Assembly: GCA_020630975.1 (NCBI GenBank)
Contig: JAHDID010000031.1
Span: 1 to 63,047 of the forward strand
From: Verrucomicrobiota bacterium
GTDB taxonomy: Bacteria > Verrucomicrobiota > Verrucomicrobiia > Verrucomicrobiales > DEV007
Length of the DNA stretch: 63,047 nucleotides
Direction: 5' to 3'
In this document: positions 1-63,047 of the stretch, piece after piece
How the letters are laid out: the number at the start of each line of letters is the position of its first letter
Numbering within the stretch: position 1 is the stretch's first letter
The notes under the pieces: generated by a model
The model's input: only the letters and a program-made list of their open reading frames with translations
What the model was told of the DNA's origin: nothing
Database searches by the model: none
Program-made: the position numbers and the translations under genes

Positions 1-96
1 CAGTGATAAAAGGATCTGCCCGACCCTAGGATTCTGTTTGTGTTCATGATTGGAGGTTAGCGAGTTACGGCGGGATTTGCAAGGTTGTTTTTATTA

Positions 97-117
97 AAAG
101 CCTGCATTATATAATTC
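97..117. repeat. module-border direct repeat, copy 1
   Basis: First of three copies of a sequence reading approximately AAGCCTGCMTTRTAWAAT, all in the same orientation (others at 1004 and 2797). It lies at the left edge of the GC-rich non-coding block. The three copies delimit two modules of about 0.9 kb and 1.8 kb. The match is seen directly; a role in recombination is inference. Confidence 0.6.
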
Positions 118-958
118 GACCCATTTGATCAAAATGGGTGCGGCTCCGCCGCTACCCATGGGTGCCCTTGGCCAGCGGAGGGCGGCGGGGTCAAGCGATC
201 CCGCAAGAGCGTAGCGACGAGGACAGCGATTGACGCTGACGACCGTAGCTGGCCTGTGCGAGCGTGCGATGATGGTTGCCAACCTGTGGGTTCCCGAAGC
301 ACCTCTTGGCGCGCTGCCTTCGTGCGGGTGGCGTGGAGGCAGTGAGCTGGTAGTAGTGGGCCTTTCGGCCCCACTGCTGCTAGCTCTCTGCCGGAGCGGT
401 GGTGGGCCGGAGCATGGAGCCAGTGCCTTCCCGAGCGAAGGCTGGAGCGGTGGCACGGTGTGCTGAGGGCGTAGCGGAGCGGAGTGCGGGGAGGCGCATG
501 CCGTCTGGGCGTTAGCCCAAAAGGCACCCTCAACACACGGTGCCGCCGCGGAGGCCGTAGCCGACATTTCCCCGACCGTTAGGGAGGCTGGATGATTGTA
601 CCCGAAGCCTATCAGCGGGCGATAGCCCAGCAAAACTGCTGGGTAGCGCAGGATGGAGAGTGGGCACCCACATTCCAACCGCCGACAGGCGCAAGTTGGC
701 GCGCCACCGCCCACTCGACATTCCGGAGCAGTTAGAGGGTGAGCCAGGCTGGTTCCGTGCTGATAAGCCGGACCAGGCTGGCGGTTCGGCGGGCGGCTGG
801 GCGTTAGCCCAGGAGAAGCACGCCGACACCCGGAACCTACCCTAACGACTCGGCCCTTGCGCTTGCGTTACAGGGTGACCGTTAGGGAACGTGACCCGGG
901 TAATCCAATTGCGGCCAAGAAGCGACCCTAACATTACCAAATGTCAAATGAGATGTCC
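118..958. other. GC-rich, hairpin-rich region without a convincing gene
   Basis: About 840 bases much richer in GC than the Rhs tip that follows. Open frames exist on both strands, but their translations are proline/arginine/alanine-rich and overlap one another in several frames, as expected of non-coding GC-rich DNA. There are three near-perfect short hairpins of the form GGGCGWTAGCCC (506-519, 617-628, 797-812) and a longer imperfect hairpin around 347-382 with a TTTCGG-type loop. GTTAGGG or CCCTAAC also recurs (about 579, 840, 881, 925). It may be a palindromic mobile element remnant or a structured RNA; I recognise neither. Confidence 0.5.
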
Positions 959-991
959 TGACCCCTGTTTTGCACTGACCCCTGTTTTGCA
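959..991. repeat. 16 bp tandem direct repeat (two copies)
   Basis: Two adjacent copies of CTGACCCCTGTTTTGCA begin at 959 and 975. They sit between the GC-rich block and the second border repeat. No transposase gene is visible next to them. They could be the scar of an excised element. Confidence 0.7.
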
Positions 992-1003
992 CCAGACGGA
1001 ACC

Positions 1004-1025
1004 AAAGCCTGCCTTATAAAATTTA
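1004..1025. repeat. module-border direct repeat, copy 2
   Basis: Second copy of the AAGCCTGC(C/A)TTRTAAAAT repeat, five bases beyond the stop codon of the small secreted protein at 1030-1425. With copy 3 it brackets the Rhs remnant and its companion gene as a direct repeat. Confidence 0.6.
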
Positions 1026-1029
1026 CTGA

Positions 1030-1425
1030 CTAATTGTGAGAAATAAACGGAACTCTTCCATTCGGGAGAACCGGCACAATAATACTGGGAGAATAAATTC
1101 CATTCTCGGTAATCTTGTAAAATTCAATCTCAAATAACCAAGAACTATTGTATGTGGTAACTAGCCTAATAGACCGCAATTTCAGCTCTCTATCAAGTTT
1201 CCTTTGATTTAAAAAAAGAAGGGCCGCCTTTACTGCACCTTCTGTGTTCGCTGCAATATCCTCAAATTTTTTAGGAAGAAGATCAATATCACTATCATTC
1301 AAACAAAATACAAGACTTGTGCCATCTACCATAGTTGAGCGGTTGTATCGAATTACACTCTCTTCGGCTTCAACTCCCGATGATATGAGAACATAAATAA
1401 TTATAAATTTAAACACATTAATCAT
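1030..1425 (-). CDS. small exported protein, candidate Rhs-tip immunity protein
   Basis: This encodes 131 residues. The ATG at 1425 is chosen because GGAG lies eight bases upstream on the coding strand; an in-frame ATG ten codons earlier lacks such a site and overlaps the Rhs stop. The N-terminus (MINVFKFIIIYVLISS) is a hydrophobic signal peptide or anchor ending near VEAEE. The rest is a soluble domain with no family I recognise. The gene begins 16 bases after the stop codon of the Rhs fragment, is on the same strand, and is clearly AT-rich. That is the usual position for an immunity gene of a polymorphic Rhs toxin. Its export signal would fit a toxin acting in the periplasm or envelope. Immunity function is inference from position only. 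Confidence 0.6.
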   Translation of the reverse strand: MINVFKFIIIYVLISSGVEAEESVIRYNRSTMVDGTSLVFCLNDSDIDLLPKKFEDIAANTEGAVKAALLFLNQRKLDRELKLRSIRLVTTYNSSWLFEIEFYKITENGIYSPSIIVPVLPNGRVPFISHN

Positions 1426-1441
1426 TTCTAACACTCCTAGC

Positions 1442-2794
1442 CTAATAAGAAACATTCGATGGGCTATCCTCGGTACAGCAATCCCATTCGACTGTTACTT
1501 TCCGAGACCCTGAATCAAATGCTTTCGACGCATCTCCCCAGAACCAAGGTTCCGACGTTGTAGACATTAATCTTCCAGCTGAAGGGTGCCCCCCTTTGCT
1601 CCAACTGCTGTCGTTTCTACGAGGGCCGCATGCCAAGTCTCCATTGTCGTTAAGGTAAGCAATGTCACATCTTTTGTACACCCTAATATTTCCTTCAAAT
1701 TCTATTTTGCCCTTAGAGCAACCAAAAGCAGCAGATCCTGAGCCATCTATTACAGACCCAAAATGACCTAATCTTGGCCAATATTCCCAGTAATCTTCAT
1801 CGAATTCTGTTATCTTCTCAACTGAATTACAAGGTTCGACCTTGCCTGTAATCTTTACTTCTTGGACGGTATAGGTTCTTTCTGGAATTGCACTCCAAGA
1901 AAATTCAATTTCAACGTAATGCTCGCCACAGTTCCCCTTTGAAATGAGATTGTAATTAACGGTTAACATGCCCAAATAGTCCCACTTTCCAGCTGGGTTA
2001 TTCCCCAAGAACCCATACAAATTAACCCCACCACTTTCCTCGAACGGATCCCGGCTAGGCCATCGCCCGGTTTGCGGATCGTAGTAACGAAAGCCGTAAT
2101 ATAACCATCCATTCTCTTCCTCGGACGGCTTGGTGGAGAAGCGCCATTCATTTTGCTCCGACTCAATGCCTACATGATCAGACACGTTGCCGAACGCATC
2201 ATATTGATACGCGGCCATAACATCTGAGGATTGATTGAGCATCTGACCGATATTCCCGTTGGCATCATAACACGGGTAGCGGTGCTCGTCACCATTTTTT
2301 GTGATAGCAAGGAGTCCGCCGACACCGCCTGCGCCCTGGAGGGTGCCGCTTAGGTCGCGGCCCCAGGTGAAAAAGCTGTAGGCTTTTTCACTGAGTGGGG
2401 GAGTGGAGGAGTTGGGAGGGGGGGAGGCTGATGGGCTTTGCTGCTGGTTTGATTCGACTGAAGTCGAATCTACGAGATGGTCAATTTCGGCGAGAAGGTT
2501 CCATGAGTCGTATATATAGGTGATGTCTGCGGTAGGTAGCCAAGCCCCGCTAGAGTCTGAACGATAGCTTTGCTTGGTGGTTCGGCGGCCTTGGTGACCA
2601 TAAGTGTATTCGGTTTTTGTGGAGCCGTCTTTGGCTTGTGCACGTATGAGACGGTTCTCATGGTTCCAGGTGTAGTGACGGGTATGATCCCTGAGAAGGT
2701 TGCCGTCGGCATCGTGGGTTGGATTCTCACGCAGAGGCGCGGAGACGCGGAGATCTAGTTGGGTGTACTGGTTCAGGTGGTTGTTTGTTCTTGT
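1442..2794 (-). pseudogene. 5'-truncated Rhs/YD-repeat protein, C-terminal core and tip
   Basis: The frame is open from 2794 down to the stop at 1442 (about 450 codons), but no start codon lies at the correct place. The upstream end is a stop codon at 2795-2797 that coincides with a border repeat. The translation starts with a typical Rhs motif (NHLNQYTQ), continues with YD repeats (DADGNLLRDHTRHYTWNHEN, TYGHQGRRT, YDSWNLL) and ends the core with DPQTGRWPSRDPFEESGG followed by NLYGFLGNNP. After the core, about 175 residues form a tip (roughly 1442-1970) with a different, AT-rich composition and seven or more cysteines. The first ATG inside the frame (2242) would give only 266 residues. It is probably a displaced C-terminal fragment kept as a reserve or relic of an Rhs toxin. 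I do not recognise the activity of the tip. Confidence 0.8.
2729..2756. repeat. short GC-rich repeat embedded in the Rhs frame
   Basis: The stretch GCAGAGGCGCGGAGACGCGG is internally repetitive (GCAGAGGC / GCGGAGAC / GCGGAGATC) and is read in frame as LRVSAPLREN within the Rhs remnant. Similar strings are common intergenic repeats in other bacteria, as far as I recall. Its presence between the LNQY motif and the DADGN motif of the Rhs core suggests an in-frame insertion. Confidence 0.4.
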
Positions 2795-2796
2795 TT

Positions 2797-2818
2797 ATAA
2801 GCCTGCATTGTAAAATCC
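2797..2818. repeat. module-border direct repeat, copy 3
   Basis: Third copy, TATAAGCCTGCATTGTAAAA, starting at the stop codon that closes the Rhs frame on its upstream side. The Rhs homology therefore ends at this repeat. The following 100 bases to the VOC gene hold no recognisable feature. Confidence 0.6.
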
Positions 2819-2921
2819 TTCGCTGGCAGTTGAGCTAAAGCCAGGTCAAAAGCGCTCTGTGAAGGTGGATCAGCTGACAGGGCAGAACTAGTTGAGCTCG
2901 TCACATAATAAATCAACTATC

Positions 2922-3281
2922 TCAACTGGGTGATTGGAATAAGTTAAACTTGACCCCGAATGGGTCTTCTACATAGCAACATCCTGGGCTGCCTTCCCAA
3001 AGAATCACCTGGCATCCTTTGGCTATTAATTCGGACCGAGCGACATCAACATCATCCACCAGCAATTCGAAAATAGGACCGATAATCTTATTTCCAGAAT
3101 CGTCCAATAAAGGAGGGTCAATGAATACCCTAGCATCTCCAAAAGGAATCTTTGAAGACTCATTCGGATTTTGTGGAAGTTGCATTAGGGACCTGTAAAA
3201 GTTCTTTGCTTCTTCCGGATTGTCGGTGTGAATAGCTATGTTCCGAGACGGTTTCATTTCTTTTATTCTATAAATTTCCAC
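2922..3281 (-). CDS. VOC (glyoxalase/bleomycin-resistance) family protein
   Basis: This encodes 119 residues, one VOC module of two babbab halves. Recognisable elements are the first strand and helix (NIAIHTDNPEEAKNFYRSL), the central FELLVDDVDVARSELIAKG and the closing YVEDPFGVKFNLF. Family members bind a metal and act on small molecules (lyases, dioxygenases, resistance proteins). Here the usual final glutamate ligand after DPFG is not obvious, so a metal-free or divergent role is possible and the substrate cannot be predicted. The frame starts at a GTG (3281); an ATG at 3257 (MKPSRN) is the alternative and would still contain the whole fold. It lies four bases downstream of the RDD gene on the same strand. 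Base composition is more AT-rich than in the core genes to the right. Confidence 0.75.
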   Translation of the reverse strand: MEIYRIKEMKPSRNIAIHTDNPEEAKNFYRSLMQLPQNPNESSKIPFGDARVFIDPPLLDDSGNKIIGPIFELLVDDVDVARSELIAKGCQVILWEGSPGCCYVEDPFGVKFNLFQSPS

Positions 3282-3285
3282 CCAT

Positions 3286-3840
3286 CTATCTAGGGCTACT
3301 ATCAGATGCTATTTTCATCTTACTCTGTTCTCTGACATTGATAACGTAGGTCTTTGCAATGGAATCGTGCCATCCTCTTGTCTCTGAGCCAAGGAAACTA
3401 AATGCCTCGAAGGGTATGAACCGACAAAAGGTTCGCCCGAAAATCTGCCCAACAGAAGCTTTTCTGCCGTGTTGGTTTACGACTCGTGTGCCACAAGCCA
3501 GTTTGCCGATCGTTCTTCCAAACGCGGCTTCCATGATGATGTAGTAGCCGATGTATATGGGAAACGCGATGACATACCCACCGCCCTCTGAACTAATGAA
3601 TTCGAGCATTTTTTCGCTACCAATCAACATGGCGATGATTGCCAAGATCATGCCGCCTATCATAGAGAGGCCGAGGTAGATCACGTAGTCGAGCAGAAGA
3701 GTAAGAACCCTGACGCCAGCTCCGGCGGTGTAGGGCTTTCCATCTCGGTCGAGTAGCGAGAGTTGTTTTTCGGCAGACTTAGAAGAACCCAAGGCTGATT
3801 GCGGCGTTTGGTACAGGTTTTTGTCTTCCGTTGGTGACAT
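3286..3840 (-). CDS. RDD-family membrane protein
   Basis: This encodes 184 residues from the ATG at 3840 (MSPTEDKNLYQTPQ); a longer open frame to 4071 runs into the aroG start region on the other strand and is low-complexity. After a hydrophilic N-terminus come two long hydrophobic stretches, around VRVLTLLLDYVIYLGLSMIG and YVIAFPIYIGYYIIMEAAFG. The second leads into the family motif RTIGKLACGTRVV and the charged tail (RTFCRFIPFEAFSF). These are hallmarks of the RDD domain, with a conserved Arg and Asp in the first helix. Members are small inner-membrane proteins of poorly known role; some have been linked to ion transport. It is co-directional with the VOC gene. Confidence 0.8.
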   Translation of the reverse strand: MSPTEDKNLYQTPQSALGSSKSAEKQLSLLDRDGKPYTAGAGVRVLTLLLDYVIYLGLSMIGGMILAIIAMLIGSEKMLEFISSEGGGYVIAFPIYIGYYIIMEAAFGRTIGKLACGTRVVNQHGRKASVGQIFGRTFCRFIPFEAFSFLGSETRGWHDSIAKTYVINVREQSKMKIASDSSPR

Positions 3841-4027
3841 AAGTCTTAGAGTTAGCGGACTGGGAGCTTTGGCACAATCTATAAAATAGTAAGTTTGGAG
3901 CTTGAGGCGTTGGTTACGGATTGGAATTGAGGATTGGGAGCTCCCTGGCCTTAAAGCATGGTTTTCACAGATTTTTCTTTGAGGCATTGGCAGTTGGCGC
4001 GTTATTGAGCGCGTTACAGACCTGTTT

Positions 4028-5104
4028 ATGAAATCTCTTCCGACCGACGACCTTAGAATCGATAATCTCACTCAACTAATCGCCCCTGTGGTGTTGATGG
4101 AAAAGGTGTCGCTGTCTAGCTCAGCAGCTGAGCTGGTGGCCACTGCACGGGGTGAGGTGGAGTCGGTCCTGTCTGGCGACGATGATCGACTGCTGGCTAT
4201 CGTCGGGCCTTGCTCGATCCACGATATCAAAGCGGCCAAGGAGTATGCGGAGCGATTGAAGGGACTGGCGGAGAAGGTCGACAAGGATGTACTGCTGGTG
4301 ATGCGTGTCTACTTCGAGAAGCCGCGGACGACGGTGGGGTGGAAGGGTTTGATCAACGATCCTTATCAGAATGAGACTTATCAGATAAACGATGGCCTGG
4401 AGATCGCCCGTCAGTTGCTGATCGATCTGGCAGAGATGGGCGTGCCAGCGGGCACGGAGTTTCTCGATACCATCAGCCCGCAGTATATCGCAGATGCGGT
4501 GGTGTGGGGGGCTATCGGGGCCCGGACGACTGAGAGCCAGGTGCACCGAGAGCTAGCATCGGGTCTGAGTATGCCGGTGGGTTTTAAGAACGGCACTGGC
4601 GGAAATTATCAGATCGCGATCGATGCGGTACAGGCTGCCCAGCAGCCACATCGCTTTCTCTCTGTGACCAAGGCTGGCGACTCCGCGATCGTCGCGACCA
4701 AGGGCAATGAGAGTTGCCACTTGATCTTGCGCGGAGGCAAGAATACAGGGCCGAATTTCGATGAAGAAAGCGTGACTGAAGTGAAGCGTGCTCTGGAGGA
4801 TCGTGGGCTAGACCCGGCGTTGATGATCGACTGCTCGCATGCAAACAGCGGCAAGGACTATCGACAGCAGCCAGCGGTGTGCGAGACGATCGCTGCACAG
4901 GTGGCGTGTGGAGATAGCTCGATCCGCGCGGTGATGATCGAGAGTCACCTGAATGAGGGTAACCAGAAGGGTTCGCCGGATCTCGATAGTCTCGAGTATG
5001 GAGTGAGTGTGACCGATGCCTGCGTGGGCTGGGATACGACAGTGGAGATGGTCGAGGGGCTGGCTGAGGCTGTGCGCAAACGTCGGGCGACGTTTTTGGC
5101 GTAA
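4028..5104 (+). CDS. aroG: 3-deoxy-7-phosphoheptulonate (DAHP) synthase, class I
   Basis: This encodes 358 residues, the usual length for the Phe/Tyr/Trp-regulated class I DAHP synthases of enterobacterial type (about 350). The enzyme condenses phosphoenolpyruvate and erythrose 4-phosphate, the first step of the shikimate pathway. Family blocks are present in order: GPCSIHD (PEP site), VMRVYFEKPRTTVGWKGL, INDPY, GTEFLDTISPQYIAD, WGAIGARTTESQVHRELASG, PVGFKNGT, FLSVTKAG, MIDCSHANSGKD, VMIESHLNEGNQ and SVTDACVGW. The metal ligands (Cys in GPCS, His in ESHL, Glu and Asp) are all in place. The N-terminal extension (DDLRIDNLTQLIAPVVLMEK) is the segment that carries the feedback-inhibition site in the E. 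coli enzymes. No clear ribosome binding site precedes the ATG. It is followed by a 74 bp tandem repeat array. Confidence 0.97.
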   Translation: MKSLPTDDLRIDNLTQLIAPVVLMEKVSLSSSAAELVATARGEVESVLSGDDDRLLAIVGPCSIHDIKAAKEYAERLKGLAEKVDKDVLLVMRVYFEKPRTTVGWKGLINDPYQNETYQINDGLEIARQLLIDLAEMGVPAGTEFLDTISPQYIADAVVWGAIGARTTESQVHRELASGLSMPVGFKNGTGGNYQIAIDAVQAAQQPHRFLSVTKAGDSAIVATKGNESCHLILRGGKNTGPNFDEESVTEVKRALEDRGLDPALMIDCSHANSGKDYRQQPAVCETIAAQVACGDSSIRAVMIESHLNEGNQKGSPDLDSLEYGVSVTDACVGWDTTVEMVEGLAEAVRKRRATFLA

Positions 5105-5106
5105 CT

Positions 5107-5398
5107 TTGGGTAGGTGGCTGGTGGGCTTTGTGGGGCACTCGCTGGACGCTCGCCGCCACATTCTCTTTTTGTCGTTGGCTTGGGTTGTGGCTGGTGGGC
5201 TTTGCGGTTCACTCGCTGGACGCTCGCCGCCACTTTCTCTTTTTGTCTTTGGCTTGGGTAGGTGGCTGGTGGGCTTTTGCGGGCTACTCGCTGGACGCTC
5301 GCTGCCACATTCTCTTTTTGTCGTTGGCTTGGGTTGTGGCTGGTGGGCTTTGTGGGTCACTCGCTGGACGCTCGCCGCCACGCGTTCTCTCTTTGGGG
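5107..5398. repeat. four-copy ~74 bp tandem repeat
   Basis: Four imperfect direct repeats with a period of 73-74 bases fill the gap between aroG and the next gene (anchor GCTGGTGGGC at 5118, 5191, 5265 and 5339). Each unit contains ACTCGCTGGACGCTCGCCGC, a run CTCTTTTTGTCG and GGCTTGGGT. Fragments of the ACTCGCT-GCTCGCCGCCA core also occur near 27590 and 46373. Open frames read across the array in several phases and are artefacts of the repeat. Confidence 0.85.
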
Positions 5399-5399
5399 T

Positions 5400-6470
5400 T
5401 TAGGCTCTGGCTTTTTGGTATTCAGCATTGACGGATTTTTCGTCTTGGTGGCCCATGATTAGGTCTGGGTTGTGGGGGAGTTTTCTGCACTCTAGGCCTG
5501 CATTGGCGAAGTGGGCATCGTGGATGAGGAGGCTGGATGCGATGCGGGACCAGACTTTGAATTCCAGAAACGTCTGATCGTAGCCATATTTGTTCGAAGG
5601 TCGATTGCCGAAAAATGCAGTGACTTCCTGGGCTAGGTCGAAATTGGCCATCGGGCGACCGCCCCACATGCCTGCTAGTATGAGATCGGTATGGAGGGGC
5701 GAATTACGGAGGATGTGGTAGTCGTAGTCGGAATCCTCCCACTCCCGAATAAGGGCGATTTCTGGATCCGACAGTCGGCAGTCGGCATCGCGGCAGACGA
5801 ATCTTTCACAGGTAGGGTCCTCGAGAACACGGAATCGACTGAAGTAATGGGGAATCGCAGCGCCGCTGTGGAGTACGGTCTCGGCACCCGCTGATATGAG
5901 CTGGTCTCGATAGGTCTCTGGCACATCCCTAGAAAGGTAAAAGCGGGCTTGCCAGTCTGGCATCCTCTCTCGCCATTGGAGGGCATTGATGACGGCCCCT
6001 TGGCAGTAGATGGGTTTATCGCCAAACAGCGAGAAAGCCGCGATCTTTTTGCTACCACCTGTGAGCAGTGGGTTCGGCTGTGTGCCGAGGGCCTGCATTT
6101 TTGATTGGATCAGATCATCTCCTAGGCGCACAGCCCCCGCATAGTCCCCCTGAAAGTGGCGGAGCTTAGATTTGAGCTCGATACAGGGTATGTCGATGCC
6201 ATTCTCCCGTGCATGGCGGTCTAGCCAGTTTTCGGCTTGTGCGTACTGCTTGGCATTGCTGAGCAGCTTGGCCACATGCAACGTGGAGAAATAATCAGAG
6301 CAACCGAGGTGTTGTTTGGCCAGCTCGATCGCTTCAGGCCATTGACGGCTCTGGCAGTAGGCATCGCACAGGCAGGCGGCTGTCTCTGTGGATGGAGGCA
6401 TGTGATGAGCGCGGATCTCCTGAATGACATCGGTGTAGTGGCCAGAGCGTAATTTTTCTCGAAAATTCAA
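5400..6470 (-). CDS. TPR-containing protein with glycosyltransferase-like C-terminal domain
   Basis: This encodes 356 residues. The first ~130 are helical tetratricopeptide-like repeats (YTDVIQEIRAHH, CDAYCQSRQWPEAIELAKQH, AKLLSNAKQYAQAENWLDRH, GDYAGAVRLGDDLI). From about residue 140 a catalytic-looking domain follows: IAAFSLFGDKPIYCQGAVIN, ARFYLSRDVPETYRDQL, then FVCRDADCRLSDPEIALIRE, a DxD-like acidic motif, and YHILRNSPLHTDLILAGMWG. This RDADxR...HxxRxxxxHxxxIxxGMWG arrangement recalls putative glycosyltransferases in capsule or glycan loci of other organisms. Donor and acceptor are unknown. There is no signal peptide, so a cytoplasmic role is likely. It is divergent from murI with 58 bases between them. 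Confidence 0.7.
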   Translation of the reverse strand: MNFREKLRSGHYTDVIQEIRAHHMPPSTETAACLCDAYCQSRQWPEAIELAKQHLGCSDYFSTLHVAKLLSNAKQYAQAENWLDRHARENGIDIPCIELKSKLRHFQGDYAGAVRLGDDLIQSKMQALGTQPNPLLTGGSKKIAAFSLFGDKPIYCQGAVINALQWRERMPDWQARFYLSRDVPETYRDQLISAGAETVLHSGAAIPHYFSRFRVLEDPTCERFVCRDADCRLSDPEIALIREWEDSDYDYHILRNSPLHTDLILAGMWGGRPMANFDLAQEVTAFFGNRPSNKYGYDQTFLEFKVWSRIASSLLIHDAHFANAGLECRKLPHNPDLIMGHQDEKSVNAEYQKARA

Positions 6471-6503
6471 AAGAGTGGGGTTGGGTACGGGGTGTTGCTG
6501 TTG

Positions 6504-6519
6504 GTTAACATAAGTTAAC
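6504..6519. promoter_or_regulatory. paired GTTAAC palindromes in a divergent promoter region
   Basis: The short gap between the divergent TPR gene and murI contains two palindromic GTTAAC hexamers spaced ten bases apart, centre to centre (6504-6509 and 6514-6519). They lie just upstream of a weak GGAA and the murI ATG. One helical turn of spacing suits an operator, but no regulator is evident. Confidence 0.3.
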
Positions 6520-6528
6520 TATTGGAAA

Positions 6529-7305
6529 ATGAAAATTGGGATCCTCGACTCTGGTGTAGGTGGGCTGTCGGTGCTGCGGGAGATCCGTAGGTTGCTGCCG
6601 GATATCGATATTCATTATCTGGGCGACTCAGCCTGGTGTCCGTATGGCTCGAAGTCGCCGGAACAGATCCGGCAGCGGGTCGGTCAGATTGTTGATTACC
6701 TGCTGGAGCTGGATGTCGAGCTGATCGTGATCGCTTGCAATTCCGCCACGATTCACGCCGTGGAGTGGCTGCGCACGGTTTATCCACAGCCTTTCGTAGG
6801 TATGGAGCCGGGTGTGAAGCCTGCCTGCAGCCTGACGCAGACGGGTGTGATCGGTGTGCTGGCTACTGAGGCATCGATAGCGGGTGAGAAATTTCTGCGC
6901 TTGGTCGACTCCACGGCTCAGGGCGTGAATGTGATCACCCAGCCATGCTCCAAGTTTGTCGAACTGGTCGAGGCTGGGCGACTCGAGGGTGAGGATGTGG
7001 CTGCTGCTATCGCCGAGTACACTGAGCCGATTCTATCTCGAGATGGTGATGTGTTGGTGCTCGGGTGCACGCACTATCCTTTTTTGAAGCCTGCGATTGT
7101 ATCAGCTGTGCCTGAGACGGTACAGATCGTCGATACCGGCGAGGCGGTGGCACGGCGGGTGCAGGATCTGCTGCCTGATGAGAGTGGGCAGGGATCGCTG
7201 GTGATCGAGACGACTGCGGATCGAGATGGGATGGAGCGACTGGTGGAGAAGCTGGTGCCGGAGTTGCTTGGTGAAAGTGGGGTAGGAAGGGCTGGTATAG
7301 GTTAG
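6529..7305 (+). CDS. murI: glutamate racemase
   Basis: This encodes 258 residues, normal for the family. The enzyme interconverts L- and D-glutamate without cofactor and supplies D-Glu for peptidoglycan. The N-terminus has the motif GILDSGVGGLSV with catalytic Asp7 and Ser8. The first catalytic cysteine is Cys70 (ACNSAT) and the second Cys180 followed by Thr-His (GCTHYPF). The usual GDxARxPYG loop reads GDSAWCPYG (32-40), so the common Arg is replaced by Trp and a Val or similar by Cys; a change of allosteric or substrate behaviour is possible. The ATG at 6529 is preceded by TTGGAAA. The last ~15 residues (GESGVGRAGIG) are probably disordered. Confidence 0.95.
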   Translation: MKIGILDSGVGGLSVLREIRRLLPDIDIHYLGDSAWCPYGSKSPEQIRQRVGQIVDYLLELDVELIVIACNSATIHAVEWLRTVYPQPFVGMEPGVKPACSLTQTGVIGVLATEASIAGEKFLRLVDSTAQGVNVITQPCSKFVELVEAGRLEGEDVAAAIAEYTEPILSRDGDVLVLGCTHYPFLKPAIVSAVPETVQIVDTGEAVARRVQDLLPDESGQGSLVIETTADRDGMERLVEKLVPELLGESGVGRAGIG

Positions 7306-7336
7306 CCGTCGTGGCGTGGGGTGCATAAACGTTTCT

Positions 7337-7440
7337 AGCCCCCCGCTGGGGGTGCAGCTTTTCTCCCGCAGTTATCCGGTGGCTGCGCTTTGCTTGCCAC
7401 CGGCTACAATATTTGAGTCCCTCCGGGACTGGAGGGGATC
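7337..7440. repeat. hairpin-rich intergenic repeat
   Basis: Downstream of murI three hairpins follow one another: CCCCC-GCT-GGGGG (about 7340-7352), CCGGTGGC...GCCACCGG (about 7376-7402) and AGTCCCTCCGGGACT (7416-7430). The order CCGGTGG-GCTGCGCT-CCACCGGCTA followed by GTCCCTCCGGGAC matches the right arm of the larger element at 50770-51045, so both belong to one dispersed family. The rest of the gap (7440-7554) shows nothing recognisable. Confidence 0.65.
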
Positions 7441-7554
7441 GTCAGGGTGATGAAACTCGACTAGTGATATGCTTTGTCTATATAGAGGTAGGAGAGCACA
7501 AAGGCTGTTGAGAAACGGGTTAGGCAACCCATTCTTAGAAAAGGCTGCGGCTCT

Positions 7555-10434
7555 TTACTCTTCCTTGGTATAGAAAAGCTCCTGATTCTCGTGGAACCAA
7601 TTAGCCATAGCATCGGTTTGTTTCATCAGTGCATTGATGCGGTCGAGGTCGGTTTGGGAGAAGCTGCTCTCGATTTCGTCTTGGTTATTGAAGAATGATC
7701 CTGGTTTGACCTTTATGATACTTTTGCCTTCACGGTTCATTACCGTGATTTCGGTATCGTTATTTTGGATTGTTTTTTCATAGGGTTGATTTTCCTTGGC
7801 TGCGTTGATGGAATTTTGAATTTCGTCTAACAGCTCTATAACCCATTCGCCTCCTGATGAGCTGAACTCGTTAAATTCCAGAGAATAGTTGGGGTTGGGT
7901 TTGTTGCTTGACCGAATGGCATTCACATGGACTTCTATGCTAAGTTTTCGATCCGCGGTTGTCACTTTGCCTACCGAAGCAATTAGATTGTATCCATCTG
8001 ATAGTGGTGGGCGAGTGTTTTCGCTGGGAGACGCTTCTTCATTTGCTAGTAGTTTTCTATACCAGCGCTGTCCGGTTCCTGCCTCCTCGATAGCTTTGCT
8101 GAGATTGTTGCCCTCTTCTGGCGCAAAGAGAACATCTGTGTCGGCGCGCGAGACACGCACCATCCATCCATGGGGGATGAGGTCTTCTGACCGGTAGCGA
8201 GTCTCTATGCTGCCGTGGATGGTTTTAGTATCGACGGGCTTGTCGAATGCCTGTTCCGCAGCGGCGGCACGACAGGCCGCTAAAAATGCCTTTCTGTCTG
8301 GCGCGGGCATCATGCGCATGCCTGCTGGAAATTCGTTGCAGTCCACATCGACCTCTGTACTGCCATCGAGATCATCAGGGTAGCGACTTACTGAGATGGA
8401 TACATTTAGGGATTCCCCTTTGTCTCGTGGGCGCATCCAGTCATTGGTTTCTACACTTATGTGAAAGCTATCAAAAGGTATCAAGGCGGGTTCTAGGGTG
8501 ATGTCCAAGTTCTCTGATAAATTGCCACGGAGAACGGTAACGGGATAGTTATTGCCTGCTTTTAGGGCTGAGACGGTATCGAGTAGCGAGTTGACTTGGT
8601 TGATCTGTTTGCCATCGATCGAGGAAATGATGTCGCCCACTAGGAAGCCTGCTTTTTTCGCTGGGGTATCTTCGAGGACTTCGGCTATCAGTACACCTTC
8701 GCCGGTATCGGGATCGGTTGGCCGTACTCGAACTCCTAGTTTCACTTTTGAGCGTTGAGCCCCAGTATCGCGCTTCTCGATCTGGGTGTAGCTTGGTGTG
8801 GTCTCTTTCGACGAAATCGCTACCAGCATGGAGTGGAAATACTGGGTGACGCGAGTGAGACCGGGAAAGTCGATCTGGTCGATGGTGTCTCGTGGGGTGT
8901 GGTAGTCGCCATGCCTACCCGAGAAACCGCCTAGGACTGGGACTCCAGCTTGGTAGAAGGGATTGGCATCGCCGGGCGAGTGATTGGCACCGGGCTTGAT
9001 GGTGAGGTCGGGTATTGCGGGGATATCTGCTATTAGACTCCGCCAGTGGTAGCTGCTGTCGAGGCCGTTCACGATCAGACCGCGTTCTTTGCTGGCACGG
9101 CCGACCATATCGAGATTCACATAGGCAGCTATCGCCGGGTAGATCTCTTTCTTTTCACCATCGGTCTGTTCCCGTAGGCTTTTCACATAGTGGCGAGAGC
9201 CCCAGATACCGGTCTCCTCTGCTGACCATCCCGCGAAAATGATATCGCGCTTTAGGTCGGCTATTTCGCCTTTGCGCTTTTGTTCGCTCAGGTATTGGGC
9301 GATCTCCATGATCACAGCGATGCCCGAGGCATTGTCGTCGGCACCGCGGTGGAGTTGTTTGGCTTCGTCGCCTCGCGCCATCGATCCGCCTAGATTGCCA
9401 CGGCCGAGGTGATCGATATGGCCGCCGATGATGACTGTCTCGGTAGAGGGAGCGTCGCCTACGACCAACCGGCCGAGCACATTGCGTGCCGCCACTTGGC
9501 GACCTCGCAGGCTGACCTGGCAGTTGATGGATTGCGGCATGGGGTAGCCAGTTGTCTCTTCCTCGTTATTGAAGCTGTCGAATATCTCCTTAAGCTTTAG
9601 CCCCTCGCCGCCCTCGCTTGCTGCCAGAAGCTGTTCGGCTAGGACGTCGGTAATTGTGAGGGCGGGGAGTAGATCCCGCCCGGGGCCGATAGAAGTGGTC
9701 GGTGGGATGAGCTCTGCTGCCACTTTGGGGTTGGCTGCCTTGATGTAAAGAATCCCGATGGCGCCTTGCTCTTTAGCGATCTCGGCCTTGCGATAGAGAG
9801 GGCGAAAGCTGGCTAGATCGCCTCGGTCGGCAGGTGCACCACGTAGCACGAGTAGCCACTTGCCCTGCACATCCAGCCCCTCGAAGCTGTTGTACTTGTC
9901 GGATTTGATACCGAAGCCTCCGAAAACCAGCTCACCCGAAAAATCCCCCGAGCTACTGATGGATAGAGGGTGGTATTCCGAGCCTGGTTTGAAAAGTTGG
10001 GTCGAGTCATCGCTCTCGGTGACGGTGAGCAGATTTTCCCCATCGCCAAACTCCATGCCTGCTGAAAAGGTGAAGGGATCGAAAAAGCTGCCATCCTCGC
10101 CAGCGGGCTCGATACCGAGCTGCTCTAGGTACTTGGCAAAATAGGCCGTGGCCATATGCTCGCCGGGCTCACCTGGGCAGCGACCGTCAAACGCATCGCT
10201 GCAAAGATCTGCCAGGTACAGACGCAGATCGTCGGTGGCGATGGCGATCTGTGAGTTGGCTAGAGCCGCTGCGCCAGCCTCTGCACCTTGCTTGGCGGCT
10301 GCCTCCATCGTCATGGCGGCGGGTATAGCCTCTACAGCCGGTGTGGGCTCGGTGGTCTGTTGGCCATAGATGGGATCTATCAGCGATAGGAGCATCGCAT
10401 AGAGCGGGGTGAAATTGATTCTCATCGGCGCCAT
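7555..10434 (-). CDS. exported M28 metallopeptidase with PA and PDZ domains
   Basis: This encodes about 959 residues from the ATG at 10434 (MAPMRINFTPLYAMLL, a short signal segment ending near YGQQT); the open frame extends 13 codons further. Residue numbers here count from that longer frame. Approximate layout: PA (protease-associated) domain 150-330, M28 zinc peptidase 330-560, PDZ about 580-660, then ~310 residues I do not recognise. Zinc ligands and catalytic residues are visible: His352 (GGHIDH), Asp380 (ADDNASG), Glu419/420 (SAEETG), Asp455 (VNLDMVG) and His525 (GDYHTPRDT). Families of this layout are secreted aminopeptidases. The PDZ (LGVRVRPTDPDTGEGVLIAE, KAGFLVGDIISSIDG) probably governs substrate or partner binding. 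The C-terminal part mentions no known motif but is rich in beta-like segments. It is monocistronic and divergent from the esterase at 10584. Confidence 0.9.
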   Translation of the reverse strand: MAPMRINFTPLYAMLLSLIDPIYGQQTTEPTPAVEAIPAAMTMEAAAKQGAEAGAAALANSQIAIATDDLRLYLADLCSDAFDGRCPGEPGEHMATAYFAKYLEQLGIEPAGEDGSFFDPFTFSAGMEFGDGENLLTVTESDDSTQLFKPGSEYHPLSISSSGDFSGELVFGGFGIKSDKYNSFEGLDVQGKWLLVLRGAPADRGDLASFRPLYRKAEIAKEQGAIGILYIKAANPKVAAELIPPTTSIGPGRDLLPALTITDVLAEQLLAASEGGEGLKLKEIFDSFNNEEETTGYPMPQSINCQVSLRGRQVAARNVLGRLVVGDAPSTETVIIGGHIDHLGRGNLGGSMARGDEAKQLHRGADDNASGIAVIMEIAQYLSEQKRKGEIADLKRDIIFAGWSAEETGIWGSRHYVKSLREQTDGEKKEIYPAIAAYVNLDMVGRASKERGLIVNGLDSSYHWRSLIADIPAIPDLTIKPGANHSPGDANPFYQAGVPVLGGFSGRHGDYHTPRDTIDQIDFPGLTRVTQYFHSMLVAISSKETTPSYTQIEKRDTGAQRSKVKLGVRVRPTDPDTGEGVLIAEVLEDTPAKKAGFLVGDIISSIDGKQINQVNSLLDTVSALKAGNNYPVTVLRGNLSENLDITLEPALIPFDSFHISVETNDWMRPRDKGESLNVSISVSRYPDDLDGSTEVDVDCNEFPAGMRMMPAPDRKAFLAACRAAAAEQAFDKPVDTKTIHGSIETRYRSEDLIPHGWMVRVSRADTDVLFAPEEGNNLSKAIEEAGTGQRWYRKLLANEEASPSENTRPPLSDGYNLIASVGKVTTADRKLSIEVHVNAIRSSNKPNPNYSLEFNEFSSSGGEWVIELLDEIQNSINAAKENQPYEKTIQNNDTEITVMNREGKSIIKVKPGSFFNNQDEIESSFSQTDLDRINALMKQTDAMANWFHENQELFYTKEE

Positions 10435-10583
10435 GTTGAGGCAAATCAGTGGCTTATGCAATCTCTCCGGCAACCAATGCTTGACGGTGTTGCTTAAATG
10501 TATGAAAATTATAACTTACACGATTCATCAAGACTTCACCTGACAGACCATCCCTCATCCTATGGATCTACGGAGCGCTCGGC

Positions 10584-11411
10584 GTGATCTGCCTCGGAGC
10601 TATCGTAGCATTCAAGATATACACGTACTACGACCCGCCGTTGAGCCGCTATGAGCGTGATGTGCTCTACCATCTGCGCGAAGGACGAGAGCTGACCTAC
10701 GATGTGATGACGCCTGAGAATCCCAATGGCATCGGGCTGATCTTTCTGGTGAGCGGATCGTGGCAGAGCGGTCGAGATCATCGTTTCACTCGTCTGACTA
10801 CGGCGCCATTCTTGCGCAGGGGGTTTACGATCTTTGCGCTATATCACCTGTCTCAGCCAGAGGCGACGGTGCCGGAGGTGGTCGAGGATATAAAGCTGGG
10901 TGTGCGGTCAATTCGGATGCGGGCCGACGACTGGGAGGTAGATCCCGAGCGGCTCGGTATTTTTGGTCGCAGCTCGGGTGGGCATCTGGCCATGTGTGTG
11001 GCGACTCAGTCGGAGGATAGCCCGGTAGCCGCTGCAGCAGTGTTCTTCCCAGTGACCGATCTGGTGACTCTGGATGATGAGGTGTGGTACCAAGAGATCC
11101 CGACCCATCAGCAGGTGAACTTTGGCCCTGAAGCAGACGACGATACTCACTGGCCGAAGCTGGCTCGCCGACTGTCGCCAGTCTATCACATCGACCCAGC
11201 TACCATGCCCCCTGTGCTGATCGCACATGGCGATGCCGATCCCGATGTCCCCATCGAGCAGTCGTATCGATTTAAGGAGCGGGCAGATAAGCTAGGCGCG
11301 GGGCCTGTGGAGCTAAAGGTGAGGCCGGGAGAAGGGCATAGCTACAAGCGGATGTATCTGGAGCTGCCAGACTTTGCGCAGTTCTTTGAGGAGCAGCTTT
11401 TGGGGGAGTGA
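10584..11411 (+). CDS. membrane-anchored alpha/beta-hydrolase (esterase/peptidase-like)
   Basis: This encodes about 275 residues from a GTG at 10584. The frame is open back to 10513 with more hydrophobic residues (SLILWIYGALGV) but contains no ATG, so the true start is uncertain. A single hydrophobic segment at the very N-terminus anchors or exports the protein. The alpha/beta-hydrolase triad is clear: nucleophile Ser in GRSSGGH, Asp in HGDADPDVP and His in GEGHSYKR. The oxyanion region is FLVSGSWQSGR. The profile is that of dienelactone-hydrolase/prolyl-oligopeptidase-like esterases; the substrate is unknown. Its stop lies eight bases from the stop of the convergent substrate-binding gene. 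Confidence 0.8.
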   Translation: MICLGAIVAFKIYTYYDPPLSRYERDVLYHLREGRELTYDVMTPENPNGIGLIFLVSGSWQSGRDHRFTRLTTAPFLRRGFTIFALYHLSQPEATVPEVVEDIKLGVRSIRMRADDWEVDPERLGIFGRSSGGHLAMCVATQSEDSPVAAAAVFFPVTDLVTLDDEVWYQEIPTHQQVNFGPEADDDTHWPKLARRLSPVYHIDPATMPPVLIAHGDADPDVPIEQSYRFKERADKLGAGPVELKVRPGEGHSYKRMYLELPDFAQFFEEQLLGE

Positions 11412-11419
11412 GTGGTATA

Positions 11420-12481
11420 TCACTCACCTAGCTTCTCCACCATCTCGCTCAAAAACTTCGCCGAGGGGATGCCGCTGACGGAGGTGATTGACTGGGGCAC
11501 GCCAGTGATCTCGAAGACAGAGAGATCATTAGGATTGCCGATGGTACCGCTGCGGAAGCCGTGGTCCTGCCAGGCGATGGCGAGGAACTCGGGGTCTTTC
11601 ATGGCTTCTAGTAGTAGGCTGCCAGTCTCGGTGAGAGCGATCATGGGGTGGCCGGACCAGACGGTGGGTTTGGGGTAGAGGATGCTGAGTTTGCCGCGGA
11701 TGGCGGCTACGGAGTCTTTATTGGCAGCGATGTGCTCGATGATCTGGCTCTCGTAGCCAGCGATGGGTGGCACATTGGCCATGCCCTGGCCGATGTATTG
11801 GCGGAAGAGTACGCCCGAGGAGTGCTCCATGTAGCCGAGGCGCTCGAAGTAGGTCTGCAGGCGCGGCATCAGGGTGGCTAGCTGGCCGCGTTTGGCGATA
11901 TCGTCCTCGGAGAAGGTATTGGCGAGTAGGGCGGCGTAGAGATTGCCTGAGTTGCTGCGCGAGGGATCGGTACTCTTGATCATAAAAGATCGATCGATGT
12001 CGGCGATGCCGAGTTCGTTCCAGGTTTTTTTAGCTTCGATGGCTTCGAGCAGGCCTTTGAAATCGCTGAGATAGGACACGCCGTCGATCTTCTCCACATA
12101 GCCAGACTGCTCCAATCCATCTGCGATCTGGGACCAGGTGTAGAGTACTAGGGGTGAGTGGAAGATACCTTCGGACTTCACCACTTTGCCCCCGGCGGAG
12201 CGATACATATCGACATTTAGCTGGCTACCCGGCCAGAGGAAGTCGTGGGTGGTATGGGGGCTCTGCACCATCTCTACGGAGCCCGCTTTGGTCACATCGA
12301 TCTTGAGACCATACTTTTCCGCTAGCAGTTGCTTGATCTTTGGATTTTGAAAGATCGCCATCTTTTCGCTACCGGCGTAGCCCTTTACCGTGGTCAGAGA
12401 CGGCGCTTTATTGAGAAACACGACAGCCCCGACTATGGCGATGGCTGCGAGTAGTAAAATCAATCCGATCGATTTTTTCAT
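11420..12481 (-). CDS. substrate-binding-protein-like membrane-anchored protein
   Basis: This encodes 353 residues with an N-terminal transmembrane anchor (IGLILLLAAIAIVGAVVFL). The remainder resembles a periplasmic bilobal binding protein: VKGYAGSEKMAIFQNPKIKQ with VTKAGSVEMV, then STDPSRSNSGNLYAALLAN (a signature shared with the VWA protein of the same cluster) and LSILYPKPTVWSGHPMIALT. It is third in a co-directional cluster after the VWA protein and an XpaC-like protein. The 72-base gap upstream holds two copies of the 21 bp repeat. In other genomes similar binding proteins occur with XpaC, TelA and VWA proteins. There is no permease or ATPase nearby, so transport is unlikely; a sensing or envelope role is inference. 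Confidence 0.7.
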   Translation of the reverse strand: MKKSIGLILLLAAIAIVGAVVFLNKAPSLTTVKGYAGSEKMAIFQNPKIKQLLAEKYGLKIDVTKAGSVEMVQSPHTTHDFLWPGSQLNVDMYRSAGGKVVKSEGIFHSPLVLYTWSQIADGLEQSGYVEKIDGVSYLSDFKGLLEAIEAKKTWNELGIADIDRSFMIKSTDPSRSNSGNLYAALLANTFSEDDIAKRGQLATLMPRLQTYFERLGYMEHSSGVLFRQYIGQGMANVPPIAGYESQIIEHIAANKDSVAAIRGKLSILYPKPTVWSGHPMIALTETGSLLLEAMKDPEFLAIAWQDHGFRSGTIGNPNDLSVFEITGVPQSITSVSGIPSAKFLSEMVEKLGE

Positions 12482-12525
12482 GTTAGTTGGTGGTGGTAGT
12501 AAAGATTTAGGCGGTCAGTAGTGGA

Positions 12526-12564
12526 TTGTACCCTATTGAATGCTTTCTGTACCCTATTCAATCT
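12526..12564 (+). repeat. 21 bp tandem repeat, cluster A (two copies)
   Basis: TGTACCCTATT occurs at 12527 and 12548, exactly 21 bases apart, each followed by (G/C)AAT. The second copy overlaps the 3' end of the XpaC-like gene on the other strand: that gene's stop codon TAG and its last codons (IE) are the reverse complement of the repeat. Confidence 0.95.
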
Positions 12565-13156
12565 CTTCCAATTCGCGTTCGATTTGTAGGTATTGTTCGT
12601 TTAGGCGGGCCTCTTTGGCGAGGTCGGCGACTTTCTCATCGATGTCATGGCTATCGGGGACGAGACGGCTCTGGTAGCGAGTGTTGGTCTTTCGCAGGAT
12701 CTCGCAGGTATGGTCGAGGGCGCTGTGCTGTGTAGCCTGGTCGCTCGCCAGAGATGGGGCTACGCTGTTGTATTTCTCCACCAGTCGGCTGAGGTGCTCT
12801 AGCCGCTCGGGTAGCTCTGGTAGTGGCTGGGGGTGCCCGGTGTCTGCCTGACCTAGACTGAGGCATTCGGCTAGGGTGGTGGCTAGCTGAGTGGCGGCGA
12901 GCTTGGATGGGCTATCGAGCATCGCCTCCGCGTGGATGCGAAAGGCGTGTAGCCTTTCTTGGCACAGTGCTAGGTGCTCCTCGCGGCGGGTTTGGATACG
13001 TTCGGCTCCGATGGGTAGGGTGAGACGTGTGCCGAAGTAGCCTAGCAGTGCGGCGGTGGCTCCGAGCCATAGTGGGGTGCTGAGCACGAGTGTCAGTCCC
13101 AGCAGTAGCACGGCTGCGATGATGAAGGAGATCAGCTCTCTAGCGGTGTGTGTCAT
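12554..13156 (-). CDS. XpaC-like (5-bromo-4-chloroindolyl phosphate hydrolysis family) protein
   Basis: This encodes 200 residues. Two hydrophobic segments at the N-terminus (FIIAAVLLLGLTLVL and LWLGATAALLGYFGTRLTL) are followed by a long alpha-helical, probably coiled-coil cytosolic part ending EQYLQIERELEEIE. The layout fits the XpaC family. Members were named for a phenotype on chromogenic phosphate and often sit beside TelA-like toxic-anion-resistance proteins; the biochemical role is not established. It begins four bases after the stop of the VWA gene, so the two are co-transcribed. Its last codons and stop lie inside a 21 bp repeat, suggesting that repeat insertion set the current C-terminus. 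Confidence 0.6.
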   Translation of the reverse strand: MTHTARELISFIIAAVLLLGLTLVLSTPLWLGATAALLGYFGTRLTLPIGAERIQTRREEHLALCQERLHAFRIHAEAMLDSPSKLAATQLATTLAECLSLGQADTGHPQPLPELPERLEHLSRLVEKYNSVAPSLASDQATQHSALDHTCEILRKTNTRYQSRLVPDSHDIDEKVADLAKEARLNEQYLQIERELEEIE

Positions 13157-13160
13157 TCGT

Positions 13161-14759
13161 TTAGTTGTAGCCTTTGGCTTTGCGGAAGGCGGCGATCACG
13201 TCTTTTCGGCCGTCGAACATCCGGCCCGTGCCCCAATCGGCAAGCGCTTTCATCTGGTCGGGGTCGGCATCGCCGAAGAGGATGGTGAAGATGGGGATCT
13301 GGGGCTCGGCACCGATTGCTGATTTCAGACCAGACAGGGTGCCGTCGGATTTGCCATCGCTCATCACGATGATGGCCGGGTGATACTGGCCTGACTCGAC
13401 ATGGGGTAGCAAGGTGCGGTGGGCTCGCCAAGTGGCGGCATAGAGATCGGTGCCACCGCTGGGTTCATTGGTGGCTAGCTGTTGGTAAAGGGCGAGTAGT
13501 TGCTCGGGGGTGTTACCCTGGCTCTCGAGAGTGTCGCGTGGGACTTTTGAGAATGGGATGATAAAGGTCTTATCCTCTGAGGCGGCTTGGAGCAGGTACT
13601 TGCTGGCTAGCTCCTGGTCGAGCAGGGTTTTCAGCGCAGCCTCCAGTTGGCTCTCGCCATCGCCCTCCATGCTACCCGAGTAGTCGACGACAAAGGCGGT
13701 GAGAGATGGCTTGCGCAGCTCGGTCTGGTAGAGGGCGAGGGCTTCGCGGATGACTTTGCCACTGGGCATGGGCACGGGCGACAGGATGGTATCGAGATCG
13801 ACACCATATTCTGTTTTGAAAAGGGCTGAGTCTCCGCTGGTGGTGGAGGCTGCCAGGCTGCCCGTGCGGCGGCCTAGGCGTGAGATTTCTTTTTGGCTAC
13901 TGTTGCTGAGTAGGAATTGTTGCAAATCGAGGAATAGCGCCTCTTTCTCCGCATCACCTTTGTTCACGTAGGCGAGGGGCGAGTCGGCTATGGTCAAGCC
14001 ATCTCGGGGGTAGATGAGATGGAGGGGCTCTTTGCCCTCGGCGACTAGCTGGCGGTTGGTCTGCAGGAGCAGGACCTCGTAGTTGACCATGCCATCGTAG
14101 TCGTCGGCATTCTCGAGGTAGAAATCCATCAGCCAGCCCGAGCTGCCGGAGGATCGGTCGACCTCGGCGAGGAATTGTTTGGTGCGCTCGCGGACTGCGG
14201 GTTTCTGTAGGTCGGCGGACTGTAGAGGCTCGGCTGTCTCGGCAAAGGCGGCGAGATTGCCCAGAAACCAGGAGGCACCGGAGTTCGACTGAGTGGCGGA
14301 TGTCATCGCAAAGCGGAGGGAGCGCTGCTGGGTGGCCTCTAGGATGTCGCTGACGCCGATTTTTGAGGCCTGCGCGGCATCGGTCCAGCCCAGTTCCTTG
14401 GCCACAGACTGGCGCACACCAAAGACCACTGGCGATCGCATGATGCTCTGCGAGTGCTTGCAGACATTCTGCTCATCGCCCACCGCGATCCAGATGGAGG
14501 CCGCTGGCCACACCGCATCGTAGCCGCCTGCCGTGCCCTTGCTGATCTCTTGGGCGATATCGACTGAGCCGAGGTATTTCATCGAGATCGAGACCTTGTT
14601 TTCCCTAGCGAACTGCTGGACTAGAGGATCTAGGTCGCGATTCTCCGAGCCTGAGACGATCGTCAAGTCGGCCGCCCGACCGCCGGGGCCATTCTGGCAT
14701 TGCTGGCTGATCAGGCCGAACGCGAGGAAGGCAGCGAGAATGGGGAGCGGTCGTTTCAT
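13161..14759 (-). CDS. substrate-binding plus VWA domain protein
   Basis: This encodes 532 residues from the ATG at 14759 (MKRPLPILAAFLAFGLIS then QQC, a possible atypical lipoprotein signal); the open frame is 30 codons longer but the extension overlaps the preceding gene. Roughly residues 25-310 form a periplasmic binding fold (LTIVSGSENRDLDPLVQQFA, VSISMKYLGSVDIAQEI, MTSATQSNSGASWFLGNLAA). Residues about 345-530 form a von Willebrand A domain with an intact MIDAS: FVVDYSGSMEGDG, SGGTDLYAA and IIVMSDGKSDG. The protein probably binds a ligand and a metal-dependent partner on the outer face of the membrane. It heads the cluster with the XpaC-like and the second binding protein. Confidence 0.85.
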   Translation of the reverse strand: MKRPLPILAAFLAFGLISQQCQNGPGGRAADLTIVSGSENRDLDPLVQQFARENKVSISMKYLGSVDIAQEISKGTAGGYDAVWPAASIWIAVGDEQNVCKHSQSIMRSPVVFGVRQSVAKELGWTDAAQASKIGVSDILEATQQRSLRFAMTSATQSNSGASWFLGNLAAFAETAEPLQSADLQKPAVRERTKQFLAEVDRSSGSSGWLMDFYLENADDYDGMVNYEVLLLQTNRQLVAEGKEPLHLIYPRDGLTIADSPLAYVNKGDAEKEALFLDLQQFLLSNSSQKEISRLGRRTGSLAASTTSGDSALFKTEYGVDLDTILSPVPMPSGKVIREALALYQTELRKPSLTAFVVDYSGSMEGDGESQLEAALKTLLDQELASKYLLQAASEDKTFIIPFSKVPRDTLESQGNTPEQLLALYQQLATNEPSGGTDLYAATWRAHRTLLPHVESGQYHPAIIVMSDGKSDGTLSGLKSAIGAEPQIPIFTILFGDADPDQMKALADWGTGRMFDGRKDVIAAFRKAKGYN

Positions 14760-14832
14760 TTCGCTGGGATTGTGTGGCAAGGAGCTGTGCGGTGCCAGTG
14801 CAAATTGGTGGAGATTCTGTAACTTTAAGTTT

Positions 14833-16677
14833 CTACTGATCTTGGACAATATTAGCGGTTAGGAAGAGGGCGTGAACTAGATCTGGTGAGTGACTGGACT
14901 GCCAGGCGGCAACGTGACGGGTTGTGCCGTCGTGTAGCGTTACTTCACCCGCGAATTGGTGGGCTGGCGGGTTTCCGTCGTCCGTGTGTGGATCAGCAGG
15001 GAGGCTGAATTGGTAGTTCAAGTTAAGGTCGATAGTCTGATTGTCAGCGCCTAGCACTGGATCGACGATTAGTGACTCTCCTATTAGGTGTTCGCCATAT
15101 TCTACTTTTAGGACACCGTTTTCATCAGGGGTGAAACCAAGGGGCGTATCGGAATGTCTCCCGGATTTTATCTGGGCTCGATTACCACTGTAGACGGGGA
15201 GCCAATTTGTCGATAAGATTTGGGCGTTGTTTTCTGAGATGCTGTCGCTGAAAATTGCGGTGTGGTCGTTGGTTGTGTGGATTAGGCTATATAGTTTGGT
15301 GTATGCATTGGTGGACAGTTCTACCAGATGGGAGGTTAGTTGGATTCTACATGCTGGGTCTGGCCCCAAAGGCGTCATATATGCTTCTGCCAGATCTAAG
15401 GCTTCGATGGAGTTATGGATAATGAGGATTGAGCCTGAAGGGTTGTATGTCGTGTGTGAACCTGTTGGCCATGAAATGCCCGCTTTCTCGAAAATCTCTT
15501 TAACCTGACGATTTAGATCAGTTTGAAGCTGTTTGTCTTCGTGTGGCTCTGGGTCAAAAGGGTCATAAGGCGTTGTTGGACCTAGAAAGGTTGGTGGGAC
15601 TTGATAGATTCGAGTGAGGAAATCCCTTTTCGTTTCCGTGGGTGTTACCGAAATGTTAGCGCTGTATTTCTTTAGGTAGTTTTCTAAATTCTTATTCGGG
15701 TCCGGCTGAAAATTAAGGCAGTTCATTTTAGCGAAGGCCAGTTGCATGTTAGTGGGAGCTTGGCCTCTGCGAGGTGTCCACGCTCCTACTAGGACAGGGT
15801 CGCCGTTAGGGATCACAACTTGCGTAAGTAGTAGAGAACACAGCTTATCGAGTATATCGCTTTTTATAGCTGTGTCGCCTCGCTCTGCGATCGGTTCTTT
15901 TCTCATTAGCGGTTTATCCCAATGCTGATCTAGTCCAATGTTTAGACTGAATGTCGTGGGGTCAGGGTTTATCATTGTGTCGAATTCCCATGTTGTCCCA
16001 GCATGGATAGTATGATTTTTGAAGAGGACGGTTCCATTGGTGATGGATTCGGCATAGTTGCAGCTATGCAGTGTGCCATTTTGGAGCTTCGAACGAGTGC
16101 CGTCATTGCATTCAGCGACAGAGGTATTCAATAAGACGGAATCTGTATGAGTTGCTTTAGTTGATCGGTCCATGATCCGCCAAAGCTCGGTATGGCTGAA
16201 AGTATCAGTGTGAGTGGCGAGCCATTCACGGACTGTCTCAGCAGGTGCTTCGTAGATCTGTCCTATGAAGGAAGCACGATGCGGTTTCGATGCTTCGGAT
16301 AGGAGTTCGGAGTACCGCTGTAGCAGATCGGTGGCAGTCTTTGGTGCTTTCGAGACGAGGGTTGAGGTGTGAGGGTCGTAGACTACGATTGAACCTGGAG
16401 GTAGGTGAATTCCCTGATCCTCAAAGTGTCTGGTGGTCTCTCGGTTATTTGCATTGAGATACTCAAGGATCTCCTTTTCTGTCTCTAGGCTTGGCAGGTG
16501 GCTGGTATCAGAACTTGTTGTGTTTTTGGTTTTGTTTGCCAGCTGGCTGTCCGGACAGTAGAAAGACGCTACAGGCCACTCAGCAGAAAATGCGAGCATC
16601 GCTGTGAAGATGAAGAGGAGAAAGGACAAACAGTATTTCACGACACGGGAGTTTAGGCAGTTTTGCCCGGTTTCCAC
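14833..16677 (-). CDS. secreted protein with duplicated secretin-like domain
   Basis: This encodes 614 residues with a signal peptide (YCLSFLLFIFTAMLAFSAEW). Two copies of a repeat are visible: HLPPGSIVVYDPHTSTLVSK with a following helix at about 90-130, and SWPTGSHTTYNPSGSILIIH at about 385-430. Each is followed by a beta-rich segment (EFDTMINPDPTTFSLNIGLD; ESLIVDPVLGADNQTIDLNL). The pattern FPxGSxxxYxPxxxxLxVxxxxxxLDLxE is typical of secretin-like proteins that are abundant in Verrucomicrobiota and Planctomycetota. The gene lies 73 bases upstream of the VWA gene on the same strand and may belong to that transcription unit. Function is unknown; assembly of a beta-rich outer-membrane or surface structure is a guess. 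Confidence 0.6.
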   Translation of the reverse strand: METGQNCLNSRVVKYCLSFLLFIFTAMLAFSAEWPVASFYCPDSQLANKTKNTTSSDTSHLPSLETEKEILEYLNANNRETTRHFEDQGIHLPPGSIVVYDPHTSTLVSKAPKTATDLLQRYSELLSEASKPHRASFIGQIYEAPAETVREWLATHTDTFSHTELWRIMDRSTKATHTDSVLLNTSVAECNDGTRSKLQNGTLHSCNYAESITNGTVLFKNHTIHAGTTWEFDTMINPDPTTFSLNIGLDQHWDKPLMRKEPIAERGDTAIKSDILDKLCSLLLTQVVIPNGDPVLVGAWTPRRGQAPTNMQLAFAKMNCLNFQPDPNKNLENYLKKYSANISVTPTETKRDFLTRIYQVPPTFLGPTTPYDPFDPEPHEDKQLQTDLNRQVKEIFEKAGISWPTGSHTTYNPSGSILIIHNSIEALDLAEAYMTPLGPDPACRIQLTSHLVELSTNAYTKLYSLIHTTNDHTAIFSDSISENNAQILSTNWLPVYSGNRAQIKSGRHSDTPLGFTPDENGVLKVEYGEHLIGESLIVDPVLGADNQTIDLNLNYQFSLPADPHTDDGNPPAHQFAGEVTLHDGTTRHVAAWQSSHSPDLVHALFLTANIVQDQ

Positions 16678-16702
16678 AAGTGTGATGCGCGAGAATTAGA
16701 CG

Positions 16703-17896
16703 ATGCTGGATCTGCGTTATTTTTCTGCACTGCTGGTTTGTGGACTGGGTTTTTCTCTCGGCTCAGCATTTGCTGGTTCGACTTGGATCCACGTCGATCT
16801 GGAGCGGCAGCAGGCGTTTTTGCACAAAGGTGGAGCGATCGTGATGTCGACGGCGATCTCATCGGGTAAGCGCAGTCGGCCGACGCGGGCGGGAGAGTTT
16901 TGGATCTCGCAGAAAATCCGGAACCATTACTCTTACTACGGGAAATTCGTCAGCCGTAAGACAGGGCAAGTGATCGCGGACGACATCAACAGCAAGTACA
17001 ACACGTGGTGGCCAAAAGGGGCTTACTTCAAGGCCGATGCGATCCCTTATTTCATGCGGTTCAATGGGCCGATAGGGATCCATGCGGGAGAGTGTCCGGG
17101 CTATCCGGCCTCGCATGGGTGCATCCGTATGCCAGACCTGCAGGCAGCAGCGTTCTTTAGCCAATCCTACCATGGCACAAAGGTGGTGGTATCTGGCTGG
17201 GCAGATCCCGATGGTAGACCGGTCGACAGTCTGCGAACGATGCCGGGCTATCGATCGCAGCTCGTGCTAGCAGCCCCCGTAGTGAAGGCAATTCAGCACA
17301 TTGCTTGGGACTACCGAGGCAGAGTGTTTGTGCTAGAGGCCGATAGCGATGGGCTAGCCCGAGTGACTAGACACAGCGATTACGATGGCGACGGCGTGCT
17401 GGATCGGCACATGATCTATGCGCGGGGTTTGAAAGACGCTAAAGGGATCTTTCCAGAGGGAAAGGGTCTCTACGTACTGGTTGGTAAGACGTTGAAGTGG
17501 TTCGCCGATGGCAAAGTGGACGGTTGGGTAGAGACAGAGGTGATGGTAGCTGATGACCTGCCGGGCGAGGCATCAGGACTGTGCCGTGGGCCTGATCTGT
17601 CTGTGGAAGTGAAGGGTGCCGAGCGGTGGTATCGGCACAACGCGAAGTCTGACCGTCCTGAGCAGGTCGAGGTGGACCTGACGAAGCGGCTGGACCCACT
17701 ACTGCCTGAGGTGACTTACCGCTGCGATCCCGATAACGGAGTGGTGACTCGCTGTGGCGATGGCTGGGAAGAGGTGTGGGCCTGGAGCCTAGACGAGCAC
17801 TTTGCGCCGACTCGGCATGTGGTCGGGCCAAATGGTAGCCACTACGTGATCGATAGCTCTGCACAGGCGCGGATCTACCGAGTATGGGCAGAGTGA
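16703..17896 (+). CDS. L,D-transpeptidase (YkuD) with C-terminal beta-rich domain
   Basis: This encodes 397 residues with a signal peptide (SALLVCGLGFSLGSAFAGS). The YkuD catalytic domain spans about 25-165 and has IGIHAGECPGYPASHGCIRM, with catalytic Cys140. Such enzymes make 3-3 crosslinks or attach proteins to peptidoglycan in the periplasm. Beyond it, about 195-395 is a second domain with repeated beta-hairpin segments (GRVFVLEADSDGLARVTRHS, DYDGDGVLDRHMIYARGLKD, GKGLYVLVGKTLKWFAD) that looks like a beta-propeller. DYDGDGVLD resembles a calcium-binding EF-hand-like loop. Only 25 bases separate it from the divergent secretin-like gene. Its catalytic core closely resembles that of the ankyrin fusion at 38173. 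Confidence 0.88.
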   Translation: MLDLRYFSALLVCGLGFSLGSAFAGSTWIHVDLERQQAFLHKGGAIVMSTAISSGKRSRPTRAGEFWISQKIRNHYSYYGKFVSRKTGQVIADDINSKYNTWWPKGAYFKADAIPYFMRFNGPIGIHAGECPGYPASHGCIRMPDLQAAAFFSQSYHGTKVVVSGWADPDGRPVDSLRTMPGYRSQLVLAAPVVKAIQHIAWDYRGRVFVLEADSDGLARVTRHSDYDGDGVLDRHMIYARGLKDAKGIFPEGKGLYVLVGKTLKWFADGKVDGWVETEVMVADDLPGEASGLCRGPDLSVEVKGAERWYRHNAKSDRPEQVEVDLTKRLDPLLPEVTYRCDPDNGVVTRCGDGWEEVWAWSLDEHFAPTRHVVGPNGSHYVIDSSAQARIYRVWAE

Positions 17897-17919
17897 TCGA
17901 TCGGTCCGATCAGTCAGAG

Positions 17920-18948
17920 CTAACCGATCGCTGTGCTGCAGGTCAGCTCGCGAAAGCCGCAGAAGAGTTTGCCGTCTGCGGTGGGCTCTGCAGGCAGAGG
18001 CTCGGTAGTGCCGAGGTGGCGGTGGCATACGGCCCAGAAATCTTCGGCATTTTGCACTCGGCGAATCTCTTGGGAAAATACGCCATCACCTATGCCGGAG
18101 GCGATGTAGTTCATGAATTTCTTCATCCGCTGGACGTGCTTGTGTTCTTCGTATTGCCAGGCGGTGCTGGCGATCTCTTCGTAGAGATCCTCCACGTAGC
18201 GGAGGTGATCGGCGAGGGTGGGAATGTAAGCAGTCTCGCCCGCGAGGGTGGCGCGGATCTGGTCGAAGAGGTAGGGATTGCGGATCGCACCTCGGCCAGC
18301 CATGAGGCCGGCGGCTTGAGTCTTCTCGAGCATGGCAAGAGCGGTAGGCACAGTGACGATACTGCCATTGGCGGTGACGGGGCAGTCGAGCCTTTCCACT
18401 GCAGCGGCGATCTCTGTGGTGTGGACTTCGCTCTGGTAGCGCTCGCGCACGGTGCGGCCATGGATGGCGAGGCCATCGATGGGTAGGCTGGCAAAAAGAT
18501 CGAGCAACTGCTCAAACTCTGCCTCGGTCTCGAAGCCGACACGAGTCTTTACCGTGAGCGTGCCCTCTACGACGGGGCGTAGCGACTCTACGATACGCCG
18601 GATGAGATCGGGGTTTTTCAGCAGAGCCCCACCGGCGGCGCGCCCGCACACACGGGGCGAGGGGCAACCCAGGTTCATATCGATGCCGGAGCAGGGTGCT
18701 AGGCTTTGGATCTGTTTGGCCGTTCGAACTAAGTAGTTAGGCTCGGTGCCGATCATCTGGGCGATGATCGGTTTATCGCCGACGTCGGTGTCGGTGATCG
18801 AGGCTAGTATCTTGCGCTCGGGAGTGGAGTGCACGTGCACGCGAAAATACTCCGTGACGTACACATCGGGGCCACCCCGGCTCTCCATGACCCGCCAGAA
18901 GGCGAGTGTGGAGATATCCTGCATGGGTGCCAAGTAGAGCTTTGGCAT
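17920..18948 (-). CDS. tRNA-dihydrouridine synthase (DusC-like)
   Basis: This encodes 342 residues. It is an FMN- and NADPH-dependent TIM-barrel enzyme that reduces uridine in tRNA. Family motifs: LYLAPMQDISTLAFWRVM (FMN site), VYVTEYFRVH, PIIAQMIGTEP, GIDMNLGCPSPRVCGRAAGG (catalytic Cys in RVCGRAAG), TVKTRVGFE, GLAIHGRTVRERY, VTANGSIVT and GLMAGRGAIRNPYLFDQI. The YFRV segment resembles DusC rather than DusA or DusB, so the subfamily is tentative. The reverse-strand stop is 23 bases from the convergent L,D-transpeptidase stop. It is a stand-alone gene. Confidence 0.93.
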   Translation of the reverse strand: MPKLYLAPMQDISTLAFWRVMESRGGPDVYVTEYFRVHVHSTPERKILASITDTDVGDKPIIAQMIGTEPNYLVRTAKQIQSLAPCSGIDMNLGCPSPRVCGRAAGGALLKNPDLIRRIVESLRPVVEGTLTVKTRVGFETEAEFEQLLDLFASLPIDGLAIHGRTVRERYQSEVHTTEIAAAVERLDCPVTANGSIVTVPTALAMLEKTQAAGLMAGRGAIRNPYLFDQIRATLAGETAYIPTLADHLRYVEDLYEEIASTAWQYEEHKHVQRMKKFMNYIASGIGDGVFSQEIRRVQNAEDFWAVCHRHLGTTEPLPAEPTADGKLFCGFRELTCSTAIG

Positions 18949-19007
18949 AGCTGAGGGCGTGATCGGGCCGGATTTAGACTGATCTGACCGATCGAAATTG
19001 TTTTGGC

Positions 19008-19532
19008 TTACTTGAGAGCGCTCTCTGTCAGCTCGTAGAAGGCAGCCTCGATGGCATCTACAGAGGCAGCGGGGCCTTTGAGCTTTAGGAAGACCAGGCG
19101 ACCCGACTCAGATGGCAGGATGGCTGCGAGCACTGCGTAGTTATCCTTTTTCACTTTGGGGGCGAATGGGCCGCCCATGGAGTCTTGGAAACCGCCTTTG
19201 CCAGTGAAGTAAGTGACCTTCTTGCCGTTGACTTCTTTCTCCTTCACCTCGGTCTTGGCACCAGCGTCGAACTGACCTTTCCAGCGGTCGAGGTTGGCTT
19301 TGGGGCTGCCGCCCATTAGGAAAAAGGCTACAGTGATGTTCTCCAAGTCTTCTTTCTCCTGCTTGTAGGTGAGCTCGGCGACGCGCATGGAGCTGGAGAC
19401 GGCTTGGCGGATCCAAGGCTTTTTGTAGGAAAAGCTATACTCGGCCACATCGATGGAGTCGCTGTCCTGAGCGGTAGCGAGGCCGCAAGTGATGGAGGCG
19501 ATGAGGACTAGGGTGCTGAAAATACGTGTCAT
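19008..19532 (-). CDS. secreted protein of unknown function
   Basis: This encodes 174 residues with a signal peptide (IFSTLVLIASITCGLATAQD). The mature part has alternating polar/hydrophobic beta segments (YSFSYKKPWIRQAV, LENITVAFFLMGG, KVTYFTGKGGFQDSMGGPFA, YAVLAAILPSESGRLVFLKL) and ends with a helix (VDAIEAAFYELTESALK). The layout of a compact domain ending in a helix after a LKLKGP strand recalls small periplasmic proteins in other Verrucomicrobiota, but I do not recognise a named family. It lies 59 bases upstream of the Dus gene start on the same strand. Confidence 0.7.
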   Translation of the reverse strand: MTRIFSTLVLIASITCGLATAQDSDSIDVAEYSFSYKKPWIRQAVSSSMRVAELTYKQEKEDLENITVAFFLMGGSPKANLDRWKGQFDAGAKTEVKEKEVNGKKVTYFTGKGGFQDSMGGPFAPKVKKDNYAVLAAILPSESGRLVFLKLKGPAASVDAIEAAFYELTESALK

Positions 19533-19655
19533 ACTCGGTAGTCTAGGTAGCAGATCGCGGATGACAAGTGGCGGTTTACCCGATGCGAGGGCCGCCTGTG
19601 CGCGATCATTTCTGCCTAGACAGTAGACGAGTCGCCCGTTTCACTAGGCAATATT

Positions 19656-20972
19656 ATGAGAAGACTTTTTTCATCGCTCACGCTAGCTGTGCTGGCTACC
19701 ACTGCTGTCCAAGCTGAAAACTGGCCCAACTGGCGCGGCCCGAATCTCGATGGCTCGTCGCCAGAGACTGGGCTGCCGACGACGTTTTCCAAGGAAGAGA
19801 ATGTGAAATGGCAGGTGGAGATGCCTGGCGAAGGCGCCTCCACGCCGGTGATCTGGGGCGACCATATCTTCATCACCTCGGCTCGGGGAAAGGAAGATTG
19901 TGTGGCTATGGCGCTAGATCGCCAGACCGGCAAGACCCTATGGGAGAAGCCATTTCCCGGCTACGGCCACGACGACCGCAGCAACTTCGCGTCGCCATCT
20001 GCCACGACCGATGGCGAGAAGGTGATCTTCTTTTTCGGCAGCGGTCAGATGGCTACCTATGATTTCGATGGCAAAGAGCTGTGGACTGCTGATATCGAGG
20101 CCGATTACGGCGAGTTCGCGTTTCAGTGGACATTCTCCAGTAGCCCGATTCTGCACGATGGCAAAGTCTACCTACAGGTGCTGCAGCGCGATGAGCCTGC
20201 CAAAGGTCGCGGTGTGGAGGATGGCGAGTCCTACGTGTTGGCACTAGATGCCGCTACTGGCAAAGAGGTATTCCGCCACGTACGCCCATCGGATGCGCAG
20301 ATGGAGTCGCTAGAGAGCTTTGCCACACCGCTGCCACTGACAGTCGATGGTCGTGAGGAGCTAGTCATTGTCGGGGGCGATGTGATCACTGGGCACAATC
20401 CTGATACCGGCGAAGAGCTATGGCGCTGGGGCACCTGGAATGAGGGACACCAGCAGCAGTGGTGGCGACTGGTGCCATCTCCGGTGTATGGCGATGGTAT
20501 CCTACTGGCCTGCGCGCCGAAGAACGCACCTGTCTACGCTGTGGAGGCAGGTCTGACCGGTACTCACGAGGGTGAGTCGGGGCTGGCCTGGGCGAGCGAG
20601 CCGACCAAGCAAGTGCCGGTGACTACCGATGTGGCGACGCCCCTGTTCTACCAGGGCCGTTTTTATGTGGTCGATCACGGGCGCACTCGCACACTGAGTT
20701 GCATCGAGCCCAAGACCGGTCGCGTGATCTACAGCGAGCCACTCGGCAGCCGGGAGAAATTCGAGGTATCGCCGACTGGTGCCGATGGCAAAATCTACCT
20801 GATGAATCACCTCGGCGATGTGTTCGTGGTGAAGGCTGGCGATGAGTTTGAGCTGCTGCACAAAGCCGAGATGGGTAATACGCTGAAAAACATCAGCCGT
20901 GCCTCGATCGCTGTGTCGCAGGGCAATCTCTACATCCGCACGGATACGACACTGTTCTGCATCGGCGAGTGA
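19656..20972 (+). CDS. secreted PQQ-like beta-propeller protein
   Basis: This encodes 438 residues with a signal peptide (RRLFSSLTLAVLATTAVQAE). The mature protein begins NWPNWRGPNLDGSSPETGLP, the standard opening of planctomycetal and verrucomicrobial PQQ_2 proteins. Propeller blades repeat as ALDRQTGKTLWEK, TYDFDGKELWTAD, ALDAATGKEVFRH, HNPDTGEELWRWG and CIEPKTGRVIYSE. No PQQ-dehydrogenase active-site motif is seen, so a binding or scaffold role (as in BamB) is more likely than redox catalysis. It is monocistronic; the next gene is convergent. Confidence 0.9.
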   Translation: MRRLFSSLTLAVLATTAVQAENWPNWRGPNLDGSSPETGLPTTFSKEENVKWQVEMPGEGASTPVIWGDHIFITSARGKEDCVAMALDRQTGKTLWEKPFPGYGHDDRSNFASPSATTDGEKVIFFFGSGQMATYDFDGKELWTADIEADYGEFAFQWTFSSSPILHDGKVYLQVLQRDEPAKGRGVEDGESYVLALDAATGKEVFRHVRPSDAQMESLESFATPLPLTVDGREELVIVGGDVITGHNPDTGEELWRWGTWNEGHQQQWWRLVPSPVYGDGILLACAPKNAPVYAVEAGLTGTHEGESGLAWASEPTKQVPVTTDVATPLFYQGRFYVVDHGRTRTLSCIEPKTGRVIYSEPLGSREKFEVSPTGADGKIYLMNHLGDVFVVKAGDEFELLHKAEMGNTLKNISRASIAVSQGNLYIRTDTTLFCIGE

Positions 20973-20992
20973 TTCCGGTCTCGTTTTTCGAA

Positions 20993-21427
20993 TCAAAGAT
21001 TTTCTGAGCCAGAGGAGTCAGCGGTCTGAGGACTGTCGGCTCCTCTGGTTGTTTTCTTTTTAGCACGCCGCCATAGATAGAAAGCTGGTGCAGCGATCAG
21101 TCCAGCGCTGCATAGCCACATCGGGATAAGTAGAAGCTTGGTGGAGCCCGGAGACATGGCCCTCGGGTAGAGCACGCCGATCAGATTGGTGATGGGCGTG
21201 ATTTGGGAGTCGGGGTATAGCTTGGGATCTAGGGTGTATTCGGTCTTTGCGTATGGCGCTCTAAAACCGCGATAGCCTTTATAGGTGGCCAGGGATAAGC
21301 TGCCCATCGTGATACCCGCTGTGAAATCCTGCCCGAAAGCGGTGGCTCCGACCTCCTTTGTCTTATCGGGCTGAAACCACCAGAGGGCGATGCAGAGCAG
21401 CGCAGGGAGGAACAGGATGAATCTCAT
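20993..21427 (-). CDS. small membrane protein of unknown function
   Basis: This encodes 144 residues. A first hydrophobic segment (MRFILFLPALLCIALWWF) and a second (LLIPMWLCSAGLIAAPAFYL) flank a soluble loop of about 80 residues that should face the periplasm. The C-terminal tail (RRAKKKTTRGADSPQTADS) is basic then polar and would be cytosolic. I see no family. It is 16 bases downstream of the YIP1-like gene and probably in the same transcript. Confidence 0.6.
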   Translation of the reverse strand: MRFILFLPALLCIALWWFQPDKTKEVGATAFGQDFTAGITMGSLSLATYKGYRGFRAPYAKTEYTLDPKLYPDSQITPITNLIGVLYPRAMSPGSTKLLLIPMWLCSAGLIAAPAFYLWRRAKKKTTRGADSPQTADSSGSENL

Positions 21428-21443
21428 GGGGAGGCAAGGGGGG

Positions 21444-22124
21444 CTAGAAATCCAAATCTGGCATCAGCAGTGACGCTATGCCAAAGACGAAACCCATAAC
21501 GATAACGAGAAACAGCAGCCCTCCTCCTAGGCTAACAGCAAAACCTCTACCGGCGCTGTAGTCGTTCACGATGCCAAAGCCTTTGCTAATCAAAATCGCA
21601 CCCCAGACTGCTCCCAGTAATATGGGTAGGATGATGACAAAGGTAAGCCATTGGATACCAAAACCATAAATGGCAATCGCCTGGATCAGATAGAGAGGCA
21701 TGATGAATAGGTATGGGAAAAAGCTCCATTTTACCGCGGCCCTCATTTGCTTAAAAATTGCCTTACCCTTGGTCATCCTATTTACTAAGAAGCAGCACAA
21801 ACTATACAGAAACCAAGTAAGGGCTCCCGTAAGGGATGCGACGAGTATGATCCCCAATAGCGATGGGATCATAGATAATACAGGAAGGTCAAAAAGTTCG
21901 GCCATTTGTTCCTGAGATGGGGCTTTTGCCATCTGTCGGAAAGTAGTGCTCCAGCCATAACAGACGACGCATATTATCCCCAGTGCTTTGTGTGAGCCTG
22001 TGTGAAGTAGCCACTGTAGGGTCTCGTTGGTCGTAGTGAGGAGCCCTGGGAATGGCGAAGACTCTTGGCCTTGCGGCTGTGTGGCCACTTCCGTAGCCTG
22101 AGGTGCGTCATAGGGATTCTCCAT
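21444..22124 (-). CDS. YIP1-like multi-pass membrane protein
   Basis: This encodes 226 residues from the ATG at 22124 (MENPYDAPQ), which is preceded by the strong site GGAGGAGG; the open frame extends 48 codons further without such a site. A polar N-terminus of about 45 residues is followed by five hydrophobic segments, among them ALGIICVVCYGW, LSMIPSLLGIILVASLTGAL, YLFIMPLYLIQAIAIYGFGI, LTFVIILPILLGAVWGAILI and GGGLLFLVIVMGFVFGIASL. The segment order and the NPYDAP start are typical of small Verrucomicrobia and Planctomycetes membrane proteins assigned to YIP1. The molecular function is unknown. Confidence 0.7.
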   Translation of the reverse strand: MENPYDAPQATEVATQPQGQESSPFPGLLTTTNETLQWLLHTGSHKALGIICVVCYGWSTTFRQMAKAPSQEQMAELFDLPVLSMIPSLLGIILVASLTGALTWFLYSLCCFLVNRMTKGKAIFKQMRAAVKWSFFPYLFIMPLYLIQAIAIYGFGIQWLTFVIILPILLGAVWGAILISKGFGIVNDYSAGRGFAVSLGGGLLFLVIVMGFVFGIASLLMPDLDF

Positions 22125-22368
22125 AACCTCCTCCATAGCCCCAAATTCAAAAAACCATAATATTTTGCCGTGGTTTTTCGTCTTTGATACAGCGGTGCGT
22201 CGTAGCTTGTGGGGAATCCGATTTTGTTCGGATTTGTGACATTTTCCTGACTCTCGGGCGTCCGACACAGGGAGGTTTGCCGGATTTAAAAAATCTTGAA
22301 TATCCCTCTTTTTACAGAAAACTTAACTAAAGTTCTCAGCTATCCTGCCTTTAACTTCTTATTCCATA

Positions 22369-23976
22369 ATGACCAGTCTTTCACGGCATCTCATAGCCGC
22401 GCTGATCACGCTCATCCTTAGCTTCTCTGTCTCACAGAGTCAGGCTCAGGTGAATGTAGAAATCCGTAACCGCGTGGCTTCAGATACACTGTTGAAAGGC
22501 TTTTATGAGGGGAGAAACTACAACCCAGTCTGGAATGCCGCCAATCTACAGGGTCTGTCGGCCTTTATCCGCTCTCTCGATGGTCACGGGCTAGGACCTC
22601 ACCTGTTCAGCCTGAATGAGTGGGAGCCGATCTGGCAGTACCTACCACCCGATCCTGGGGCTCAGGCGGATATCGACACCAAAACCACGCATCTGGCCCT
22701 GTATGCGATCCAGTCACTGGCCTATGGTTTCGTCGATCCGGCTACGGTTCACCCGAAGTGGAAGGACGTGCCGCGCGAGATAGCTGCCAGTGACTTTCTA
22801 AACGCTGCTCTGCAACAGCCTCCGCATACCTTTGCCAATTTTCTGCTCTCCAAGGTGCCTCCTCAGGACAGTCGCTACGCCGATATGGTGAACACCCTGC
22901 AGCGCTACCGCAAGATCCAGAGCTTTGGAGGCTGGAAGCCGCTGCCGAATCCCGGCCAAGCGATGGGTCCCGGCATGTCCTACCGCGATCTCGATCTGCT
23001 CAAGGCGCGCCTGCAGGCCGAGGGGGATCTGCCGGAGACAGCTCAGAAGCGCAATCGCAAAAATATCTTCGAGCAACTGACCAGCGATGCGCTGAAGTCC
23101 TTCCAGTTCCGCCATGGCATCGAGGTGGATGGCTGGGTAGGTCCCTCGACTCTCCGTGAGCTGAATCACTCGACTCAGGACCGGATCAACACACTGATCA
23201 TCAATCTCGACCGACTACGCTGGATGCCGCGTGCCTTCGAGCAAGCCGAATACGTCGAGGTGAACATCGCCGAGGGCGCTCTGCGGGTTTACAACAAGCG
23301 CCGCCGTCTGACCACCATGGAGGTCGTTGTCGGGGTGAAGGGCAAACACCAGACCCCAGTCTTCCACGGTAACATGAAGTACATGATCTTTCGCCCATAC
23401 TGGAATGTACCGCCGAAGATCGCTCGCGAAGAGCTAGTGCCATCGGCGCTGAAAGGCGATCCAGCCGCTTATTTCAGTAAGAATTTCTACGAGATTGTCT
23501 GGGGCTACGGCGCGAAGCCAGATGCGACGCTACCGGTGAATGCGGAGAATCTACAGAAGGTGTCCGAGCAGAAAGCCTACATGCGCCAAAAGGCGGGCAC
23601 GCACAATGCGATGGGCTTGGTGAAATTCATCTTTCCGAACGATAACTCTGTGTACCTGCACGATACCAGCGACGAAAATAAAAAGCTTTTCCAAGCTGCA
23701 GACCGCGACTTCAGCCACGGTTGTGTGCGAGTGTCCCGCCCAGACGAGTTGGCCAACATCATCCTACAGCGCAATCGCGAGGGATGGAATATCGGCTCTG
23801 TCGGCAATGCCATGAATGATGTGAGCAATCCAGATAACAAGGTCGATCTAGCCACACCGCTACCGGTTTATCTGATGTATTGGACCGCCTTCATCATGGG
23901 CGATGGTCGGGTCCGCTTCGATCAGGACATCTATGGCCATGATACGGTCATGAAGCAGTACTTCCGCATGCAGTAG
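22369..23976 (+). CDS. L,D-transpeptidase, YcbB/LdtD type
   Basis: This encodes 535 residues with an N-terminal signal (LIAALITLILSFSVSQSQAQ). The layout matches the large LdtD/YcbB family: an N-terminal scaffold with NPVWNAANLQGLSAFIRSLD; a peptidoglycan-binding motif around residues 230-270 (LTSDALKSFQFRHGIEVDGW, GPSTLRELN); then the YkuD catalytic domain, with MKYMIFRPYWNVPPKIAREE (the conserved PYWNVP) and SHGCVRVSRPDELAN, catalytic Cys452. The enzyme forms 3-3 peptidoglycan crosslinks in the periplasm. It is preceded by an AT-rich region of about 100 bases shared with the divergent YIP1-like gene. Confidence 0.92.
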   Translation: MTSLSRHLIAALITLILSFSVSQSQAQVNVEIRNRVASDTLLKGFYEGRNYNPVWNAANLQGLSAFIRSLDGHGLGPHLFSLNEWEPIWQYLPPDPGAQADIDTKTTHLALYAIQSLAYGFVDPATVHPKWKDVPREIAASDFLNAALQQPPHTFANFLLSKVPPQDSRYADMVNTLQRYRKIQSFGGWKPLPNPGQAMGPGMSYRDLDLLKARLQAEGDLPETAQKRNRKNIFEQLTSDALKSFQFRHGIEVDGWVGPSTLRELNHSTQDRINTLIINLDRLRWMPRAFEQAEYVEVNIAEGALRVYNKRRRLTTMEVVVGVKGKHQTPVFHGNMKYMIFRPYWNVPPKIAREELVPSALKGDPAAYFSKNFYEIVWGYGAKPDATLPVNAENLQKVSEQKAYMRQKAGTHNAMGLVKFIFPNDNSVYLHDTSDENKKLFQAADRDFSHGCVRVSRPDELANIILQRNREGWNIGSVGNAMNDVSNPDNKVDLATPLPVYLMYWTAFIMGDGRVRFDQDIYGHDTVMKQYFRMQ

Positions 23977-24054
23977 TAGGCGGTGCGAGGGCTGTTGATT
24001 GCGCGAGGATTTTTTGAAAGCATTCGCCGGTAGTCGGGCTACGCTTGAGCTAGT

Positions 24055-25116
24055 GTGAGGATCTCATCATCCATATTTCCTTTTTTGTTGGCGATCATCG
24101 CTGGGGTGTCGCTAGTATCCTGCAGTATCCAGCCGGAGTTGTTTGGCGATGCCGAGCCGAGTGCGGAGCTGAAGGCGCGTTGGCAGGCGGTGCCGGATGA
24201 GTGGTATGCCTATCCGGCGGATACGTCATCTCACCCGGATTATTTTGAAAGTCGCGAGACTACGGTGAGTGATGACCCCGCTCGAGGCATCGGTCTGAAG
24301 CAGGCGGCATCGATGGCTGCCGCTGAGGCACCTGTGCCGCAGGGCACCAGATTTCGGGTGTTCTTGTTTATGGGCCAGTCAAACATGGTCGGCCATGGCA
24401 AGGCGGGTAAGCTGCCCTATCCCTATGATCAGCCCCACTCCCGCATCCGGATCTGGTCGAAAGGGCAGTGGCACTACCTAGTGCCGCGCCGATCATTCGG
24501 CCCAGAGGTAGCTTTCGCTCACGAGATGGCAGAGGTGTTCCCCGATGAGGTGATCGGTATCATCAAAGTGGCTGTCAGCGGTACGGGCATGAATGCCTGG
24601 AAACCCGACTGGGAGTGGACTGCGGCATCGAAGACAGGTGATGCGCTGAAAGGCTCGCTGTATCGGGATATGATCGATGCGATGACAGAGGCACGCGCGA
24701 TATCGGAGTTTCGGCTGAGTGGTTTCGTCTGGAAACAGGGTGGGCGCGATGGGCGCAAATCTGAGCTCTCTGAGACTTATGGAGAGCGTTTCAGTGATTT
24801 GGTCTACCACATTCGCACCGATCTGGGCGCGCCAGAGTTGCCGGTATTTGTGCTGACCTATTTCGACGAAGTCGGTCTGGAGGAGCATCGCAAGCTGCTC
24901 GACAAGGTGCGCCCCAATGCCTTGCCGCTATACCTCTCGAAAGCGCGAGTCGCCACGTATATCGACAATGCCTATCCGGTATTCCACGGCCGTCTTCCGA
25001 CCAAGATCGACCAAGTCCACTTCGATACGGAGGGCCAACTGATGCTAGGTAAGATGACTGCCCAGGCGGTGAAACGCTACTACGATGAGTGGGAAGTGGT
25101 GGCACCTAGCCAGTGA
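24055..25116 (+). CDS. lipoprotein SGNH-family carbohydrate esterase
   Basis: This encodes 353 residues from a GTG. The N-terminus is a lipoprotein signal ending LVSC (SSSIFPFLLAIIAGVSLVSC). From about residue 95 the SGNH block I reads FLFMGQSNMVGHGKAGKLPY, with nucleophile Ser in GQSN. Block III/V candidates are KVAVSGTGMNAW and VHFDTEGQLMLGKM, where Asp-His would complete the triad. This is the sialate O-acetylesterase / carbohydrate-esterase family 6 type, which removes acetyl groups from polysaccharides. The outer-membrane anchor is consistent with polymer degradation. The stop is 18 bases from the convergent argA-like gene. Confidence 0.85.
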   Translation: MRISSSIFPFLLAIIAGVSLVSCSIQPELFGDAEPSAELKARWQAVPDEWYAYPADTSSHPDYFESRETTVSDDPARGIGLKQAASMAAAEAPVPQGTRFRVFLFMGQSNMVGHGKAGKLPYPYDQPHSRIRIWSKGQWHYLVPRRSFGPEVAFAHEMAEVFPDEVIGIIKVAVSGTGMNAWKPDWEWTAASKTGDALKGSLYRDMIDAMTEARAISEFRLSGFVWKQGGRDGRKSELSETYGERFSDLVYHIRTDLGAPELPVFVLTYFDEVGLEEHRKLLDKVRPNALPLYLSKARVATYIDNAYPVFHGRLPTKIDQVHFDTEGQLMLGKMTAQAVKRYYDEWEVVAPSQ

Positions 25117-25134
25117 ATAGGGAGAATCCTCCGA

Positions 25135-26415
25135 TCACTCCGCTATCAGCAGCGTCGCATTGCGCTGGTTTTCCTGCCATTTGGCGAGGCGCTCCTCTGG
25201 AAGTGTGGCCAGATCATCGTAGCGCTTGAAGCCGTTTTTTTCGAGAAAGGTGACGGCCTGTGTCGACAGGGCAAAGAGTAAGTCGGCATCCAGTGTCGAG
25301 GCAATGCGGTGGGCCGCCTCCACGAGGATAGCTCCGTAGCCCATGTCTTTGTGGCCGCTCTTCACGAATAGACACGCGAGCTCGGCCTGACGGGTCTTTG
25401 GGTAGTAGTGCACCGCTACGCAGCCTACGATATTGCCATCGATCGCCAGGACTTGGAAATCTCCGATATCGGCACAGATCTGTTCGCGAGTCCGCTCGAG
25501 TAGCTGGTCGTCCTCGACAGCTCGGCGGATCAGGGAGTAGATCTCGTCGACGTCAGCCGTGGTCGCAGGCCGCAGCTCGTGATAGTCGTCGGCGAATAGC
25601 ATCAGCCCGACCCCCTCATTGCTGAACAGTTCTGCTAGCAGCGCATCGTCGCTGTGATCGCAGCCGATCAGGTGCACGCGAGGGATGCCATCGCGACTGG
25701 CGCGGATCGCTTGGCGTAGCTTGGAGTGGAGCCCCGCGTGGCTGGGCTCCGTCTCGATCTGATCGGCTAGGGTGGTGGCTTTTTCCTGGGAGAGCTGGCG
25801 GGTCTCTAGCTCGGGTAGGGCTAGGGGATCCTCCAGCGAGAGAAAGATGATCTTTTCTGCACCTAGCGCTAGAGCCACCTCGCGGGCGACCACATCGCTA
25901 CTCACGCGCAGGGTTTGCCCGTGGGCATCGTAGCACAGCGGCGATAGGACTGGCAGGATGTCTTGGTCGAGAAAGCTGCGTAGCATCTCGGCATCGACTC
26001 GCTCGATCGTACCGGTGGCGCCCATGTCTTCGCCAGATAGGGTGCCGACTGGGCGAGCATGGATGGCATTAGCCGAGGCGGCACGGATTTTGGCCATGGT
26101 CAGGCTCTGCATCACTCCATTGCTGAGGCGCGAGATCGCATCGATAGCGACCTCTAGGGTAGGGGTATCGGTCGGGCCAGAGCCGTCGGTGTTGGAGAGG
26201 GCGATGCCGCGCTTTTCGCCCAGAGCTGCGATCTGTGCCGAGGCACCATGCACTAGCACCACGTTGATATTCAGCGAGCGCAGTACCGCGAGATCCAGTA
26301 GGATATTGGAGAGATCTGGCGAGTCGATGACAGCCCCATCCAGAGCCACCACAAATGTGGAACCACGAAATTGAGGCACGTACTGGAGGATGGCTCTGAG
26401 GTCTCGGAAATTCAT
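25135..26415 (-). CDS. argA: amino-acid N-acetyltransferase (N-acetylglutamate synthase)
   Basis: This encodes 426 residues, close to classical ArgA (about 440). Residues 1-260 form an amino-acid kinase fold (STFVVALDGAVIDSPDLSNI, VNVVLVHGASAQI-like NINVVLVHGASAQIAALGEK, FLDQDILPVLSPLCYDA, SSDVVAREVALALGAEKIIF). Residues 285-426 form a GNAT domain (LRPATTADVDEIYSLIRRAV, CLFVKSGHKDMGYGAILVEA, FALSTQAVTFLEKNGFKRYD). The enzyme makes N-acetylglutamate from glutamate and acetyl-CoA for arginine synthesis. The kinase fold is the arginine-sensing part in the family. The start codon lies 87 bases from the divergent menF start, with no strong ribosome site visible. Confidence 0.93.
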   Translation of the reverse strand: MNFRDLRAILQYVPQFRGSTFVVALDGAVIDSPDLSNILLDLAVLRSLNINVVLVHGASAQIAALGEKRGIALSNTDGSGPTDTPTLEVAIDAISRLSNGVMQSLTMAKIRAASANAIHARPVGTLSGEDMGATGTIERVDAEMLRSFLDQDILPVLSPLCYDAHGQTLRVSSDVVAREVALALGAEKIIFLSLEDPLALPELETRQLSQEKATTLADQIETEPSHAGLHSKLRQAIRASRDGIPRVHLIGCDHSDDALLAELFSNEGVGLMLFADDYHELRPATTADVDEIYSLIRRAVEDDQLLERTREQICADIGDFQVLAIDGNIVGCVAVHYYPKTRQAELACLFVKSGHKDMGYGAILVEAAHRIASTLDADLLFALSTQAVTFLEKNGFKRYDDLATLPEERLAKWQENQRNATLLIAE

Positions 26416-26502
26416 AAACTGCCCCGAGTAGTGTAACCGCTGGTTTGAGAATTTCGTATTCTATTTTACAGGTTGGTGCTCTTGTTATCGCCCATCTCAG
26501 AA

Positions 26503-27516
26503 ATGACCGATTTCGCTTTCATTCAGACGTCTCCAGGCCGCTATCTCTGCGGTCTAGGGCCGTTTCGTGCCGTCGAGGCGCTGGATGGCGATGTGGGCAC
26601 GGCTTTCTACCGCAACAGCTTCGATCTGAGCGACCCAGAGCCGTGGAAAATTCCGGCTGAGACTTTTGAGACTGGCGATCTGCAGCTTCTTTTGCCAGAA
26701 AATGGCGCGACACCCCTGCCAGAGATCGCTTGGTCGGGTCTGGGCGATGGTGGGGTGCGCGAGGTTTTTAATGAAATCCTGGCGGACATCGAGAGCGGCC
26801 ATATCCAGAAATCCGTGCCGGTGCTGACCGAGCGAGGCACGTTGCATCGCGGTGAGTTGAGCGCCCTAGTAAAGCCACTCGCGACCGTGCCGGATGCCCT
26901 GCAGGGCTATGGCTATCGGCAGGGCGATCAGGGGATGATCGGCGTGTCGCCGGAGACACTTTTCACCCTAGAGGATGGGGTATTTACCACCATGGCACTG
27001 GCTGGCACAGCGCCCAGGCATGAGATCGAGACCTTTCCCGACGACGAGAAAGAGATCCGCGAGCACGAGCTGGTGGCAGACTACCTGTGCGAGCGTCTCG
27101 AGCCACTAGGTGAGGTGCGCCGGGGCAAAAGAACGGTGCTCGATGTCGGGGCGATGGTGCACTTTCTCACCAATATCCAGGTACGCCTACACGACGACTC
27201 CGTAGAGCTCGGCGAGCTGATGGCGCTGATGCACCCCACACCTGCGCTAGGGGCTTGTCCACGTGGAGCAGGCGCACTGCGGCAGCTCATCGAGTATCGC
27301 CAGAGGCTGGATGCACCGACCGAGTTTGGAGCCCCTTTCGGACTGTGGCACGAGGAGCGTTTCCACAGTCTAGTCGCGATCCGAAACGTGTCCTGGCACG
27401 GCGATCAAGTGCGCCTGCCTAGTGGCGTAGGCCTAGTCGAGGGTAGCCGCTTCGACCGTGAGTGGCGCGAGCTGGGACTAAAGCGCAATTCGGTGAAGGC
27501 GCTGCTGGGTGTGTGA
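26503..27516 (+). CDS. menF: isochorismate synthase (chorismate-binding enzyme)
   Basis: This encodes 337 residues from the ATG at 26503; ten more codons upstream are open. The chorismate-binding domain shows ALAGTAPRHEIETFP, DEKEIREHELVADYLCERLE, VHFLTNIQVRLHD, HPTPALGACPRGAGALRQLI and FGAPFGLWHEERFHSLVAIR. The enzyme would convert chorismate to isochorismate for menaquinone. It is shorter than E. coli MenF (431) and lacks much of its N-terminal part. Assignment to MenF rather than aminodeoxychorismate synthase rests on the menD and menH genes that follow on the same strand. The family uses a Lys/Glu general acid-base pair; Glu is visible in DEKEIREHE. Confidence 0.85.
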   Translation: MTDFAFIQTSPGRYLCGLGPFRAVEALDGDVGTAFYRNSFDLSDPEPWKIPAETFETGDLQLLLPENGATPLPEIAWSGLGDGGVREVFNEILADIESGHIQKSVPVLTERGTLHRGELSALVKPLATVPDALQGYGYRQGDQGMIGVSPETLFTLEDGVFTTMALAGTAPRHEIETFPDDEKEIREHELVADYLCERLEPLGEVRRGKRTVLDVGAMVHFLTNIQVRLHDDSVELGELMALMHPTPALGACPRGAGALRQLIEYRQRLDAPTEFGAPFGLWHEERFHSLVAIRNVSWHGDQVRLPSGVGLVEGSRFDREWRELGLKRNSVKALLGV

Positions 27517-27527
27517 AAGATCGTAGT

Positions 27528-27660
27528 GTATGTGGCGGCGAACATCAGTGAGTGGCTGCAGAGCCTATCCGCCAATGCAACAAAACGATGAAACTCCACT
27601 CGCTACGCGCTCGCCGCCACACTTCTAGCTGAAGCGCTTTCGCTTTAAAGATAAGGTGCC
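27528..27660. repeat. inverted-repeat hairpin element
   Basis: TGTGGCGGCGAaC...CAGTGAGTGG (about 27531-27560) pairs with CCACTCGCT...GCTCGCCGCCACA (about 27596-27625), an inverted repeat with a loop of about 35 bases. A second small hairpin AAGCGCTTTCGCTT follows near 27635-27655. The right arm shares the ACTCGCT-GCTCGCCGCCA core with the 74 bp tandem array at 5107 and with 46373. It separates menF from the toxin-antitoxin pair. Confidence 0.65.
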
Positions 27661-27733
27661 GTTCGAGTGTGATGGTATTTCAAGGGTAAAATCACACGTT
27701 GAATGAGCATTAGTTTTAACCGAAAGTAAGGAA

Positions 27734-28033
27734 ATGCATTCGATAGAGCATCTTAGTAGCAGGCTGCCCAGTCTGTGTGAGAGACTGGGGGTTCTTTATG
27801 TCGATATGTTCGGATCTTTTGCGAGAGGCGAGGCCGAAGCCCGTAGTGACTTGGATCTAGTCATTGAGTTTGATATGACATGTGGCGGGGCGATATCTAG
27901 ACGTTTTTTTACTTTCATTCGTGAGGTTGAAGAACTCTTCGAAGGACCTGTTGATGTTTTAACAGAAGGATCAATTAAAAACCCAATCTTGCGCAGGAAT
28001 ATCGATAAAGAGCGTATACGAATCTATGGATGA
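27734..28033 (+). CDS. mntA: MntA-type minimal nucleotidyltransferase antitoxin
   Basis: This encodes 99 residues. The nucleotidyltransferase signature GSx10DxD is present: GSFARGEAEARSDLDLV, with Gly27-Ser28 and Asp39/Asp41. Proteins of this type add AMP units to a conserved tyrosine of the cognate HepT and thereby neutralise it. The C-terminus (LFEGPVDVLTEGSIKNPILR) fits the third acidic residue position and the NPxLRxxI motif of the family. It overlaps the HepT gene by eight bases, so the two are translationally coupled. Base composition is lower in GC than the adjacent men genes, as in a recent insertion. Confidence 0.9.
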   Translation: MHSIEHLSSRLPSLCERLGVLYVDMFGSFARGEAEARSDLDLVIEFDMTCGGAISRRFFTFIREVEELFEGPVDVLTEGSIKNPILRRNIDKERIRIYG

Positions 28034-28370
28034 CCGGACGCTAAAATGGTTGGTAGATGCTCTCCATGCAGTGGATTCGATATTGGAATTCACTCGAGGG
28101 AAAACTTACGATGATTACAGCAATGATCTACTACTACGATCTGGAGTCGAGAGGCAGTTCCTCATTTTAGGTGAAGCACTGAAGAGGGTGCGAGATCACG
28201 AACGTGCTTATTTTGATGCTATTACTGGCGCTGGCGATGCGGTGGCTTTTAGGAATGTGCTGTCTCATAATTATGACTCGATAGAGGATGCAATCGTCTG
28301 GGACACTATTGAAGAGTATTTGGATTCTCTTAGAGAGGATCTTAGAGGCCTAACGATGCCGCTTCTTTGA
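28026..28370 (+). CDS. hepT: HepT-type ribonuclease toxin
   Basis: This encodes 114 residues of HepN/HEPN fold. The catalytic RX4H-X-Y motif is intact: FRNVLSHNYDSIEDAIVW, with Arg76, His81 and Tyr83. Tyr83 is the residue AMPylated by MntA in characterised pairs. The N-terminal helix also matches (LKWLVDALHAVDSILEFTRG, LLLRSGVERQFLILGEALKR). Such toxins cut RNA. The stop codon is 18 bases before the menD ATG, so the pair sits inside the men gene order. The menF-menD spacing is broken by this pair and a hairpin element. Confidence 0.92.
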   Translation: MDDRTLKWLVDALHAVDSILEFTRGKTYDDYSNDLLLRSGVERQFLILGEALKRVRDHERAYFDAITGAGDAVAFRNVLSHNYDSIEDAIVWDTIEEYLDSLREDLRGLTMPLL

Positions 28371-28387
28371 ACCTATACTGTCGTCAT

Positions 28388-29956
28388 ATGAACGCCCCTC
28401 TCGCTGCCACTATCGTCAATACTACTCTCCAGCTCGGAGTGAGAGACTATGTGGTGTGTGCGGGGGCTCGTAATGTGCCGCTGATCTCGGATCTCGCGGC
28501 TCGGGATGCCAGCGAGGCGGTGCTGTGGCATCACTTCGATGAGCGCGCTGCGGCTTTCTTTGCTCTAGGTATGGCCAAGGCTAGCCATCGTCCAGTGGCG
28601 GTGGTAACGACTTCGGGCACGGCTGTGGCGGAGCTGCTGCCAGCTGTGGTAGAGGCTTGGTATAGTGGGGTGCCGCTGATATTGATAACAGCGGATCGTC
28701 CGCCTAGCTATCGAGGTAGTGGCGCACCGCAGGCGATCGAGCAGGCCGGTATTTTCTACGGCTATGTGAGTGAGTTTTTCGATATTGAGTCACCGGGAGA
28801 AGACGGCGACTACTACCACGAAATCGCTTGGGATCGGCAATCGCCATTGCATCTGAACGTGTGCTTTTCCGAGCCTGTCGAGGAGCCAGTCGCCGAGTCC
28901 ACGACAGCCCTGAAACAGTCCACACTCGACCCAGCAGATGCCTTTGCGCCAGCAGTCGAGCTGATGCCGATGTTTGAAAAACCGGTAGCGATTCTGGGGG
29001 AGCTGGCCGAGGCCGATCGTGCAGAGGTCAGAGATTTTCTACTGCAGTCTGGGCTACCTGTCTGGTGCGAGGCGACCAGTGGTCTACGCGAAGATCCTGC
29101 TCTAGCTGCGCAGCGTCTGGTCCATGAGTCGCAGCTCGGCGCTCTGCAGCCTAGCGAGGTGCTGCGTATCGGCGGGGTGCCTAGTCTGCGGTTTTGGCGA
29201 GATCTCGAGTCTATGGATCAGATACGGGTGCTGAATTTCTCTCGAAAAACCTTTCCGGGCCTCGCGAGGCCCCAAGGCGTGCACACCTTTCCGATCGGGC
29301 GACTGGCGGAAGTGGCATTGTACCCTATTCAGGAAAAATTGTACCCTATTGAATCAAAACTGTACCCTATTGAATCCTGCCTAGATGAGCACCCCGGAGC
29401 CGAACCGACTATCGTGCGCGCGCTATCTCGTCGTATACCCGAGGCTGCAGCGGTGTTTTTAGGGAATAGTCTGCCGATACGCGAGTGGAATGCGGCGGCT
29501 GACTTTGCGGTGCCGCACCCGCACTGCTACGCTAGTAGAGGTGCCAACGGGATCGATGGCGAGCTGTCTGCCTACTACGGTATGAGTGCGGGCTATGAGG
29601 AAAGTTGGGGGATATTTGGCGATCTGACTACGCTATACGATATGAACGCGCCGTGGATAGCTGGGCAGTTGCCGGCAGGCCGCCGGCGTATCGCGGTGCT
29701 GAACAACAGCGGTGGGCGGATCTTTTCGCGGTTGCCAGCGATGCGCGCTCTGCCGACAGAGGCGATGGCTCTGGCCGAGAATCAGCATGAGCTAGATTTT
29801 TCGGCATGGGCGGAGCAGTGGCGTATGGAGTATCATTGCTGGGATGGGGCTGCTGAGACTTGGCCTGAGGTTCTAGGAGATCATGCGGTGATCGAGGTGA
29901 AGATCGATCAGCAGAAGTCTGAGGCGTATTGGGAGGCTCTGGCCAGTCGCTCATGA
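28388..29956 (+). CDS. menD: 2-succinyl-5-enolpyruvyl-6-hydroxy-3-cyclohexene-1-carboxylate synthase
   Basis: This encodes 522 residues from the ATG at 28388 (MNAPLAATIVNTTLQLGVRD); E. coli MenD has about 556. It is a thiamine-diphosphate enzyme joining isochorismate and 2-oxoglutarate in menaquinone synthesis. Seen motifs: CAGARNVPLI, HHFDERAAAFFALGMAKAS, VTTSGTAVAELLPAVVEAWY, LILITADRP, VFLGNSLPIREWNAAADFAV and GANGIDGELSAYYG, then GDLTTLYDMNAPWIA and NNSGGRIFSRLPA. The ThDP site (GDLTxxxDxN; NNxGG) is intact. Residues 311-331 (LYPIQEKLYPIESKLYPIES plus Cys) are three seven-residue units encoded by the 21 bp repeat, between the central and C-terminal domains; they keep the frame. Its stop overlaps the menH ATG (ATGA). 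Confidence 0.92.
   Translation: MNAPLAATIVNTTLQLGVRDYVVCAGARNVPLISDLAARDASEAVLWHHFDERAAAFFALGMAKASHRPVAVVTTSGTAVAELLPAVVEAWYSGVPLILITADRPPSYRGSGAPQAIEQAGIFYGYVSEFFDIESPGEDGDYYHEIAWDRQSPLHLNVCFSEPVEEPVAESTTALKQSTLDPADAFAPAVELMPMFEKPVAILGELAEADRAEVRDFLLQSGLPVWCEATSGLREDPALAAQRLVHESQLGALQPSEVLRIGGVPSLRFWRDLESMDQIRVLNFSRKTFPGLARPQGVHTFPIGRLAEVALYPIQEKLYPIESKLYPIESCLDEHPGAEPTIVRALSRRIPEAAAVFLGNSLPIREWNAAADFAVPHPHCYASRGANGIDGELSAYYGMSAGYEESWGIFGDLTTLYDMNAPWIAGQLPAGRRRIAVLNNSGGRIFSRLPAMRALPTEAMALAENQHELDFSAWAEQWRMEYHCWDGAAETWPEVLGDHAVIEVKIDQQKSEAYWEALASRS
29318..29380 (+). repeat. 21 bp tandem repeat, cluster B (three copies, inside menD)
   Basis: TGTACCCTATT occurs at 29319, 29340 and 29361. The 21 bp period equals seven codons, so the reading frame is kept and the repeat is translated as LYPIQEK, LYPIESK and LYPIESC. 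Conventional MenD proteins have no such segment as far as I know. Confidence 0.95.
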
Positions 29957-30636
29957 CTCTCGCGCTCCATGGCAATATCGGCAGCCCAGCAGACTTCGAA
30001 GCGGTGGCAAAGACTGGAGGAGCCGAACTGCAGGCCATCGACCTGTGGCCGCTAGCGCATTTGTCCCTAGATGAGGTAGCAGATCATCTGGCGGGCATTT
30101 CTGGGCCTCGAGGGATTTGCGGCTACTCGATGGGTGGGCGGCTCGCTCTGCATGCGATCTCGCGGCATCCAGAGAGGTGGGACTATGCGGTCATCATATC
30201 GGCACACCCAGGGCTGAAGAGCGAGCAGGAGCGTGCTGAGAGGCTGGCGAGTGACGAGGGGTGGGCTAGGCGGGTAGAAGAGCCCGGCAATTGGGCAGAA
30301 TTTCTCTCAGAGTGGAATGCCCAAGGCGTTTTAGCGGGAAAGATCCCAGAAAGCCAGAATCAACTAGGTGATCAAGCAGAGCCTATCGCTGCAGCTTTTC
30401 GAAACTGGTCGCTGGGCAGGCAGGCAGATCTCAGAGACAGTCTAGCTAGTAGCCCCTGCCCGATCGAATGGGTCGTGGGTGAGCAAGACCACAAATTTCT
30501 AAACCTAGCTGAGGATGCCGCGTCGCACTCGGCTAGCATCCGTCTGAGGGTGGTGCCCGAGTGTGGGCACCGAGTGCTGCTAGAAAGACCAGAGGTCGTT
30601 TCTGCGGCTATCATGGCAGCCGCTTCCAGAGATTAG
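29953..30636 (+). CDS. menH: MenH-like alpha/beta-hydrolase (SHCHC synthase)
   Basis: This encodes 227 residues from the ATG at 29953, which overlaps the menD stop codon. The frame is open 8 codons further upstream. Triad: Ser in ICGYSMGGRLALHAI, Asp in VVGEQDHKFLNLA and His in PECGHRVLLERPE. The small size and LHGNIGSPADFEAV opening match the 2-succinyl-6-hydroxy-2,4-cyclohexadiene-1-carboxylate synthase group (E. coli MenH about 250). It acts right after MenD. It is convergent with the next gene and shares a four-base TTAG end with it, so the two stop codons interlock. Confidence 0.85.
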   Translation: MTLALHGNIGSPADFEAVAKTGGAELQAIDLWPLAHLSLDEVADHLAGISGPRGICGYSMGGRLALHAISRHPERWDYAVIISAHPGLKSEQERAERLASDEGWARRVEEPGNWAEFLSEWNAQGVLAGKIPESQNQLGDQAEPIAAAFRNWSLGRQADLRDSLASSPCPIEWVVGEQDHKFLNLAEDAASHSASIRLRVVPECGHRVLLERPEVVSAAIMAAASRD

Positions 30637-31067
30637 GCAGCGTCGCGCTCTCCTTGTGCGTTCTCCTCGTCGATGAGAGGGGTGAATCCTGCAAGGCTAG
30701 CCTCGATGCCAGAGACGAGTGAAGCTAGTTCATCGAGGTCATTGTTGATCTGCTGCATCTGATCGGTGACATCCGCTCCTAGATATTCGCGGACCATATC
30801 GTATTTCTCGGTTTCGATCTTTTTCACTTCTTGTTTGGCTTGTTGTAATAGTTTGGCGTCGTGTACTTCTGTCGTCATCAGGGCGGTCAGACCGGCGATG
30901 GCTTCGTGAAGCTTATCAAAATACTCACTGCGATTGCGAAAGTGAGGAATGAAGTCCTCGGCCTCGGTCGCTTGCTGCTCGGTGGGCTCGATCCACTTGG
31001 CTATACCGGTGTGTGGTATGGTTGCCCTGTTGTCTGGCCCGACTTTCTTGTGAGTGTGCGATGTCAT
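30633..31067 (-). CDS. small helical protein of unknown function
   Basis: This encodes 144 residues, hydrophilic and mostly helical, with no signal or membrane segment. The segments ATEAEDFIPHFRNRSEYFDK, AKLLQQAKQEVKKIETEKYD and DQMQQINNDLDELASLVSGI look like a coiled coil. The N-terminus is short and basic-polar (MTSHTHKKVGPDNRATIPHT). I recognise no family. The stop codon overlaps that of menH on the opposite strand. The 288 bases between its start and the next gene contain a hairpin with a T-run (31232-31257) but no second gene. Confidence 0.6.
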   Translation of the reverse strand: MTSHTHKKVGPDNRATIPHTGIAKWIEPTEQQATEAEDFIPHFRNRSEYFDKLHEAIAGLTALMTTEVHDAKLLQQAKQEVKKIETEKYDMVREYLGADVTDQMQQINNDLDELASLVSGIEASLAGFTPLIDEENAQGERDAA

Positions 31068-31231
31068 AAGTTACTAGGGTGTGGATCGTGCTCGTTTAGG
31101 GTTGGTCTCAGTTTGGGTTGAAAGTTGAAGAGGTAAGTCTAGTTAAAACTGGAGACGTAAGACGCCGCACCCAACAAGGTGAGGAATGTTACAATGATTA
31201 AGTAGGCAGTAATCATCTAGGAAAGAGCAGT

Positions 31232-31257
31232 AATTAAGACTTCTTAATTAGTTTTTC
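31232..31257 (+). terminator. AU-rich hairpin followed by T-run
   Basis: TAATTAAG-ACTT-CTTAATTA is a perfect eight-base-pair stem followed by GTTTTT. It looks like an intrinsic terminator on the + strand, but no gene ends here: the left neighbour is on the opposite strand. It could end a small RNA beginning around 31100, or act in the leader of the gene at 31356. The stem contains only one G-C pair per arm, which lowers the likelihood. Confidence 0.3.
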
Positions 31258-31355
31258 TAGACCACGCAACTGATTTTTGGTAAAAGTTAGGCGTTATTTA
31301 ATGCAGTGTTTTTATGAGTTTTATTGCGATCTGCCTGTCAGATTGAGGATCTCGG

Positions 31356-32369
31356 GTGTTCTCCGTGCCAGATAGATCTACAGTGCGATTCTTTCTCGCC
31401 GTCTTTTATATCATGATCATCAACCTCGAGAAATCGGCTCGTCGGCATGCCATTACTGGCTCTCTGCAGAGTGTGCTATTCTTTGCTTTGTTCACAGCTG
31501 TCTGGTTTTTGGATGGCGAGTTTGCTTGGAGTGTTCCGTGGTATTGGGCGCTGGGGATCTCAGTTATTTTACCATTGGTGGTGTTGCTGATCTTACCTTT
31601 GGAAAAGATCGGCGACCGGCTAGTGCGATATCTTCGGCCTCAGCCACCGAGTCAGCAGTTTGAGAATGTGGTCACTGAGATCGCCATAGCCTTGGTCGAA
31701 CCGGTGGAGAGTATCCAGACATACGAGAGTCCGATCGCGAATATCGCCATGGTGCCGTGCACAAAGCGAGAGATCGTCGTGGCTACGACCGGAGCTCTAG
31801 AGCGGCTGAGCCGTTACGAACTGCAGGCATTGGTGGCGGCCCAATTCGCCGGGATGAGGGATAAGTGGTGCCGCTTGGCCACACGTGCCGAGATCATGTG
31901 GTGGGCGCTGCCATGGCTGATGCCATTGTGTTTCGTGGGCTTTGCCATGGGGCGTCCGGCTGCGGCTATACTGTCTTTCTTATCGATCTTCTTTTGGGCA
32001 TTCATGCCGCGCTGGATCGAGCAGGGTCGCGATCTGTGTGCCGATGTGGCTGCGGTGCGTACGACTTTGGACCCTACGGCGCTGGCCAGTGCCATGCGTA
32101 AGCTGGCTGATCACGCACGCGATGTGTCGGAGGTGAAGTTTGGGGCGTGGTATCTGCCGAGCAACCCTTTCATCGTACTGCCTAAGCGCTTGAACTCGAC
32201 AACGACGTCCAATGTAAACGGTAGGAAGCGTAGCTGGACCTCAGCCGATGAGGTCCGTATGGAGCTTCTCCTACGCGCAGATCGGGCCGAAGCGATGGCG
32301 GAGGGTGCCGACCCGAGAAAGTTCACTGGGCGCGAATTTAGCAAGCGCTGGGGGCGGTTGGGTCGCTGA
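31356..32369 (+). CDS. M48-peptidase-like membrane protein with degenerate active site
   Basis: This encodes 337 residues from a GTG preceded by GAGG; an internal ATG at 31413 is an alternative. Four or more hydrophobic segments (SVLFFALFTAVWFLDG, YWALGISVILPLVVLLILPL, IMWWALPWLMPLCFVGFAMG, AAILSFLSIFFWAFM) and the family order resemble HtpX/M48 proteins: YESPIANIAMVPCTKREIVV, ALERLSRYELQALVAAQFAG and GRDLCADVAAVRTTLDPTAL. In active members the HExxH zinc motif sits where this protein has AAQFAG, and the ExxAD glutamate is replaced in RDLCAD. The catalytic zinc site is therefore missing. It may be a regulatory or structural pseudopeptidase. It is followed after 74 bases by a rhomboid gene. 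Confidence 0.65.
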   Translation: MFSVPDRSTVRFFLAVFYIMIINLEKSARRHAITGSLQSVLFFALFTAVWFLDGEFAWSVPWYWALGISVILPLVVLLILPLEKIGDRLVRYLRPQPPSQQFENVVTEIAIALVEPVESIQTYESPIANIAMVPCTKREIVVATTGALERLSRYELQALVAAQFAGMRDKWCRLATRAEIMWWALPWLMPLCFVGFAMGRPAAAILSFLSIFFWAFMPRWIEQGRDLCADVAAVRTTLDPTALASAMRKLADHARDVSEVKFGAWYLPSNPFIVLPKRLNSTTTSNVNGRKRSWTSADEVRMELLLRADRAEAMAEGADPRKFTGREFSKRWGRLGR

Positions 32370-32443
32370 TCGACAGCAGCATTTTGTGGCTTTTTCCTTT
32401 TGGGCAGTACGCAGGATGAGTTTACATTTAATTAAGAGAAATT

Positions 32444-33328
32444 ATGGGAATTTACGATCGAGAATACATGAGCGACAGCAACAAGGGCAGTGGGCCACTT
32501 GGTTGGTCTCAGGTGACCTGGCTCATGGTGATCAATGCGGTGGTTTATGTGGTGCAGCACTTTTTGCTCGATGATAGTGGAGTCTTCAAAGAATGGTTCA
32601 CACTATCCCAATCTGGAATTTTCAGTGGCAAGCTATGGCAGCTGATCACATTTCAGTTTTGTCATGGCGATGCGATTCACCTTATCTTCAACATGCTACT
32701 GCTGTTCTTTATGGGAAGGGCTGCTGAGCAGTTATTTGGAAGCCGCTTAATATTGTATGTCTATTTAATCGGTGGTGTGATTGGTGGGCTACTGCATCTC
32801 GTGTGGGGCTTCGCATTTGGATCAGGCATCCTTTCAGGGGCTTCGGCTTCAGTTTTAGCAATAGCTATAGCTTTACTTTGTGCCATGCCTAACCAGTCGG
32901 TTTCTTTTATGTTTTTGCCTATTCAAATAAAGGCGAAGCATATTGCGTGGTTTATCTTGGGAATTAATGTTTTGGGCTTTTTAGGTGGCCTCTTTGGGTT
33001 TTCGACAAACAACACATCCTACGTTTCGCATTTAGGCGGGTTGGCGGTTGGTTTTCTCTTCGTAAAGCGCTGGTGGCCGAATATGAAGTATGGCAGCGGG
33101 GAGAAAAAGGAGAAGGCGAGTCTCAAGAAGCGGGTGAAGGATAAGGTGGACGAGAAAAAGGCTGAGAAAAAGAAGGAAGAAGCAGCCTATCTGAATAAAA
33201 AAGTCGACGCTATCCTCGAGAAAATCAGTGAGGAAGGTATGCAGAGTCTGTCTGCCGAAGAAAAGCGTATCCTCGAGCGTAGCAGTCAAAAGCTGTCCAA
33301 AAAGTTGGACGATAGGGGCAAACACTAG
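32444..33328 (+). CDS. rhomboid-family intramembrane serine protease
   Basis: This encodes 294 residues. It starts with MGIYDREYM, a start typical of this rhomboid group. Six transmembrane segments lie within residues ~22-210. Signature elements are HLIFNMLLLFFMGRAAEQLF (segment 2), the catalytic serine in ILSGASASVLAIAIALL and the catalytic histidine in YVSHLGGLAVGFLF. Such enzymes cleave transmembrane helices. After the membrane part a highly charged linker (KKEKASLKKRVKDKVDEKKA) leads to a small helical domain (LNKKVDAILEKISEEGMQSL, SAEEKRILERSSQKL) like the DUF6576 tail of other rhomboids. It belongs to a run of three + strand membrane genes with the M48-like protein and the MMPL protein. 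Confidence 0.9.
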   Translation: MGIYDREYMSDSNKGSGPLGWSQVTWLMVINAVVYVVQHFLLDDSGVFKEWFTLSQSGIFSGKLWQLITFQFCHGDAIHLIFNMLLLFFMGRAAEQLFGSRLILYVYLIGGVIGGLLHLVWGFAFGSGILSGASASVLAIAIALLCAMPNQSVSFMFLPIQIKAKHIAWFILGINVLGFLGGLFGFSTNNTSYVSHLGGLAVGFLFVKRWWPNMKYGSGEKKEKASLKKRVKDKVDEKKAEKKKEEAAYLNKKVDAILEKISEEGMQSLSAEEKRILERSSQKLSKKLDDRGKH

Positions 33329-33355
33329 AGATCTGCGGGATCGCTCCGCTACTGG

Positions 33356-35599
33356 ATGAGTGCCGCCGTAGAGACGACCCCTAGGCAAAGGCTGGTTGCC
33401 ATTTGTATACTGGTACTGCTCGGTGCACTAGCAGGCTTTTTGGGGCGTGGCCTAGGTGGGGTAAGTTTTATCAGTGGCGATAGTAGCGCCTGGATGCCAC
33501 AGGACACGTCTGAGAGTCGATTGTTTGACCGATTTAGCGAGCGCTTTGGTGCTATCGATATGCTGCTGGTCAGCTGGGAGGGGTGCGATGTCGGTGATCC
33601 CATACTGAGCCAAGTCTCGGCAGAGATCGAGAGGCGCGACAGTGCACAGGCAGAGCTAGAGGGGCGGCCGCGCTACTTCGAGGCGGTGATCGACTATCGG
33701 AGTCTCAGAGAGGCGCTGGCATCGCCTGGTCTAGCCCCTGAGATCTTGGATGAGAATCTGCGGCAGCGAACCGAGGGATTTCTAGTCGGGCGAGATGGCC
33801 AGGCAGGAATGATCGTCGTCGAGGGCTCTGCCTACTGCGCCGACAATCGGCCAGACGCACTGGGCCTAGTGACAGATGTGTGCGACGATATACTGGGAGA
33901 GGAGAAACAGATCCGTCTAGGAGGACCGACGTTTTTAGCTGTCAGCGCTAGCGACACGACTCGGCGGACGCTGCTGGTGGTAGCCCCCATGGTGGCGGGG
34001 CTCGGACTGGTGGTGCTGCTGATCATGCTGCGGCATGTGCAGATGGCCATGGTCTGCTTTGTCACCAGTGGTATGGCGGCTCTTTACAGTGTCGCTGCTA
34101 TCGACCTGGCTGGCGAGGGGTTGGGGGACCTGCTGGTGATCGTGCCGAGTCTGGCGCAGCTCCTGGCTATGTCGAATGCCATCCATTTTTACAACTACTA
34201 TGCCGAGTCCTACCGCGAGCAGGGTTATGCTGGCATCGCTTGGCGCCATGCGATTCGTTCTGGCTGGTTGCCCACTGTAGCAGCGGCTTTGTCTACTATT
34301 GTTGGTTTTGCTGCCTTGGCTTCGAGTAATCTCAAGGTCGCTTCTGACTTTGCGATATTTGGAGGAGTGGCAGTTGGGATATCGGCGATCACAGTCCTGT
34401 TAGCCGTACCTGCCGCATTGGTGGTGTTTCAGCCGGTGCCCAAGGAGGAGAGTCGGTTCGACAAAGGTCTGGTTCGGTTCCTCGACTGGATCACTCAGCG
34501 GCAGCGTTGGCAGATCGCTATCACATCGTTACTGTTTCTGGGTTTTGCCGGTTATGGACTGCGGCATCTGGAGTCGGATGTGAGGCTGGAGACTTTTTTC
34601 AAATCCGACTCGGCTTTTCTAGCGGATTTTAGGTGGTACGAAGAGCGATTCGCAGCGCCTCAGGTGTCAGAGCTCATGATCACCTATGCGGCGTCTGAGG
34701 AGACGGAGCAATCGGCGTTTCAGAAGTTTAAGTTTATCCAACGGCTCACCAAGGCTATCGGCGAAATCGACGAGGGGTATGTGGTGTTTTCGCCCCTAGT
34801 CTACGCAGGTGGTTTAGCATCGGACCTGACCGTGGTGCAGAAGTACTTTGCCTACAAAGAGGTGCTCGATCAGGCGATCGAGGCAGGGTGGATAGTCAGG
34901 GATGATGAGGGCGAGCACTGGCGGATCAGTGTGCGCCATCCTCCCGAGCCAGTGCCACATCTCTCCAAGTTCAATCAAGAGGTGGCAGAGGAGATCCAGC
35001 TGGCCAAAGAACGGGCTGATATACCGATTGGCATTACCCTCACCGGGGCTTACCAGCTATTTTCGAATGCTCAGGATGGTCTGCTGCGCCAGTTGTTGCG
35101 CTCCTTCTTGTTGGCATTCCTAGTCATCACTCCGATGATCATCATCTTTCTGCGTAGCTTCAAGATGGGGCTGATCGCTATCTTGGGAAATGTCTTCCCC
35201 CTGGTCTTGTTCTTCGGCGGGCTAGGGTGGTTTTTTCTGCGCATCGATATCGCGATGATGACGATCGCAGCCGTGGCGTTTGGTATCGCAGTCGATGACA
35301 CGGTACACTACCTGACCTGGCTCGGGCGCGGCTATCGCAAACAGGGACCGGATCACGATCCCGTCAGCTATGCCTTTCGCAACAGCGCTGTAGCCATCGT
35401 CCAGACCACTATGGTGCTCAGTGTCGGGATGATGGGCTATTTCTGGGGAGAGTTTGGCCCATCGGTACGATTTGGCATGAGCTCGGCGATCGTGCTGTTG
35501 ATCGCGGCGGCAGGTGATCTGTTGTTTCTCCCGAGTTTGATACGGTGTTTACGTGCAGGACGTAGTAGGATGTCACCAATCATTCCGTCAGATGATTGA
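33356..35599 (+). CDS. MMPL/RND-family exporter-like protein
   Basis: This encodes 747 residues with two halves, each containing a large periplasmic loop and a bundle of hydrophobic helices. The first half has VAPMVAGLGLVVLLIMLRHV, VTSGMAALYSVAAIDLAGEG and the amphipathic turn NAIHFYNYYAESYREQGYAG. The second half has IAMMTIAAVAFGIAVDDTVH followed by YLTWLGRGYRKQG, the family signature with the GxxxDD acidic pair that carries protons. The N-terminal loop (SGDSSAWMPQDTSESRLFDR) is typical of this family. These proteins move lipids or hydrophobic compounds using the proton gradient. It starts 27 bases after the rhomboid gene. The cargo is unknown. Confidence 0.85.
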   Translation: MSAAVETTPRQRLVAICILVLLGALAGFLGRGLGGVSFISGDSSAWMPQDTSESRLFDRFSERFGAIDMLLVSWEGCDVGDPILSQVSAEIERRDSAQAELEGRPRYFEAVIDYRSLREALASPGLAPEILDENLRQRTEGFLVGRDGQAGMIVVEGSAYCADNRPDALGLVTDVCDDILGEEKQIRLGGPTFLAVSASDTTRRTLLVVAPMVAGLGLVVLLIMLRHVQMAMVCFVTSGMAALYSVAAIDLAGEGLGDLLVIVPSLAQLLAMSNAIHFYNYYAESYREQGYAGIAWRHAIRSGWLPTVAAALSTIVGFAALASSNLKVASDFAIFGGVAVGISAITVLLAVPAALVVFQPVPKEESRFDKGLVRFLDWITQRQRWQIAITSLLFLGFAGYGLRHLESDVRLETFFKSDSAFLADFRWYEERFAAPQVSELMITYAASEETEQSAFQKFKFIQRLTKAIGEIDEGYVVFSPLVYAGGLASDLTVVQKYFAYKEVLDQAIEAGWIVRDDEGEHWRISVRHPPEPVPHLSKFNQEVAEEIQLAKERADIPIGITLTGAYQLFSNAQDGLLRQLLRSFLLAFLVITPMIIIFLRSFKMGLIAILGNVFPLVLFFGGLGWFFLRIDIAMMTIAAVAFGIAVDDTVHYLTWLGRGYRKQGPDHDPVSYAFRNSAVAIVQTTMVLSVGMMGYFWGEFGPSVRFGMSSAIVLLIAAAGDLLFLPSLIRCLRAGRSRMSPIIPSDD

Positions 35600-35715
35600 G
35601 GGCGGGTTCAGGGCAGAAAAGATTATGACACTGGTTACCCTTCAATGATGCCAGTGGCTTAAGAAAGCGTGAGTGGGACTAATGCGATTGTAGATGGGCT
35701 GACGAGGGGGGATTT

Positions 35716-37128
35716 CTATTTGTAGCTCAAATACCAGAGTATGTCGTCTTCTGAGCTTGAAAGATGTTTGTATTTACCGCTATCGTCGGAGCCGTTTTTT
35801 CCGACTGAGTAGATTAGCGGTGACTCTGTGTCGCCGGATAATGGGAGATAGATGAATAGCTTTCCTGAGAATGGGTCTACAAGTATTGAGGCATCTTCTA
35901 GATAGGTCGGTACTAACTCTTGGATACTTGTAGCGTAGTACCCAGCGTGAAGTCGATAGCACTCCATCGCAGTCGCTATCTGAGCCATTCGCAGATTTGC
36001 CTCCAAGCGCCTCTGCACATTCATCAGTCCATCGACTGGTAGTATGCGTTCCATCTGCCAGATTGAAAAGTACCATCGCTGATCGAGCCGTGGAGAGGTC
36101 GGTAGTAGATCTGCTCGGTTCCGCTCTTGTTCCTGAATCCACCAGAGCTTATACCAGCCGCTCGGGGCATAGACTATGGCATTATCGATCCATTCCTGGA
36201 TAAAATGAAGATAGTTTGGCAGACGGGCAACATCGACTGGTCGAAACCATAGACCATGTTCCATGCGGCTGCTGAGATCGATCGTAAGCGAGCGATCTTC
36301 CCATGCCTCTGCACGGAGGTTTAGATAAAGCCGCTCGTTGCTAGCTGATGGTGGTGGATAGTCTGCAAGGGCTGCTGCTATGAGTTCTAGTTGCTGGCGG
36401 TCCCAAGCTTTGGCCGCTAGCCCCTCCCAAAGCGCCGTTAGACTGATTCCACAATAAGCCGTCGCTGCTAGATATTTAATAATTCCAGGCCGGTTTTGTA
36501 GGTATTTACTGTACCTTAGGCTCGCGACTATATCCTCCAGTGCGGCACTGCCTTCGCCACATTGGACATGAGCTGCTGAGCGGTGCTTTAGCCCCCTGAT
36601 TAGTGCGAAAGACATATCTAGTTCATTGATCTGCCCGGCGCCTCTATCTGAATAGGCTTGGCTTGCATAGTCACCTCCGTTGATACTTTCTATTGCATAG
36701 TCTAATCCAGCGTGATCTACTGCGACTCGGAGGTACTCCGCTGCAGCAGCCTTAGCAGTATAGTCTTTTGTCAATTCGTCTGCGCCTAATCTCGCGGCGT
36801 CAAAGGGAATCGGTTGGCCTGATCTAGGTCCATAGTTGCCCTTAAAAGTATCAGTATCAAAGCTCTCGCTCTCTTCGGAAAAGTACCTATGGCCCAGCCG
36901 ATACCCCTCAGCTAGCAGCTCTACCACATCCACACCCTGTTTCTCGGGTGGCTCGAACCATTCGCCTGCGTTATGGCTCATCTCAATGTACCTTTGAAGT
37001 GCGTAATCGCCCCGTGTATTCTCGACACCGTAGAAGCTGCCTACTACTGCCCCTGTCCAGATCAGCCACCGCCAACCCCATGGAATGGTTAGCCAGCGTC
37101 GTCGGAGTCTCTGCAGCTTTGTTTTCAT
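35716..37128 (-). CDS. membrane-anchored protein with GspG-like C-terminal region
   Basis: This encodes 470 residues from the ATG at 37128, which overlaps the stop of the upstream gene as ATGA and so is supported by coupling. An N-terminal anchor (WLTIPWGWRWLIWTGAVVGS) is followed by a long mostly helical region. The last ~90 residues look like pseudopilin-derived domains: LRMAQIATAMECYRLHAGYY, then ATSIQELVPTYLEDASILVD, PFSGKLFIYLPLSGDTESPL and IYSVGKNGSDDSG. This tail is found in many hypothetical proteins of Planctomycetota and Verrucomicrobiota. There is no type II secretion gene nearby. Function is unknown. Confidence 0.65.
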   Translation of the reverse strand: MKTKLQRLRRRWLTIPWGWRWLIWTGAVVGSFYGVENTRGDYALQRYIEMSHNAGEWFEPPEKQGVDVVELLAEGYRLGHRYFSEESESFDTDTFKGNYGPRSGQPIPFDAARLGADELTKDYTAKAAAAEYLRVAVDHAGLDYAIESINGGDYASQAYSDRGAGQINELDMSFALIRGLKHRSAAHVQCGEGSAALEDIVASLRYSKYLQNRPGIIKYLAATAYCGISLTALWEGLAAKAWDRQQLELIAAALADYPPPSASNERLYLNLRAEAWEDRSLTIDLSSRMEHGLWFRPVDVARLPNYLHFIQEWIDNAIVYAPSGWYKLWWIQEQERNRADLLPTSPRLDQRWYFSIWQMERILPVDGLMNVQRRLEANLRMAQIATAMECYRLHAGYYATSIQELVPTYLEDASILVDPFSGKLFIYLPLSGDTESPLIYSVGKNGSDDSGKYKHLSSSEDDILWYLSYK

Positions 37129-37565
37129 GATCGGAAGAGGGGGAGACCAGCGATAGGACATAGCCTTTTCAGGCTAATCTTATTGATCTGTCGTTTTGAT
37201 GGGATGGTGCGGAGGCGGGTCAGCCAGTTCGCAAATTTGCTTAGGCTTCTTGTTATTAAGCTTGTCTGGCCGCCATCTGTAAAGAATGCATACTCGGATA
37301 GGTGAAGTGTGATTCCTTTTTCTGCCAAAAGGAGCATGAATTCAGGTTCTAAAACGGGGCCTCCAGCCATTGCGTCTCTACGCCAACCAAACCCAATGTC
37401 CGCAATATAGTGATTCTCAGGGAGATTAGAAAAATCAGGGCTTTTCACCCATTCTTTCAACGCTTCGACTTGTGGGGTGATTTCCCACTGTTTCTCACAA
37501 AGCCATGCGATCTCTTGATTGGTAGTTTCAGGATCTTCAGAGACGCGATTTATGGCGATAGGCAT
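37125..37565 (-). CDS. conserved small protein of unknown function
   Basis: This encodes 146 residues, without a signal or membrane segment. The recognisable features are WKTTNQEIAWLC-like TTNQEIAWLCEKQWEITPQV, YIADIGFGWRRDAMAGGPVL and PEFMLLLAEKGITLHLSEYA. The middle part vaguely resembles DUF4279-type proteins, but this is a weak comparison. The C-terminal ~40 residues are basic (SKFANWLTRLRTIPSKRQIN). It is translationally coupled to the downstream membrane protein by an ATGA overlap, so the two probably work together. Confidence 0.6.
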   Translation of the reverse strand: MPIAINRVSEDPETTNQEIAWLCEKQWEITPQVEALKEWVKSPDFSNLPENHYIADIGFGWRRDAMAGGPVLEPEFMLLLAEKGITLHLSEYAFFTDGGQTSLITRSLSKFANWLTRLRTIPSKRQINKISLKRLCPIAGLPLFRS

Positions 37566-37591
37566 GTCTTATAGGCTAACCTAAATGTGGA

Positions 37592-38137
37592 TCATTTTGA
37601 GCGGTTCCACTTATGCTTCATCCTGAGCATAGAATCCTCGTCGGTGAAGCGCTCGAGTTTGGCTATTTCTACCCAGGCGAGGTCGTGGGATTCTTCGTTG
37701 ATCTGGTAGTCACCATCTCCATCGTGGTAGACGACCATACGGACGTCGTAGTGGAGGTGCTCGGGATCCGTTTTGCGCGCAGGTATGGTGTGAATGTCGA
37801 GATCGAAGATCTGGGGGCTATCGGGTAGTGAGAGTTGGCTCAGGCCTGATTCTTCGCTAGCCTCTTGCATGACGACTTTGGCGATGTCTGTCTCGCCATC
37901 GGCATGGCCGCCTAGCTGTACCCATATATTGAGCTTACGGTGATGAGTTAGGAGAACCTTGGTGCGGGATGCATCTACTACCCAAGCACTGCCGGTGATG
38001 TGGCCTATCTGTAGGCTGCGCTCGAAGCAATCGTCATGGGCAGTGACGAAATCGATGAAACGCTGGCTGGTCACGGATTCTTCCGGATGGTGGGAGGCAT
38101 AATCTGCCAGTAGCGATAAGAGAGGCTCGCGATGCAT
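37592..38137 (-). CDS. Nudix hydrolase
   Basis: This encodes 181 residues from the ATG at 38137 (MHREPLLSLLADYASHHPEE). The frame is open 34 codons upstream, into the 3' end of the ankyrin gene. The Nudix box reads GGHADGETDIAKVVMQEASE followed by ESGL, which fits Gx5Ex7REUxEExGU with the Arg replaced by Gln in MQEASEE. The hydrolase removes nucleoside-diphosphate-linked groups; the substrate is unknown. The N-terminal extension (FVTAHDDCFERSLQIGHITG) fits Nudix proteins of the long type. The start is 36 bases downstream of the ankyrin gene stop. Confidence 0.85.
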   Translation of the reverse strand: MHREPLLSLLADYASHHPEESVTSQRFIDFVTAHDDCFERSLQIGHITGSAWVVDASRTKVLLTHHRKLNIWVQLGGHADGETDIAKVVMQEASEESGLSQLSLPDSPQIFDLDIHTIPARKTDPEHLHYDVRMVVYHDGDGDYQINEESHDLAWVEIAKLERFTDEDSMLRMKHKWNRSK

Positions 38138-38172
38138 GTGGTAGGTGAGTGGTGGAGAAAATCCTCTCAGCA

Positions 38173-40494
38173 CTAGCGCTGGATAATGACCATGTCGCCT
38201 AGTGAGCATCTGCCATAGTAGTATTTGGCGGCATTCCAAGGCACACGGACACAGCCGTGAGAAGCAGGGTAGCCAGGGCAGTTGCCAACGTGGATACCAA
38301 AGTCGCGACAGCTGACGCGCATGAAATATGGCATAGGCGACCCATAAATGGACGAGATGTGATCTTTGCTCTTTTGGGTGATCACATAGGTGCCAGGCTG
38401 GGTGCGGTAGCCAGACTTACCAGTGGAGCAGACCGAGGAATAGACCTGGGTACCGTTCTCGAAATAGCTGACTCGCTGGTCGGAGAGATCGACGATGATC
38501 TTGCGTGGCTGATGGTTGGGATCGCGGCCGTAGCAGATCTGCATCATTTTCACATCGTTGTACCAGGCACCGATAGCTACTGGGTAGAGATAGCGCCGCG
38601 ACGTCAGATTTTTGGCCCCGGCTTTTACCAATGCCTGAGCAACATCGTGGTTGCGCTTTACCGCTGCCATCATCAAAGGCCGCATCTTGCTATCGTATTT
38701 GAGCGCGCGGCGGAAGGTGGAGCTCTCGTCAAAGGTAGCAATGAAGCCCTCATTACAGGGCGATGGCTCCTGTATATTCGGATCGGCCCCATTGGCGAGC
38801 AGGGCTTTGGTGACATCGTACATCTCTCGTCCGATCGACCAGCCGAGCATGGACTGGCCATCGAGACAGCGACCATCGCCGATTTTGGCACCTGCATCGA
38901 TGAGGCTGAGCGCGGCATCTTTCTGCCCTGATCGGATCGCACGGGATACCCAGGACTCGCGCGCATCGAACATGGGGTTCGGATCGGCACCAGCTGCTAG
39001 CAGTGGCTTGAGTAGACTGAAGCGCTTTTCGTTGAGGACGTATTCCAGAGGGTCTTCACCGTTGGGGCCCTTTTGCTTCGGGTCGGCGCCATTCCCGAGG
39101 ATGACTTCGACTAGACTATCCTGCCCGGTGATGATAGCCCCCCAGAGATTGTCTCCGATGTCTGTGCCCATGGAGATGAGAGTCTGTACGGTCTCGACCG
39201 CGCCATCCTCTACTGCTGCATCCATGATGCGCTTGTCAGAGCCCTCTAGCTTGATCTCTGGACTGACTCCGGCATTGAGCAGTAGGCTCATGGTCGGATT
39301 GTCCCGATTGCGATAGGCTGCAGTGAACATCGGCTCTGGAAAGATCTCGGCTCGATTTTCGACGAGTGTGCGCACCAGTGCAGTATCGCCCGCTTCGATA
39401 GCTTGGCCTAGTGGGGTGAGACCGTCTTTATTCTTCGCATTCACATCGGCTCCTCTTGCGATGAGAAAGTCGACCATTTCATAGTTGCCCGTCTTGGCAG
39501 CAGTCATCAGCAGGCTGTCTCCTGCGGTGGACTGGGTCTCAATGGAGACGCCCTGGTCGAGCAGCGTGAGTAGCCAGTCGTGAGCATTGTCATTGATGGC
39601 CTCGATGATGAGAGGCTCGTCTGATGCACCCTTTCGATCGAGATTGGCGTCTGCCTCTATGGCTAAATGCGTGAGGTGACCATCGTCTTCCTGCAGGGCT
39701 AGAGAGAGTAGGTCGACACCTTCATAGCGTTCTTCGACATCAGCGCCTTTCTCCAGCAGGAGGGCGACCTCCTCGTACTCAAGCTCGTGGGCGGCCTCCA
39801 TCAGCAGAGGTTTCTCGGAGATTCCTTTTTGAGCGATCGATGCACCTTGAGTGATGAGGCGGCGCATCAGAGACACATCGTCCTGATCGGCAGCCAGGAC
39901 TAGTGCTGAGTGCGGTTGCTCACCTGTGCGGTTCACATCCACACCGAGGTCGAGCAGATAGTCGCGCAGCGGGATTCCAGCATCGCCCTCCTGGATCGCA
40001 GAGATCAGGTAGGGTAGACCGGGCTCTTTATCGATATTGATATTAGCTCCCAGCTGCTTCACCAGGCGGTTGGCTAGGGTGAAATCTTTCGCTTCCAGAG
40101 CGCGCTTTAGCGGTGTCATACCATCGGAGGTAGCTTCGTCTATGGTTTCGCTAACCTCTCTGGAGCGCACCAGCACTTGGTCGATGGCATCACTATCCTG
40201 CGAGATGATTGCCGCGTGGAGTGGGGTAAGACCATTGGCGGCCACTGATCCGAAGCTGATCCCTGCAGTGTCGTAGTTATCGAAAAGCGCCAGTTTGCCT
40301 TGGCGAACGGCTTGTATGAGACCATCGGCAGTGGGCTCGAGGTTCATCTCTCTGAGTTCGATCTTGGCCTGGCGAGTCTCCTCGTGGCGGAAGATGTAGT
40401 CTAACGAGCACGCGAAGGAGAGGCCCACAATCGAGATGAAGGCGAATACGAGAGTTTTAACCCTCGCAAATGACTTTGGGATCTGTCGGATCAT
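38173..40494 (-). CDS. ankyrin-repeat protein fused to an L,D-transpeptidase domain
   Basis: This encodes 773 residues. An N-terminal membrane segment (TLVFAFISIVGLSFACSLDY) places the rest outside the inner membrane. From about residue 45 to 640 there are roughly fifteen ankyrin repeats with the pattern GxTPLxxA, for example NGLTPLHAAIISQDSDAID, DGMTPLKRALEAKDFTLAN and DGLTPLGQAIEAGDTALVR. The last ~110 residues are a YkuD domain: KIIVDLSDQRVSYFENGTQV, MPYFMRVSCRDFGIHVGNCP and PGYPASHGCVRVPWNAAKYY, with catalytic Cys748. The enzyme would crosslink or anchor peptidoglycan while the ankyrin solenoid recruits a partner. The catalytic core is close to that at 16703 (YFMR...PGYPASHGC). The fusion is unusual. 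Confidence 0.9.
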   Translation of the reverse strand: MIRQIPKSFARVKTLVFAFISIVGLSFACSLDYIFRHEETRQAKIELREMNLEPTADGLIQAVRQGKLALFDNYDTAGISFGSVAANGLTPLHAAIISQDSDAIDQVLVRSREVSETIDEATSDGMTPLKRALEAKDFTLANRLVKQLGANINIDKEPGLPYLISAIQEGDAGIPLRDYLLDLGVDVNRTGEQPHSALVLAADQDDVSLMRRLITQGASIAQKGISEKPLLMEAAHELEYEEVALLLEKGADVEERYEGVDLLSLALQEDDGHLTHLAIEADANLDRKGASDEPLIIEAINDNAHDWLLTLLDQGVSIETQSTAGDSLLMTAAKTGNYEMVDFLIARGADVNAKNKDGLTPLGQAIEAGDTALVRTLVENRAEIFPEPMFTAAYRNRDNPTMSLLLNAGVSPEIKLEGSDKRIMDAAVEDGAVETVQTLISMGTDIGDNLWGAIITGQDSLVEVILGNGADPKQKGPNGEDPLEYVLNEKRFSLLKPLLAAGADPNPMFDARESWVSRAIRSGQKDAALSLIDAGAKIGDGRCLDGQSMLGWSIGREMYDVTKALLANGADPNIQEPSPCNEGFIATFDESSTFRRALKYDSKMRPLMMAAVKRNHDVAQALVKAGAKNLTSRRYLYPVAIGAWYNDVKMMQICYGRDPNHQPRKIIVDLSDQRVSYFENGTQVYSSVCSTGKSGYRTQPGTYVITQKSKDHISSIYGSPMPYFMRVSCRDFGIHVGNCPGYPASHGCVRVPWNAAKYYYGRCSLGDMVIIQR

Positions 40495-40657
40495 TCAGGC
40501 GCTTACGTTTGGTGCAGTGTGTCGGTAGACCAGAGACTCTGACGTGGGTCGGCGCTTAGCCTTAGGTCGCGATTACAGATTGTACACTAGGCTCTTGTGG
40601 GGTAAACCAAAACTTGGTGTGCCTAACAGAAACCTAGATTGACGGCTCTTTCGGGCC

Positions 40658-41563
40658 TTAGGCCAGAGGATCGAGCTCGGGCTTGAAGTCTGCAGCGTGG
40701 TAGGAGCTGCGAACTAGCGGCCCTGAAGCCACATGGCGAAAGCCCTTTTCCTTGGCGATCTGTCCTAGGTGGTCGAATACCTCTGGCTCGATATACTCCA
40801 CCACTGGCAAGTGCTTTGGCGTGGGGCGCAAGTATTGGCCCAAGGTCAGCACCGTCACCTCGTGCTCGCGCAGATCATCAAATGCCTGGAGTATCTCCTC
40901 CTCAGTCTCGCCGAGGCCGAGCATGATGCCGCTTTTCGTCGCGCAGCGGTAGCCCATGTCGTTGGCCATGTGGCGGGCGTTTTGTAGGACTTTGAGCGAG
41001 CGATGATACTCCGACTGAGAGCGTACCTTGTCGGACAGGCGCTCCACAGTTTCGATATTGTGATTAAAGATCCGAGGCTGAGCCTCCATCACCACCCAGA
41101 GGGCATCTTCTTTCCCCAAGAAATCGGGTGTCAGCACCTCGATCACCACATCGGGATTGATCTCTCGCACCTGGTAGATGGTATCGGCCATGTGGCAGGC
41201 ACCGCCATCGGGCAGATCGTCGCGAGCGACTGCGGTGATCACCACGTGGTTTAGCTCTAGGCGCTTCACAGCCTCGGCCACGCGCTGTGGCTCATCGGCC
41301 TCCAGCGTGAGTGGACGTCGAGTATCGACTGCGCAGAAACCACAGGCGCGGGTGCAGCGATCGCCAGCGATCATAAAAGTAGCCGTGCCTTGGCCCCAGC
41401 ACTCCCAGCGATTGGGGCACTGAGCCTCCTCGCAGACGGTGACTAGGCTGAGATCGTCGATCAGCTCCTTGGTATCCCAGAAGACTGGGTTGTTGGGTAG
41501 CTTCACCCGGATCCAGGGTGGTTTCTTCTCCTGATGGAGCTTGGGATCAATTCTGACAGCCAT
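40658..41563 (-). CDS. lipA: lipoyl synthase
   Basis: This encodes 301 residues. It is a radical-SAM enzyme that inserts two sulfur atoms into protein-bound octanoyl groups. The auxiliary cluster cysteines are Cys44, Cys49 and Cys55 (CEEAQCPNRWEC); the radical-SAM CxxxCxxC is Cys70, Cys74 and Cys77 (DRCTRACGFCAVDT). Further family blocks are VITAVARDDLPDGGACHMAD, VLTPDFLGKEDAL, IFNHNIETVERLSDKVR, KSGIMLGLGETEEE and TLGQYLRPTPKHLPV, ending with VASGPLVRSSYHAADFK. Length and motifs are complete. It stands alone; no lipB is seen in this window. Confidence 0.97.
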   Translation of the reverse strand: MAVRIDPKLHQEKKPPWIRVKLPNNPVFWDTKELIDDLSLVTVCEEAQCPNRWECWGQGTATFMIAGDRCTRACGFCAVDTRRPLTLEADEPQRVAEAVKRLELNHVVITAVARDDLPDGGACHMADTIYQVREINPDVVIEVLTPDFLGKEDALWVVMEAQPRIFNHNIETVERLSDKVRSQSEYHRSLKVLQNARHMANDMGYRCATKSGIMLGLGETEEEILQAFDDLREHEVTVLTLGQYLRPTPKHLPVVEYIEPEVFDHLGQIAKEKGFRHVASGPLVRSSYHAADFKPELDPLA

Positions 41564-41743
41564 TACTTACTGCTATATTGGAAAGAAAGATACGATCGGG
41601 AGGGATATCTGACACAGGATTGTGACGTTTGCCATGATAAATCCTTCCAAAGGAGGGAATGAAATTTGGCGGCCAAAACCGTAATCATTAGAATTTCAAT
41701 CGAAATAATGTAGGGTAGGATACCTTAACACAATAGTTTACCG

Positions 41744-42373
41744 ATGTTTACTGTTACCAGCACTTTGCCACTGCCTTGGAGTGATAGGCTGAACTTCCTG
41801 ACAGGTGAGCCTCAGGACCTGTTTCTGTTGTTTGCGCTATTCTTGTTTGTCTGCGCATTCATCACCGTGGTGTGTTGGCTGTATTTTTCTGGCAGATCGA
41901 GTGCTGAGACCGGCATGGTGTCTGGAGCTGGGGATTCCCTGGCGACAGACAGCGGCACACACAGCCACACTTTGCAGAGATTTTACCGTTACAATGAGTC
42001 GGGTTTTCGTGAAGTGGCCTTTGATTACGATGCGTTTCCTCATGTGGGGGCGGCCTCTCAGCTGCGCTCGGAGCACGTCTACCGCGAGGCTATCGACAAA
42101 GGCTGGGCGCGCTATGACGAGGCCTACAGCATCGTCCTACTCCACATCCCTGAGAATAAGGATGATCTGACGCTGATCCAAGGTCTCGATGAGGCGCGCC
42201 AGCAGCATCTCTACGACCTAGGCTGCTACACCTACGAGCAGATCTCTAGCTGGTCGCACCGTAGCTGCCGTATCCTAGCCAATGAGATGCGCTGCCATGA
42301 GGCACTCTACCGTGGTGACTGGCTGGGCCAGGCCAGGGCGCTGCATTTGGAGAAATATGGCGAGCGCATCTAG
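41744..42373 (+). CDS. membrane protein with helix-hairpin-helix-like C-terminal domain
   Basis: This encodes 209 residues. One transmembrane segment near the N-terminus (LFLLFALFLFVCAFITVVCW) is followed by a polar linker and a C-terminal domain. The last ~55 residues read DDLTLIQGLDEARQQHLYDL followed by GCYTYEQISSWSHRSCRIL. This matches the predicted flap-endonuclease-like/HhH module that in other bacteria begins DDLxxIxGIGPxxxxxLxxxGI. The canonical IGP turn is replaced by LDEA, so DNA binding is uncertain. The coding end overlaps the start of apbE by 17 bases, implying coupled expression. Similar proteins occur near membrane-complex genes in other phyla. Confidence 0.7.
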   Translation: MFTVTSTLPLPWSDRLNFLTGEPQDLFLLFALFLFVCAFITVVCWLYFSGRSSAETGMVSGAGDSLATDSGTHSHTLQRFYRYNESGFREVAFDYDAFPHVGAASQLRSEHVYREAIDKGWARYDEAYSIVLLHIPENKDDLTLIQGLDEARQQHLYDLGCYTYEQISSWSHRSCRILANEMRCHEALYRGDWLGQARALHLEKYGERI

Positions 42374-43415
42374 GCGATCTTTCTTGGCAGCATCGTCTGC
42401 GGCACTAGTCGCAGGCTGTAGTTGCGGCGAGTCAGACGAAGACCCTGCCGCTACAGAGGCCATTGGGGCGGAGGCTGGTCGGCTGTATTCCTTTCAAGAG
42501 CCCCACATGGGCACCCTGTTCACCCTGCGGGTGTGGGTGCCTGACGATGGAGAGCAGACTGTCGAGGCACTCACAGCAGTGAGCCGAGCGGGGTTTGATA
42601 GGGTGGCCGCGATTAATGCGATTTGCTCCGATTACTTGGTGGAATCCGAGCTGAATACCCTGTCTGCAGCGCCTGCCGGGGAACCGGTCGCGGTGAGTAG
42701 CGAGCTACTCGATGTGCTGCAGCGCTGTCAGCATCTGTTTGAAGTGAGCGACGGCGCGTTTGATCCCACCGTGGGCCCGATGGTCCGACTATGGCGCCGT
42801 TCGCGTCGATCGAATCAATTGCCCACGGAGGTGCAGATCGCTGGTGCTAAAGCCCGCACAGGCATGGAAAAGGTGACGATCGACTCGGCTGCGAGCACTG
42901 TTACCAAATCAGTCGAGGGTATGGTCTTCGATCTCGGCGGGATCGCCAAGGGCTATGCAGCAGATGCTGTGCTGGCCATCCTCCACGAGGCGGGATACCA
43001 GCGTGCACTAGTAGCAGCTAGCGGCGATATCGCTCTCGGCGAACCACCACCAGGAGAGGTAGGCTGGGCAGTGGGGCTGGATACCATGGAAATGGCAAAG
43101 GCTGGTGATACCAGTTTTCGCCTAGCGACAGCTGCTGTGTCGACCTCTGGCGATACCCAGCGGTATCTGGAGATCGATGGTCAGCGCTATTCCCACATCG
43201 TAGATAAATCCACCGGCCTAGGCCTGACCGAGCGAATCGCCGTATCAGTGATCGCAAAGGATGCCACAACCACGGATAGCTACGCCACAGCGGTGAGTTT
43301 GTTGGGACTGGAGCGAGGCATGAAACTGATCGAAGCGACTGACGGCGTAGAGTGCCGTATCGTGACCGCCGAGATGGAAGTCCACAGGTCGAGCGGCTTT
43401 CCAGAGGGGGAGTAG
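42357..43415 (+). CDS. apbE: FAD:protein FMN transferase
   Basis: This encodes 352 residues from the ATG at 42357, preceded by TTGGAGA; an upstream in-frame ATG at 42282 lies inside the previous gene. The N-terminus is a Tat-like/lipoprotein signal (ASRRSFLAASSAALVAGCSC) with a twin arginine and lipobox LVAGC. ApbE covalently attaches FMN to Ser/Thr of secreted proteins such as RnfG or NqrC. Family motifs are GTLFTLRVWVPDDGEQTVEA, DGAFDPTVGPMVRLWR, VFDLGGIAKGYAADAVLAIL, LVAASGDIALG, TAAVSTSGDTQRYLEIDGQR and YSHIVDKSTG, with the Mg-binding acidic tail TDSYATAVSLLGLERG. The substrate flavoprotein is not in this window. Confidence 0.93.
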   Translation: MASASRRSFLAASSAALVAGCSCGESDEDPAATEAIGAEAGRLYSFQEPHMGTLFTLRVWVPDDGEQTVEALTAVSRAGFDRVAAINAICSDYLVESELNTLSAAPAGEPVAVSSELLDVLQRCQHLFEVSDGAFDPTVGPMVRLWRRSRRSNQLPTEVQIAGAKARTGMEKVTIDSAASTVTKSVEGMVFDLGGIAKGYAADAVLAILHEAGYQRALVAASGDIALGEPPPGEVGWAVGLDTMEMAKAGDTSFRLATAAVSTSGDTQRYLEIDGQRYSHIVDKSTGLGLTERIAVSVIAKDATTTDSYATAVSLLGLERGMKLIEATDGVECRIVTAEMEVHRSSGFPEGE

Positions 43416-43431
43416 GTCCGGGGAGGGACGT

Positions 43432-43463
43432 AAAAACGAAAAACGGGGGCTAGATAGCCCCCG
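43432..43463 (-). terminator. intrinsic terminator of the PSCyt1-SUMF1 gene
   Basis: On the minus strand CGGGGGCTATCTAGCCCCCG is a GC-rich stem of about eight pairs followed by TTTTTCGTTTTT. It lies downstream of the minus-strand gene ending at 43520, beyond the two 21 bp repeats. It would also end + strand transcription of apbE less well, because no T-run follows on that strand. Confidence 0.75.
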
Positions 43464-43473
43464 CTTCGGAAGA

Positions 43474-43511
43474 TTGTACCCTATTGAGTCAGGATTGTAC
43501 CCTATTGAATT
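43474..43511 (+). repeat. 21 bp tandem repeat, cluster C (two copies)
   Basis: TGTACCCTATT occurs at 43475 and 43496. It lies in the short convergent gap between apbE and the PSCyt1-SUMF1 gene, between that gene's stop (nine bases away) and its terminator. Confidence 0.95.
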
Positions 43512-43519
43512 TGGGGGAT

Positions 43520-45073
43520 TTATTCGTCCTCTGGGCGACCGAGATTCCATAGCTGGTGCATGGTCTCGGTGTCTGGTGTCTCGAGTGGGCGGACTAGGCG
43601 GAAGCCGAGCCAGAGAGCGTCGGTGTGGTACCAGATTGACTTAGGGAGCTGTGGGTCCTGCTGCTTCCAGTTTTCCTCAGAAGGGAAACGGCGGGCAGAG
43701 CGAGCGTCGGCAGGGCCATCGTACCAAGAGCCACCTCGAACCACTCGTGGGTAGAGCTCGGTGGGTGAGACTAGCGGCGAATCTAGTGCCACATCGACAG
43801 AGCGCCCAGCGTAGCTGCCGGCGACATACTGGTCGAGCACCCACTCCCAGACATTGCCGTGCATGTCGTGGAGCCCCCATGGGTTGGGCTTTTTGGTGCC
43901 GACTTTGGCGTAGCCAGATAGAGTCGGATTGTCGAAATCGGCCTCAAACACAGCGAAATCGGCTAGCTGATCCTCGGGACAGCTGAAAGGGCCTGTGGTG
44001 CCTGCGCGACAAGCATACTCCCACTCGGCCTCGGTAGGCAGACGGTAGTAGTGGCCGGTCTGAGCACTCAGCCATTGACAGAATTTATTGGCCGCGTGCT
44101 GGGTCATGGAGATAGCAGGGAAGCCCTCGAGCCCCATATTGAAGCTCATCTCAGTGTAGGGAGCAGTCGGGCTGGAGACGATGTCGACCGCGTCAGCATC
44201 TGGCTCGATCTGGCGAGGCGAACCATCTTTATTCCGCGGGGTTGAAGTGATCATGAATGGCTGATACATGTCCCAGGTCACCTCGAATTTCCCCATCCAG
44301 AAAGGTTTGATGTTTACCTTGTGCTGAGGTCCCTCATCGTCTTTGCGATCGGTCTCGCTGTCGGGGCTGCCCATGAGGAAATCGCCACCTGGGATAGGTA
44401 GCATCTCATATTTCACACCTGTCTTGGGGATGGTGTTTTCATAGGCTTTCATCTCGTCGAAGACCTTTTCTGGTGTGCCAGCGAGGATGGCAGCACGCAT
44501 CTTTTCGACCAGCGCAAGATCATCGGCTGGGGCTGCCGGGCCATCTTCTTCAGTCGCAGTGGAGAAGCCCTCTGGCCACACGGCCCCCTGCATCGCCCAG
44601 AGGCGCAGCTTTTCGCGCTGTGAGGCGCTGAATGGGCCGCCTTTCTTCAAAATCGGAGCGATATCGGAGTCGTATTTCAATCGCTGTTTTTGGACCAGCT
44701 CGACACCTTCGGGCCACTCGGCACCTTGGTTTATCCAGTCACGGATGGTTTCCTGCTGTTGCACAGTGAGGGGCTCCTTGGGGGGCATGATGAGATCATC
44801 GTCGTGGGGCAGAGCTGTGGTCCAGTACACTGAGCTATCCTCGGCATCACCAGGGGTGATGGTGGGGCCCTCGTCGCCCTCTTCAAAGGCCAGATCTCTC
44901 TGATCCATGCGGTAGTCGCCTTTGCTCTTTTCCTCATTGTGGCAGCCCATGCAGGTCGCTTCGAAGATCGGCTTCACCTCGGTGATGAAATCGACCTTGG
45001 CATCGGCAGCCTGGGCTTGGATAGCGATGCCTGCGCCGAGGCATAGGGTGGTAGCTAGGTATTTTCGGATCAT
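43520..45073 (-). CDS. exported fusion of a PSCyt1-type cytochrome domain and a formylglycine-generating-enzyme-like domain
   Basis: This encodes 517 residues with a signal peptide (YLATTLCLGAGIAIQAQAAD). Residues ~28-130 form a planctomycetal c-type cytochrome module: ITEVKPIFEATCMGCHNEEK with heme motif CMGCH, then KGDYRMDQRDLAFEEGDEGP and DLIMPPKEPLTVQQQETIRD. Residues ~205-500 form a SUMF1/formylglycine-generating-enzyme-like domain: PIPGGDFLMGSPDSETDRKD, FWMGKFEVTWDMYQPFM, LPTEAEWEYACRAGTTGPFS, HGNVWEWVLDQYV and VVRGGSWYDGPADARSARR. The cysteine pair of bona fide formylglycine-generating enzymes was not verified. The protein is likely periplasmic. A link to sulfatases is possible but no sulfatase is in this window. 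Confidence 0.88.
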   Translation of the reverse strand: MIRKYLATTLCLGAGIAIQAQAADAKVDFITEVKPIFEATCMGCHNEEKSKGDYRMDQRDLAFEEGDEGPTITPGDAEDSSVYWTTALPHDDDLIMPPKEPLTVQQQETIRDWINQGAEWPEGVELVQKQRLKYDSDIAPILKKGGPFSASQREKLRLWAMQGAVWPEGFSTATEEDGPAAPADDLALVEKMRAAILAGTPEKVFDEMKAYENTIPKTGVKYEMLPIPGGDFLMGSPDSETDRKDDEGPQHKVNIKPFWMGKFEVTWDMYQPFMITSTPRNKDGSPRQIEPDADAVDIVSSPTAPYTEMSFNMGLEGFPAISMTQHAANKFCQWLSAQTGHYYRLPTEAEWEYACRAGTTGPFSCPEDQLADFAVFEADFDNPTLSGYAKVGTKKPNPWGLHDMHGNVWEWVLDQYVAGSYAGRSVDVALDSPLVSPTELYPRVVRGGSWYDGPADARSARRFPSEENWKQQDPQLPKSIWYHTDALWLGFRLVRPLETPDTETMHQLWNLGRPEDE

Positions 45074-45269
45074 AAGTAAGAAAGAAAGCTCTGTGAGGTC
45101 TTAAACGTTTGAAGGCTCAATAAACAGAGGTGAAATGTGAGGTCAAGCCTCTGAACATGGCGAATCTGGGGACTCATCAGCTCAGCTCGGTTGCGGGCCC
45201 ATTGTTTGGTTTGTTGATGGTGAGTCTTGCGAGAGGGGATGTTTTCATTAACCCTTTGGAAGATTCTAG

Positions 45270-45680
45270 ATGACGAAGATTTTTGGCGTATTTTTGTTCC
45301 TACTGGCTATTTTTGCCTGTCTTGCTTATGTGTTTCACAGAGCTGTGGGGCAGCTCCAGTATTTTCATCCGACCGAATATAAAGTCATCTCTGAGGGGAT
45401 GGTACAGCGCGGGGTATTGAGATTGACCCTATCCGAACCAAAGAGTGAAAATCGTGTTTGTCCCGGCATCTCAGTGCACCACGAGGCGAAGGATGGTGTG
45501 ATTACCTATGGGCTGATAGCTGCGCCTTTGGGAGCGACAGCCCTTGTCGATAAAAAGGTGAAAAGGGATAAAAACGGGGACGTGTATTTCGATTTTCCGT
45601 TTGATGGCAACAAAATAGAGCTGGTGGATGTGTTTGGGAATCGACACGGGGGCTGGACTATTGGCCATCCTGAACAGTAG
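45270..45680 (+). CDS. small exported or membrane-anchored protein of unknown function
   Basis: This encodes 136 residues. The N-terminal hydrophobic stretch (IFGVFLFLLAIFACLAYVFH) is a signal anchor. The remaining ~115 residues are beta-rich and charged (YKVISEGMVQRGVLRLTLSE, VITYGLIAAPLGATALVDKK, KNGDVYFDFPFDGNKIELVD). No family is recognised. The kinase gene begins ten bases after its stop on the same strand, so both are probably co-transcribed. The 196 bases upstream (45074-45269) hold only promoter-like AT-rich sequence. Confidence 0.6.
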   Translation: MTKIFGVFLFLLAIFACLAYVFHRAVGQLQYFHPTEYKVISEGMVQRGVLRLTLSEPKSENRVCPGISVHHEAKDGVITYGLIAAPLGATALVDKKVKRDKNGDVYFDFPFDGNKIELVDVFGNRHGGWTIGHPEQ

Positions 45681-45690
45681 AGAATGTGGT

Positions 45691-46362
45691 ATGCAATCCA
45701 CCTATACGTCCTACGATCAACTAGCTGGGGAGTTGGCGATGATTTTCGATGGCTTAGGGCTGGACCAGCAGCACTGGATAGGTCTGGCTGGCGCTCCAGG
45801 GAGTGGCAAAAGTACTTTGGCAGAGGCAGTTAGAGAGCGACTGCCAAGCGCGATTACCGTGATACCGATGGATGGCTATCACTACTATCGGCACCAACTA
45901 GACGCGATGGAACAGCCGGAGATGGCCCATGCTAGGCGTGGAGCACCGTTCACCTTTGATGCGGAGCGTCTGGTAGACCACCTGGTGGCTGCGAGGGCTC
46001 GAGGGCAGTGGCTTTTCCCTAGTTTTGAGCATGGCAAAGGCGACCCTGTGGAGAGTGGTATTGAGTTGAAAGCAGGAAGGCAGATTGTGATCGTTGAGGG
46101 CAACTACTTGCTACTGGATAGTGAGCCTTGGAGCCTTCTCAGGGAGCAGGTCTTTGATGACACCTGGTATCTCGATTTGGATCTGGAAGAGTGTGCTCGC
46201 CGAGTGATGAATCGCCATGTGGCTACTGGTAAATCTCCTGAGGTGGCGGCACATCGGGTAGCGACCAATGATCGCCCTAATGCTGAACTAGTGCAGAATG
46301 AGTCGCCGAAGAATGCGAAGCGAGTGATCCGAGTCGATAGCATGGGCGAGCGGGCTGAGTGA
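45691..46362 (+). CDS. P-loop sugar/nucleoside kinase (PRK/uridine-kinase family)
   Basis: This encodes 223 residues from the ATG at 45691; the open frame is longer but overlaps the previous gene. Motifs: Walker A GAPGSGKSTLAEAVRERL; Walker B/lid VIPMDGYHYYRHQLD; HARRGAPFTFDAERLVDHLV; FPSFEHGKGDPVESGIELKA; VIVEGNYLLLDSEPWSLL; WYLDLDLEECARRVMNRHVA. This is the phosphoribulokinase/uridine-kinase-like group that includes pantothenate kinase and FrcK-like fructose kinases. The RGAPFTFD segment is typical of the latter. The phosphate acceptor is not certain; a sugar or nucleoside is likely. Confidence 0.85.
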   Translation: MQSTYTSYDQLAGELAMIFDGLGLDQQHWIGLAGAPGSGKSTLAEAVRERLPSAITVIPMDGYHYYRHQLDAMEQPEMAHARRGAPFTFDAERLVDHLVAARARGQWLFPSFEHGKGDPVESGIELKAGRQIVIVEGNYLLLDSEPWSLLREQVFDDTWYLDLDLEECARRVMNRHVATGKSPEVAAHRVATNDRPNAELVQNESPKNAKRVIRVDSMGERAE

Positions 46363-46364
46363 GA

Positions 46365-46425
46365 TGAAACGACACTCGCTGACGCTCGCCTCCACTGGCT
46401 CGACTTTGAGGCTCGCATCTCCAGC
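46365..46425. repeat. fragment of the ACTCGCT-GCTCGCC repeat
   Basis: ACACTCGCTGACGCTCGCCTCC at about 46371-46393, just after the kinase stop, is a shortened relative of the core of the 74 bp array at 5107 and the hairpin element at 27528. The flanking GAGGCTCGCATCTCC extends the similarity weakly. Confidence 0.45.
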
Positions 46426-46467
46426 CGTATGATTAGTTGGAGATGGTGCGACAAATTTTGTTTCAGT

Positions 46468-48960
46468 TCACTCCTCGAACTGGACCTGGACCTCTAGAAT
46501 GCCGACGGCTGTCTCCTCGCGGGGGGTCATCTGAATGCGGATGGCATCGCACTCAGTCGGTGCTGCGGGGTGGACGACGTTGAACTGATTGGCGCGAGTG
46601 TCGTATTGGTCGGTGGTATACAGCTCGAATGGCTGCCACTGGCCGTTCTGCTCGATCTCGAGTTTCCACTCTTTGGGGAATCTCACATCGCCCTGCCAGC
46701 GATCCATAAAGAACACACCGACACTGCGGATCGAGCGAGTCTCGGCGAAGCGACCGATGACCCACTGCTCTTTACCGGGTTGGCCACGGCTGGACCAGCG
46801 AGAGATCTTGTTGCCGCTGGAGTATTTATCGACCTCACCATCGCCGATAGCGGTTACGGTGTCTTCCTCGCCCGTGTGAGAGGCAGTGATCTCGGTGAAC
46901 ACACTCTCTTTGGGTAGCGCGTGGGGATCGAAAATCGCCATCTCTGGCTTGGTGGGGAACCAGACTGTCATCGAGCCGAAGTCGCGATTGTTCCATGCGT
47001 AGTAGGGGGTGAGCACGAGAGGCTGATCGCTGGCTGTGGCACCATCTGCGGTGATCGAATCGGCTGTGATGGTAGCTTGCTGGAAACTACCGAACTCGGT
47101 CTCTGCAGTCTGAGTGGTGGCTGCGCTGGTATCTGGAGTCTGACCGAAGAAGAAGCGCTGGGTCGCACCATCATTATCGATACCCTCGGCGCACATCACC
47201 AGAGGTCCGCGGGTGAGTGCGATGCGGTCGACATTGTCCTCCACCTCCTCGTGGCTGCCATTCACTCGGACCGACATCGGCAGCTGGAGCTCGACTTTGT
47301 CGCCGGGCTGCCAAGTGCGTTGGATCACAGCGAAGCCTTTATTCAGCCCCTCGATTTGATGGGCCTCTCCATTGATTGTGACTGACCATTGGTCTTCACT
47401 CGCATCGATGAAGTCATAGAGATCACCGGGCACAAATTTCTCTCCCTGAGCCCAAGTGGGGATACGCAGGTGCAGGGCAAAATCTGCCGCAGCTTGTGGC
47501 GATACCGTCAGCGCGATGTGGCCTTCATTCGGGTATTGAGTCTGCTGAGAGATGGTGACTTTATGCCCATCCACCTGCAGATCGGTGCTGCTGGTGGCGT
47601 AGAGTGCCACGTAGAGATTGGCATCCTCGGTGGAGTAGATCATACCTGGCACCTGAGGGATGAGGCGCGCCATATTCGATGGGCAGCAGGCGGTGCCAAA
47701 CCAAGGGGCACGACCTGCGGTACCGTGGTTGAAAGGGTATTTGCCATCGGCATCCAGAGGATTCACGTAGAAGAATTTATTGCCCTCCAGACTCACCGAG
47801 GCGAGCACGTTATTGAGCAACGCGACTTCTGCCACGTCGACGTATTTGGCATCGCGCTGCAGAAGAAACATGCGGTAGTTGAAAAACACATTGCCCACAG
47901 CGGCACAGGTTTCATTGAAAGCGTGGGCATTGGGCAGCACATACTGTGGGCCAAATCCCTCGATCCCGTGCACGGCACCCAGACCACCGGTGATGTGCAT
48001 GCGAGTGTCGGTGATGTTTGCCCAGATGCGGTCTAGAGCATCGGAGTAGTCCTGCTTGCCTGTGAGGGCACCGACGTCTGCCATGGCTGAGTACAGGTAA
48101 GTGGCGCGCACGGCATGGCCGACCGCTTCGCTCTGCTCGAGCACTGGCTTGTGCTGTTGAGCGTAGGTCGGCGACATGACCCCATCGCCATCTGGCACAT
48201 AGGTGATCCCGCGGATTTCGAGAAACTTGCGCGCCATATCGAGGTACAGCTGCTTGCCGGTGACGCGGTGCAGCTTCACCAGAGCTAGCTCCGGCTCCTG
48301 GTGGCCAGGGGCTTGATTGATGGCTTTGCCGCCATTGTATTTCTCGTCGCCGCCTTCGAAGAAGACTTTGTTGATGTGCTGCGCATTCTTCTCTGCGATC
48401 TTCAGCAGAGCATCTTTGCCTGTGGTCTCGTAGTAGGCGACAGCAGCTTCGTAGAGGTGGCCCATATTGTAGAGCTCGTGGCTATGGACGACGTAGGAGT
48501 ACTTGGTGTTGCCCATCATGCCAGTCTCATTGCCCACGCCGGTGGTGTGGGAGGGGTAGAGGTAGCCATCTTCCTCCTGAGCGGAGCCTATGACTTCGAT
48601 GATTTTGTCCATTTTCGCCTCTAGCTCGGGGTCGCGCTCGAGTTGGAGTAGATAGGCAGCCCCCTCCATCACCTTATACAGGTCAGAATCGATGAAGCGG
48701 TGCATCCTGTGTTCTTCCTTCGACTTTTTGCCCTGCAGATGGTCTGCAGCAGCTTGTAGGTGGTCGACTCCGGATTGGGTGCGGTCGAATGCCCAAGGGA
48801 CTAGAGTCTTGCGCTGGGTCTCCATGCGTGGACGCCAGAAATCGTCGGAAGAAATATCCACTTTGTAGTAAGGCACAGGTTTTAGTGGGTAATCTGAGGC
48901 CTGTGCCAGCCCGCTCGCTAGCAGGGCAGGGGTGAGTGTGCAAAGAATCTTTCGTAGCAT
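46468..48960 (-). CDS. glycoside hydrolase family 127 protein with C-terminal carbohydrate-binding-like domain
   Basis: This encodes 830 residues with a signal peptide (MLRKILCTLTPALLASGLAQ). The large N-terminal part, to about 660, is the GH127/DUF1680 (alpha/alpha)6 barrel: DISSDDFWRPRMETQRKTLV, SYVVHSHELYNMGHLYEAAV, FNETCAAVGNVFFNYRMFLL and WFGTACCPSNMARLIPQVPG. The Glu of FNETC and the three Cys (FNETC, TACC) match the zinc-binding catalytic site of beta-L-arabinofuranosidases. About 710-830 is a jelly-roll F5/8-like domain (WVIGRFAETRSIRSVGVFFM). The exported enzyme likely removes arabinose residues from plant or algal glycans. It is monocistronic. Confidence 0.92.
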   Translation of the reverse strand: MLRKILCTLTPALLASGLAQASDYPLKPVPYYKVDISSDDFWRPRMETQRKTLVPWAFDRTQSGVDHLQAAADHLQGKKSKEEHRMHRFIDSDLYKVMEGAAYLLQLERDPELEAKMDKIIEVIGSAQEEDGYLYPSHTTGVGNETGMMGNTKYSYVVHSHELYNMGHLYEAAVAYYETTGKDALLKIAEKNAQHINKVFFEGGDEKYNGGKAINQAPGHQEPELALVKLHRVTGKQLYLDMARKFLEIRGITYVPDGDGVMSPTYAQQHKPVLEQSEAVGHAVRATYLYSAMADVGALTGKQDYSDALDRIWANITDTRMHITGGLGAVHGIEGFGPQYVLPNAHAFNETCAAVGNVFFNYRMFLLQRDAKYVDVAEVALLNNVLASVSLEGNKFFYVNPLDADGKYPFNHGTAGRAPWFGTACCPSNMARLIPQVPGMIYSTEDANLYVALYATSSTDLQVDGHKVTISQQTQYPNEGHIALTVSPQAAADFALHLRIPTWAQGEKFVPGDLYDFIDASEDQWSVTINGEAHQIEGLNKGFAVIQRTWQPGDKVELQLPMSVRVNGSHEEVEDNVDRIALTRGPLVMCAEGIDNDGATQRFFFGQTPDTSAATTQTAETEFGSFQQATITADSITADGATASDQPLVLTPYYAWNNRDFGSMTVWFPTKPEMAIFDPHALPKESVFTEITASHTGEEDTVTAIGDGEVDKYSSGNKISRWSSRGQPGKEQWVIGRFAETRSIRSVGVFFMDRWQGDVRFPKEWKLEIEQNGQWQPFELYTTDQYDTRANQFNVVHPAAPTECDAIRIQMTPREETAVGILEVQVQFEE

Positions 48961-49108
48961 GTGAGCACTTTTGAAAATGGAATGGCACAGGTCAAGTCAG
49001 GGATGTGGCAGAATCCTGTTCTAAACAGGTTAAGGTCTGGTCTAGTCGCCTTTAATATCAGGTGCAAGAGGTGGCTTCCGGCAGTAGTTTGGGGGCTCGA
49101 TCAATCTC

Positions 49109-50218
49109 ATGGCTTCTTTTCAATCTATCTCCCTGCTCCCGACGCTATCTGGCACGCTCTCGAAGTTAGGTTTTTCCGAGCCTACTGAGATCCAGGAGCG
49201 GGCTTTGCCTGCACTGCTAAAGGGCGATTCGGTGGTCGGTATCGCCGAGACAGGTAGTGGCAAGACGCTGGCCTACGCGCTGCCAGCACTCCAGCTGGTG
49301 AAACAGCTGGAAGAGAGTGGCAATGCGGTGGCTGAGCCAGGGCTGCCTCGAGCGATCGTGCTGGTGCCAGCCTCCGATCTGGGCGAGCAGGTGTCGCGGG
49401 TCTTCAAAGATTTCACCCACGACACTCGGGTGCGAGTGCGCGTGGCCCTAGGCGGCATGAAGATGGCGGTGGTCCGGCGCAATGTGGCCCAGCCCTTTGA
49501 GATCCTGATCGCGACGCCCGGTAGGCTAGAGCAACTGCTGGAAAAGGGGCATGTGTCGCTCGGTGATGTACGCTTTTTAGTCTGTGACGAGGCGGATCAG
49601 ATCCTCGACCAAGGTTTCCTCCCTGCTGTGCGGCGAATTCTGCGTAGGACGCCAGACGAGCGGCAGTTGGCGCTGTTTTCAGCCACGGTGTCTCATGCGG
49701 TGCAGGATCTAGTGAAAGAGATGTTCGCCGATGCAGAATTTATCGAGACAAAAGGCAAACATCGACCAGTGGAAAGTCTGGTGACGATCAATCGCGATGT
49801 GCCAAAGGGAGTGCGCTTTCCCATACTGCAAGAGATCCTCGACGATGGCGGCTCTCTCGATGGAGGAACATTGATTTTCTCCAACACACGGGAGCAATGT
49901 GACAATCTCTACGAGCAGCTTGAGGAGCATGGCTACGACTGCTCGGTCTACCGAGGCGATATGGATAAAGTCGAGCGTCGGTCAAATCTCCAGGAGTTTC
50001 GCGATGGTCGGATCGAGATCCTGATCTGCACCGATCTCGCGGCCCGTGGACTGGACGTCGAAAATGTGGCTCGTGTCATTAATTACCACCTGCCTAGAGA
50101 ATTGAAAAACTACCTTCACCGAGTGGGGCGTACAGCCCGAGCTGGGCGCGAGGGGAAAGTCTACAATCTAGTCACTCAGCGTGATAAAAACTTGATTCAA
50201 AGGCTGGAGTCATTCTAG
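49109..50218 (+). CDS. DEAD-box ATP-dependent RNA helicase
   Basis: This encodes 369 residues, a minimal DEAD-box core without long tails. Motifs in order: Q motif (GFSEPTEIQERALPALLKGD), motif I (GIAETGSGKTLAYALP), Ia (VLVPASDLGEQV), Ib (IATPGRLEQLL), II (FLVCDEADQILDQG), III (LFSATVS), IV (TLIFSNTREQCDNLYEQLEE), V (ICTDLAARGLDVENVARVIN) and VI (NYLHRVGRTARAGREGKVYN). The enzyme unwinds RNA duplexes in the cytosol, for example in ribosome assembly or mRNA decay. The small protein at 50231 follows after 12 bases on the same strand. Confidence 0.95.
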   Translation: MASFQSISLLPTLSGTLSKLGFSEPTEIQERALPALLKGDSVVGIAETGSGKTLAYALPALQLVKQLEESGNAVAEPGLPRAIVLVPASDLGEQVSRVFKDFTHDTRVRVRVALGGMKMAVVRRNVAQPFEILIATPGRLEQLLEKGHVSLGDVRFLVCDEADQILDQGFLPAVRRILRRTPDERQLALFSATVSHAVQDLVKEMFADAEFIETKGKHRPVESLVTINRDVPKGVRFPILQEILDDGGSLDGGTLIFSNTREQCDNLYEQLEEHGYDCSVYRGDMDKVERRSNLQEFRDGRIEILICTDLAARGLDVENVARVINYHLPRELKNYLHRVGRTARAGREGKVYNLVTQRDKNLIQRLESF

Positions 50219-50230
50219 GATCTCAGCTCC

Positions 50231-50632
50231 ATGAGGTCTCTCTTCTTTTCTACCGTTCTTATATTGTTACCCATCTTTTGCGCAGCAAAAGAGCCTGCTG
50301 CGCCAGCAAATGCAGATCCTACGCAGACTTCGTCTGATCCAAAGTATGGTCATACCACTGACAATCCGGTGAGAGTTGGCAGTGCTGAGGAGTATGGCGG
50401 ACCTGCAGCTGAGCGTGCTTATTTCCGTACGTTAATCGACGAAAAAGGCGAGCCTGTTGAATTTGAGCGAAAGGGTAGTTTTGGAGGCGGTCCAGACGGT
50501 AACATGCTGGACGGTTATATGGTGAAAACCTCTACAGGGCGCGAGTATCTAATTTACATCGATATGTATCACCCAAAGAAGGATCCGAATAAACAGCTCG
50601 CTCCTAAGGGCTTGTACAAAAGGAAACCCTAG
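50231..50632 (+). CDS. secreted protein of unknown function
   Basis: This encodes 133 residues with a signal peptide (RSLFFSTVLILLPIFCAAKE). After a disordered proline/threonine-rich stretch the remaining part reads NPVRVGSAEEYGGPAAERAY, FRTLIDEKGEPVEFERKGSF, NMLDGYMVKTSTGREYLIYI and DMYHPKKDPNKQLAPKGLYK. The ordering is compact and globular but matches no family I know. It is 12 bases after the helicase stop. Confidence 0.65.
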   Translation: MRSLFFSTVLILLPIFCAAKEPAAPANADPTQTSSDPKYGHTTDNPVRVGSAEEYGGPAAERAYFRTLIDEKGEPVEFERKGSFGGGPDGNMLDGYMVKTSTGREYLIYIDMYHPKKDPNKQLAPKGLYKRKP

Positions 50633-50769
50633 TGTTTCTCATAGTGGTGTAGGGTTTGACCGAAAGGCCTCGTTCTCCTTTGTTTGTCTTAGTGTGGCAG
50701 TTTGTACCTTTAACAACAAATTTTCATTTTTGTGTGGAACCAACTTATTATCAGACATCTTAATCGATG

Positions 50770-51045
50770 TCCCACCCAAGTGGCGGAGGCACGACAGAAA
50801 ATAGCCGGTGGTGAAACCACTGGGGACGAGCTCAGAATGATTATCAGTCCCGGTAGGGACGACAGAAGCGCGCCTAGGCCAATCGACGGCAAACCATTAT
50901 TCAACATCCCGGTAAGGAAGGAGCCCGCTTCTATCGTCCCTACCGGAACTTGCCTGATGAGACGCTAGCCAATCCGGTGGTTTCGCTGCGCTAAACCATC
51001 GGCTATTTTTTTCGTCCCTCTGGGACTATTTGATCTGGAACTTTG
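50770..51045. repeat. large inverted-repeat intergenic element
   Basis: Two arms are arranged head to head. AGTCCCGGTAGGGACGACAG plus AAGCG (from 50846) pairs with GCTTCTATCGTCCCTACCGG (50928-50947). Further out, GCCGGTGGTGAAACCACTGG (50804-50823) pairs with the CCGGTGGTTTCGC...CCATCGGC segment (50974-51003), which is followed by GTCCCTCTGGGAC. The right arm has the order CCGGTGG-GCTGCGCT-GGCTA-GTCCCTCYGGGAC, as in 7376-7430. A 78-codon open frame through the element is an artefact. The rest of the gap 50633-51146 holds the 21 bp repeat at 51082. Confidence 0.75.
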
Positions 51046-51081
51046 TAAAGTTACTCCCAGCTTTGCTTCAGCCTGCTGGTT

Positions 51082-51120
51082 TTGTACCCTATTTAGTGAA
51101 AACTGTACCCTATTGAATCG
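51082..51120 (+). repeat. 21 bp tandem repeat, cluster D (two copies)
   Basis: TGTACCCTATT occurs at 51083 and 51104. It lies 27 bases beyond the stop of the kinase/phosphatase gene on the opposite strand, just to the right of the large inverted-repeat element. Confidence 0.95.
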
Positions 51121-51146
51121 GGGGCTTTTACAGGGAGCAGGATGGG

Positions 51147-52346
51147 TCACTCCACATGTATCGCGAATAGCGTGGTGTCATCTCTGCCAGCTTCGCGATA
51201 GGCTTTGGTGAGTAGGTGTTTGGCCAATTGCTCTGGGGTATCATTTTTTTCATCAGCATTGGCTATTGCTTCGCGGATGTGTTTGTCCCACAGCCCGTCG
51301 ATGACGCCATCTGAGCAGATGATATACCAGTCGCCAGATTTGACATCGGTGTGGGTGACCTCGGGGTGTATGAACTGGCAGCCTGCGCCGATCGCCTGGG
51401 TGAGCACATTGCGCCGAGGGTGCATGCGTGCCTGAAGCTCTGTCATCTTGCCATCTTGCACGAGCTTGCCGATGTAGGAGTGATCGGCCGTGAGCTGGGT
51501 GAGCTCGCCAGAGCGGTAGCGGTACATCCGGCTATCGCCGATGTGGCCGAGGTGCAGCTCGCGGCGCAGAAACCAGCCGCAAACCAAGGTGGCCCCCATA
51601 TCGTGGACCTCGGGATAAGCCTCTGCGGCTCGGACCACGTGGTTGTGAGTGGAGTGAATGGCACTCTCTAGCAGGGCTCCGGGGGCCGCTGGAGCCTCGT
51701 CGCCGACCATCGCTGGGATGTAGCGGTGCAGCTGGGACACAGTGAGACTACTGGCTACCTCGCCACCAGCATGGCCGCCCATACCATCGCTGATAGCGAA
51801 AATGAGGTGGCCATCCTGCAGCGAGCGTTTGTCGAGTAGGGAGACCTCATCGGCCCAGCCATGTCGCGAGCAGAAAACGGATAGTGAATCTTCGTTCTTC
51901 TTCTTGCGCTTGCCACTCTTGGAGACACCGCTCCAGCTCAGGACTGGTAGTTCGGAAGCCTCGATCGGCACACCGAGAATCTCTGCCAACTCGAAGTCGA
52001 TCACACAGAATCTGCCCCGATGCGCATCGTAGGTGATGTTTCTCAAAAAAGGATCGTCGTGGACGATGCCGAATTTGTCCTTTAGCTCTTCGAAAATACT
52101 GTCGACTTTTTCGTCGCTCATTTTTTCGACCGGCGTCCCACAATTGGTGGTGACTAGGGTCAAAGTCTCCTCATCGCTATCAATGAGGCGAGGTACGTAG
52201 TCGCAACCGCGCACCTCCAGCTCATTGAGGACGGCGACTTCGTTTTTGAACCGCTCCTCGCGGCCTGTGCCACGGAAGGTTTTGTACACTTTGCCATCGT
52301 AACCGATACGCACGATGGAGCGGATGCCGTCCTTAGCTATCTTCAT
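51147..52346 (-). CDS. bifunctional protein: small kinase domain fused to PP2C phosphatase
   Basis: This encodes 399 residues without a signal. Residues 1-130 are a compact kinase fold of the Bud32/RIO/LPS-kinase kind: Lys22 (GYDGKVYKTF), Glu35 (ERFKNEVAVLNELEV), catalytic loop GIVHDDPFLRNITYD (His96, Asp98, Asn103) and metal-binding Asp117 in VIDFELAEILG (DFE in place of DFG). Residues 135-399 are a PP2C-type serine/threonine phosphatase: KKNEDSLSVFC, FAISDGMGGHAGGEVASSLT, GHIGDSRMYRYRSGELTQLT, RRNVLTQAIG, YIICSDGVIDGL and EAGRDDTTLFAI. All metal-binding aspartates are in place. One polypeptide could therefore phosphorylate and dephosphorylate a target. The gene stands alone, and the target is unknown. 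Confidence 0.88.
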   Translation of the reverse strand: MKIAKDGIRSIVRIGYDGKVYKTFRGTGREERFKNEVAVLNELEVRGCDYVPRLIDSDEETLTLVTTNCGTPVEKMSDEKVDSIFEELKDKFGIVHDDPFLRNITYDAHRGRFCVIDFELAEILGVPIEASELPVLSWSGVSKSGKRKKKNEDSLSVFCSRHGWADEVSLLDKRSLQDGHLIFAISDGMGGHAGGEVASSLTVSQLHRYIPAMVGDEAPAAPGALLESAIHSTHNHVVRAAEAYPEVHDMGATLVCGWFLRRELHLGHIGDSRMYRYRSGELTQLTADHSYIGKLVQDGKMTELQARMHPRRNVLTQAIGAGCQFIHPEVTHTDVKSGDWYIICSDGVIDGLWDKHIREAIANADEKNDTPEQLAKHLLTKAYREAGRDDTTLFAIHVE

Positions 52347-52430
52347 CGATCGAAAACAAAGACCCAGCTAAGGAAGGAGATAGAGAGAGCCTACCACAAC
52401 CGTGGCTACTAAAGTGATATCAGGGGAGAG

Positions 52431-52820
52431 CTAAGAGCGGTATTCCTTATCCCAAACGATGGACGTGCCGTCGCTGAAGAAGGTCTGATAAGTGACACGC
52501 ATGTAGTTGCCCTTCATCATGATGCCGCAGTCGTGCTTCTCCCACTGGGTGAAGGCCTGCCTTTTCAGCTCCACAGTCTTGGTGGCAACTACCTTGGGTG
52601 GCTTACCGTCACAATCGACGAGGAGATCAAACTCCGAGAAAGGCGCTAGGTGGTGAGGCACCTCATCGGGAACCTTGCTATATTTGGAAAGGCCGAGATT
52701 AGGCAGCTTAAGCTTGGGGAGACTGAACTTCGGCAATCTAGGACCATCTTTGGCCTCTGCGTGAGGTGCGAGGGCCAATACGGCTAGACAGGCGAGAAAA
52801 ATGGTGAAAGTGCGCTTCAT
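52431..52820 (-). CDS. small secreted protein with lysine/proline-rich motif
   Basis: This encodes 129 residues from the ATG at 52820, giving a clean signal peptide (KRTFTIFLACLAVLALAPHA). The mature start has LPKFSLPKLKLPNLGLSKYS, a repeated LPKxxLP pattern. The remaining domain has two cysteines (LLVDCDGKPPKVVATKTVEL, WEKHDCGIMMKGNYMRVTYQ) and ends FFSDGTSIVWDKEYRS. I recognise no family. It follows the Cys-rich gene by 30 bases on the same strand, and the two proteins share the (L/F)PKFxL segment. Confidence 0.6.
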   Translation of the reverse strand: MKRTFTIFLACLAVLALAPHAEAKDGPRLPKFSLPKLKLPNLGLSKYSKVPDEVPHHLAPFSEFDLLVDCDGKPPKVVATKTVELKRQAFTQWEKHDCGIMMKGNYMRVTYQTFFSDGTSIVWDKEYRS

Positions 52821-52850
52821 GTTTCGTGATCCCCTTGGCAAATCAGGTTA

Positions 52851-53144
52851 TTACTTCGTGTAAACAGGCTGAGCCACCGCTACTTTTTTGTCCTTCTCGC
52901 AGACAGGTCTTGTCTTTGCGCACTCACCAGGACCAGTCTCACAGCCTTCGTGCTTCTTGCAGCGATACTTATCGCACTTCAGGAAGTTCAGCTTAAACTT
53001 TGGAAAAAGTAGTGCAGCATCGTCGTGCTTCGTCTCATCGGCACACTGAGGACAAACCTTAGGGGCCGCAGGTGCTTCGCCAGCGGAAGCAAAAGAGAAG
53101 GCAGCAGAGGTGATAACAACGGCAAGCGCGAGAGTAGCTTTCAT
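52851..53144 (-). CDS. small cysteine-rich exported protein
   Basis: This encodes 97 residues from the ATG at 53144 with a signal peptide (KATLALAVVITSAAFSFASA). The mature protein has about eight cysteines in pairs: VCPQCADE, FLKCDKYRCKKHEGCETGPG and ECAKTRPVCEKDKK. FPKFKLNFLK resembles the LPKFSLPKLK stretch of the next gene. It may bind metal or be a disulfide-rich envelope protein. It is the first gene of a two-gene unit with 52431. Confidence 0.65.
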   Translation of the reverse strand: MKATLALAVVITSAAFSFASAGEAPAAPKVCPQCADETKHDDAALLFPKFKLNFLKCDKYRCKKHEGCETGPGECAKTRPVCEKDKKVAVAQPVYTK

Positions 53145-53255
53145 ATGAGTGGTCAGTAGCATAAATGCCTAACGTGGGCGCAAACGTCAAGAAGAGTTTA
53201 CGAAATTAATCCTAATCTCTGCTCCGCAATCACGTTTGCACGCCCTTTGCGACGG

Positions 53256-54593
53256 TTACCACCGATGCATGGTGAAACCTTTTGCCAACCCGCCCATGCC
53301 TTCGATCAGCTCGGCACAGTCTTTATTCCATTTAGCGAGGTCGGGGATGCCCCAGGTACTTTTCGGCGCGGCGGTGCCGGGAAACACCATGTAGCTGACC
53401 TCTAGGTCCCAAAAGCACGAATTCTCTGCCGTCAATTTGCGGCCCTGGAGGCGAGTGTTGTCGCGCCTGATCTGTTCGGCTAGGGCCAGCGAGGCTTCGC
53501 CAGTTTTTCGATAGGGGCCTTCGTCGGCGACGATACAGGGGTAAACCTTCTGACCATAGAGCACTAGGGCGTAGTCGCCGACTTTGACTTCGTAAGCGGT
53601 GCCTCGGTATTTGTCAGGCAGGCTGTAGGTCCACGACAGTGGGATCACGATAAAGGGATCGAGTTCGCCCACGAGGTGGCGCATTTTTGTGATGTCGCGA
53701 ATCCTTCCCTCGGCCTTTTGGGCTTGGTAGCGGTATTTCTCCAAAGCGGTGTTGATGCCAGCGATGTCCTCGTCGACTTGGTGGCCGTATTGGCTGACTT
53801 GGAGCTGCCGCCACTCCGCTAACTGCTTTTCGAGGATGCGGATTCGCTCCTCAGCCTGGCTTTTGCGGGTTTGCCATTTTTTCAAAAACGGATTCGGTAC
53901 CGTCGGTTCTTCGGACCAGCGATAAGAGGTCTCGGGCTGAAAGGCTCCATCCTTCGAGTACTCTCTAGGGTCACCATGGCGAGCTCCATCGCTGCCATCG
54001 GCATCGATATCTAGGTCTGAGTGGAAAAACAGCATCCGCTGTCCTACAGGGGCACTGGGCTCGCCGATCTCGAGGACCGTGTCGCAGTCGTAGATGATCG
54101 TCCATGGGTAGAAGCCATTTCTGACCATGCGGATGTTTTTGAGGAAGTATTTTTCCTTCTCATCGTAGAGGATGTCGAAGAAAGGGGAGACCCGAGTCGC
54201 CTGAGAGCGCACACCTGGCATCGCATGGTAGAGCGTGGTGCCGCTGGTGGAGCCATAGCTGGCGGCAGTTTTCAGCGCCCAGATATCGGTCTCTGCATGG
54301 GGGCGGGTGAAGTGGCTGCGGATCATCGTATCGCGGATCTCTACGCGAGTCGGTAGCCTTGCCTCGAGGGAGGTGATCTGGGTGCCTTTAGATGAGGCTG
54401 AGCTGGAGCCTTTGAAAACCTCCGTCATCGACTGAAAAGTCGGGTAGTAGGCGGCTCTCAGATCTCGGCATTTGCCGCTGGTTTCCGTGGTGTGGTGCAC
54501 GTAGTCCTTGCCGACTTTGTGCATGGTCTGCGCGCTGAGCACAGAGGGTAGAAAAATGGCGAGACTGAATAGGGTGGAACGGATATGGAGCAT
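53256..54593 (-). CDS. secreted protein with chitosanase GH75-like domain
   Basis: This encodes 445 residues with a signal peptide (TLFSLAIFLPSVLSAQTM). The middle region contains a predicted coiled coil (KSQAEERIRILEKQLAEWRQ to AEGRIRDITKM, about 240-305). The C-terminal ~135 residues resemble the fungal GH75 chitosanase fold: IVIPLSWTYSLPDKYRGTAY, EVKVGDYALVLYGQKVYPCI, VADEGPYRKTGEASLALAEQ. The Asp of VADEGP and the Glu of GEAS correspond to the catalytic pair expected in that family. The N-terminal part is unknown. Substrate specificity for chitosan is inferred by family. It is monocistronic. Confidence 0.65.
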   Translation of the reverse strand: MLHIRSTLFSLAIFLPSVLSAQTMHKVGKDYVHHTTETSGKCRDLRAAYYPTFQSMTEVFKGSSSASSKGTQITSLEARLPTRVEIRDTMIRSHFTRPHAETDIWALKTAASYGSTSGTTLYHAMPGVRSQATRVSPFFDILYDEKEKYFLKNIRMVRNGFYPWTIIYDCDTVLEIGEPSAPVGQRMLFFHSDLDIDADGSDGARHGDPREYSKDGAFQPETSYRWSEEPTVPNPFLKKWQTRKSQAEERIRILEKQLAEWRQLQVSQYGHQVDEDIAGINTALEKYRYQAQKAEGRIRDITKMRHLVGELDPFIVIPLSWTYSLPDKYRGTAYEVKVGDYALVLYGQKVYPCIVADEGPYRKTGEASLALAEQIRRDNTRLQGRKLTAENSCFWDLEVSYMVFPGTAAPKSTWGIPDLAKWNKDCAELIEGMGGLAKGFTMHRW

Positions 54594-54675
54594 AGATCAA
54601 TGTGAGACGGATGAAAGAACCGAAATATACGACTCATCCTCGGACTCACAATCCACGTTTACCCGTCCACACAAA

Positions 54676-54719
54676 AGAGGAAGACCGATGAGTAGAGTCA
54701 ACACTCATCGGTCCTCTCT
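54676..54719 (-). terminator. intrinsic terminator of the acidic repeat-protein gene
   Basis: On the minus strand AGAGAGGACCGATGAGTGTT...ACTCATCGGTCTTCC forms a long stem (13 or more pairs) followed by CTCTTTTGTG. It lies 41 bases beyond the stop of the minus-strand gene at 54760. The strength of the T-run is modest. Confidence 0.6.
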
Positions 54720-54759
54720 AAATGGGGGAAAGTATTATAGGGTCCCACCCGCTACTCTG

Positions 54760-57597
54760 CTAGGCAACGACTAGCACAGCTTCCTCTTCGGCAGACACTT
54801 CTGGAAGTGGCGCTGAGAAGTCGCCTGAGTCTGGATCCGCATCACTCTCGGTAGCGATGGGCATAGGGTCGCTGTCGTCTAATGTCATTTCACCGAGGTC
54901 GGTATTCAGCACGATGGGTTGCTCTTGGAATTCGTCATCCATCTCTGGAAGGACTGCCGCAGTAGTATCAAGGACCTCATTTGCGTTTGGCTCCACATAA
55001 TCCTCGATCAGCTCTAGATCCACAGAGTCGCCATCATCTAATGTTGGCGGCGCGTATGGAGGCTCATCACCGTCGCCAAGAATCAAAACATCGCCTGCTG
55101 CCAAGAGATCGGTAGCTAACTCGCCATCCCAATAGACGTTTTGGCCGGCGACTTCGAATGCATCGATTAGACTTTCAAACTCATCCAGAAGGTAGTCATT
55201 GTCGGTGAAAAAGTCAGTAAAGCCGATGCCTAATTCTCCGCCAAAGTCAAAGCTAATGCTACCAGTATCGTCGATAAATAGTGGCGCGTAGACTTCAGAA
55301 CTCGAATACTCTAAGGCATCGAGCATGTCCCAGAAGCCCCAAGTGGCTTCTGCAAATACATCGTAGCTAGCGTCGTCCATCTCGATCCACGCTTCATCAT
55401 CAAAAGCGTAGAAAGCATCGGTTAGAATAATCAGGTTATACTCGTCACTACCTGCTTCTGGTAGTATCGCCCAGTCCATTGGCTGGTAAGGCTCATCGAT
55501 TACAAGGTTAGCGACGTCGAATTCACCCCAGGTGATCTGATATCCGGCCTCTGCTACAAACTCAGCTACAAACTTGAGCGGTTCTGCTAGATATGGGTAG
55601 TAAGCAATCCAGTCATCAATGGTCTCAAAGTCGCCTGGCAGTGTCTGACTGATATCGTATACCGTTGTGCCGTCTTCTGCGATGTAAAAGCCTTCGTAAT
55701 CGGTGAGCCCGAGTTCAAACCCTGTCTCTAACTCGAGTTTGATTGCTCGGACTTGAGCTACCATCTGGAAATTCAGAGCCCGCTCATCCTCTGGAACATA
55801 TTCAGATAGGTATTGGATATAGTCTAAAGCTCGGTCCAGCTCATAATAGTCGGAGTCTGTATCATATTGCCCGCTCTCCCACAGGTAAAGCCCATCAAAC
55901 CAAGGATCCACTCCGAAATCTAAAAGGTCGTCAATCGTTAGTGGAACGTAGGTGTTCTCACTGCCGTCGGAATTTTCTATCGCTTCGGCGATCAAGGCGT
56001 CAGCATTACTCACGAGTTCCGAGACGATCACACCATCCCAGTAGATGTTTTGTCCACCGATCTCCTCAAACTTGTCGACGACCTCGACGAATTTTTCTAA
56101 GAGTTCTTCATTGTTAGCAAAAAACTCTCCAAAACTCATACCCATGTCGGGCCCCATCTCTATGCTGACTATATCGTTTTCATCGAGATAAAGCTGCTCC
56201 CCAAGGTAAGAAGTGTCTTCGTCGTATAAGTAGTATGCCAGTTCCCAGATGCCTATCGTGCCATCTGCAAAGGCCAAATACTCTATATCATCCATGGAGA
56301 ACCACGCGAGTTCGTCCAATTCGTAGATCAGGTTTTCTAGGATCACTAGATCGACCTCTCTATCATTCACGTCGCCGCCGCCACCATCTGAAAAGTCCAT
56401 AGTAGGTAGCACCTCTGCTACGACCTGATCATCCCACATGAGGGTGCCCCCTAAATCTGCTATGGCTTGGCTGAACTCAACCAGTGAGTCAACGAGGTAG
56501 GTATTGGCCCCCATGAACTCCTCCATCGATTGCCCCAGTCTAGCTGCCATATCATAAGACACAGTTCCGTCCTCAGACATGGCGAATAGCTCTGGATCCA
56601 TCGCATCGTAGCCATAGCTGACGTAGGTCACGAGATCCCAAAAGTCATTGATGACATTGGTGAATTGGTCCATGGAACTTTCATCCATGAAATACCAAGC
56701 GAGCTCCTCCATGACAAAGAGGTCGCCCTCGAGGTCTAGCGCGATCTGGTCTTCTTCGGTAAGTTCGTAGTCGAATACCGTAAAAGAAGCTTCGATAGCA
56801 GAGCCCTGAATTTGCAGGTCCACCAAACGCTTGGCCTCATCCTGGGACAAAACAGTAAGCGACGTCAGCGAGCTGATTTCTAAAAATAGGGCAATCTCGT
56901 CTAGCATTGCAGGATCAAAGCCATCAAAAAAGTCGAGCGCTGAGGGGGCTGATGAACTGGGAGGCGTAGCTGATGCAGCACTCGTGTCGGCTAGAGCAGC
57001 ATCATCTGCTGCGAAAGATGTCGCTTCTGATGAAAAGTCATCACCGCCGCCAAACAGCGAAGTACTACCAGAACTCGAGGGGCCGAAATCGGATTGTAAA
57101 CCATCTGAGAAGCTGGTCGTAGTGCCAAATTCGTTGCGCAAGTTCGAATTCGTACTGCTAGATGTCTCAATCTCGGTAGTCTCCGCGCCATCGGCTGCAG
57201 CTGATGTTTCCGCCGAAGCTGATGCTGCGTCGACACTCTCGGCAAGGTACTGGGCATCGACCATTTGGGCGTCTACGATATTTCGGATCTTGATCAGTTC
57301 GCGAATGTCTTCCTCTGCCTCATCCTCATTGCTGCTGGTTTCGATGAGGTTCGCCGCAGCCATCAAAGTGATCGCAGACTCATCCTCGAGAGCGGGCACA
57401 AACTCCACCCAATCACCACTCTCACTTTCCACGACGAAAGGAGAGGACTCTCCAGGGATAGGAGCGAAGTCACCTCCTGAGTATAGGATGATATCCAAGT
57501 CGGAGGAGATGGCCTCGTGTTGAGAACCCACCATATCCTGCCACTTTTCGTTCACCCAATCAGGTCTGTCAGTTGACATAGAATCTTCAGCCGCCAT
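54760..57597 (-). CDS. large acidic protein with four ~125-residue repeats
   Basis: This encodes 945 residues. It is extremely rich in Asp, Glu, Ser and Ala and almost lacks Lys and Arg in long stretches. There is no signal peptide or membrane segment. Residues 1-215 are low-complexity (SSSTNSNLRNEFGTTTSFSD). From about 260 to 830 four related repeats occur, each with a helix pattern (L..L.YE.DELAWF.MDD), a central DGTVSYDMA/GSISFDFGG segment and a closing (I/L)xWD motif: GGTLMWDDQVVAEVL, GGQNIYWDGVIVSELV, GYQITWGEFDVANLV, AGQNVYWDGELATDLL. The C-terminal 110 residues are again acidic. The function is unknown. An AT-rich upstream region (57598-57780) could hold the promoter (TTGATC-17-GATAAC on the coding strand). 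An Asp/Glu-dominated solenoid may bind calcium or other cations; this is inference. Confidence 0.85.
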   Translation of the reverse strand: MAAEDSMSTDRPDWVNEKWQDMVGSQHEAISSDLDIILYSGGDFAPIPGESSPFVVESESGDWVEFVPALEDESAITLMAAANLIETSSNEDEAEEDIRELIKIRNIVDAQMVDAQYLAESVDAASASAETSAAADGAETTEIETSSSTNSNLRNEFGTTTSFSDGLQSDFGPSSSGSTSLFGGGDDFSSEATSFAADDAALADTSAASATPPSSSAPSALDFFDGFDPAMLDEIALFLEISSLTSLTVLSQDEAKRLVDLQIQGSAIEASFTVFDYELTEEDQIALDLEGDLFVMEELAWYFMDESSMDQFTNVINDFWDLVTYVSYGYDAMDPELFAMSEDGTVSYDMAARLGQSMEEFMGANTYLVDSLVEFSQAIADLGGTLMWDDQVVAEVLPTMDFSDGGGGDVNDREVDLVILENLIYELDELAWFSMDDIEYLAFADGTIGIWELAYYLYDEDTSYLGEQLYLDENDIVSIEMGPDMGMSFGEFFANNEELLEKFVEVVDKFEEIGGQNIYWDGVIVSELVSNADALIAEAIENSDGSENTYVPLTIDDLLDFGVDPWFDGLYLWESGQYDTDSDYYELDRALDYIQYLSEYVPEDERALNFQMVAQVRAIKLELETGFELGLTDYEGFYIAEDGTTVYDISQTLPGDFETIDDWIAYYPYLAEPLKFVAEFVAEAGYQITWGEFDVANLVIDEPYQPMDWAILPEAGSDEYNLIILTDAFYAFDDEAWIEMDDASYDVFAEATWGFWDMLDALEYSSSEVYAPLFIDDTGSISFDFGGELGIGFTDFFTDNDYLLDEFESLIDAFEVAGQNVYWDGELATDLLAAGDVLILGDGDEPPYAPPTLDDGDSVDLELIEDYVEPNANEVLDTTAAVLPEMDDEFQEQPIVLNTDLGEMTLDDSDPMPIATESDADPDSGDFSAPLPEVSAEEEAVLVVA

Positions 57598-57840
57598 ACC
57601 GGATTTTATATCATAATTACCATAACTACAATAAAAATAATAGATAGAGCGGCACTGTAGTTAGCTTGTTTTCAATGTGTTATCTATTAACCAACACAGC
57701 TGATCAACTTAACCTTATCTTTAGTAATGCGTGGGTAAAAGTCTGATATCGTCGTCAGTCTGGCTAATTTTAGGGGGACGGCGCTTCTTAGCCTTTGTTG
57801 AAGGTTAACAAGTGACCGCTCCAGGTTTTCCGCGGATCAC

Positions 57841-57872
57841 AAAAAAAAGCCGACCTCGAGATGAGGTCGGCC
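57841..57872 (-). terminator. intrinsic terminator of the RRM-protein gene
   Basis: On the minus strand GCCGACCTC-ATCTC-GAGGTCGGC is a perfect nine-base-pair stem followed directly by eight T residues. It lies 30 bases beyond the stop of the RRM gene. This is the cleanest terminator in the window. Confidence 0.9.
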
Positions 57873-57901
57873 ATAAAGAATAAAAAATGCTAGCTGTAAC
57901 G

Positions 57902-58570
57902 TTACGCAGCTTCCACGTTTTCTGATTCCTTCGAATCGCTATCGTTATCACGTGGTCCTTCGCTACGAGCACCGCTGACTAGCAGTTTGCGTCCCATAAA
58001 GTCCTGATCGTGTAGTACTTCCACAGCGCGCTTTGCCTCCTCTAGGGAGCCCATTTCGACGAAAGCGAAACCTTTTGACCGCTGAGTGCGATTGTGGGTG
58101 ACGACCTCGGCGCTGAGCACATTACCGACGCCACGGAATAGATCCTCCAGATCGCTCTCGTTAGCATCGTAGTCGAGATTGCCGACATAAAGGCGAGGTG
58201 TGGTGACATCCTCGGTCTTTGGTGTGCGAGTGCGGGTCTGCTTGGTCTTGGCAGTCGCAGTCTTGGCTGGCTGCTGCGGCTTCTTGTTCTTAGCCGATTG
58301 GCCTTTGCGCTTTTTGTTTTTCTTGTTGGGATCGATCGCGCCGAAGGTCAGCGCTTTGATGATCTTCTGACCGAGGGTCAATTTCACCACCTTGGGTTTA
58401 CGGTTGCGATTGCGGTTACGATTGCGATTACGGTTTCCGCCGCCGTTTCCACCGCGGTTTTGATTGGAGTTGTTATGATTGCGCTGACCGCCACCTCCGT
58501 TGCGGTTACGGTTGCGATTGCGATTACGATTCTGGTTCCTCGAACCAGACTGATTGGATTGGTTTTCCAT
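57902..58570 (-). CDS. RNA-binding protein, RRM domain with Asn/Arg-rich N-terminus
   Basis: This encodes 222 residues. The first ~58 are low-complexity NR and GGN repeats (SGSRNQNRNRNRNRNRN, GGGGQRNHNNSNQ), encoded by repeated cgattgcgattacg-like sequence. A basic linker (LGQKIIKALTFGAIDPNKKN; KKPQQPAKTATAKTK) follows. Residues ~122-200 are one RRM: RNP2 RLYVGNLDYDANESDLEDLF and RNP1 KGFAFVEMGSLEEAKRAVEV, then DFMGRKLLVSGA. Glycine/arginine-rich tails of this kind promote RNA binding and phase separation. Related small RRM proteins are cold-inducible in cyanobacteria and are common in Verrucomicrobia. The C-terminus is acidic. Confidence 0.92.
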   Translation of the reverse strand: MENQSNQSGSRNQNRNRNRNRNRNGGGGQRNHNNSNQNRGGNGGGNRNRNRNRNRNRKPKVVKLTLGQKIIKALTFGAIDPNKKNKKRKGQSAKNKKPQQPAKTATAKTKQTRTRTPKTEDVTTPRLYVGNLDYDANESDLEDLFRGVGNVLSAEVVTHNRTQRSKGFAFVEMGSLEEAKRAVEVLHDQDFMGRKLLVSGARSEGPRDNDSDSKESENVEAA

Positions 58571-59183
58571 ATGTATTGGAAGAATGGGTAGAGCAGGCTG
58601 CCGAAATTCAGTCTGCTATGATGTGGGTAGTGGAACCCGATTCTTCCAGGGCAGTTCTCTGCCGCGCTCGGCGTCCTGCGGACAATGTGTGCGGGGTGTC
58701 TGAGATCGCTGCTGCGTTGGGCACGAGAGAAGCCAGACCACTGACCGGACCCGAGGCCCAAAGTAGCGGTCTGTTTCGAGAAGATTTTTCGGTAAATGAT
58801 GGACTACTAGCGCTGCCTGTTCTTCGCTCATCACGACCGTAGCGAGCCACCATCGGGTGCCGGTGGCTGGTCGATTCGGTCGGGAGTGTTGGCTCTGCTT
58901 GGCGTTCCACCATCTCGAGATTCCACAAATTAACTTTGTTGTTTACGATGTGACCGAGAGTTGGATAGCTCCTTTCGACATGCTCCTCCCGTGCACAAAC
59001 GAACGAGCCACAGCGACCAAGGGTAGTGCTGGGCGATCGAGCGTCGATGCGTGAAAATGAGGCAGACATGGGGCTGGGAGAGGAAGGGTTGTAGACCTTT
59101 TGTTCAATCCAGTCGTTCCTCCCGGGCACGGGAGACCTTATCTCAGCCTGCTGTGGCGGCAAGTCCGAACTTTGGTGTAATTG
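58571..59183. other. intergenic region of ~610 bases without a recognised gene
   Basis: Several open frames on both strands cover this gap, but all overlap each other and none shows a protein family, start site or codon pattern I can support. The longest, on the minus strand, is 184 codons. A weak protein-like stretch (MSEEQAALVVHHLPKNLLET) is read on the minus strand near 58834-58775, but it soon turns into a Pro/Arg/Thr-rich tail. Conserved cores of RNase P RNA, tmRNA and SRP RNA were searched for by eye and were not seen. It could hold an unrecognised RNA or a decayed gene. Confidence 0.5.
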
Positions 59184-59795
59184 TTAGAATTTTGCGGCTT
59201 CAGCCACGGGGGCGAAACTCATTCTATGAATGGCGCAGGGGCCATGCTCGGAGAGCGCGGCCTGATGGGCCTTGGTGCCGTAGCCTTTGTGTTTCTCAAA
59301 GCCATAATCGGGATATTTCTCAGCGTACGCCACCATCATCCGGTCTCGCTCGACTTTGGCGATGATGCTGGCCGCTGCGATCGACAGGCTTTTGCTGTCG
59401 CCTTTTACCACGGCTCGGTGCTCGGCTGGAAAGTTTTTGACTGGTTTGCCGTCGATCAGGGCGATCTCTGCCGCTACTCCGAGTCCAGAGAAAGCTTCTG
59501 CCATACCACGCCAGGTGGCCTGTAGGATATTGATCTCATCAATCACGTCGGATCCAAGGTGCACCGAGCACCAGATAATGTCCTGGTTTTGAGTGATTTC
59601 TTCATAAAGCGCCTCTCTGCGTTTTTCAGACAGCTTCTTGGAGTCGGTCAGTATGTCGTGACTGTAGTCCTCTGGCAAAATGACGGCAGCTACCGACACT
59701 GGGCCTGCCAGTGGGCCTCGGCCAGCTTCATCGATTCCTGCGATGTGTGCATAGCCTTCGGTGCGTAGCTCGTTTTCCAGAGATAAATCGGGCAT
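59184..59795 (-). CDS. rnhB: ribonuclease HII
   Basis: This encodes 203 residues, normal for RNase HII. It cleaves RNA of RNA-DNA hybrids and single ribonucleotides in DNA. The catalytic residues lie in IAGIDEAGRGPLAGPVSVAA (Asp and Glu of GIDEAGRG), ALIDGKPVKN and SIIAKVERDRMM (Asp). The GRG motif needed for 2'-OH recognition is intact, as is the conserved tyrosine region YGFEKHKGYGTKAH. The gene start is 71 bases from the divergent ABC gene. The stop lies within the preceding ~610-base non-coding region. Confidence 0.96.
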   Translation of the reverse strand: MPDLSLENELRTEGYAHIAGIDEAGRGPLAGPVSVAAVILPEDYSHDILTDSKKLSEKRREALYEEITQNQDIIWCSVHLGSDVIDEINILQATWRGMAEAFSGLGVAAEIALIDGKPVKNFPAEHRAVVKGDSKSLSIAAASIIAKVERDRMMVAYAEKYPDYGFEKHKGYGTKAHQAALSEHGPCAIHRMSFAPVAEAAKF

Positions 59796-59866
59796 AGCAG
59801 CAAGTACAGTTTCCCTATTGCCTTGTCACCCGATTTCTCCTAACATCATCGCCCCTACCCATTTCG

Positions 59867-60811
59867 ATGATTGAGGTTTCCGGTCTAACCAAGCGCTATG
59901 TCGGCCACACGGCTGTCGACGATGTATCCTTTTCGGTGAAAAAGGGGGAGATCGTCGGCTTTCTCGGTCCCAATGGGGCTGGCAAGAGCACGACGATCAA
60001 GATGCTCACCTGCTATCTCACCCCGACAGCGGGGACGGCGACCATCGACGGGCTCGATGTCGAGCGCGACTCGATACAAGTGCGCCGACGGATCGGCTAC
60101 ATGCCAGAGAATGTGCCTCTCTACCTGGATATGCGAGTCAGTGAGTATCTGCGGTTTCGGGGTGCTCTGAAGGGGCTCGGAGGCAGAAAGCTGACAGCCG
60201 CTGTCGATGAGGCGATGGAGATCTGCAGCCTGGTCGATGTACAGCGCAAGATCATCGGCACCTTGTCTAAGGGCTACCGGCAGCGAGTCGGCCTAGCCGA
60301 TGCACTGGTGCACAAGCCTGAGCTCCTGATCCTAGATGAGCCGACCAATGGTCTCGACCCACAGCAGATCAGGCTATTCCGTGATTTGATCAAAGATCTG
60401 GGCAAGCGCCATACAATCTTTCTCTCCACCCATATCCTGCCCGAGGTGGAGATGACCTGTAATCGAGTGCTGATCATCAATCGAGGCAAACTGCGCGCCT
60501 CGGACACGCCGAAGAATCTCGTACGCCGCCGCAGACAGGGCGGGGAAGTGGTGGTCGATATCAAGGCCGATGCCTCGGCAGCATCTCAGGCGATTCAAGC
60601 ACTCAAAGGGGTGACCGATGTCGAGACCGAAGGTGTCGACGGAGACTGGGCGAGATTGGCGATTTCTTCAAAGGGCAAGGCCGACCTGACTGAGCGGATC
60701 CACGATCTCGCAGTCGACCAGAGCTGGAAGATCCGCGAGCTGGTGCAGCGCGATGCGACTCTCGAGGATGCCTTTGTGGACTTGGTGAGAAAGGATGGAG
60801 TGAGCAAATGA
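59867..60811 (+). CDS. ABC transporter ATP-binding protein (GldA-like)
   Basis: This encodes 314 residues. Walker A GPNGAGKSTTIKML (about 36-49), Q-loop region RIGYMPENVPLYLDM, signature LSKGYRQRVGLADAL, Walker B LLILDEPTNGLDPQQI and the H-loop LSTHILPEVE are all present. The C-terminal ~90 residues (RRQGGEVVVDIKADASAASQ, RELVQRDATLEDAFVDLV) are the extra domain common to drug/lipid exporters of the DrrA/CcmA type. The gene overlaps the permease gene by four bases (ATGA). Combined with the downstream permease and auxiliary subunit it matches the GldA-GldF-GldG arrangement, which was named for gliding but is also found in non-gliding bacteria. Confidence 0.93.
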   Translation: MIEVSGLTKRYVGHTAVDDVSFSVKKGEIVGFLGPNGAGKSTTIKMLTCYLTPTAGTATIDGLDVERDSIQVRRRIGYMPENVPLYLDMRVSEYLRFRGALKGLGGRKLTAAVDEAMEICSLVDVQRKIIGTLSKGYRQRVGLADALVHKPELLILDEPTNGLDPQQIRLFRDLIKDLGKRHTIFLSTHILPEVEMTCNRVLIINRGKLRASDTPKNLVRRRRQGGEVVVDIKADASAASQAIQALKGVTDVETEGVDGDWARLAISSKGKADLTERIHDLAVDQSWKIRELVQRDATLEDAFVDLVRKDGVSK

Positions 60812-61563
60812 GAACCTGGTGGATCATCTACCTCAAAGAGTTGAGGTCATTTTTCTTGTCGCCCCTGGCATTTATCGTCATGGCGTTGTTCACGTTTTTG
60901 AATGGCTGGCTCTTCATCGGGGTGGTCAGTGCCATGCGCGAGAAAGCGATGCCCTACAGTCTGGTTTATCAGCTGTTCGGGTCGGGCTGGTTCTGGATGG
61001 GGTTCTTCATCCTGTTTCCGCTCATCACCATGCGCCTGTTTGCCGAGGAGAAAAAGATGGGCACCTTCGAGGGGCTGATGACCGCACCAGTGCGCACCAT
61101 AGAGGTACTGTTGGGCAAATACTCCGCAGCTGTCACCGTGTATCTGGCGATGATCGTGCCGCTCCTGTTGTTTTTCCCCATCTTCAAGATGATCACCGAG
61201 CAAGAGGGCGCCTACAATGCCGGGGCTCTCTGGGGCAGTATCATTGGGCTGATTCTGATCGGTGCGTTTAATACTGCCATAGGCACTCTAGCCTCAGCGA
61301 TGACGTCGAATCAGCTGATCGCTGCCATGCTCACCTTTGTCGGCGTCATGCTGCACTACTTTTTCGGCTTCTTCTCCAGTCTCACGACCGTGGCTGACTC
61401 GCGGTGGAATGCCTTGCTCAACTACTTTTCTACCCCAGTGCACATGCGCTACCTCAGCGAGGGGCTCATCGATAGTCGGCCTATCGTCTACTACTTGAGC
61501 TTTAGTTTGTTTTTATTGGCGATCACCTACCACCTCATCGAATCGCGCAAATGGACAGTGTGA
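60808..61563 (+). CDS. ABC transporter permease (GldF-like)
   Basis: This encodes 251 residues with six hydrophobic segments: LAFIVMALFTFLNGWLF, WFWMGFFILFPLITMRLFAE, AVTVYLAMIVPLLLFFPIFK, GSIIGLILIGAFNTAIGTLA, MLTFVGVMLHYFFGFFSSLT and IVYYLSFSLFLLAITYHLIE. The cytosolic stretch after the second segment is RLFAEEKKMGTFEGLMTAPV, the motif shared by ABC-2 type exporters (ExKxxGTxExLLxxPV). The start overlaps the ATPase stop as ATGA. It pairs with the ATPase at 59867. Confidence 0.92.
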   Translation: MRTWWIIYLKELRSFFLSPLAFIVMALFTFLNGWLFIGVVSAMREKAMPYSLVYQLFGSGWFWMGFFILFPLITMRLFAEEKKMGTFEGLMTAPVRTIEVLLGKYSAAVTVYLAMIVPLLLFFPIFKMITEQEGAYNAGALWGSIIGLILIGAFNTAIGTLASAMTSNQLIAAMLTFVGVMLHYFFGFFSSLTTVADSRWNALLNYFSTPVHMRYLSEGLIDSRPIVYYLSFSLFLLAITYHLIESRKWTV

Positions 61564-61590
61564 TGCCTCGGCGAATGTATTTCTGATAAT

Positions 61591-63047
61591 ATGGCGGAAC
61601 CTAGTAAAAAGAATAGCTGGGACCTGATCAGTCAGGGGCGCTGGTCTACGCTCGGGCATCTGGTGCTACGCATGGCTATCCTGCTGGTGCTGTTTATCCA
61701 GGTGAACTATCTCGGCTGCCGGCAATACGGCGGGCTGGATCTTAGTCGCGGGCAGAAATTTTCACTATCGGATCGGACCGCGGGCTTTCTAAAGGACCTG
61801 AATAGCCCAGCTCGTATCGTCACAGCTTTTTTGGGCACATCAGACGTGCTACCAGAGATTCAGTCGATCGTCAGCGAGTACGATCGTATCGGCGGCGACC
61901 GTGTCGCTGTGGAGACCCTCGAGCTGGGGCACTCTCGCAGCCGGGATCGGATATCGGCCCTGCGCGATCGATATGGACTGGATATCAGCCGCGACCAGAT
62001 CGTAGTGATCAGCGAGACAGGGCGCATCAAGGTGCTGGCTGCGGAGGAGTTGGTGACTCGTAATGCCACTGGTCGGATCACAGAATTCAAAGGCGAGGAG
62101 AAGATCACTTCGGCACTACTCGAGGTGACTGAGCAACAGCAAAAGAAAGTCTACCTAGCGATGGGGCTGCGGCGGGGCGACCAAATGGTGGCGATCTCGC
62201 AGAAACTTCAGAATCTGCTGCAGAGCCAAAACGCTCGCCTCGAGGCATTGACCCTAGCAGGGCGACAGTCGATACCGGCAGATGCCGATGCGATTGTCTT
62301 TGCAGGCAATACCACCGATCTCACCAATAGCGAATTGGAGCTGGTTCGCAGTTATTGGATCGATCGACAGGGCGGCTTGTTACTATTACTCGATCCCAGT
62401 GCGCGCACGCCGAATCTCAATTCTCTAGCCATCACCAGCGGTGTCATCCCGCAGAACGATCGCATCCTCCGCCAGTTGAGTGTGCCTGGACTGGGGAAAA
62501 AGATCTATTACGATGTGCCCAGCACCACTATACCCGGCACTGGGCCCACCCGCGAGTTGCCTATCCTGTCACTACAGCTCAATGGCCGTACTCAGTCATT
62601 ACGCGTTCAGACTCAGGATGAGTTGTATCTGGCCGAGAATGTTCACCCGCATCCATTGATCATTGCAGGCCAAGGCTATTGGGGAGAAAAAGAATACGAG
62701 CTAGACGATGTGGTCTTTGATCCCGATATCGACAATGGCCCCTATCCGCTCTACGCTGCTGCCGCCATCGAGCGCGGCCAGCCAGACGATCGGCAGCTAG
62801 AGAATGGCGCCGCACGCATGGTAGTAGTCGGCAATGCCGACCTCATTCCCCCCACTGATAACTACCAGAAAACCGCCGATGATTTCGTGATGGCATCGCT
62901 GAACTGGGTCATGCAGCGCGATCAATTGCTAGGCATATCGCCTCGTCGCCCGACGAGCTTCGATTTGGCGATGAGAGACTCCACATTTGGTTTGCTCCAG
63001 ACTTTAACGATCTGGGTGTTGCCGACGATATTGTTGTTTTTAGGGGC
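61591..63047 (+). CDS. ABC exporter auxiliary subunit (GldG-like), cut by the window edge
   Basis: The ATG at 61591 (MAEPSKKNSWDLISQGRWST) opens a frame of 485 codons that continues past the right edge of the window. The protein has an N-terminal membrane segment (LRMAILLVLFIQVNYL), then a large periplasmic domain of the ABC_transp_aux family: LSRGQKFSLSDRTAGFLKDL, VLPEIQSIVSEYDRIGGDRV, VVISETGRIKVLAAEEL, GEEKITSALLEVTEQQQKKV, YLAMGLRRGDQMVAISQKL and VFAGNTTDLTNSELELVRSY. A last hydrophobic segment begins near the edge (LLQTLTIWVLPTILLFLG). It begins 27 bases after the permease stop. It is the third member of the exporter unit; the role of the family is unknown in detail. Confidence 0.88.
   Translation, partial: MAEPSKKNSWDLISQGRWSTLGHLVLRMAILLVLFIQVNYLGCRQYGGLDLSRGQKFSLSDRTAGFLKDLNSPARIVTAFLGTSDVLPEIQSIVSEYDRIGGDRVAVETLELGHSRSRDRISALRDRYGLDISRDQIVVISETGRIKVLAAEELVTRNATGRITEFKGEEKITSALLEVTEQQQKKVYLAMGLRRGDQMVAISQKLQNLLQSQNARLEALTLAGRQSIPADADAIVFAGNTTDLTNSELELVRSYWIDRQGGLLLLLDPSARTPNLNSLAITSGVIPQNDRILRQLSVPGLGKKIYYDVPSTTIPGTGPTRELPILSLQLNGRTQSLRVQTQDELYLAENVHPHPLIIAGQGYWGEKEYELDDVVFDPDIDNGPYPLYAAAAIERGQPDDRQLENGAARMVVVGNADLIPPTDNYQKTADDFVMASLNWVMQRDQLLGISPRRPTSFDLAMRDSTFGLLQTLTIWVLPTILLFLG

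Follow-up and report, generated by a model that had tools for sequence, protein, structure and literature searches.

The stretch of DNA analysed here (the window, 63,047 nucleotides) is contig C9 of the draft genome G000, which comprises 7,142,027 bases, and carries the menD gene together with several short tandem arrays (Table 1). The menD open reading frame encodes 529 aa when read from a TTG at 28367 and 522 aa from the ATG at 28388, and its product scores 288.4 bits against the MenD profile TIGR00173, for which the cut-off is 244.2. Within the gene, TRF reports a tandem repeat at 29319-29376 with a period of 21 bp, 2.8 copies and a score of 81, and the protein read from 28388 contains ALYPIQEKLYPIESKLYPIESCLDEH; repeat search and translation agree with the first-pass annotation, in which 29318-29380 was described as three 21-bp units translated in frame as LYPIQEK-LYPIESK-LYPIESC at residues 311-331. 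With up to three mismatches allowed, the 21-mer is matched three times in the window and never in 100 shuffles of it. The sequence GTACCCTATT is present in the window in nine exact copies, which form four tandem sets, each at 21-bp spacing. Repeats of other kinds in the window are a 73-bp unit in 3.7 tandem copies (TRF) at 5107-5381, overlapping minus-strand ORFs, and six-, twelve- and eighteen-base repeats of the TTGCGA type at 58398-58531, within the minus-strand ORF 57902-58570.

Table 1. Coordinates of menD and of the tandem arrays in the window
Feature	Position	Strand	Basis or context
menD, 522 aa	28388..29956	+	2-succinyl-5-enolpyruvyl-6-hydroxy-3-cyclohexene-1-carboxylate synthase; TIGR00173 above cut-off, solved MenD structures match
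MenD array, three 19-bp units, period 21 bp	29316..29376; unit starts 29316, 29337, 29358	+	TRF, PWM, translation
Two-unit array	12524..12563	+	second unit holds the TAG stop (12554-12556) of minus-strand ORF 12554-13156
Two-unit array	43472..43511	+	between convergent predicted genes
Two-unit array	51080..51119	+	27 bp from the 3' end of a minus-strand gene

The MenD model, built with 30 aligned sequences, has a mean pLDDT of 85.5, which falls to 57 at residues 311-320 and 67 at 321-330, a low-confidence stretch between domains, and it places helices at 303-308, 326-334 and 339-349 and coil at 309-325. The repeat segment is therefore plausible as an inter-domain loop; the surface loop proposed earlier would correspond to the modelled coil between the two domains and not to residues 326-334, which are modelled as helix. 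MenD matches are tallied in 55 of 56 genomes, those in G002 and G003 being weak only, and the comparison covers the best 30 of the 55 genomes with a match, comprising 26 genus members (this one included) and four from outside the genus. None of these 30 sequences, the window's own included, contains an internal stop. A pair of units at 21 or 22 bp is found in the linker of 14 of the 30 sequences (13 at stricter thresholds), corresponding to 14 of the 26 genus members and none of the four outsiders, and relatives thus differ at this segment as had been anticipated; no further unit pair lies outside the linker in the 42,126 bp of the 30 genes. The mean linker length is 44.6 aa with units (n=14) and 46.4 aa without (n=16), which, together with the pair being found in so many genus members, speaks against insertion into the enzyme, and the occupation of the same place in over half of the genus members examined argues against dating such an event later than the conservation of the enzyme. 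The segment is one member of a family of DNA sites that is specific to the genus, and at the MenD place only the spelling of the unit is species-specific.

This family is abundant in G000, where TGTACCCTATTNANTC has 237 copies and its reversed control has none. A weight matrix applied to 1.66 Mb of the genome (window included) finds 191-194 units by threshold and none in the reversed sequence. The 91 arrays in these 1.66 Mb comprise 9 single units, 64 doublets, 17 triplets and one array of four units, a density of about 55 per Mb that extrapolates to roughly 390 per genome. The unit is 19 bp long, GATTGTACCCTATTGAATC, and has the architecture of a quasi-dyad in which two 8-bp arms are separated by CCT. 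Neighbouring units are spaced 21 bp apart in 100 of 101 cases and every pair has the same orientation, the dialect of this genome being ACCCTATTGA at a 21-bp period and in one orientation. Aligned with each other, the 64 two-unit arrays define a sharply bounded element of about 41 bp with AAAA in the spacer and flanks nearly without information. They also carry linked variants, which suggests subfamilies, and no target-site duplication was found at the G000 arrays. The sharp borders, the common spacer and the linked variants suggest copying of whole doublets in preference to independent point mutation. Covariation between the arms of a unit is absent in two other species of the genus, G024 (P 0.84) and G007 (P 0.19), and slight in G000 (3.94 vs 3.84 of 8, P 0.02), where none of the units is a perfect dyad; this pattern points to recognition as duplex DNA and not as a hairpin. 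A hairpin or RNA-level signal was accordingly rejected on the little or absent arm covariation and the absence of strand bias.

Across the genus, ACCCTNTTGRNTC has at least 20 matches in 27 of 33 genomes, and in each of 23 genomes outside the genus it has 0-4, like controls. Fewer than ten matches are found in six genus genomes, three of which are less than 80% complete (G003, G016, G018) and three at least 91% complete (G011, G021, G026), and the latter three indicate that the array site is dispensable. The exact 16-mer of G000 recurs among 55 relatives in G024 only, in two copies, and a tandem-pair scan of an 84,980-species collection returned 98 stretches, of which the 80 listed are all titled as Verrucomicrobia or Verrucomicrobiota MAGs, some by order or family. 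G024 is the nearest sampled species, and its dialect is ACCCTGTTGA at a 22-bp period in mixed orientation. It uses GTACCCTGTTGAATC at 22 bp; the genome has 299 exact motif matches against 0 in controls, and its neighbouring units lie 22 bp apart in 48 of 49 cases, with 10 of the 49 inverted. As the period is kept despite inverted pairs, the unit is the 19-bp quasi-dyad itself, arm-CCT-arm. The strings GTACCCTATTGA and GTACCCTGTTGA occur 130 and 0 times in 1.66 Mb of G000; in G024, 0.40 Mb contain 3 and 25 copies. Either dialect extends across the whole genome of its species. The consensus in G007, GACCCAACCCTGTTGGGTC, is a perfect dyad, with a weaker matrix that gives 88 matches vs 4 in the control at a threshold of 13; the period is 22 bp in both of the other species sampled in bulk (G024, G007).

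Comparison of gene places between G000 and G024 rests on 49 reciprocal-best gene pairs from the fetched parts of both genomes, in which an array lies within 150 bp of, or inside, 8 G000 genes and 15 G024 genes. Four pairs are array-labelled in both species vs 2.4 expected (P 0.19), two of the four having less than 35% identity. Array places are thus mostly not common to the two species; those in MenD and DnaE2 are common, and at both each species uses its own dialect. A 53-bp intergenic gap of G000 (C40:69959-70012) has as its counterpart between the same gene pair in G024 (L206) 164 bp with several units and a hairpin. An unusually dense cluster of units with several inverted pairs lies among sulfatase and DUF1592-type genes of G024 (L246:6900-19500, contig C219), and one of its units matches the A-type core exactly, a spelling of which the G024 genome has few other copies.

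The arrays of G000 are mostly intergenic (80 of 89). Of these 80, 30 have a 3' end no more than 30 bp away and 16 a 5' end, random intergenic points falling at about 5% for each. In other records, some arrays recur just upstream of genes that reading of the protein starts suggests to be pyrF-like, thiE-like and permease genes, with four records for each. Array orientation is not correlated with GC skew or gene strand (69 arrays). Arrays are spaced 10-18 kb apart, and the 82 G000 arrays with at least two units are overdispersed, with a coefficient of variation (CV) of 0.54 vs 0.91 for random placement (0 of 5000 randomisations) and one of 73 spacings below 5 kb where 22% are expected. The 23 such arrays of G024 behave likewise (CV 0.45 vs 0.88, P 0.0002; 0 of 20 spacings below 5 kb), and the 12 of G007 show a trend only (CV 0.56 vs 0.83, P 0.07). 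Overdispersion in G000 (64 arrays) and G024 (23) holds under nulls confined to predicted intergenic gaps, and both species are still overdispersed when single units are included, with G007 then not overdispersed (CV 1.02 or 1.16). Purging of close direct repeats by recombination was considered and rejected, as pairs less than 10 kb apart number 8 in the same and 10 in opposite orientation in G000, and 12 and 8 in G024. The 18 of 165 ten-kb bins of G000 with a GC content below 0.51 contain none of 90 arrays (P 3e-5 under uniform placement). Three long array-free stretches of this genome (C33:8268-83940, C39:81938-119056 and C15:128889-165335) have lower GC and foreign-looking codon use and are likely islands.

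Several proteins besides MenD bear arrays. Of the 26 KdtA orthologues examined (31 genomes have a match), 10 have a unit pair in one and the same loop, and no pair lies elsewhere in the gene; the KdtA of G000 itself is without a unit pair in that loop, and loops with units are somewhat longer as judged by eye. The DnaE2 linker has arrays at the same place in G000 (two units) and G024 (four units) and measures 98 and 90 aa in these species vs 43-68 in the other non-truncated rows of the alignment (25 rows). In G024, an array also lies within a MidA-type methyltransferase, whose alignment with G000 shows no gap there. In MenD and MidA the sites overlie an existing loop, and in DnaE2, less so in KdtA, length has been gained. 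Other array-bearing proteins include those of the AcrB type, the ImuB type and DUF1549. Other GC-rich hairpin repeats adjoin arrays in the same permissive places, in the DnaE2 linker of L281 and at about 1520-1585 of L206.

By direct reading, the G000 unit contains one stop codon per strand (TGA, TAG), and in the G024 unit the ACCCT strand alone carries a stop. Of 19 distinct intragenic arrays in G024/JARGOZ, 16 take the orientation that is free of stops (binomial P 0.004, two mixed arrays being assigned by majority), a bias that any model requiring arrays to leave genes intact would predict, since the gene finder itself requires an open frame. With the same finder, arrays lie inside predicted ORFs in 4 of 75 cases in G000 vs 11 of 49 in G024 (P 0.009), or 3 of 89 vs 8 of 49 when restricted to clearly internal arrays (P 0.017); the intragenic calls include 6 of 9 in G000 and 3 of 11 in G024 at predicted N-termini, perhaps wrong starts, and all coding and intergenic counts are approximate, the finder being a codon-usage script with a predicted coding fraction of 0.66. 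Four of the 91 arrays in G000 encompass a predicted gene's stop codon, including the one in the window at 12554. The suggestion that frame keeping explains the 21-bp period loses its footing here, as that period is all but invariant in G000 though most of its arrays are intergenic, and as intragenic arrays are more frequent in the species whose period of 22 bp shifts the frame than in the one whose period of 21 bp keeps it.

The account that we tentatively prefer is that the arrays are duplex-DNA address sites for a putative sequence-specific protein and are used like DNA uptake sequences, which we regard as a substantial possibility that falls somewhat short of probable. Such a protein would bind adjacent units, which lie at a fixed period of two helical turns, on one face of the helix, and the arrays would act as chromosome-wide address marks, most likely for self-recognition in DNA uptake and recombination. 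The site would spread by drive or selection, its dialect would change along with the receptor, and MenD would simply tolerate one array in a variable inter-domain loop. Recognition of the sites as duplex DNA by a protein can fairly be inferred, and uptake as their use is the weak step. This account is supported by the copy numbers in G000 and G024, where controls give none or next to none, by the fixed period, strand indifference, overdispersion and absence from low-GC DNA, by the dialects and the pairs in permissive loops, and by the features in common with published uptake sequences; it is weakened by the copied appearance of the G000 doublets, by the slight arm covariation in that species, by G007 not being clearly overdispersed, by the dispensability of the site within the genus, and by a unit size, tandem arrangement and spacing that differ from those of uptake sequences. 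ComEC is present in all 42 good genomes, in the genus and among outsiders alike, and for this reason does not discriminate the uptake reading. A more doubtful extension is that the arrays may represent a new class of mark, consisting of phased tandem dyads placed roughly regularly over native DNA and kept by a putative genus-specific protein, with dialect and helical period rewritten wholesale between species and with tolerance in essential enzymes.

We rank an uptake-like use first, followed closely by chromosome organisation, with a REPIN-like mobile element third. An architectural or segregation protein that binds tandem dyads cooperatively, marking topological domains of about 10-18 kb, would suit the overdispersion in G000 and G024, the strand indifference with two-turn phasing and the absence of arrays from low-GC bins in G000; it appears unlikely, if well worth weighing, as match numbers range from background to hundreds within one genus and the places in G000 and G024 are mostly not common. 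Operators of an ordinary regulon would also be tandem dyads, and the arrays just upstream of the same genes would fit them, but the 3' ends are favoured more than the 5' ends in intergenic G000 DNA (30 vs 16 of 80), arrays lie inside unrelated genes and no common function is seen, making this reading improbable. Local slippage within menD, the repeat expansion that the first-pass annotation proposed, would explain tandem units in frame and is contradicted by the same units recurring hundreds of times elsewhere, of which the MenD array is one copy, and by a linker no longer than that of relatives; hardly any weight can be given to it, and a MenD-specific segment that lengthens the linker and is limited to menD is at odds with the same genome-wide copies and linker lengths.

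The remaining alternative, a non-autonomous mini-element akin to REPINs or small dispersed repeats and copied as a two-unit element of about 41 bp by a putative enzyme, is rather unlikely as well, and it draws its strongest argument for mobility from the sharp borders, common spacer and linked variants, to which can be added the dominance of doublets, the longer DnaE2 linker in the two array-bearing species and the presence of Y1 transposase matches (16 in G000, 12 in G024). The strongest points against plain random transposition are the overdispersion and the low-GC absence; arrays show overdispersion in two species, in contrast to the random extragenic distribution reported for REPIN doublets. 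Little or no arm covariation, the lack of visible target-site duplication and the absence of a gap at the MidA-type array point the same way. Moreover, no Y1 match is found in G002, G009 and G014 despite 46, 193 and 23 core matches, respectively (G002 and G009 being incomplete), and Y1 number does not follow repeat number across the genus. Three of the 16 Y1 places in G000 were examined; the closest array lies 1.9 kb away at one, 4.6 kb away at another and outside the 1.5-kb flanks at the third, and no unit lies directly beside the match. At C31:168428-171407 (L178), two arrays lie 921 bp apart, the closest pair seen in G000, and 1.9 and 2.8 kb from a Y1 match. No link to Y1 transposases emerged from these counts and places, though a RAYT-driven REP system may yet be involved. 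Three other origins were set aside. End sites of Mu/Tn7-type transposons are 22 bp long, and PF09299 (Mu-type transposase) is found in 0 of 33 genus genomes; the element and tandem patterns are without match in viral contig, phage and plasmid collections, arguing against carriage by phage or plasmid; and a likeness of the arms to integron attC boxes was dropped on account of the 3-bp central spacer.

If address sites of this kind are confirmed, they would provide a further independent case of a self-marking genome with hundreds of dialect-specific sites, beyond Neisseriaceae and Pasteurellaceae and in another phylum, or, should the rival hold, a new chromosome-organising system. Congeners differ by one core base and one bp of period, a switch that makes the co-evolution of site and reader testable, and the permissive loops of the MenD, KdtA and DnaE2 proteins illustrate how housekeeping proteins bear such sites. 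No earlier report of these repeats was found among the literature matches listed, in a search that leaves most subscription-journal papers outside, and six core strings searched in the literature gave one unrelated match.

Among known systems, the DNA uptake sequences (DUS) are described in PMC2397512, PMC3630211 and PMC3116915, taken jointly, as occurring in dialects and at permissive sites, as absent from genes acquired recently, as spaced in keeping with the size of conversion fragments and as carrying a stop codon in one frame; counts of 1543-3770 are given for 10-mers, one species has overlapping pairs with dyad symmetry, and REPIN doublets are described there as randomly distributed in extragenic space. 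The arrays resemble the DUS of Neisseriaceae and the USS of Pasteurellaceae in reaching hundreds of copies at least, in lying in both orientations and at permissive places, in differing in dialect between species, in being absent from acquired DNA and in having non-haphazard spacing and a stop codon in one frame, acquired DNA being judged here by GC and codon use in G000 only. The copy numbers and species-wide dialects of G000 (237) and G024 (299 exact, controls 0) correspond to this pattern, as do the permissive places and the absence from acquired DNA, the latter again by GC and codon use in G000 only. DUS and USS are single sites of about 9-12 bp and, to our knowledge, are not known as fixed-period tandem arrays, unlike the 19-bp quasi-dyads described here, which lie mostly in arrays at 21 or 22 bp; lacking the single short site, the family is not classed as DUS. 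Its spacing of 10-18 kb is also about ten times that of DUS.

The arrays are similar to REP, BIME and REPIN sequences in being imperfect palindromes with hundreds of copies, mostly extragenic and with the doublet as the unit, and differ from them in little or no arm covariation, in direct repeats at a fixed 21 or 22 bp and in overdispersion. A hairpin with paired arms is not indicated by the covariation test in G000, G024 and G007, and the doublets are not randomly placed in extragenic DNA in G000 and G024, with a trend only in G007. The small dispersed repeats of cyanobacteria, which are very small, dispersed and, by their titles, mobile, are comparable in these respects, and the tandem phased units, genome-wide dialect and overdispersion found here set the present family apart from them. 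Rickettsia palindromic elements are larger, structured inserts; as with these elements, repeat DNA is translated in frame inside proteins, and unlike them, the arrays leave the MenD linker at the length that it has in relatives without units.
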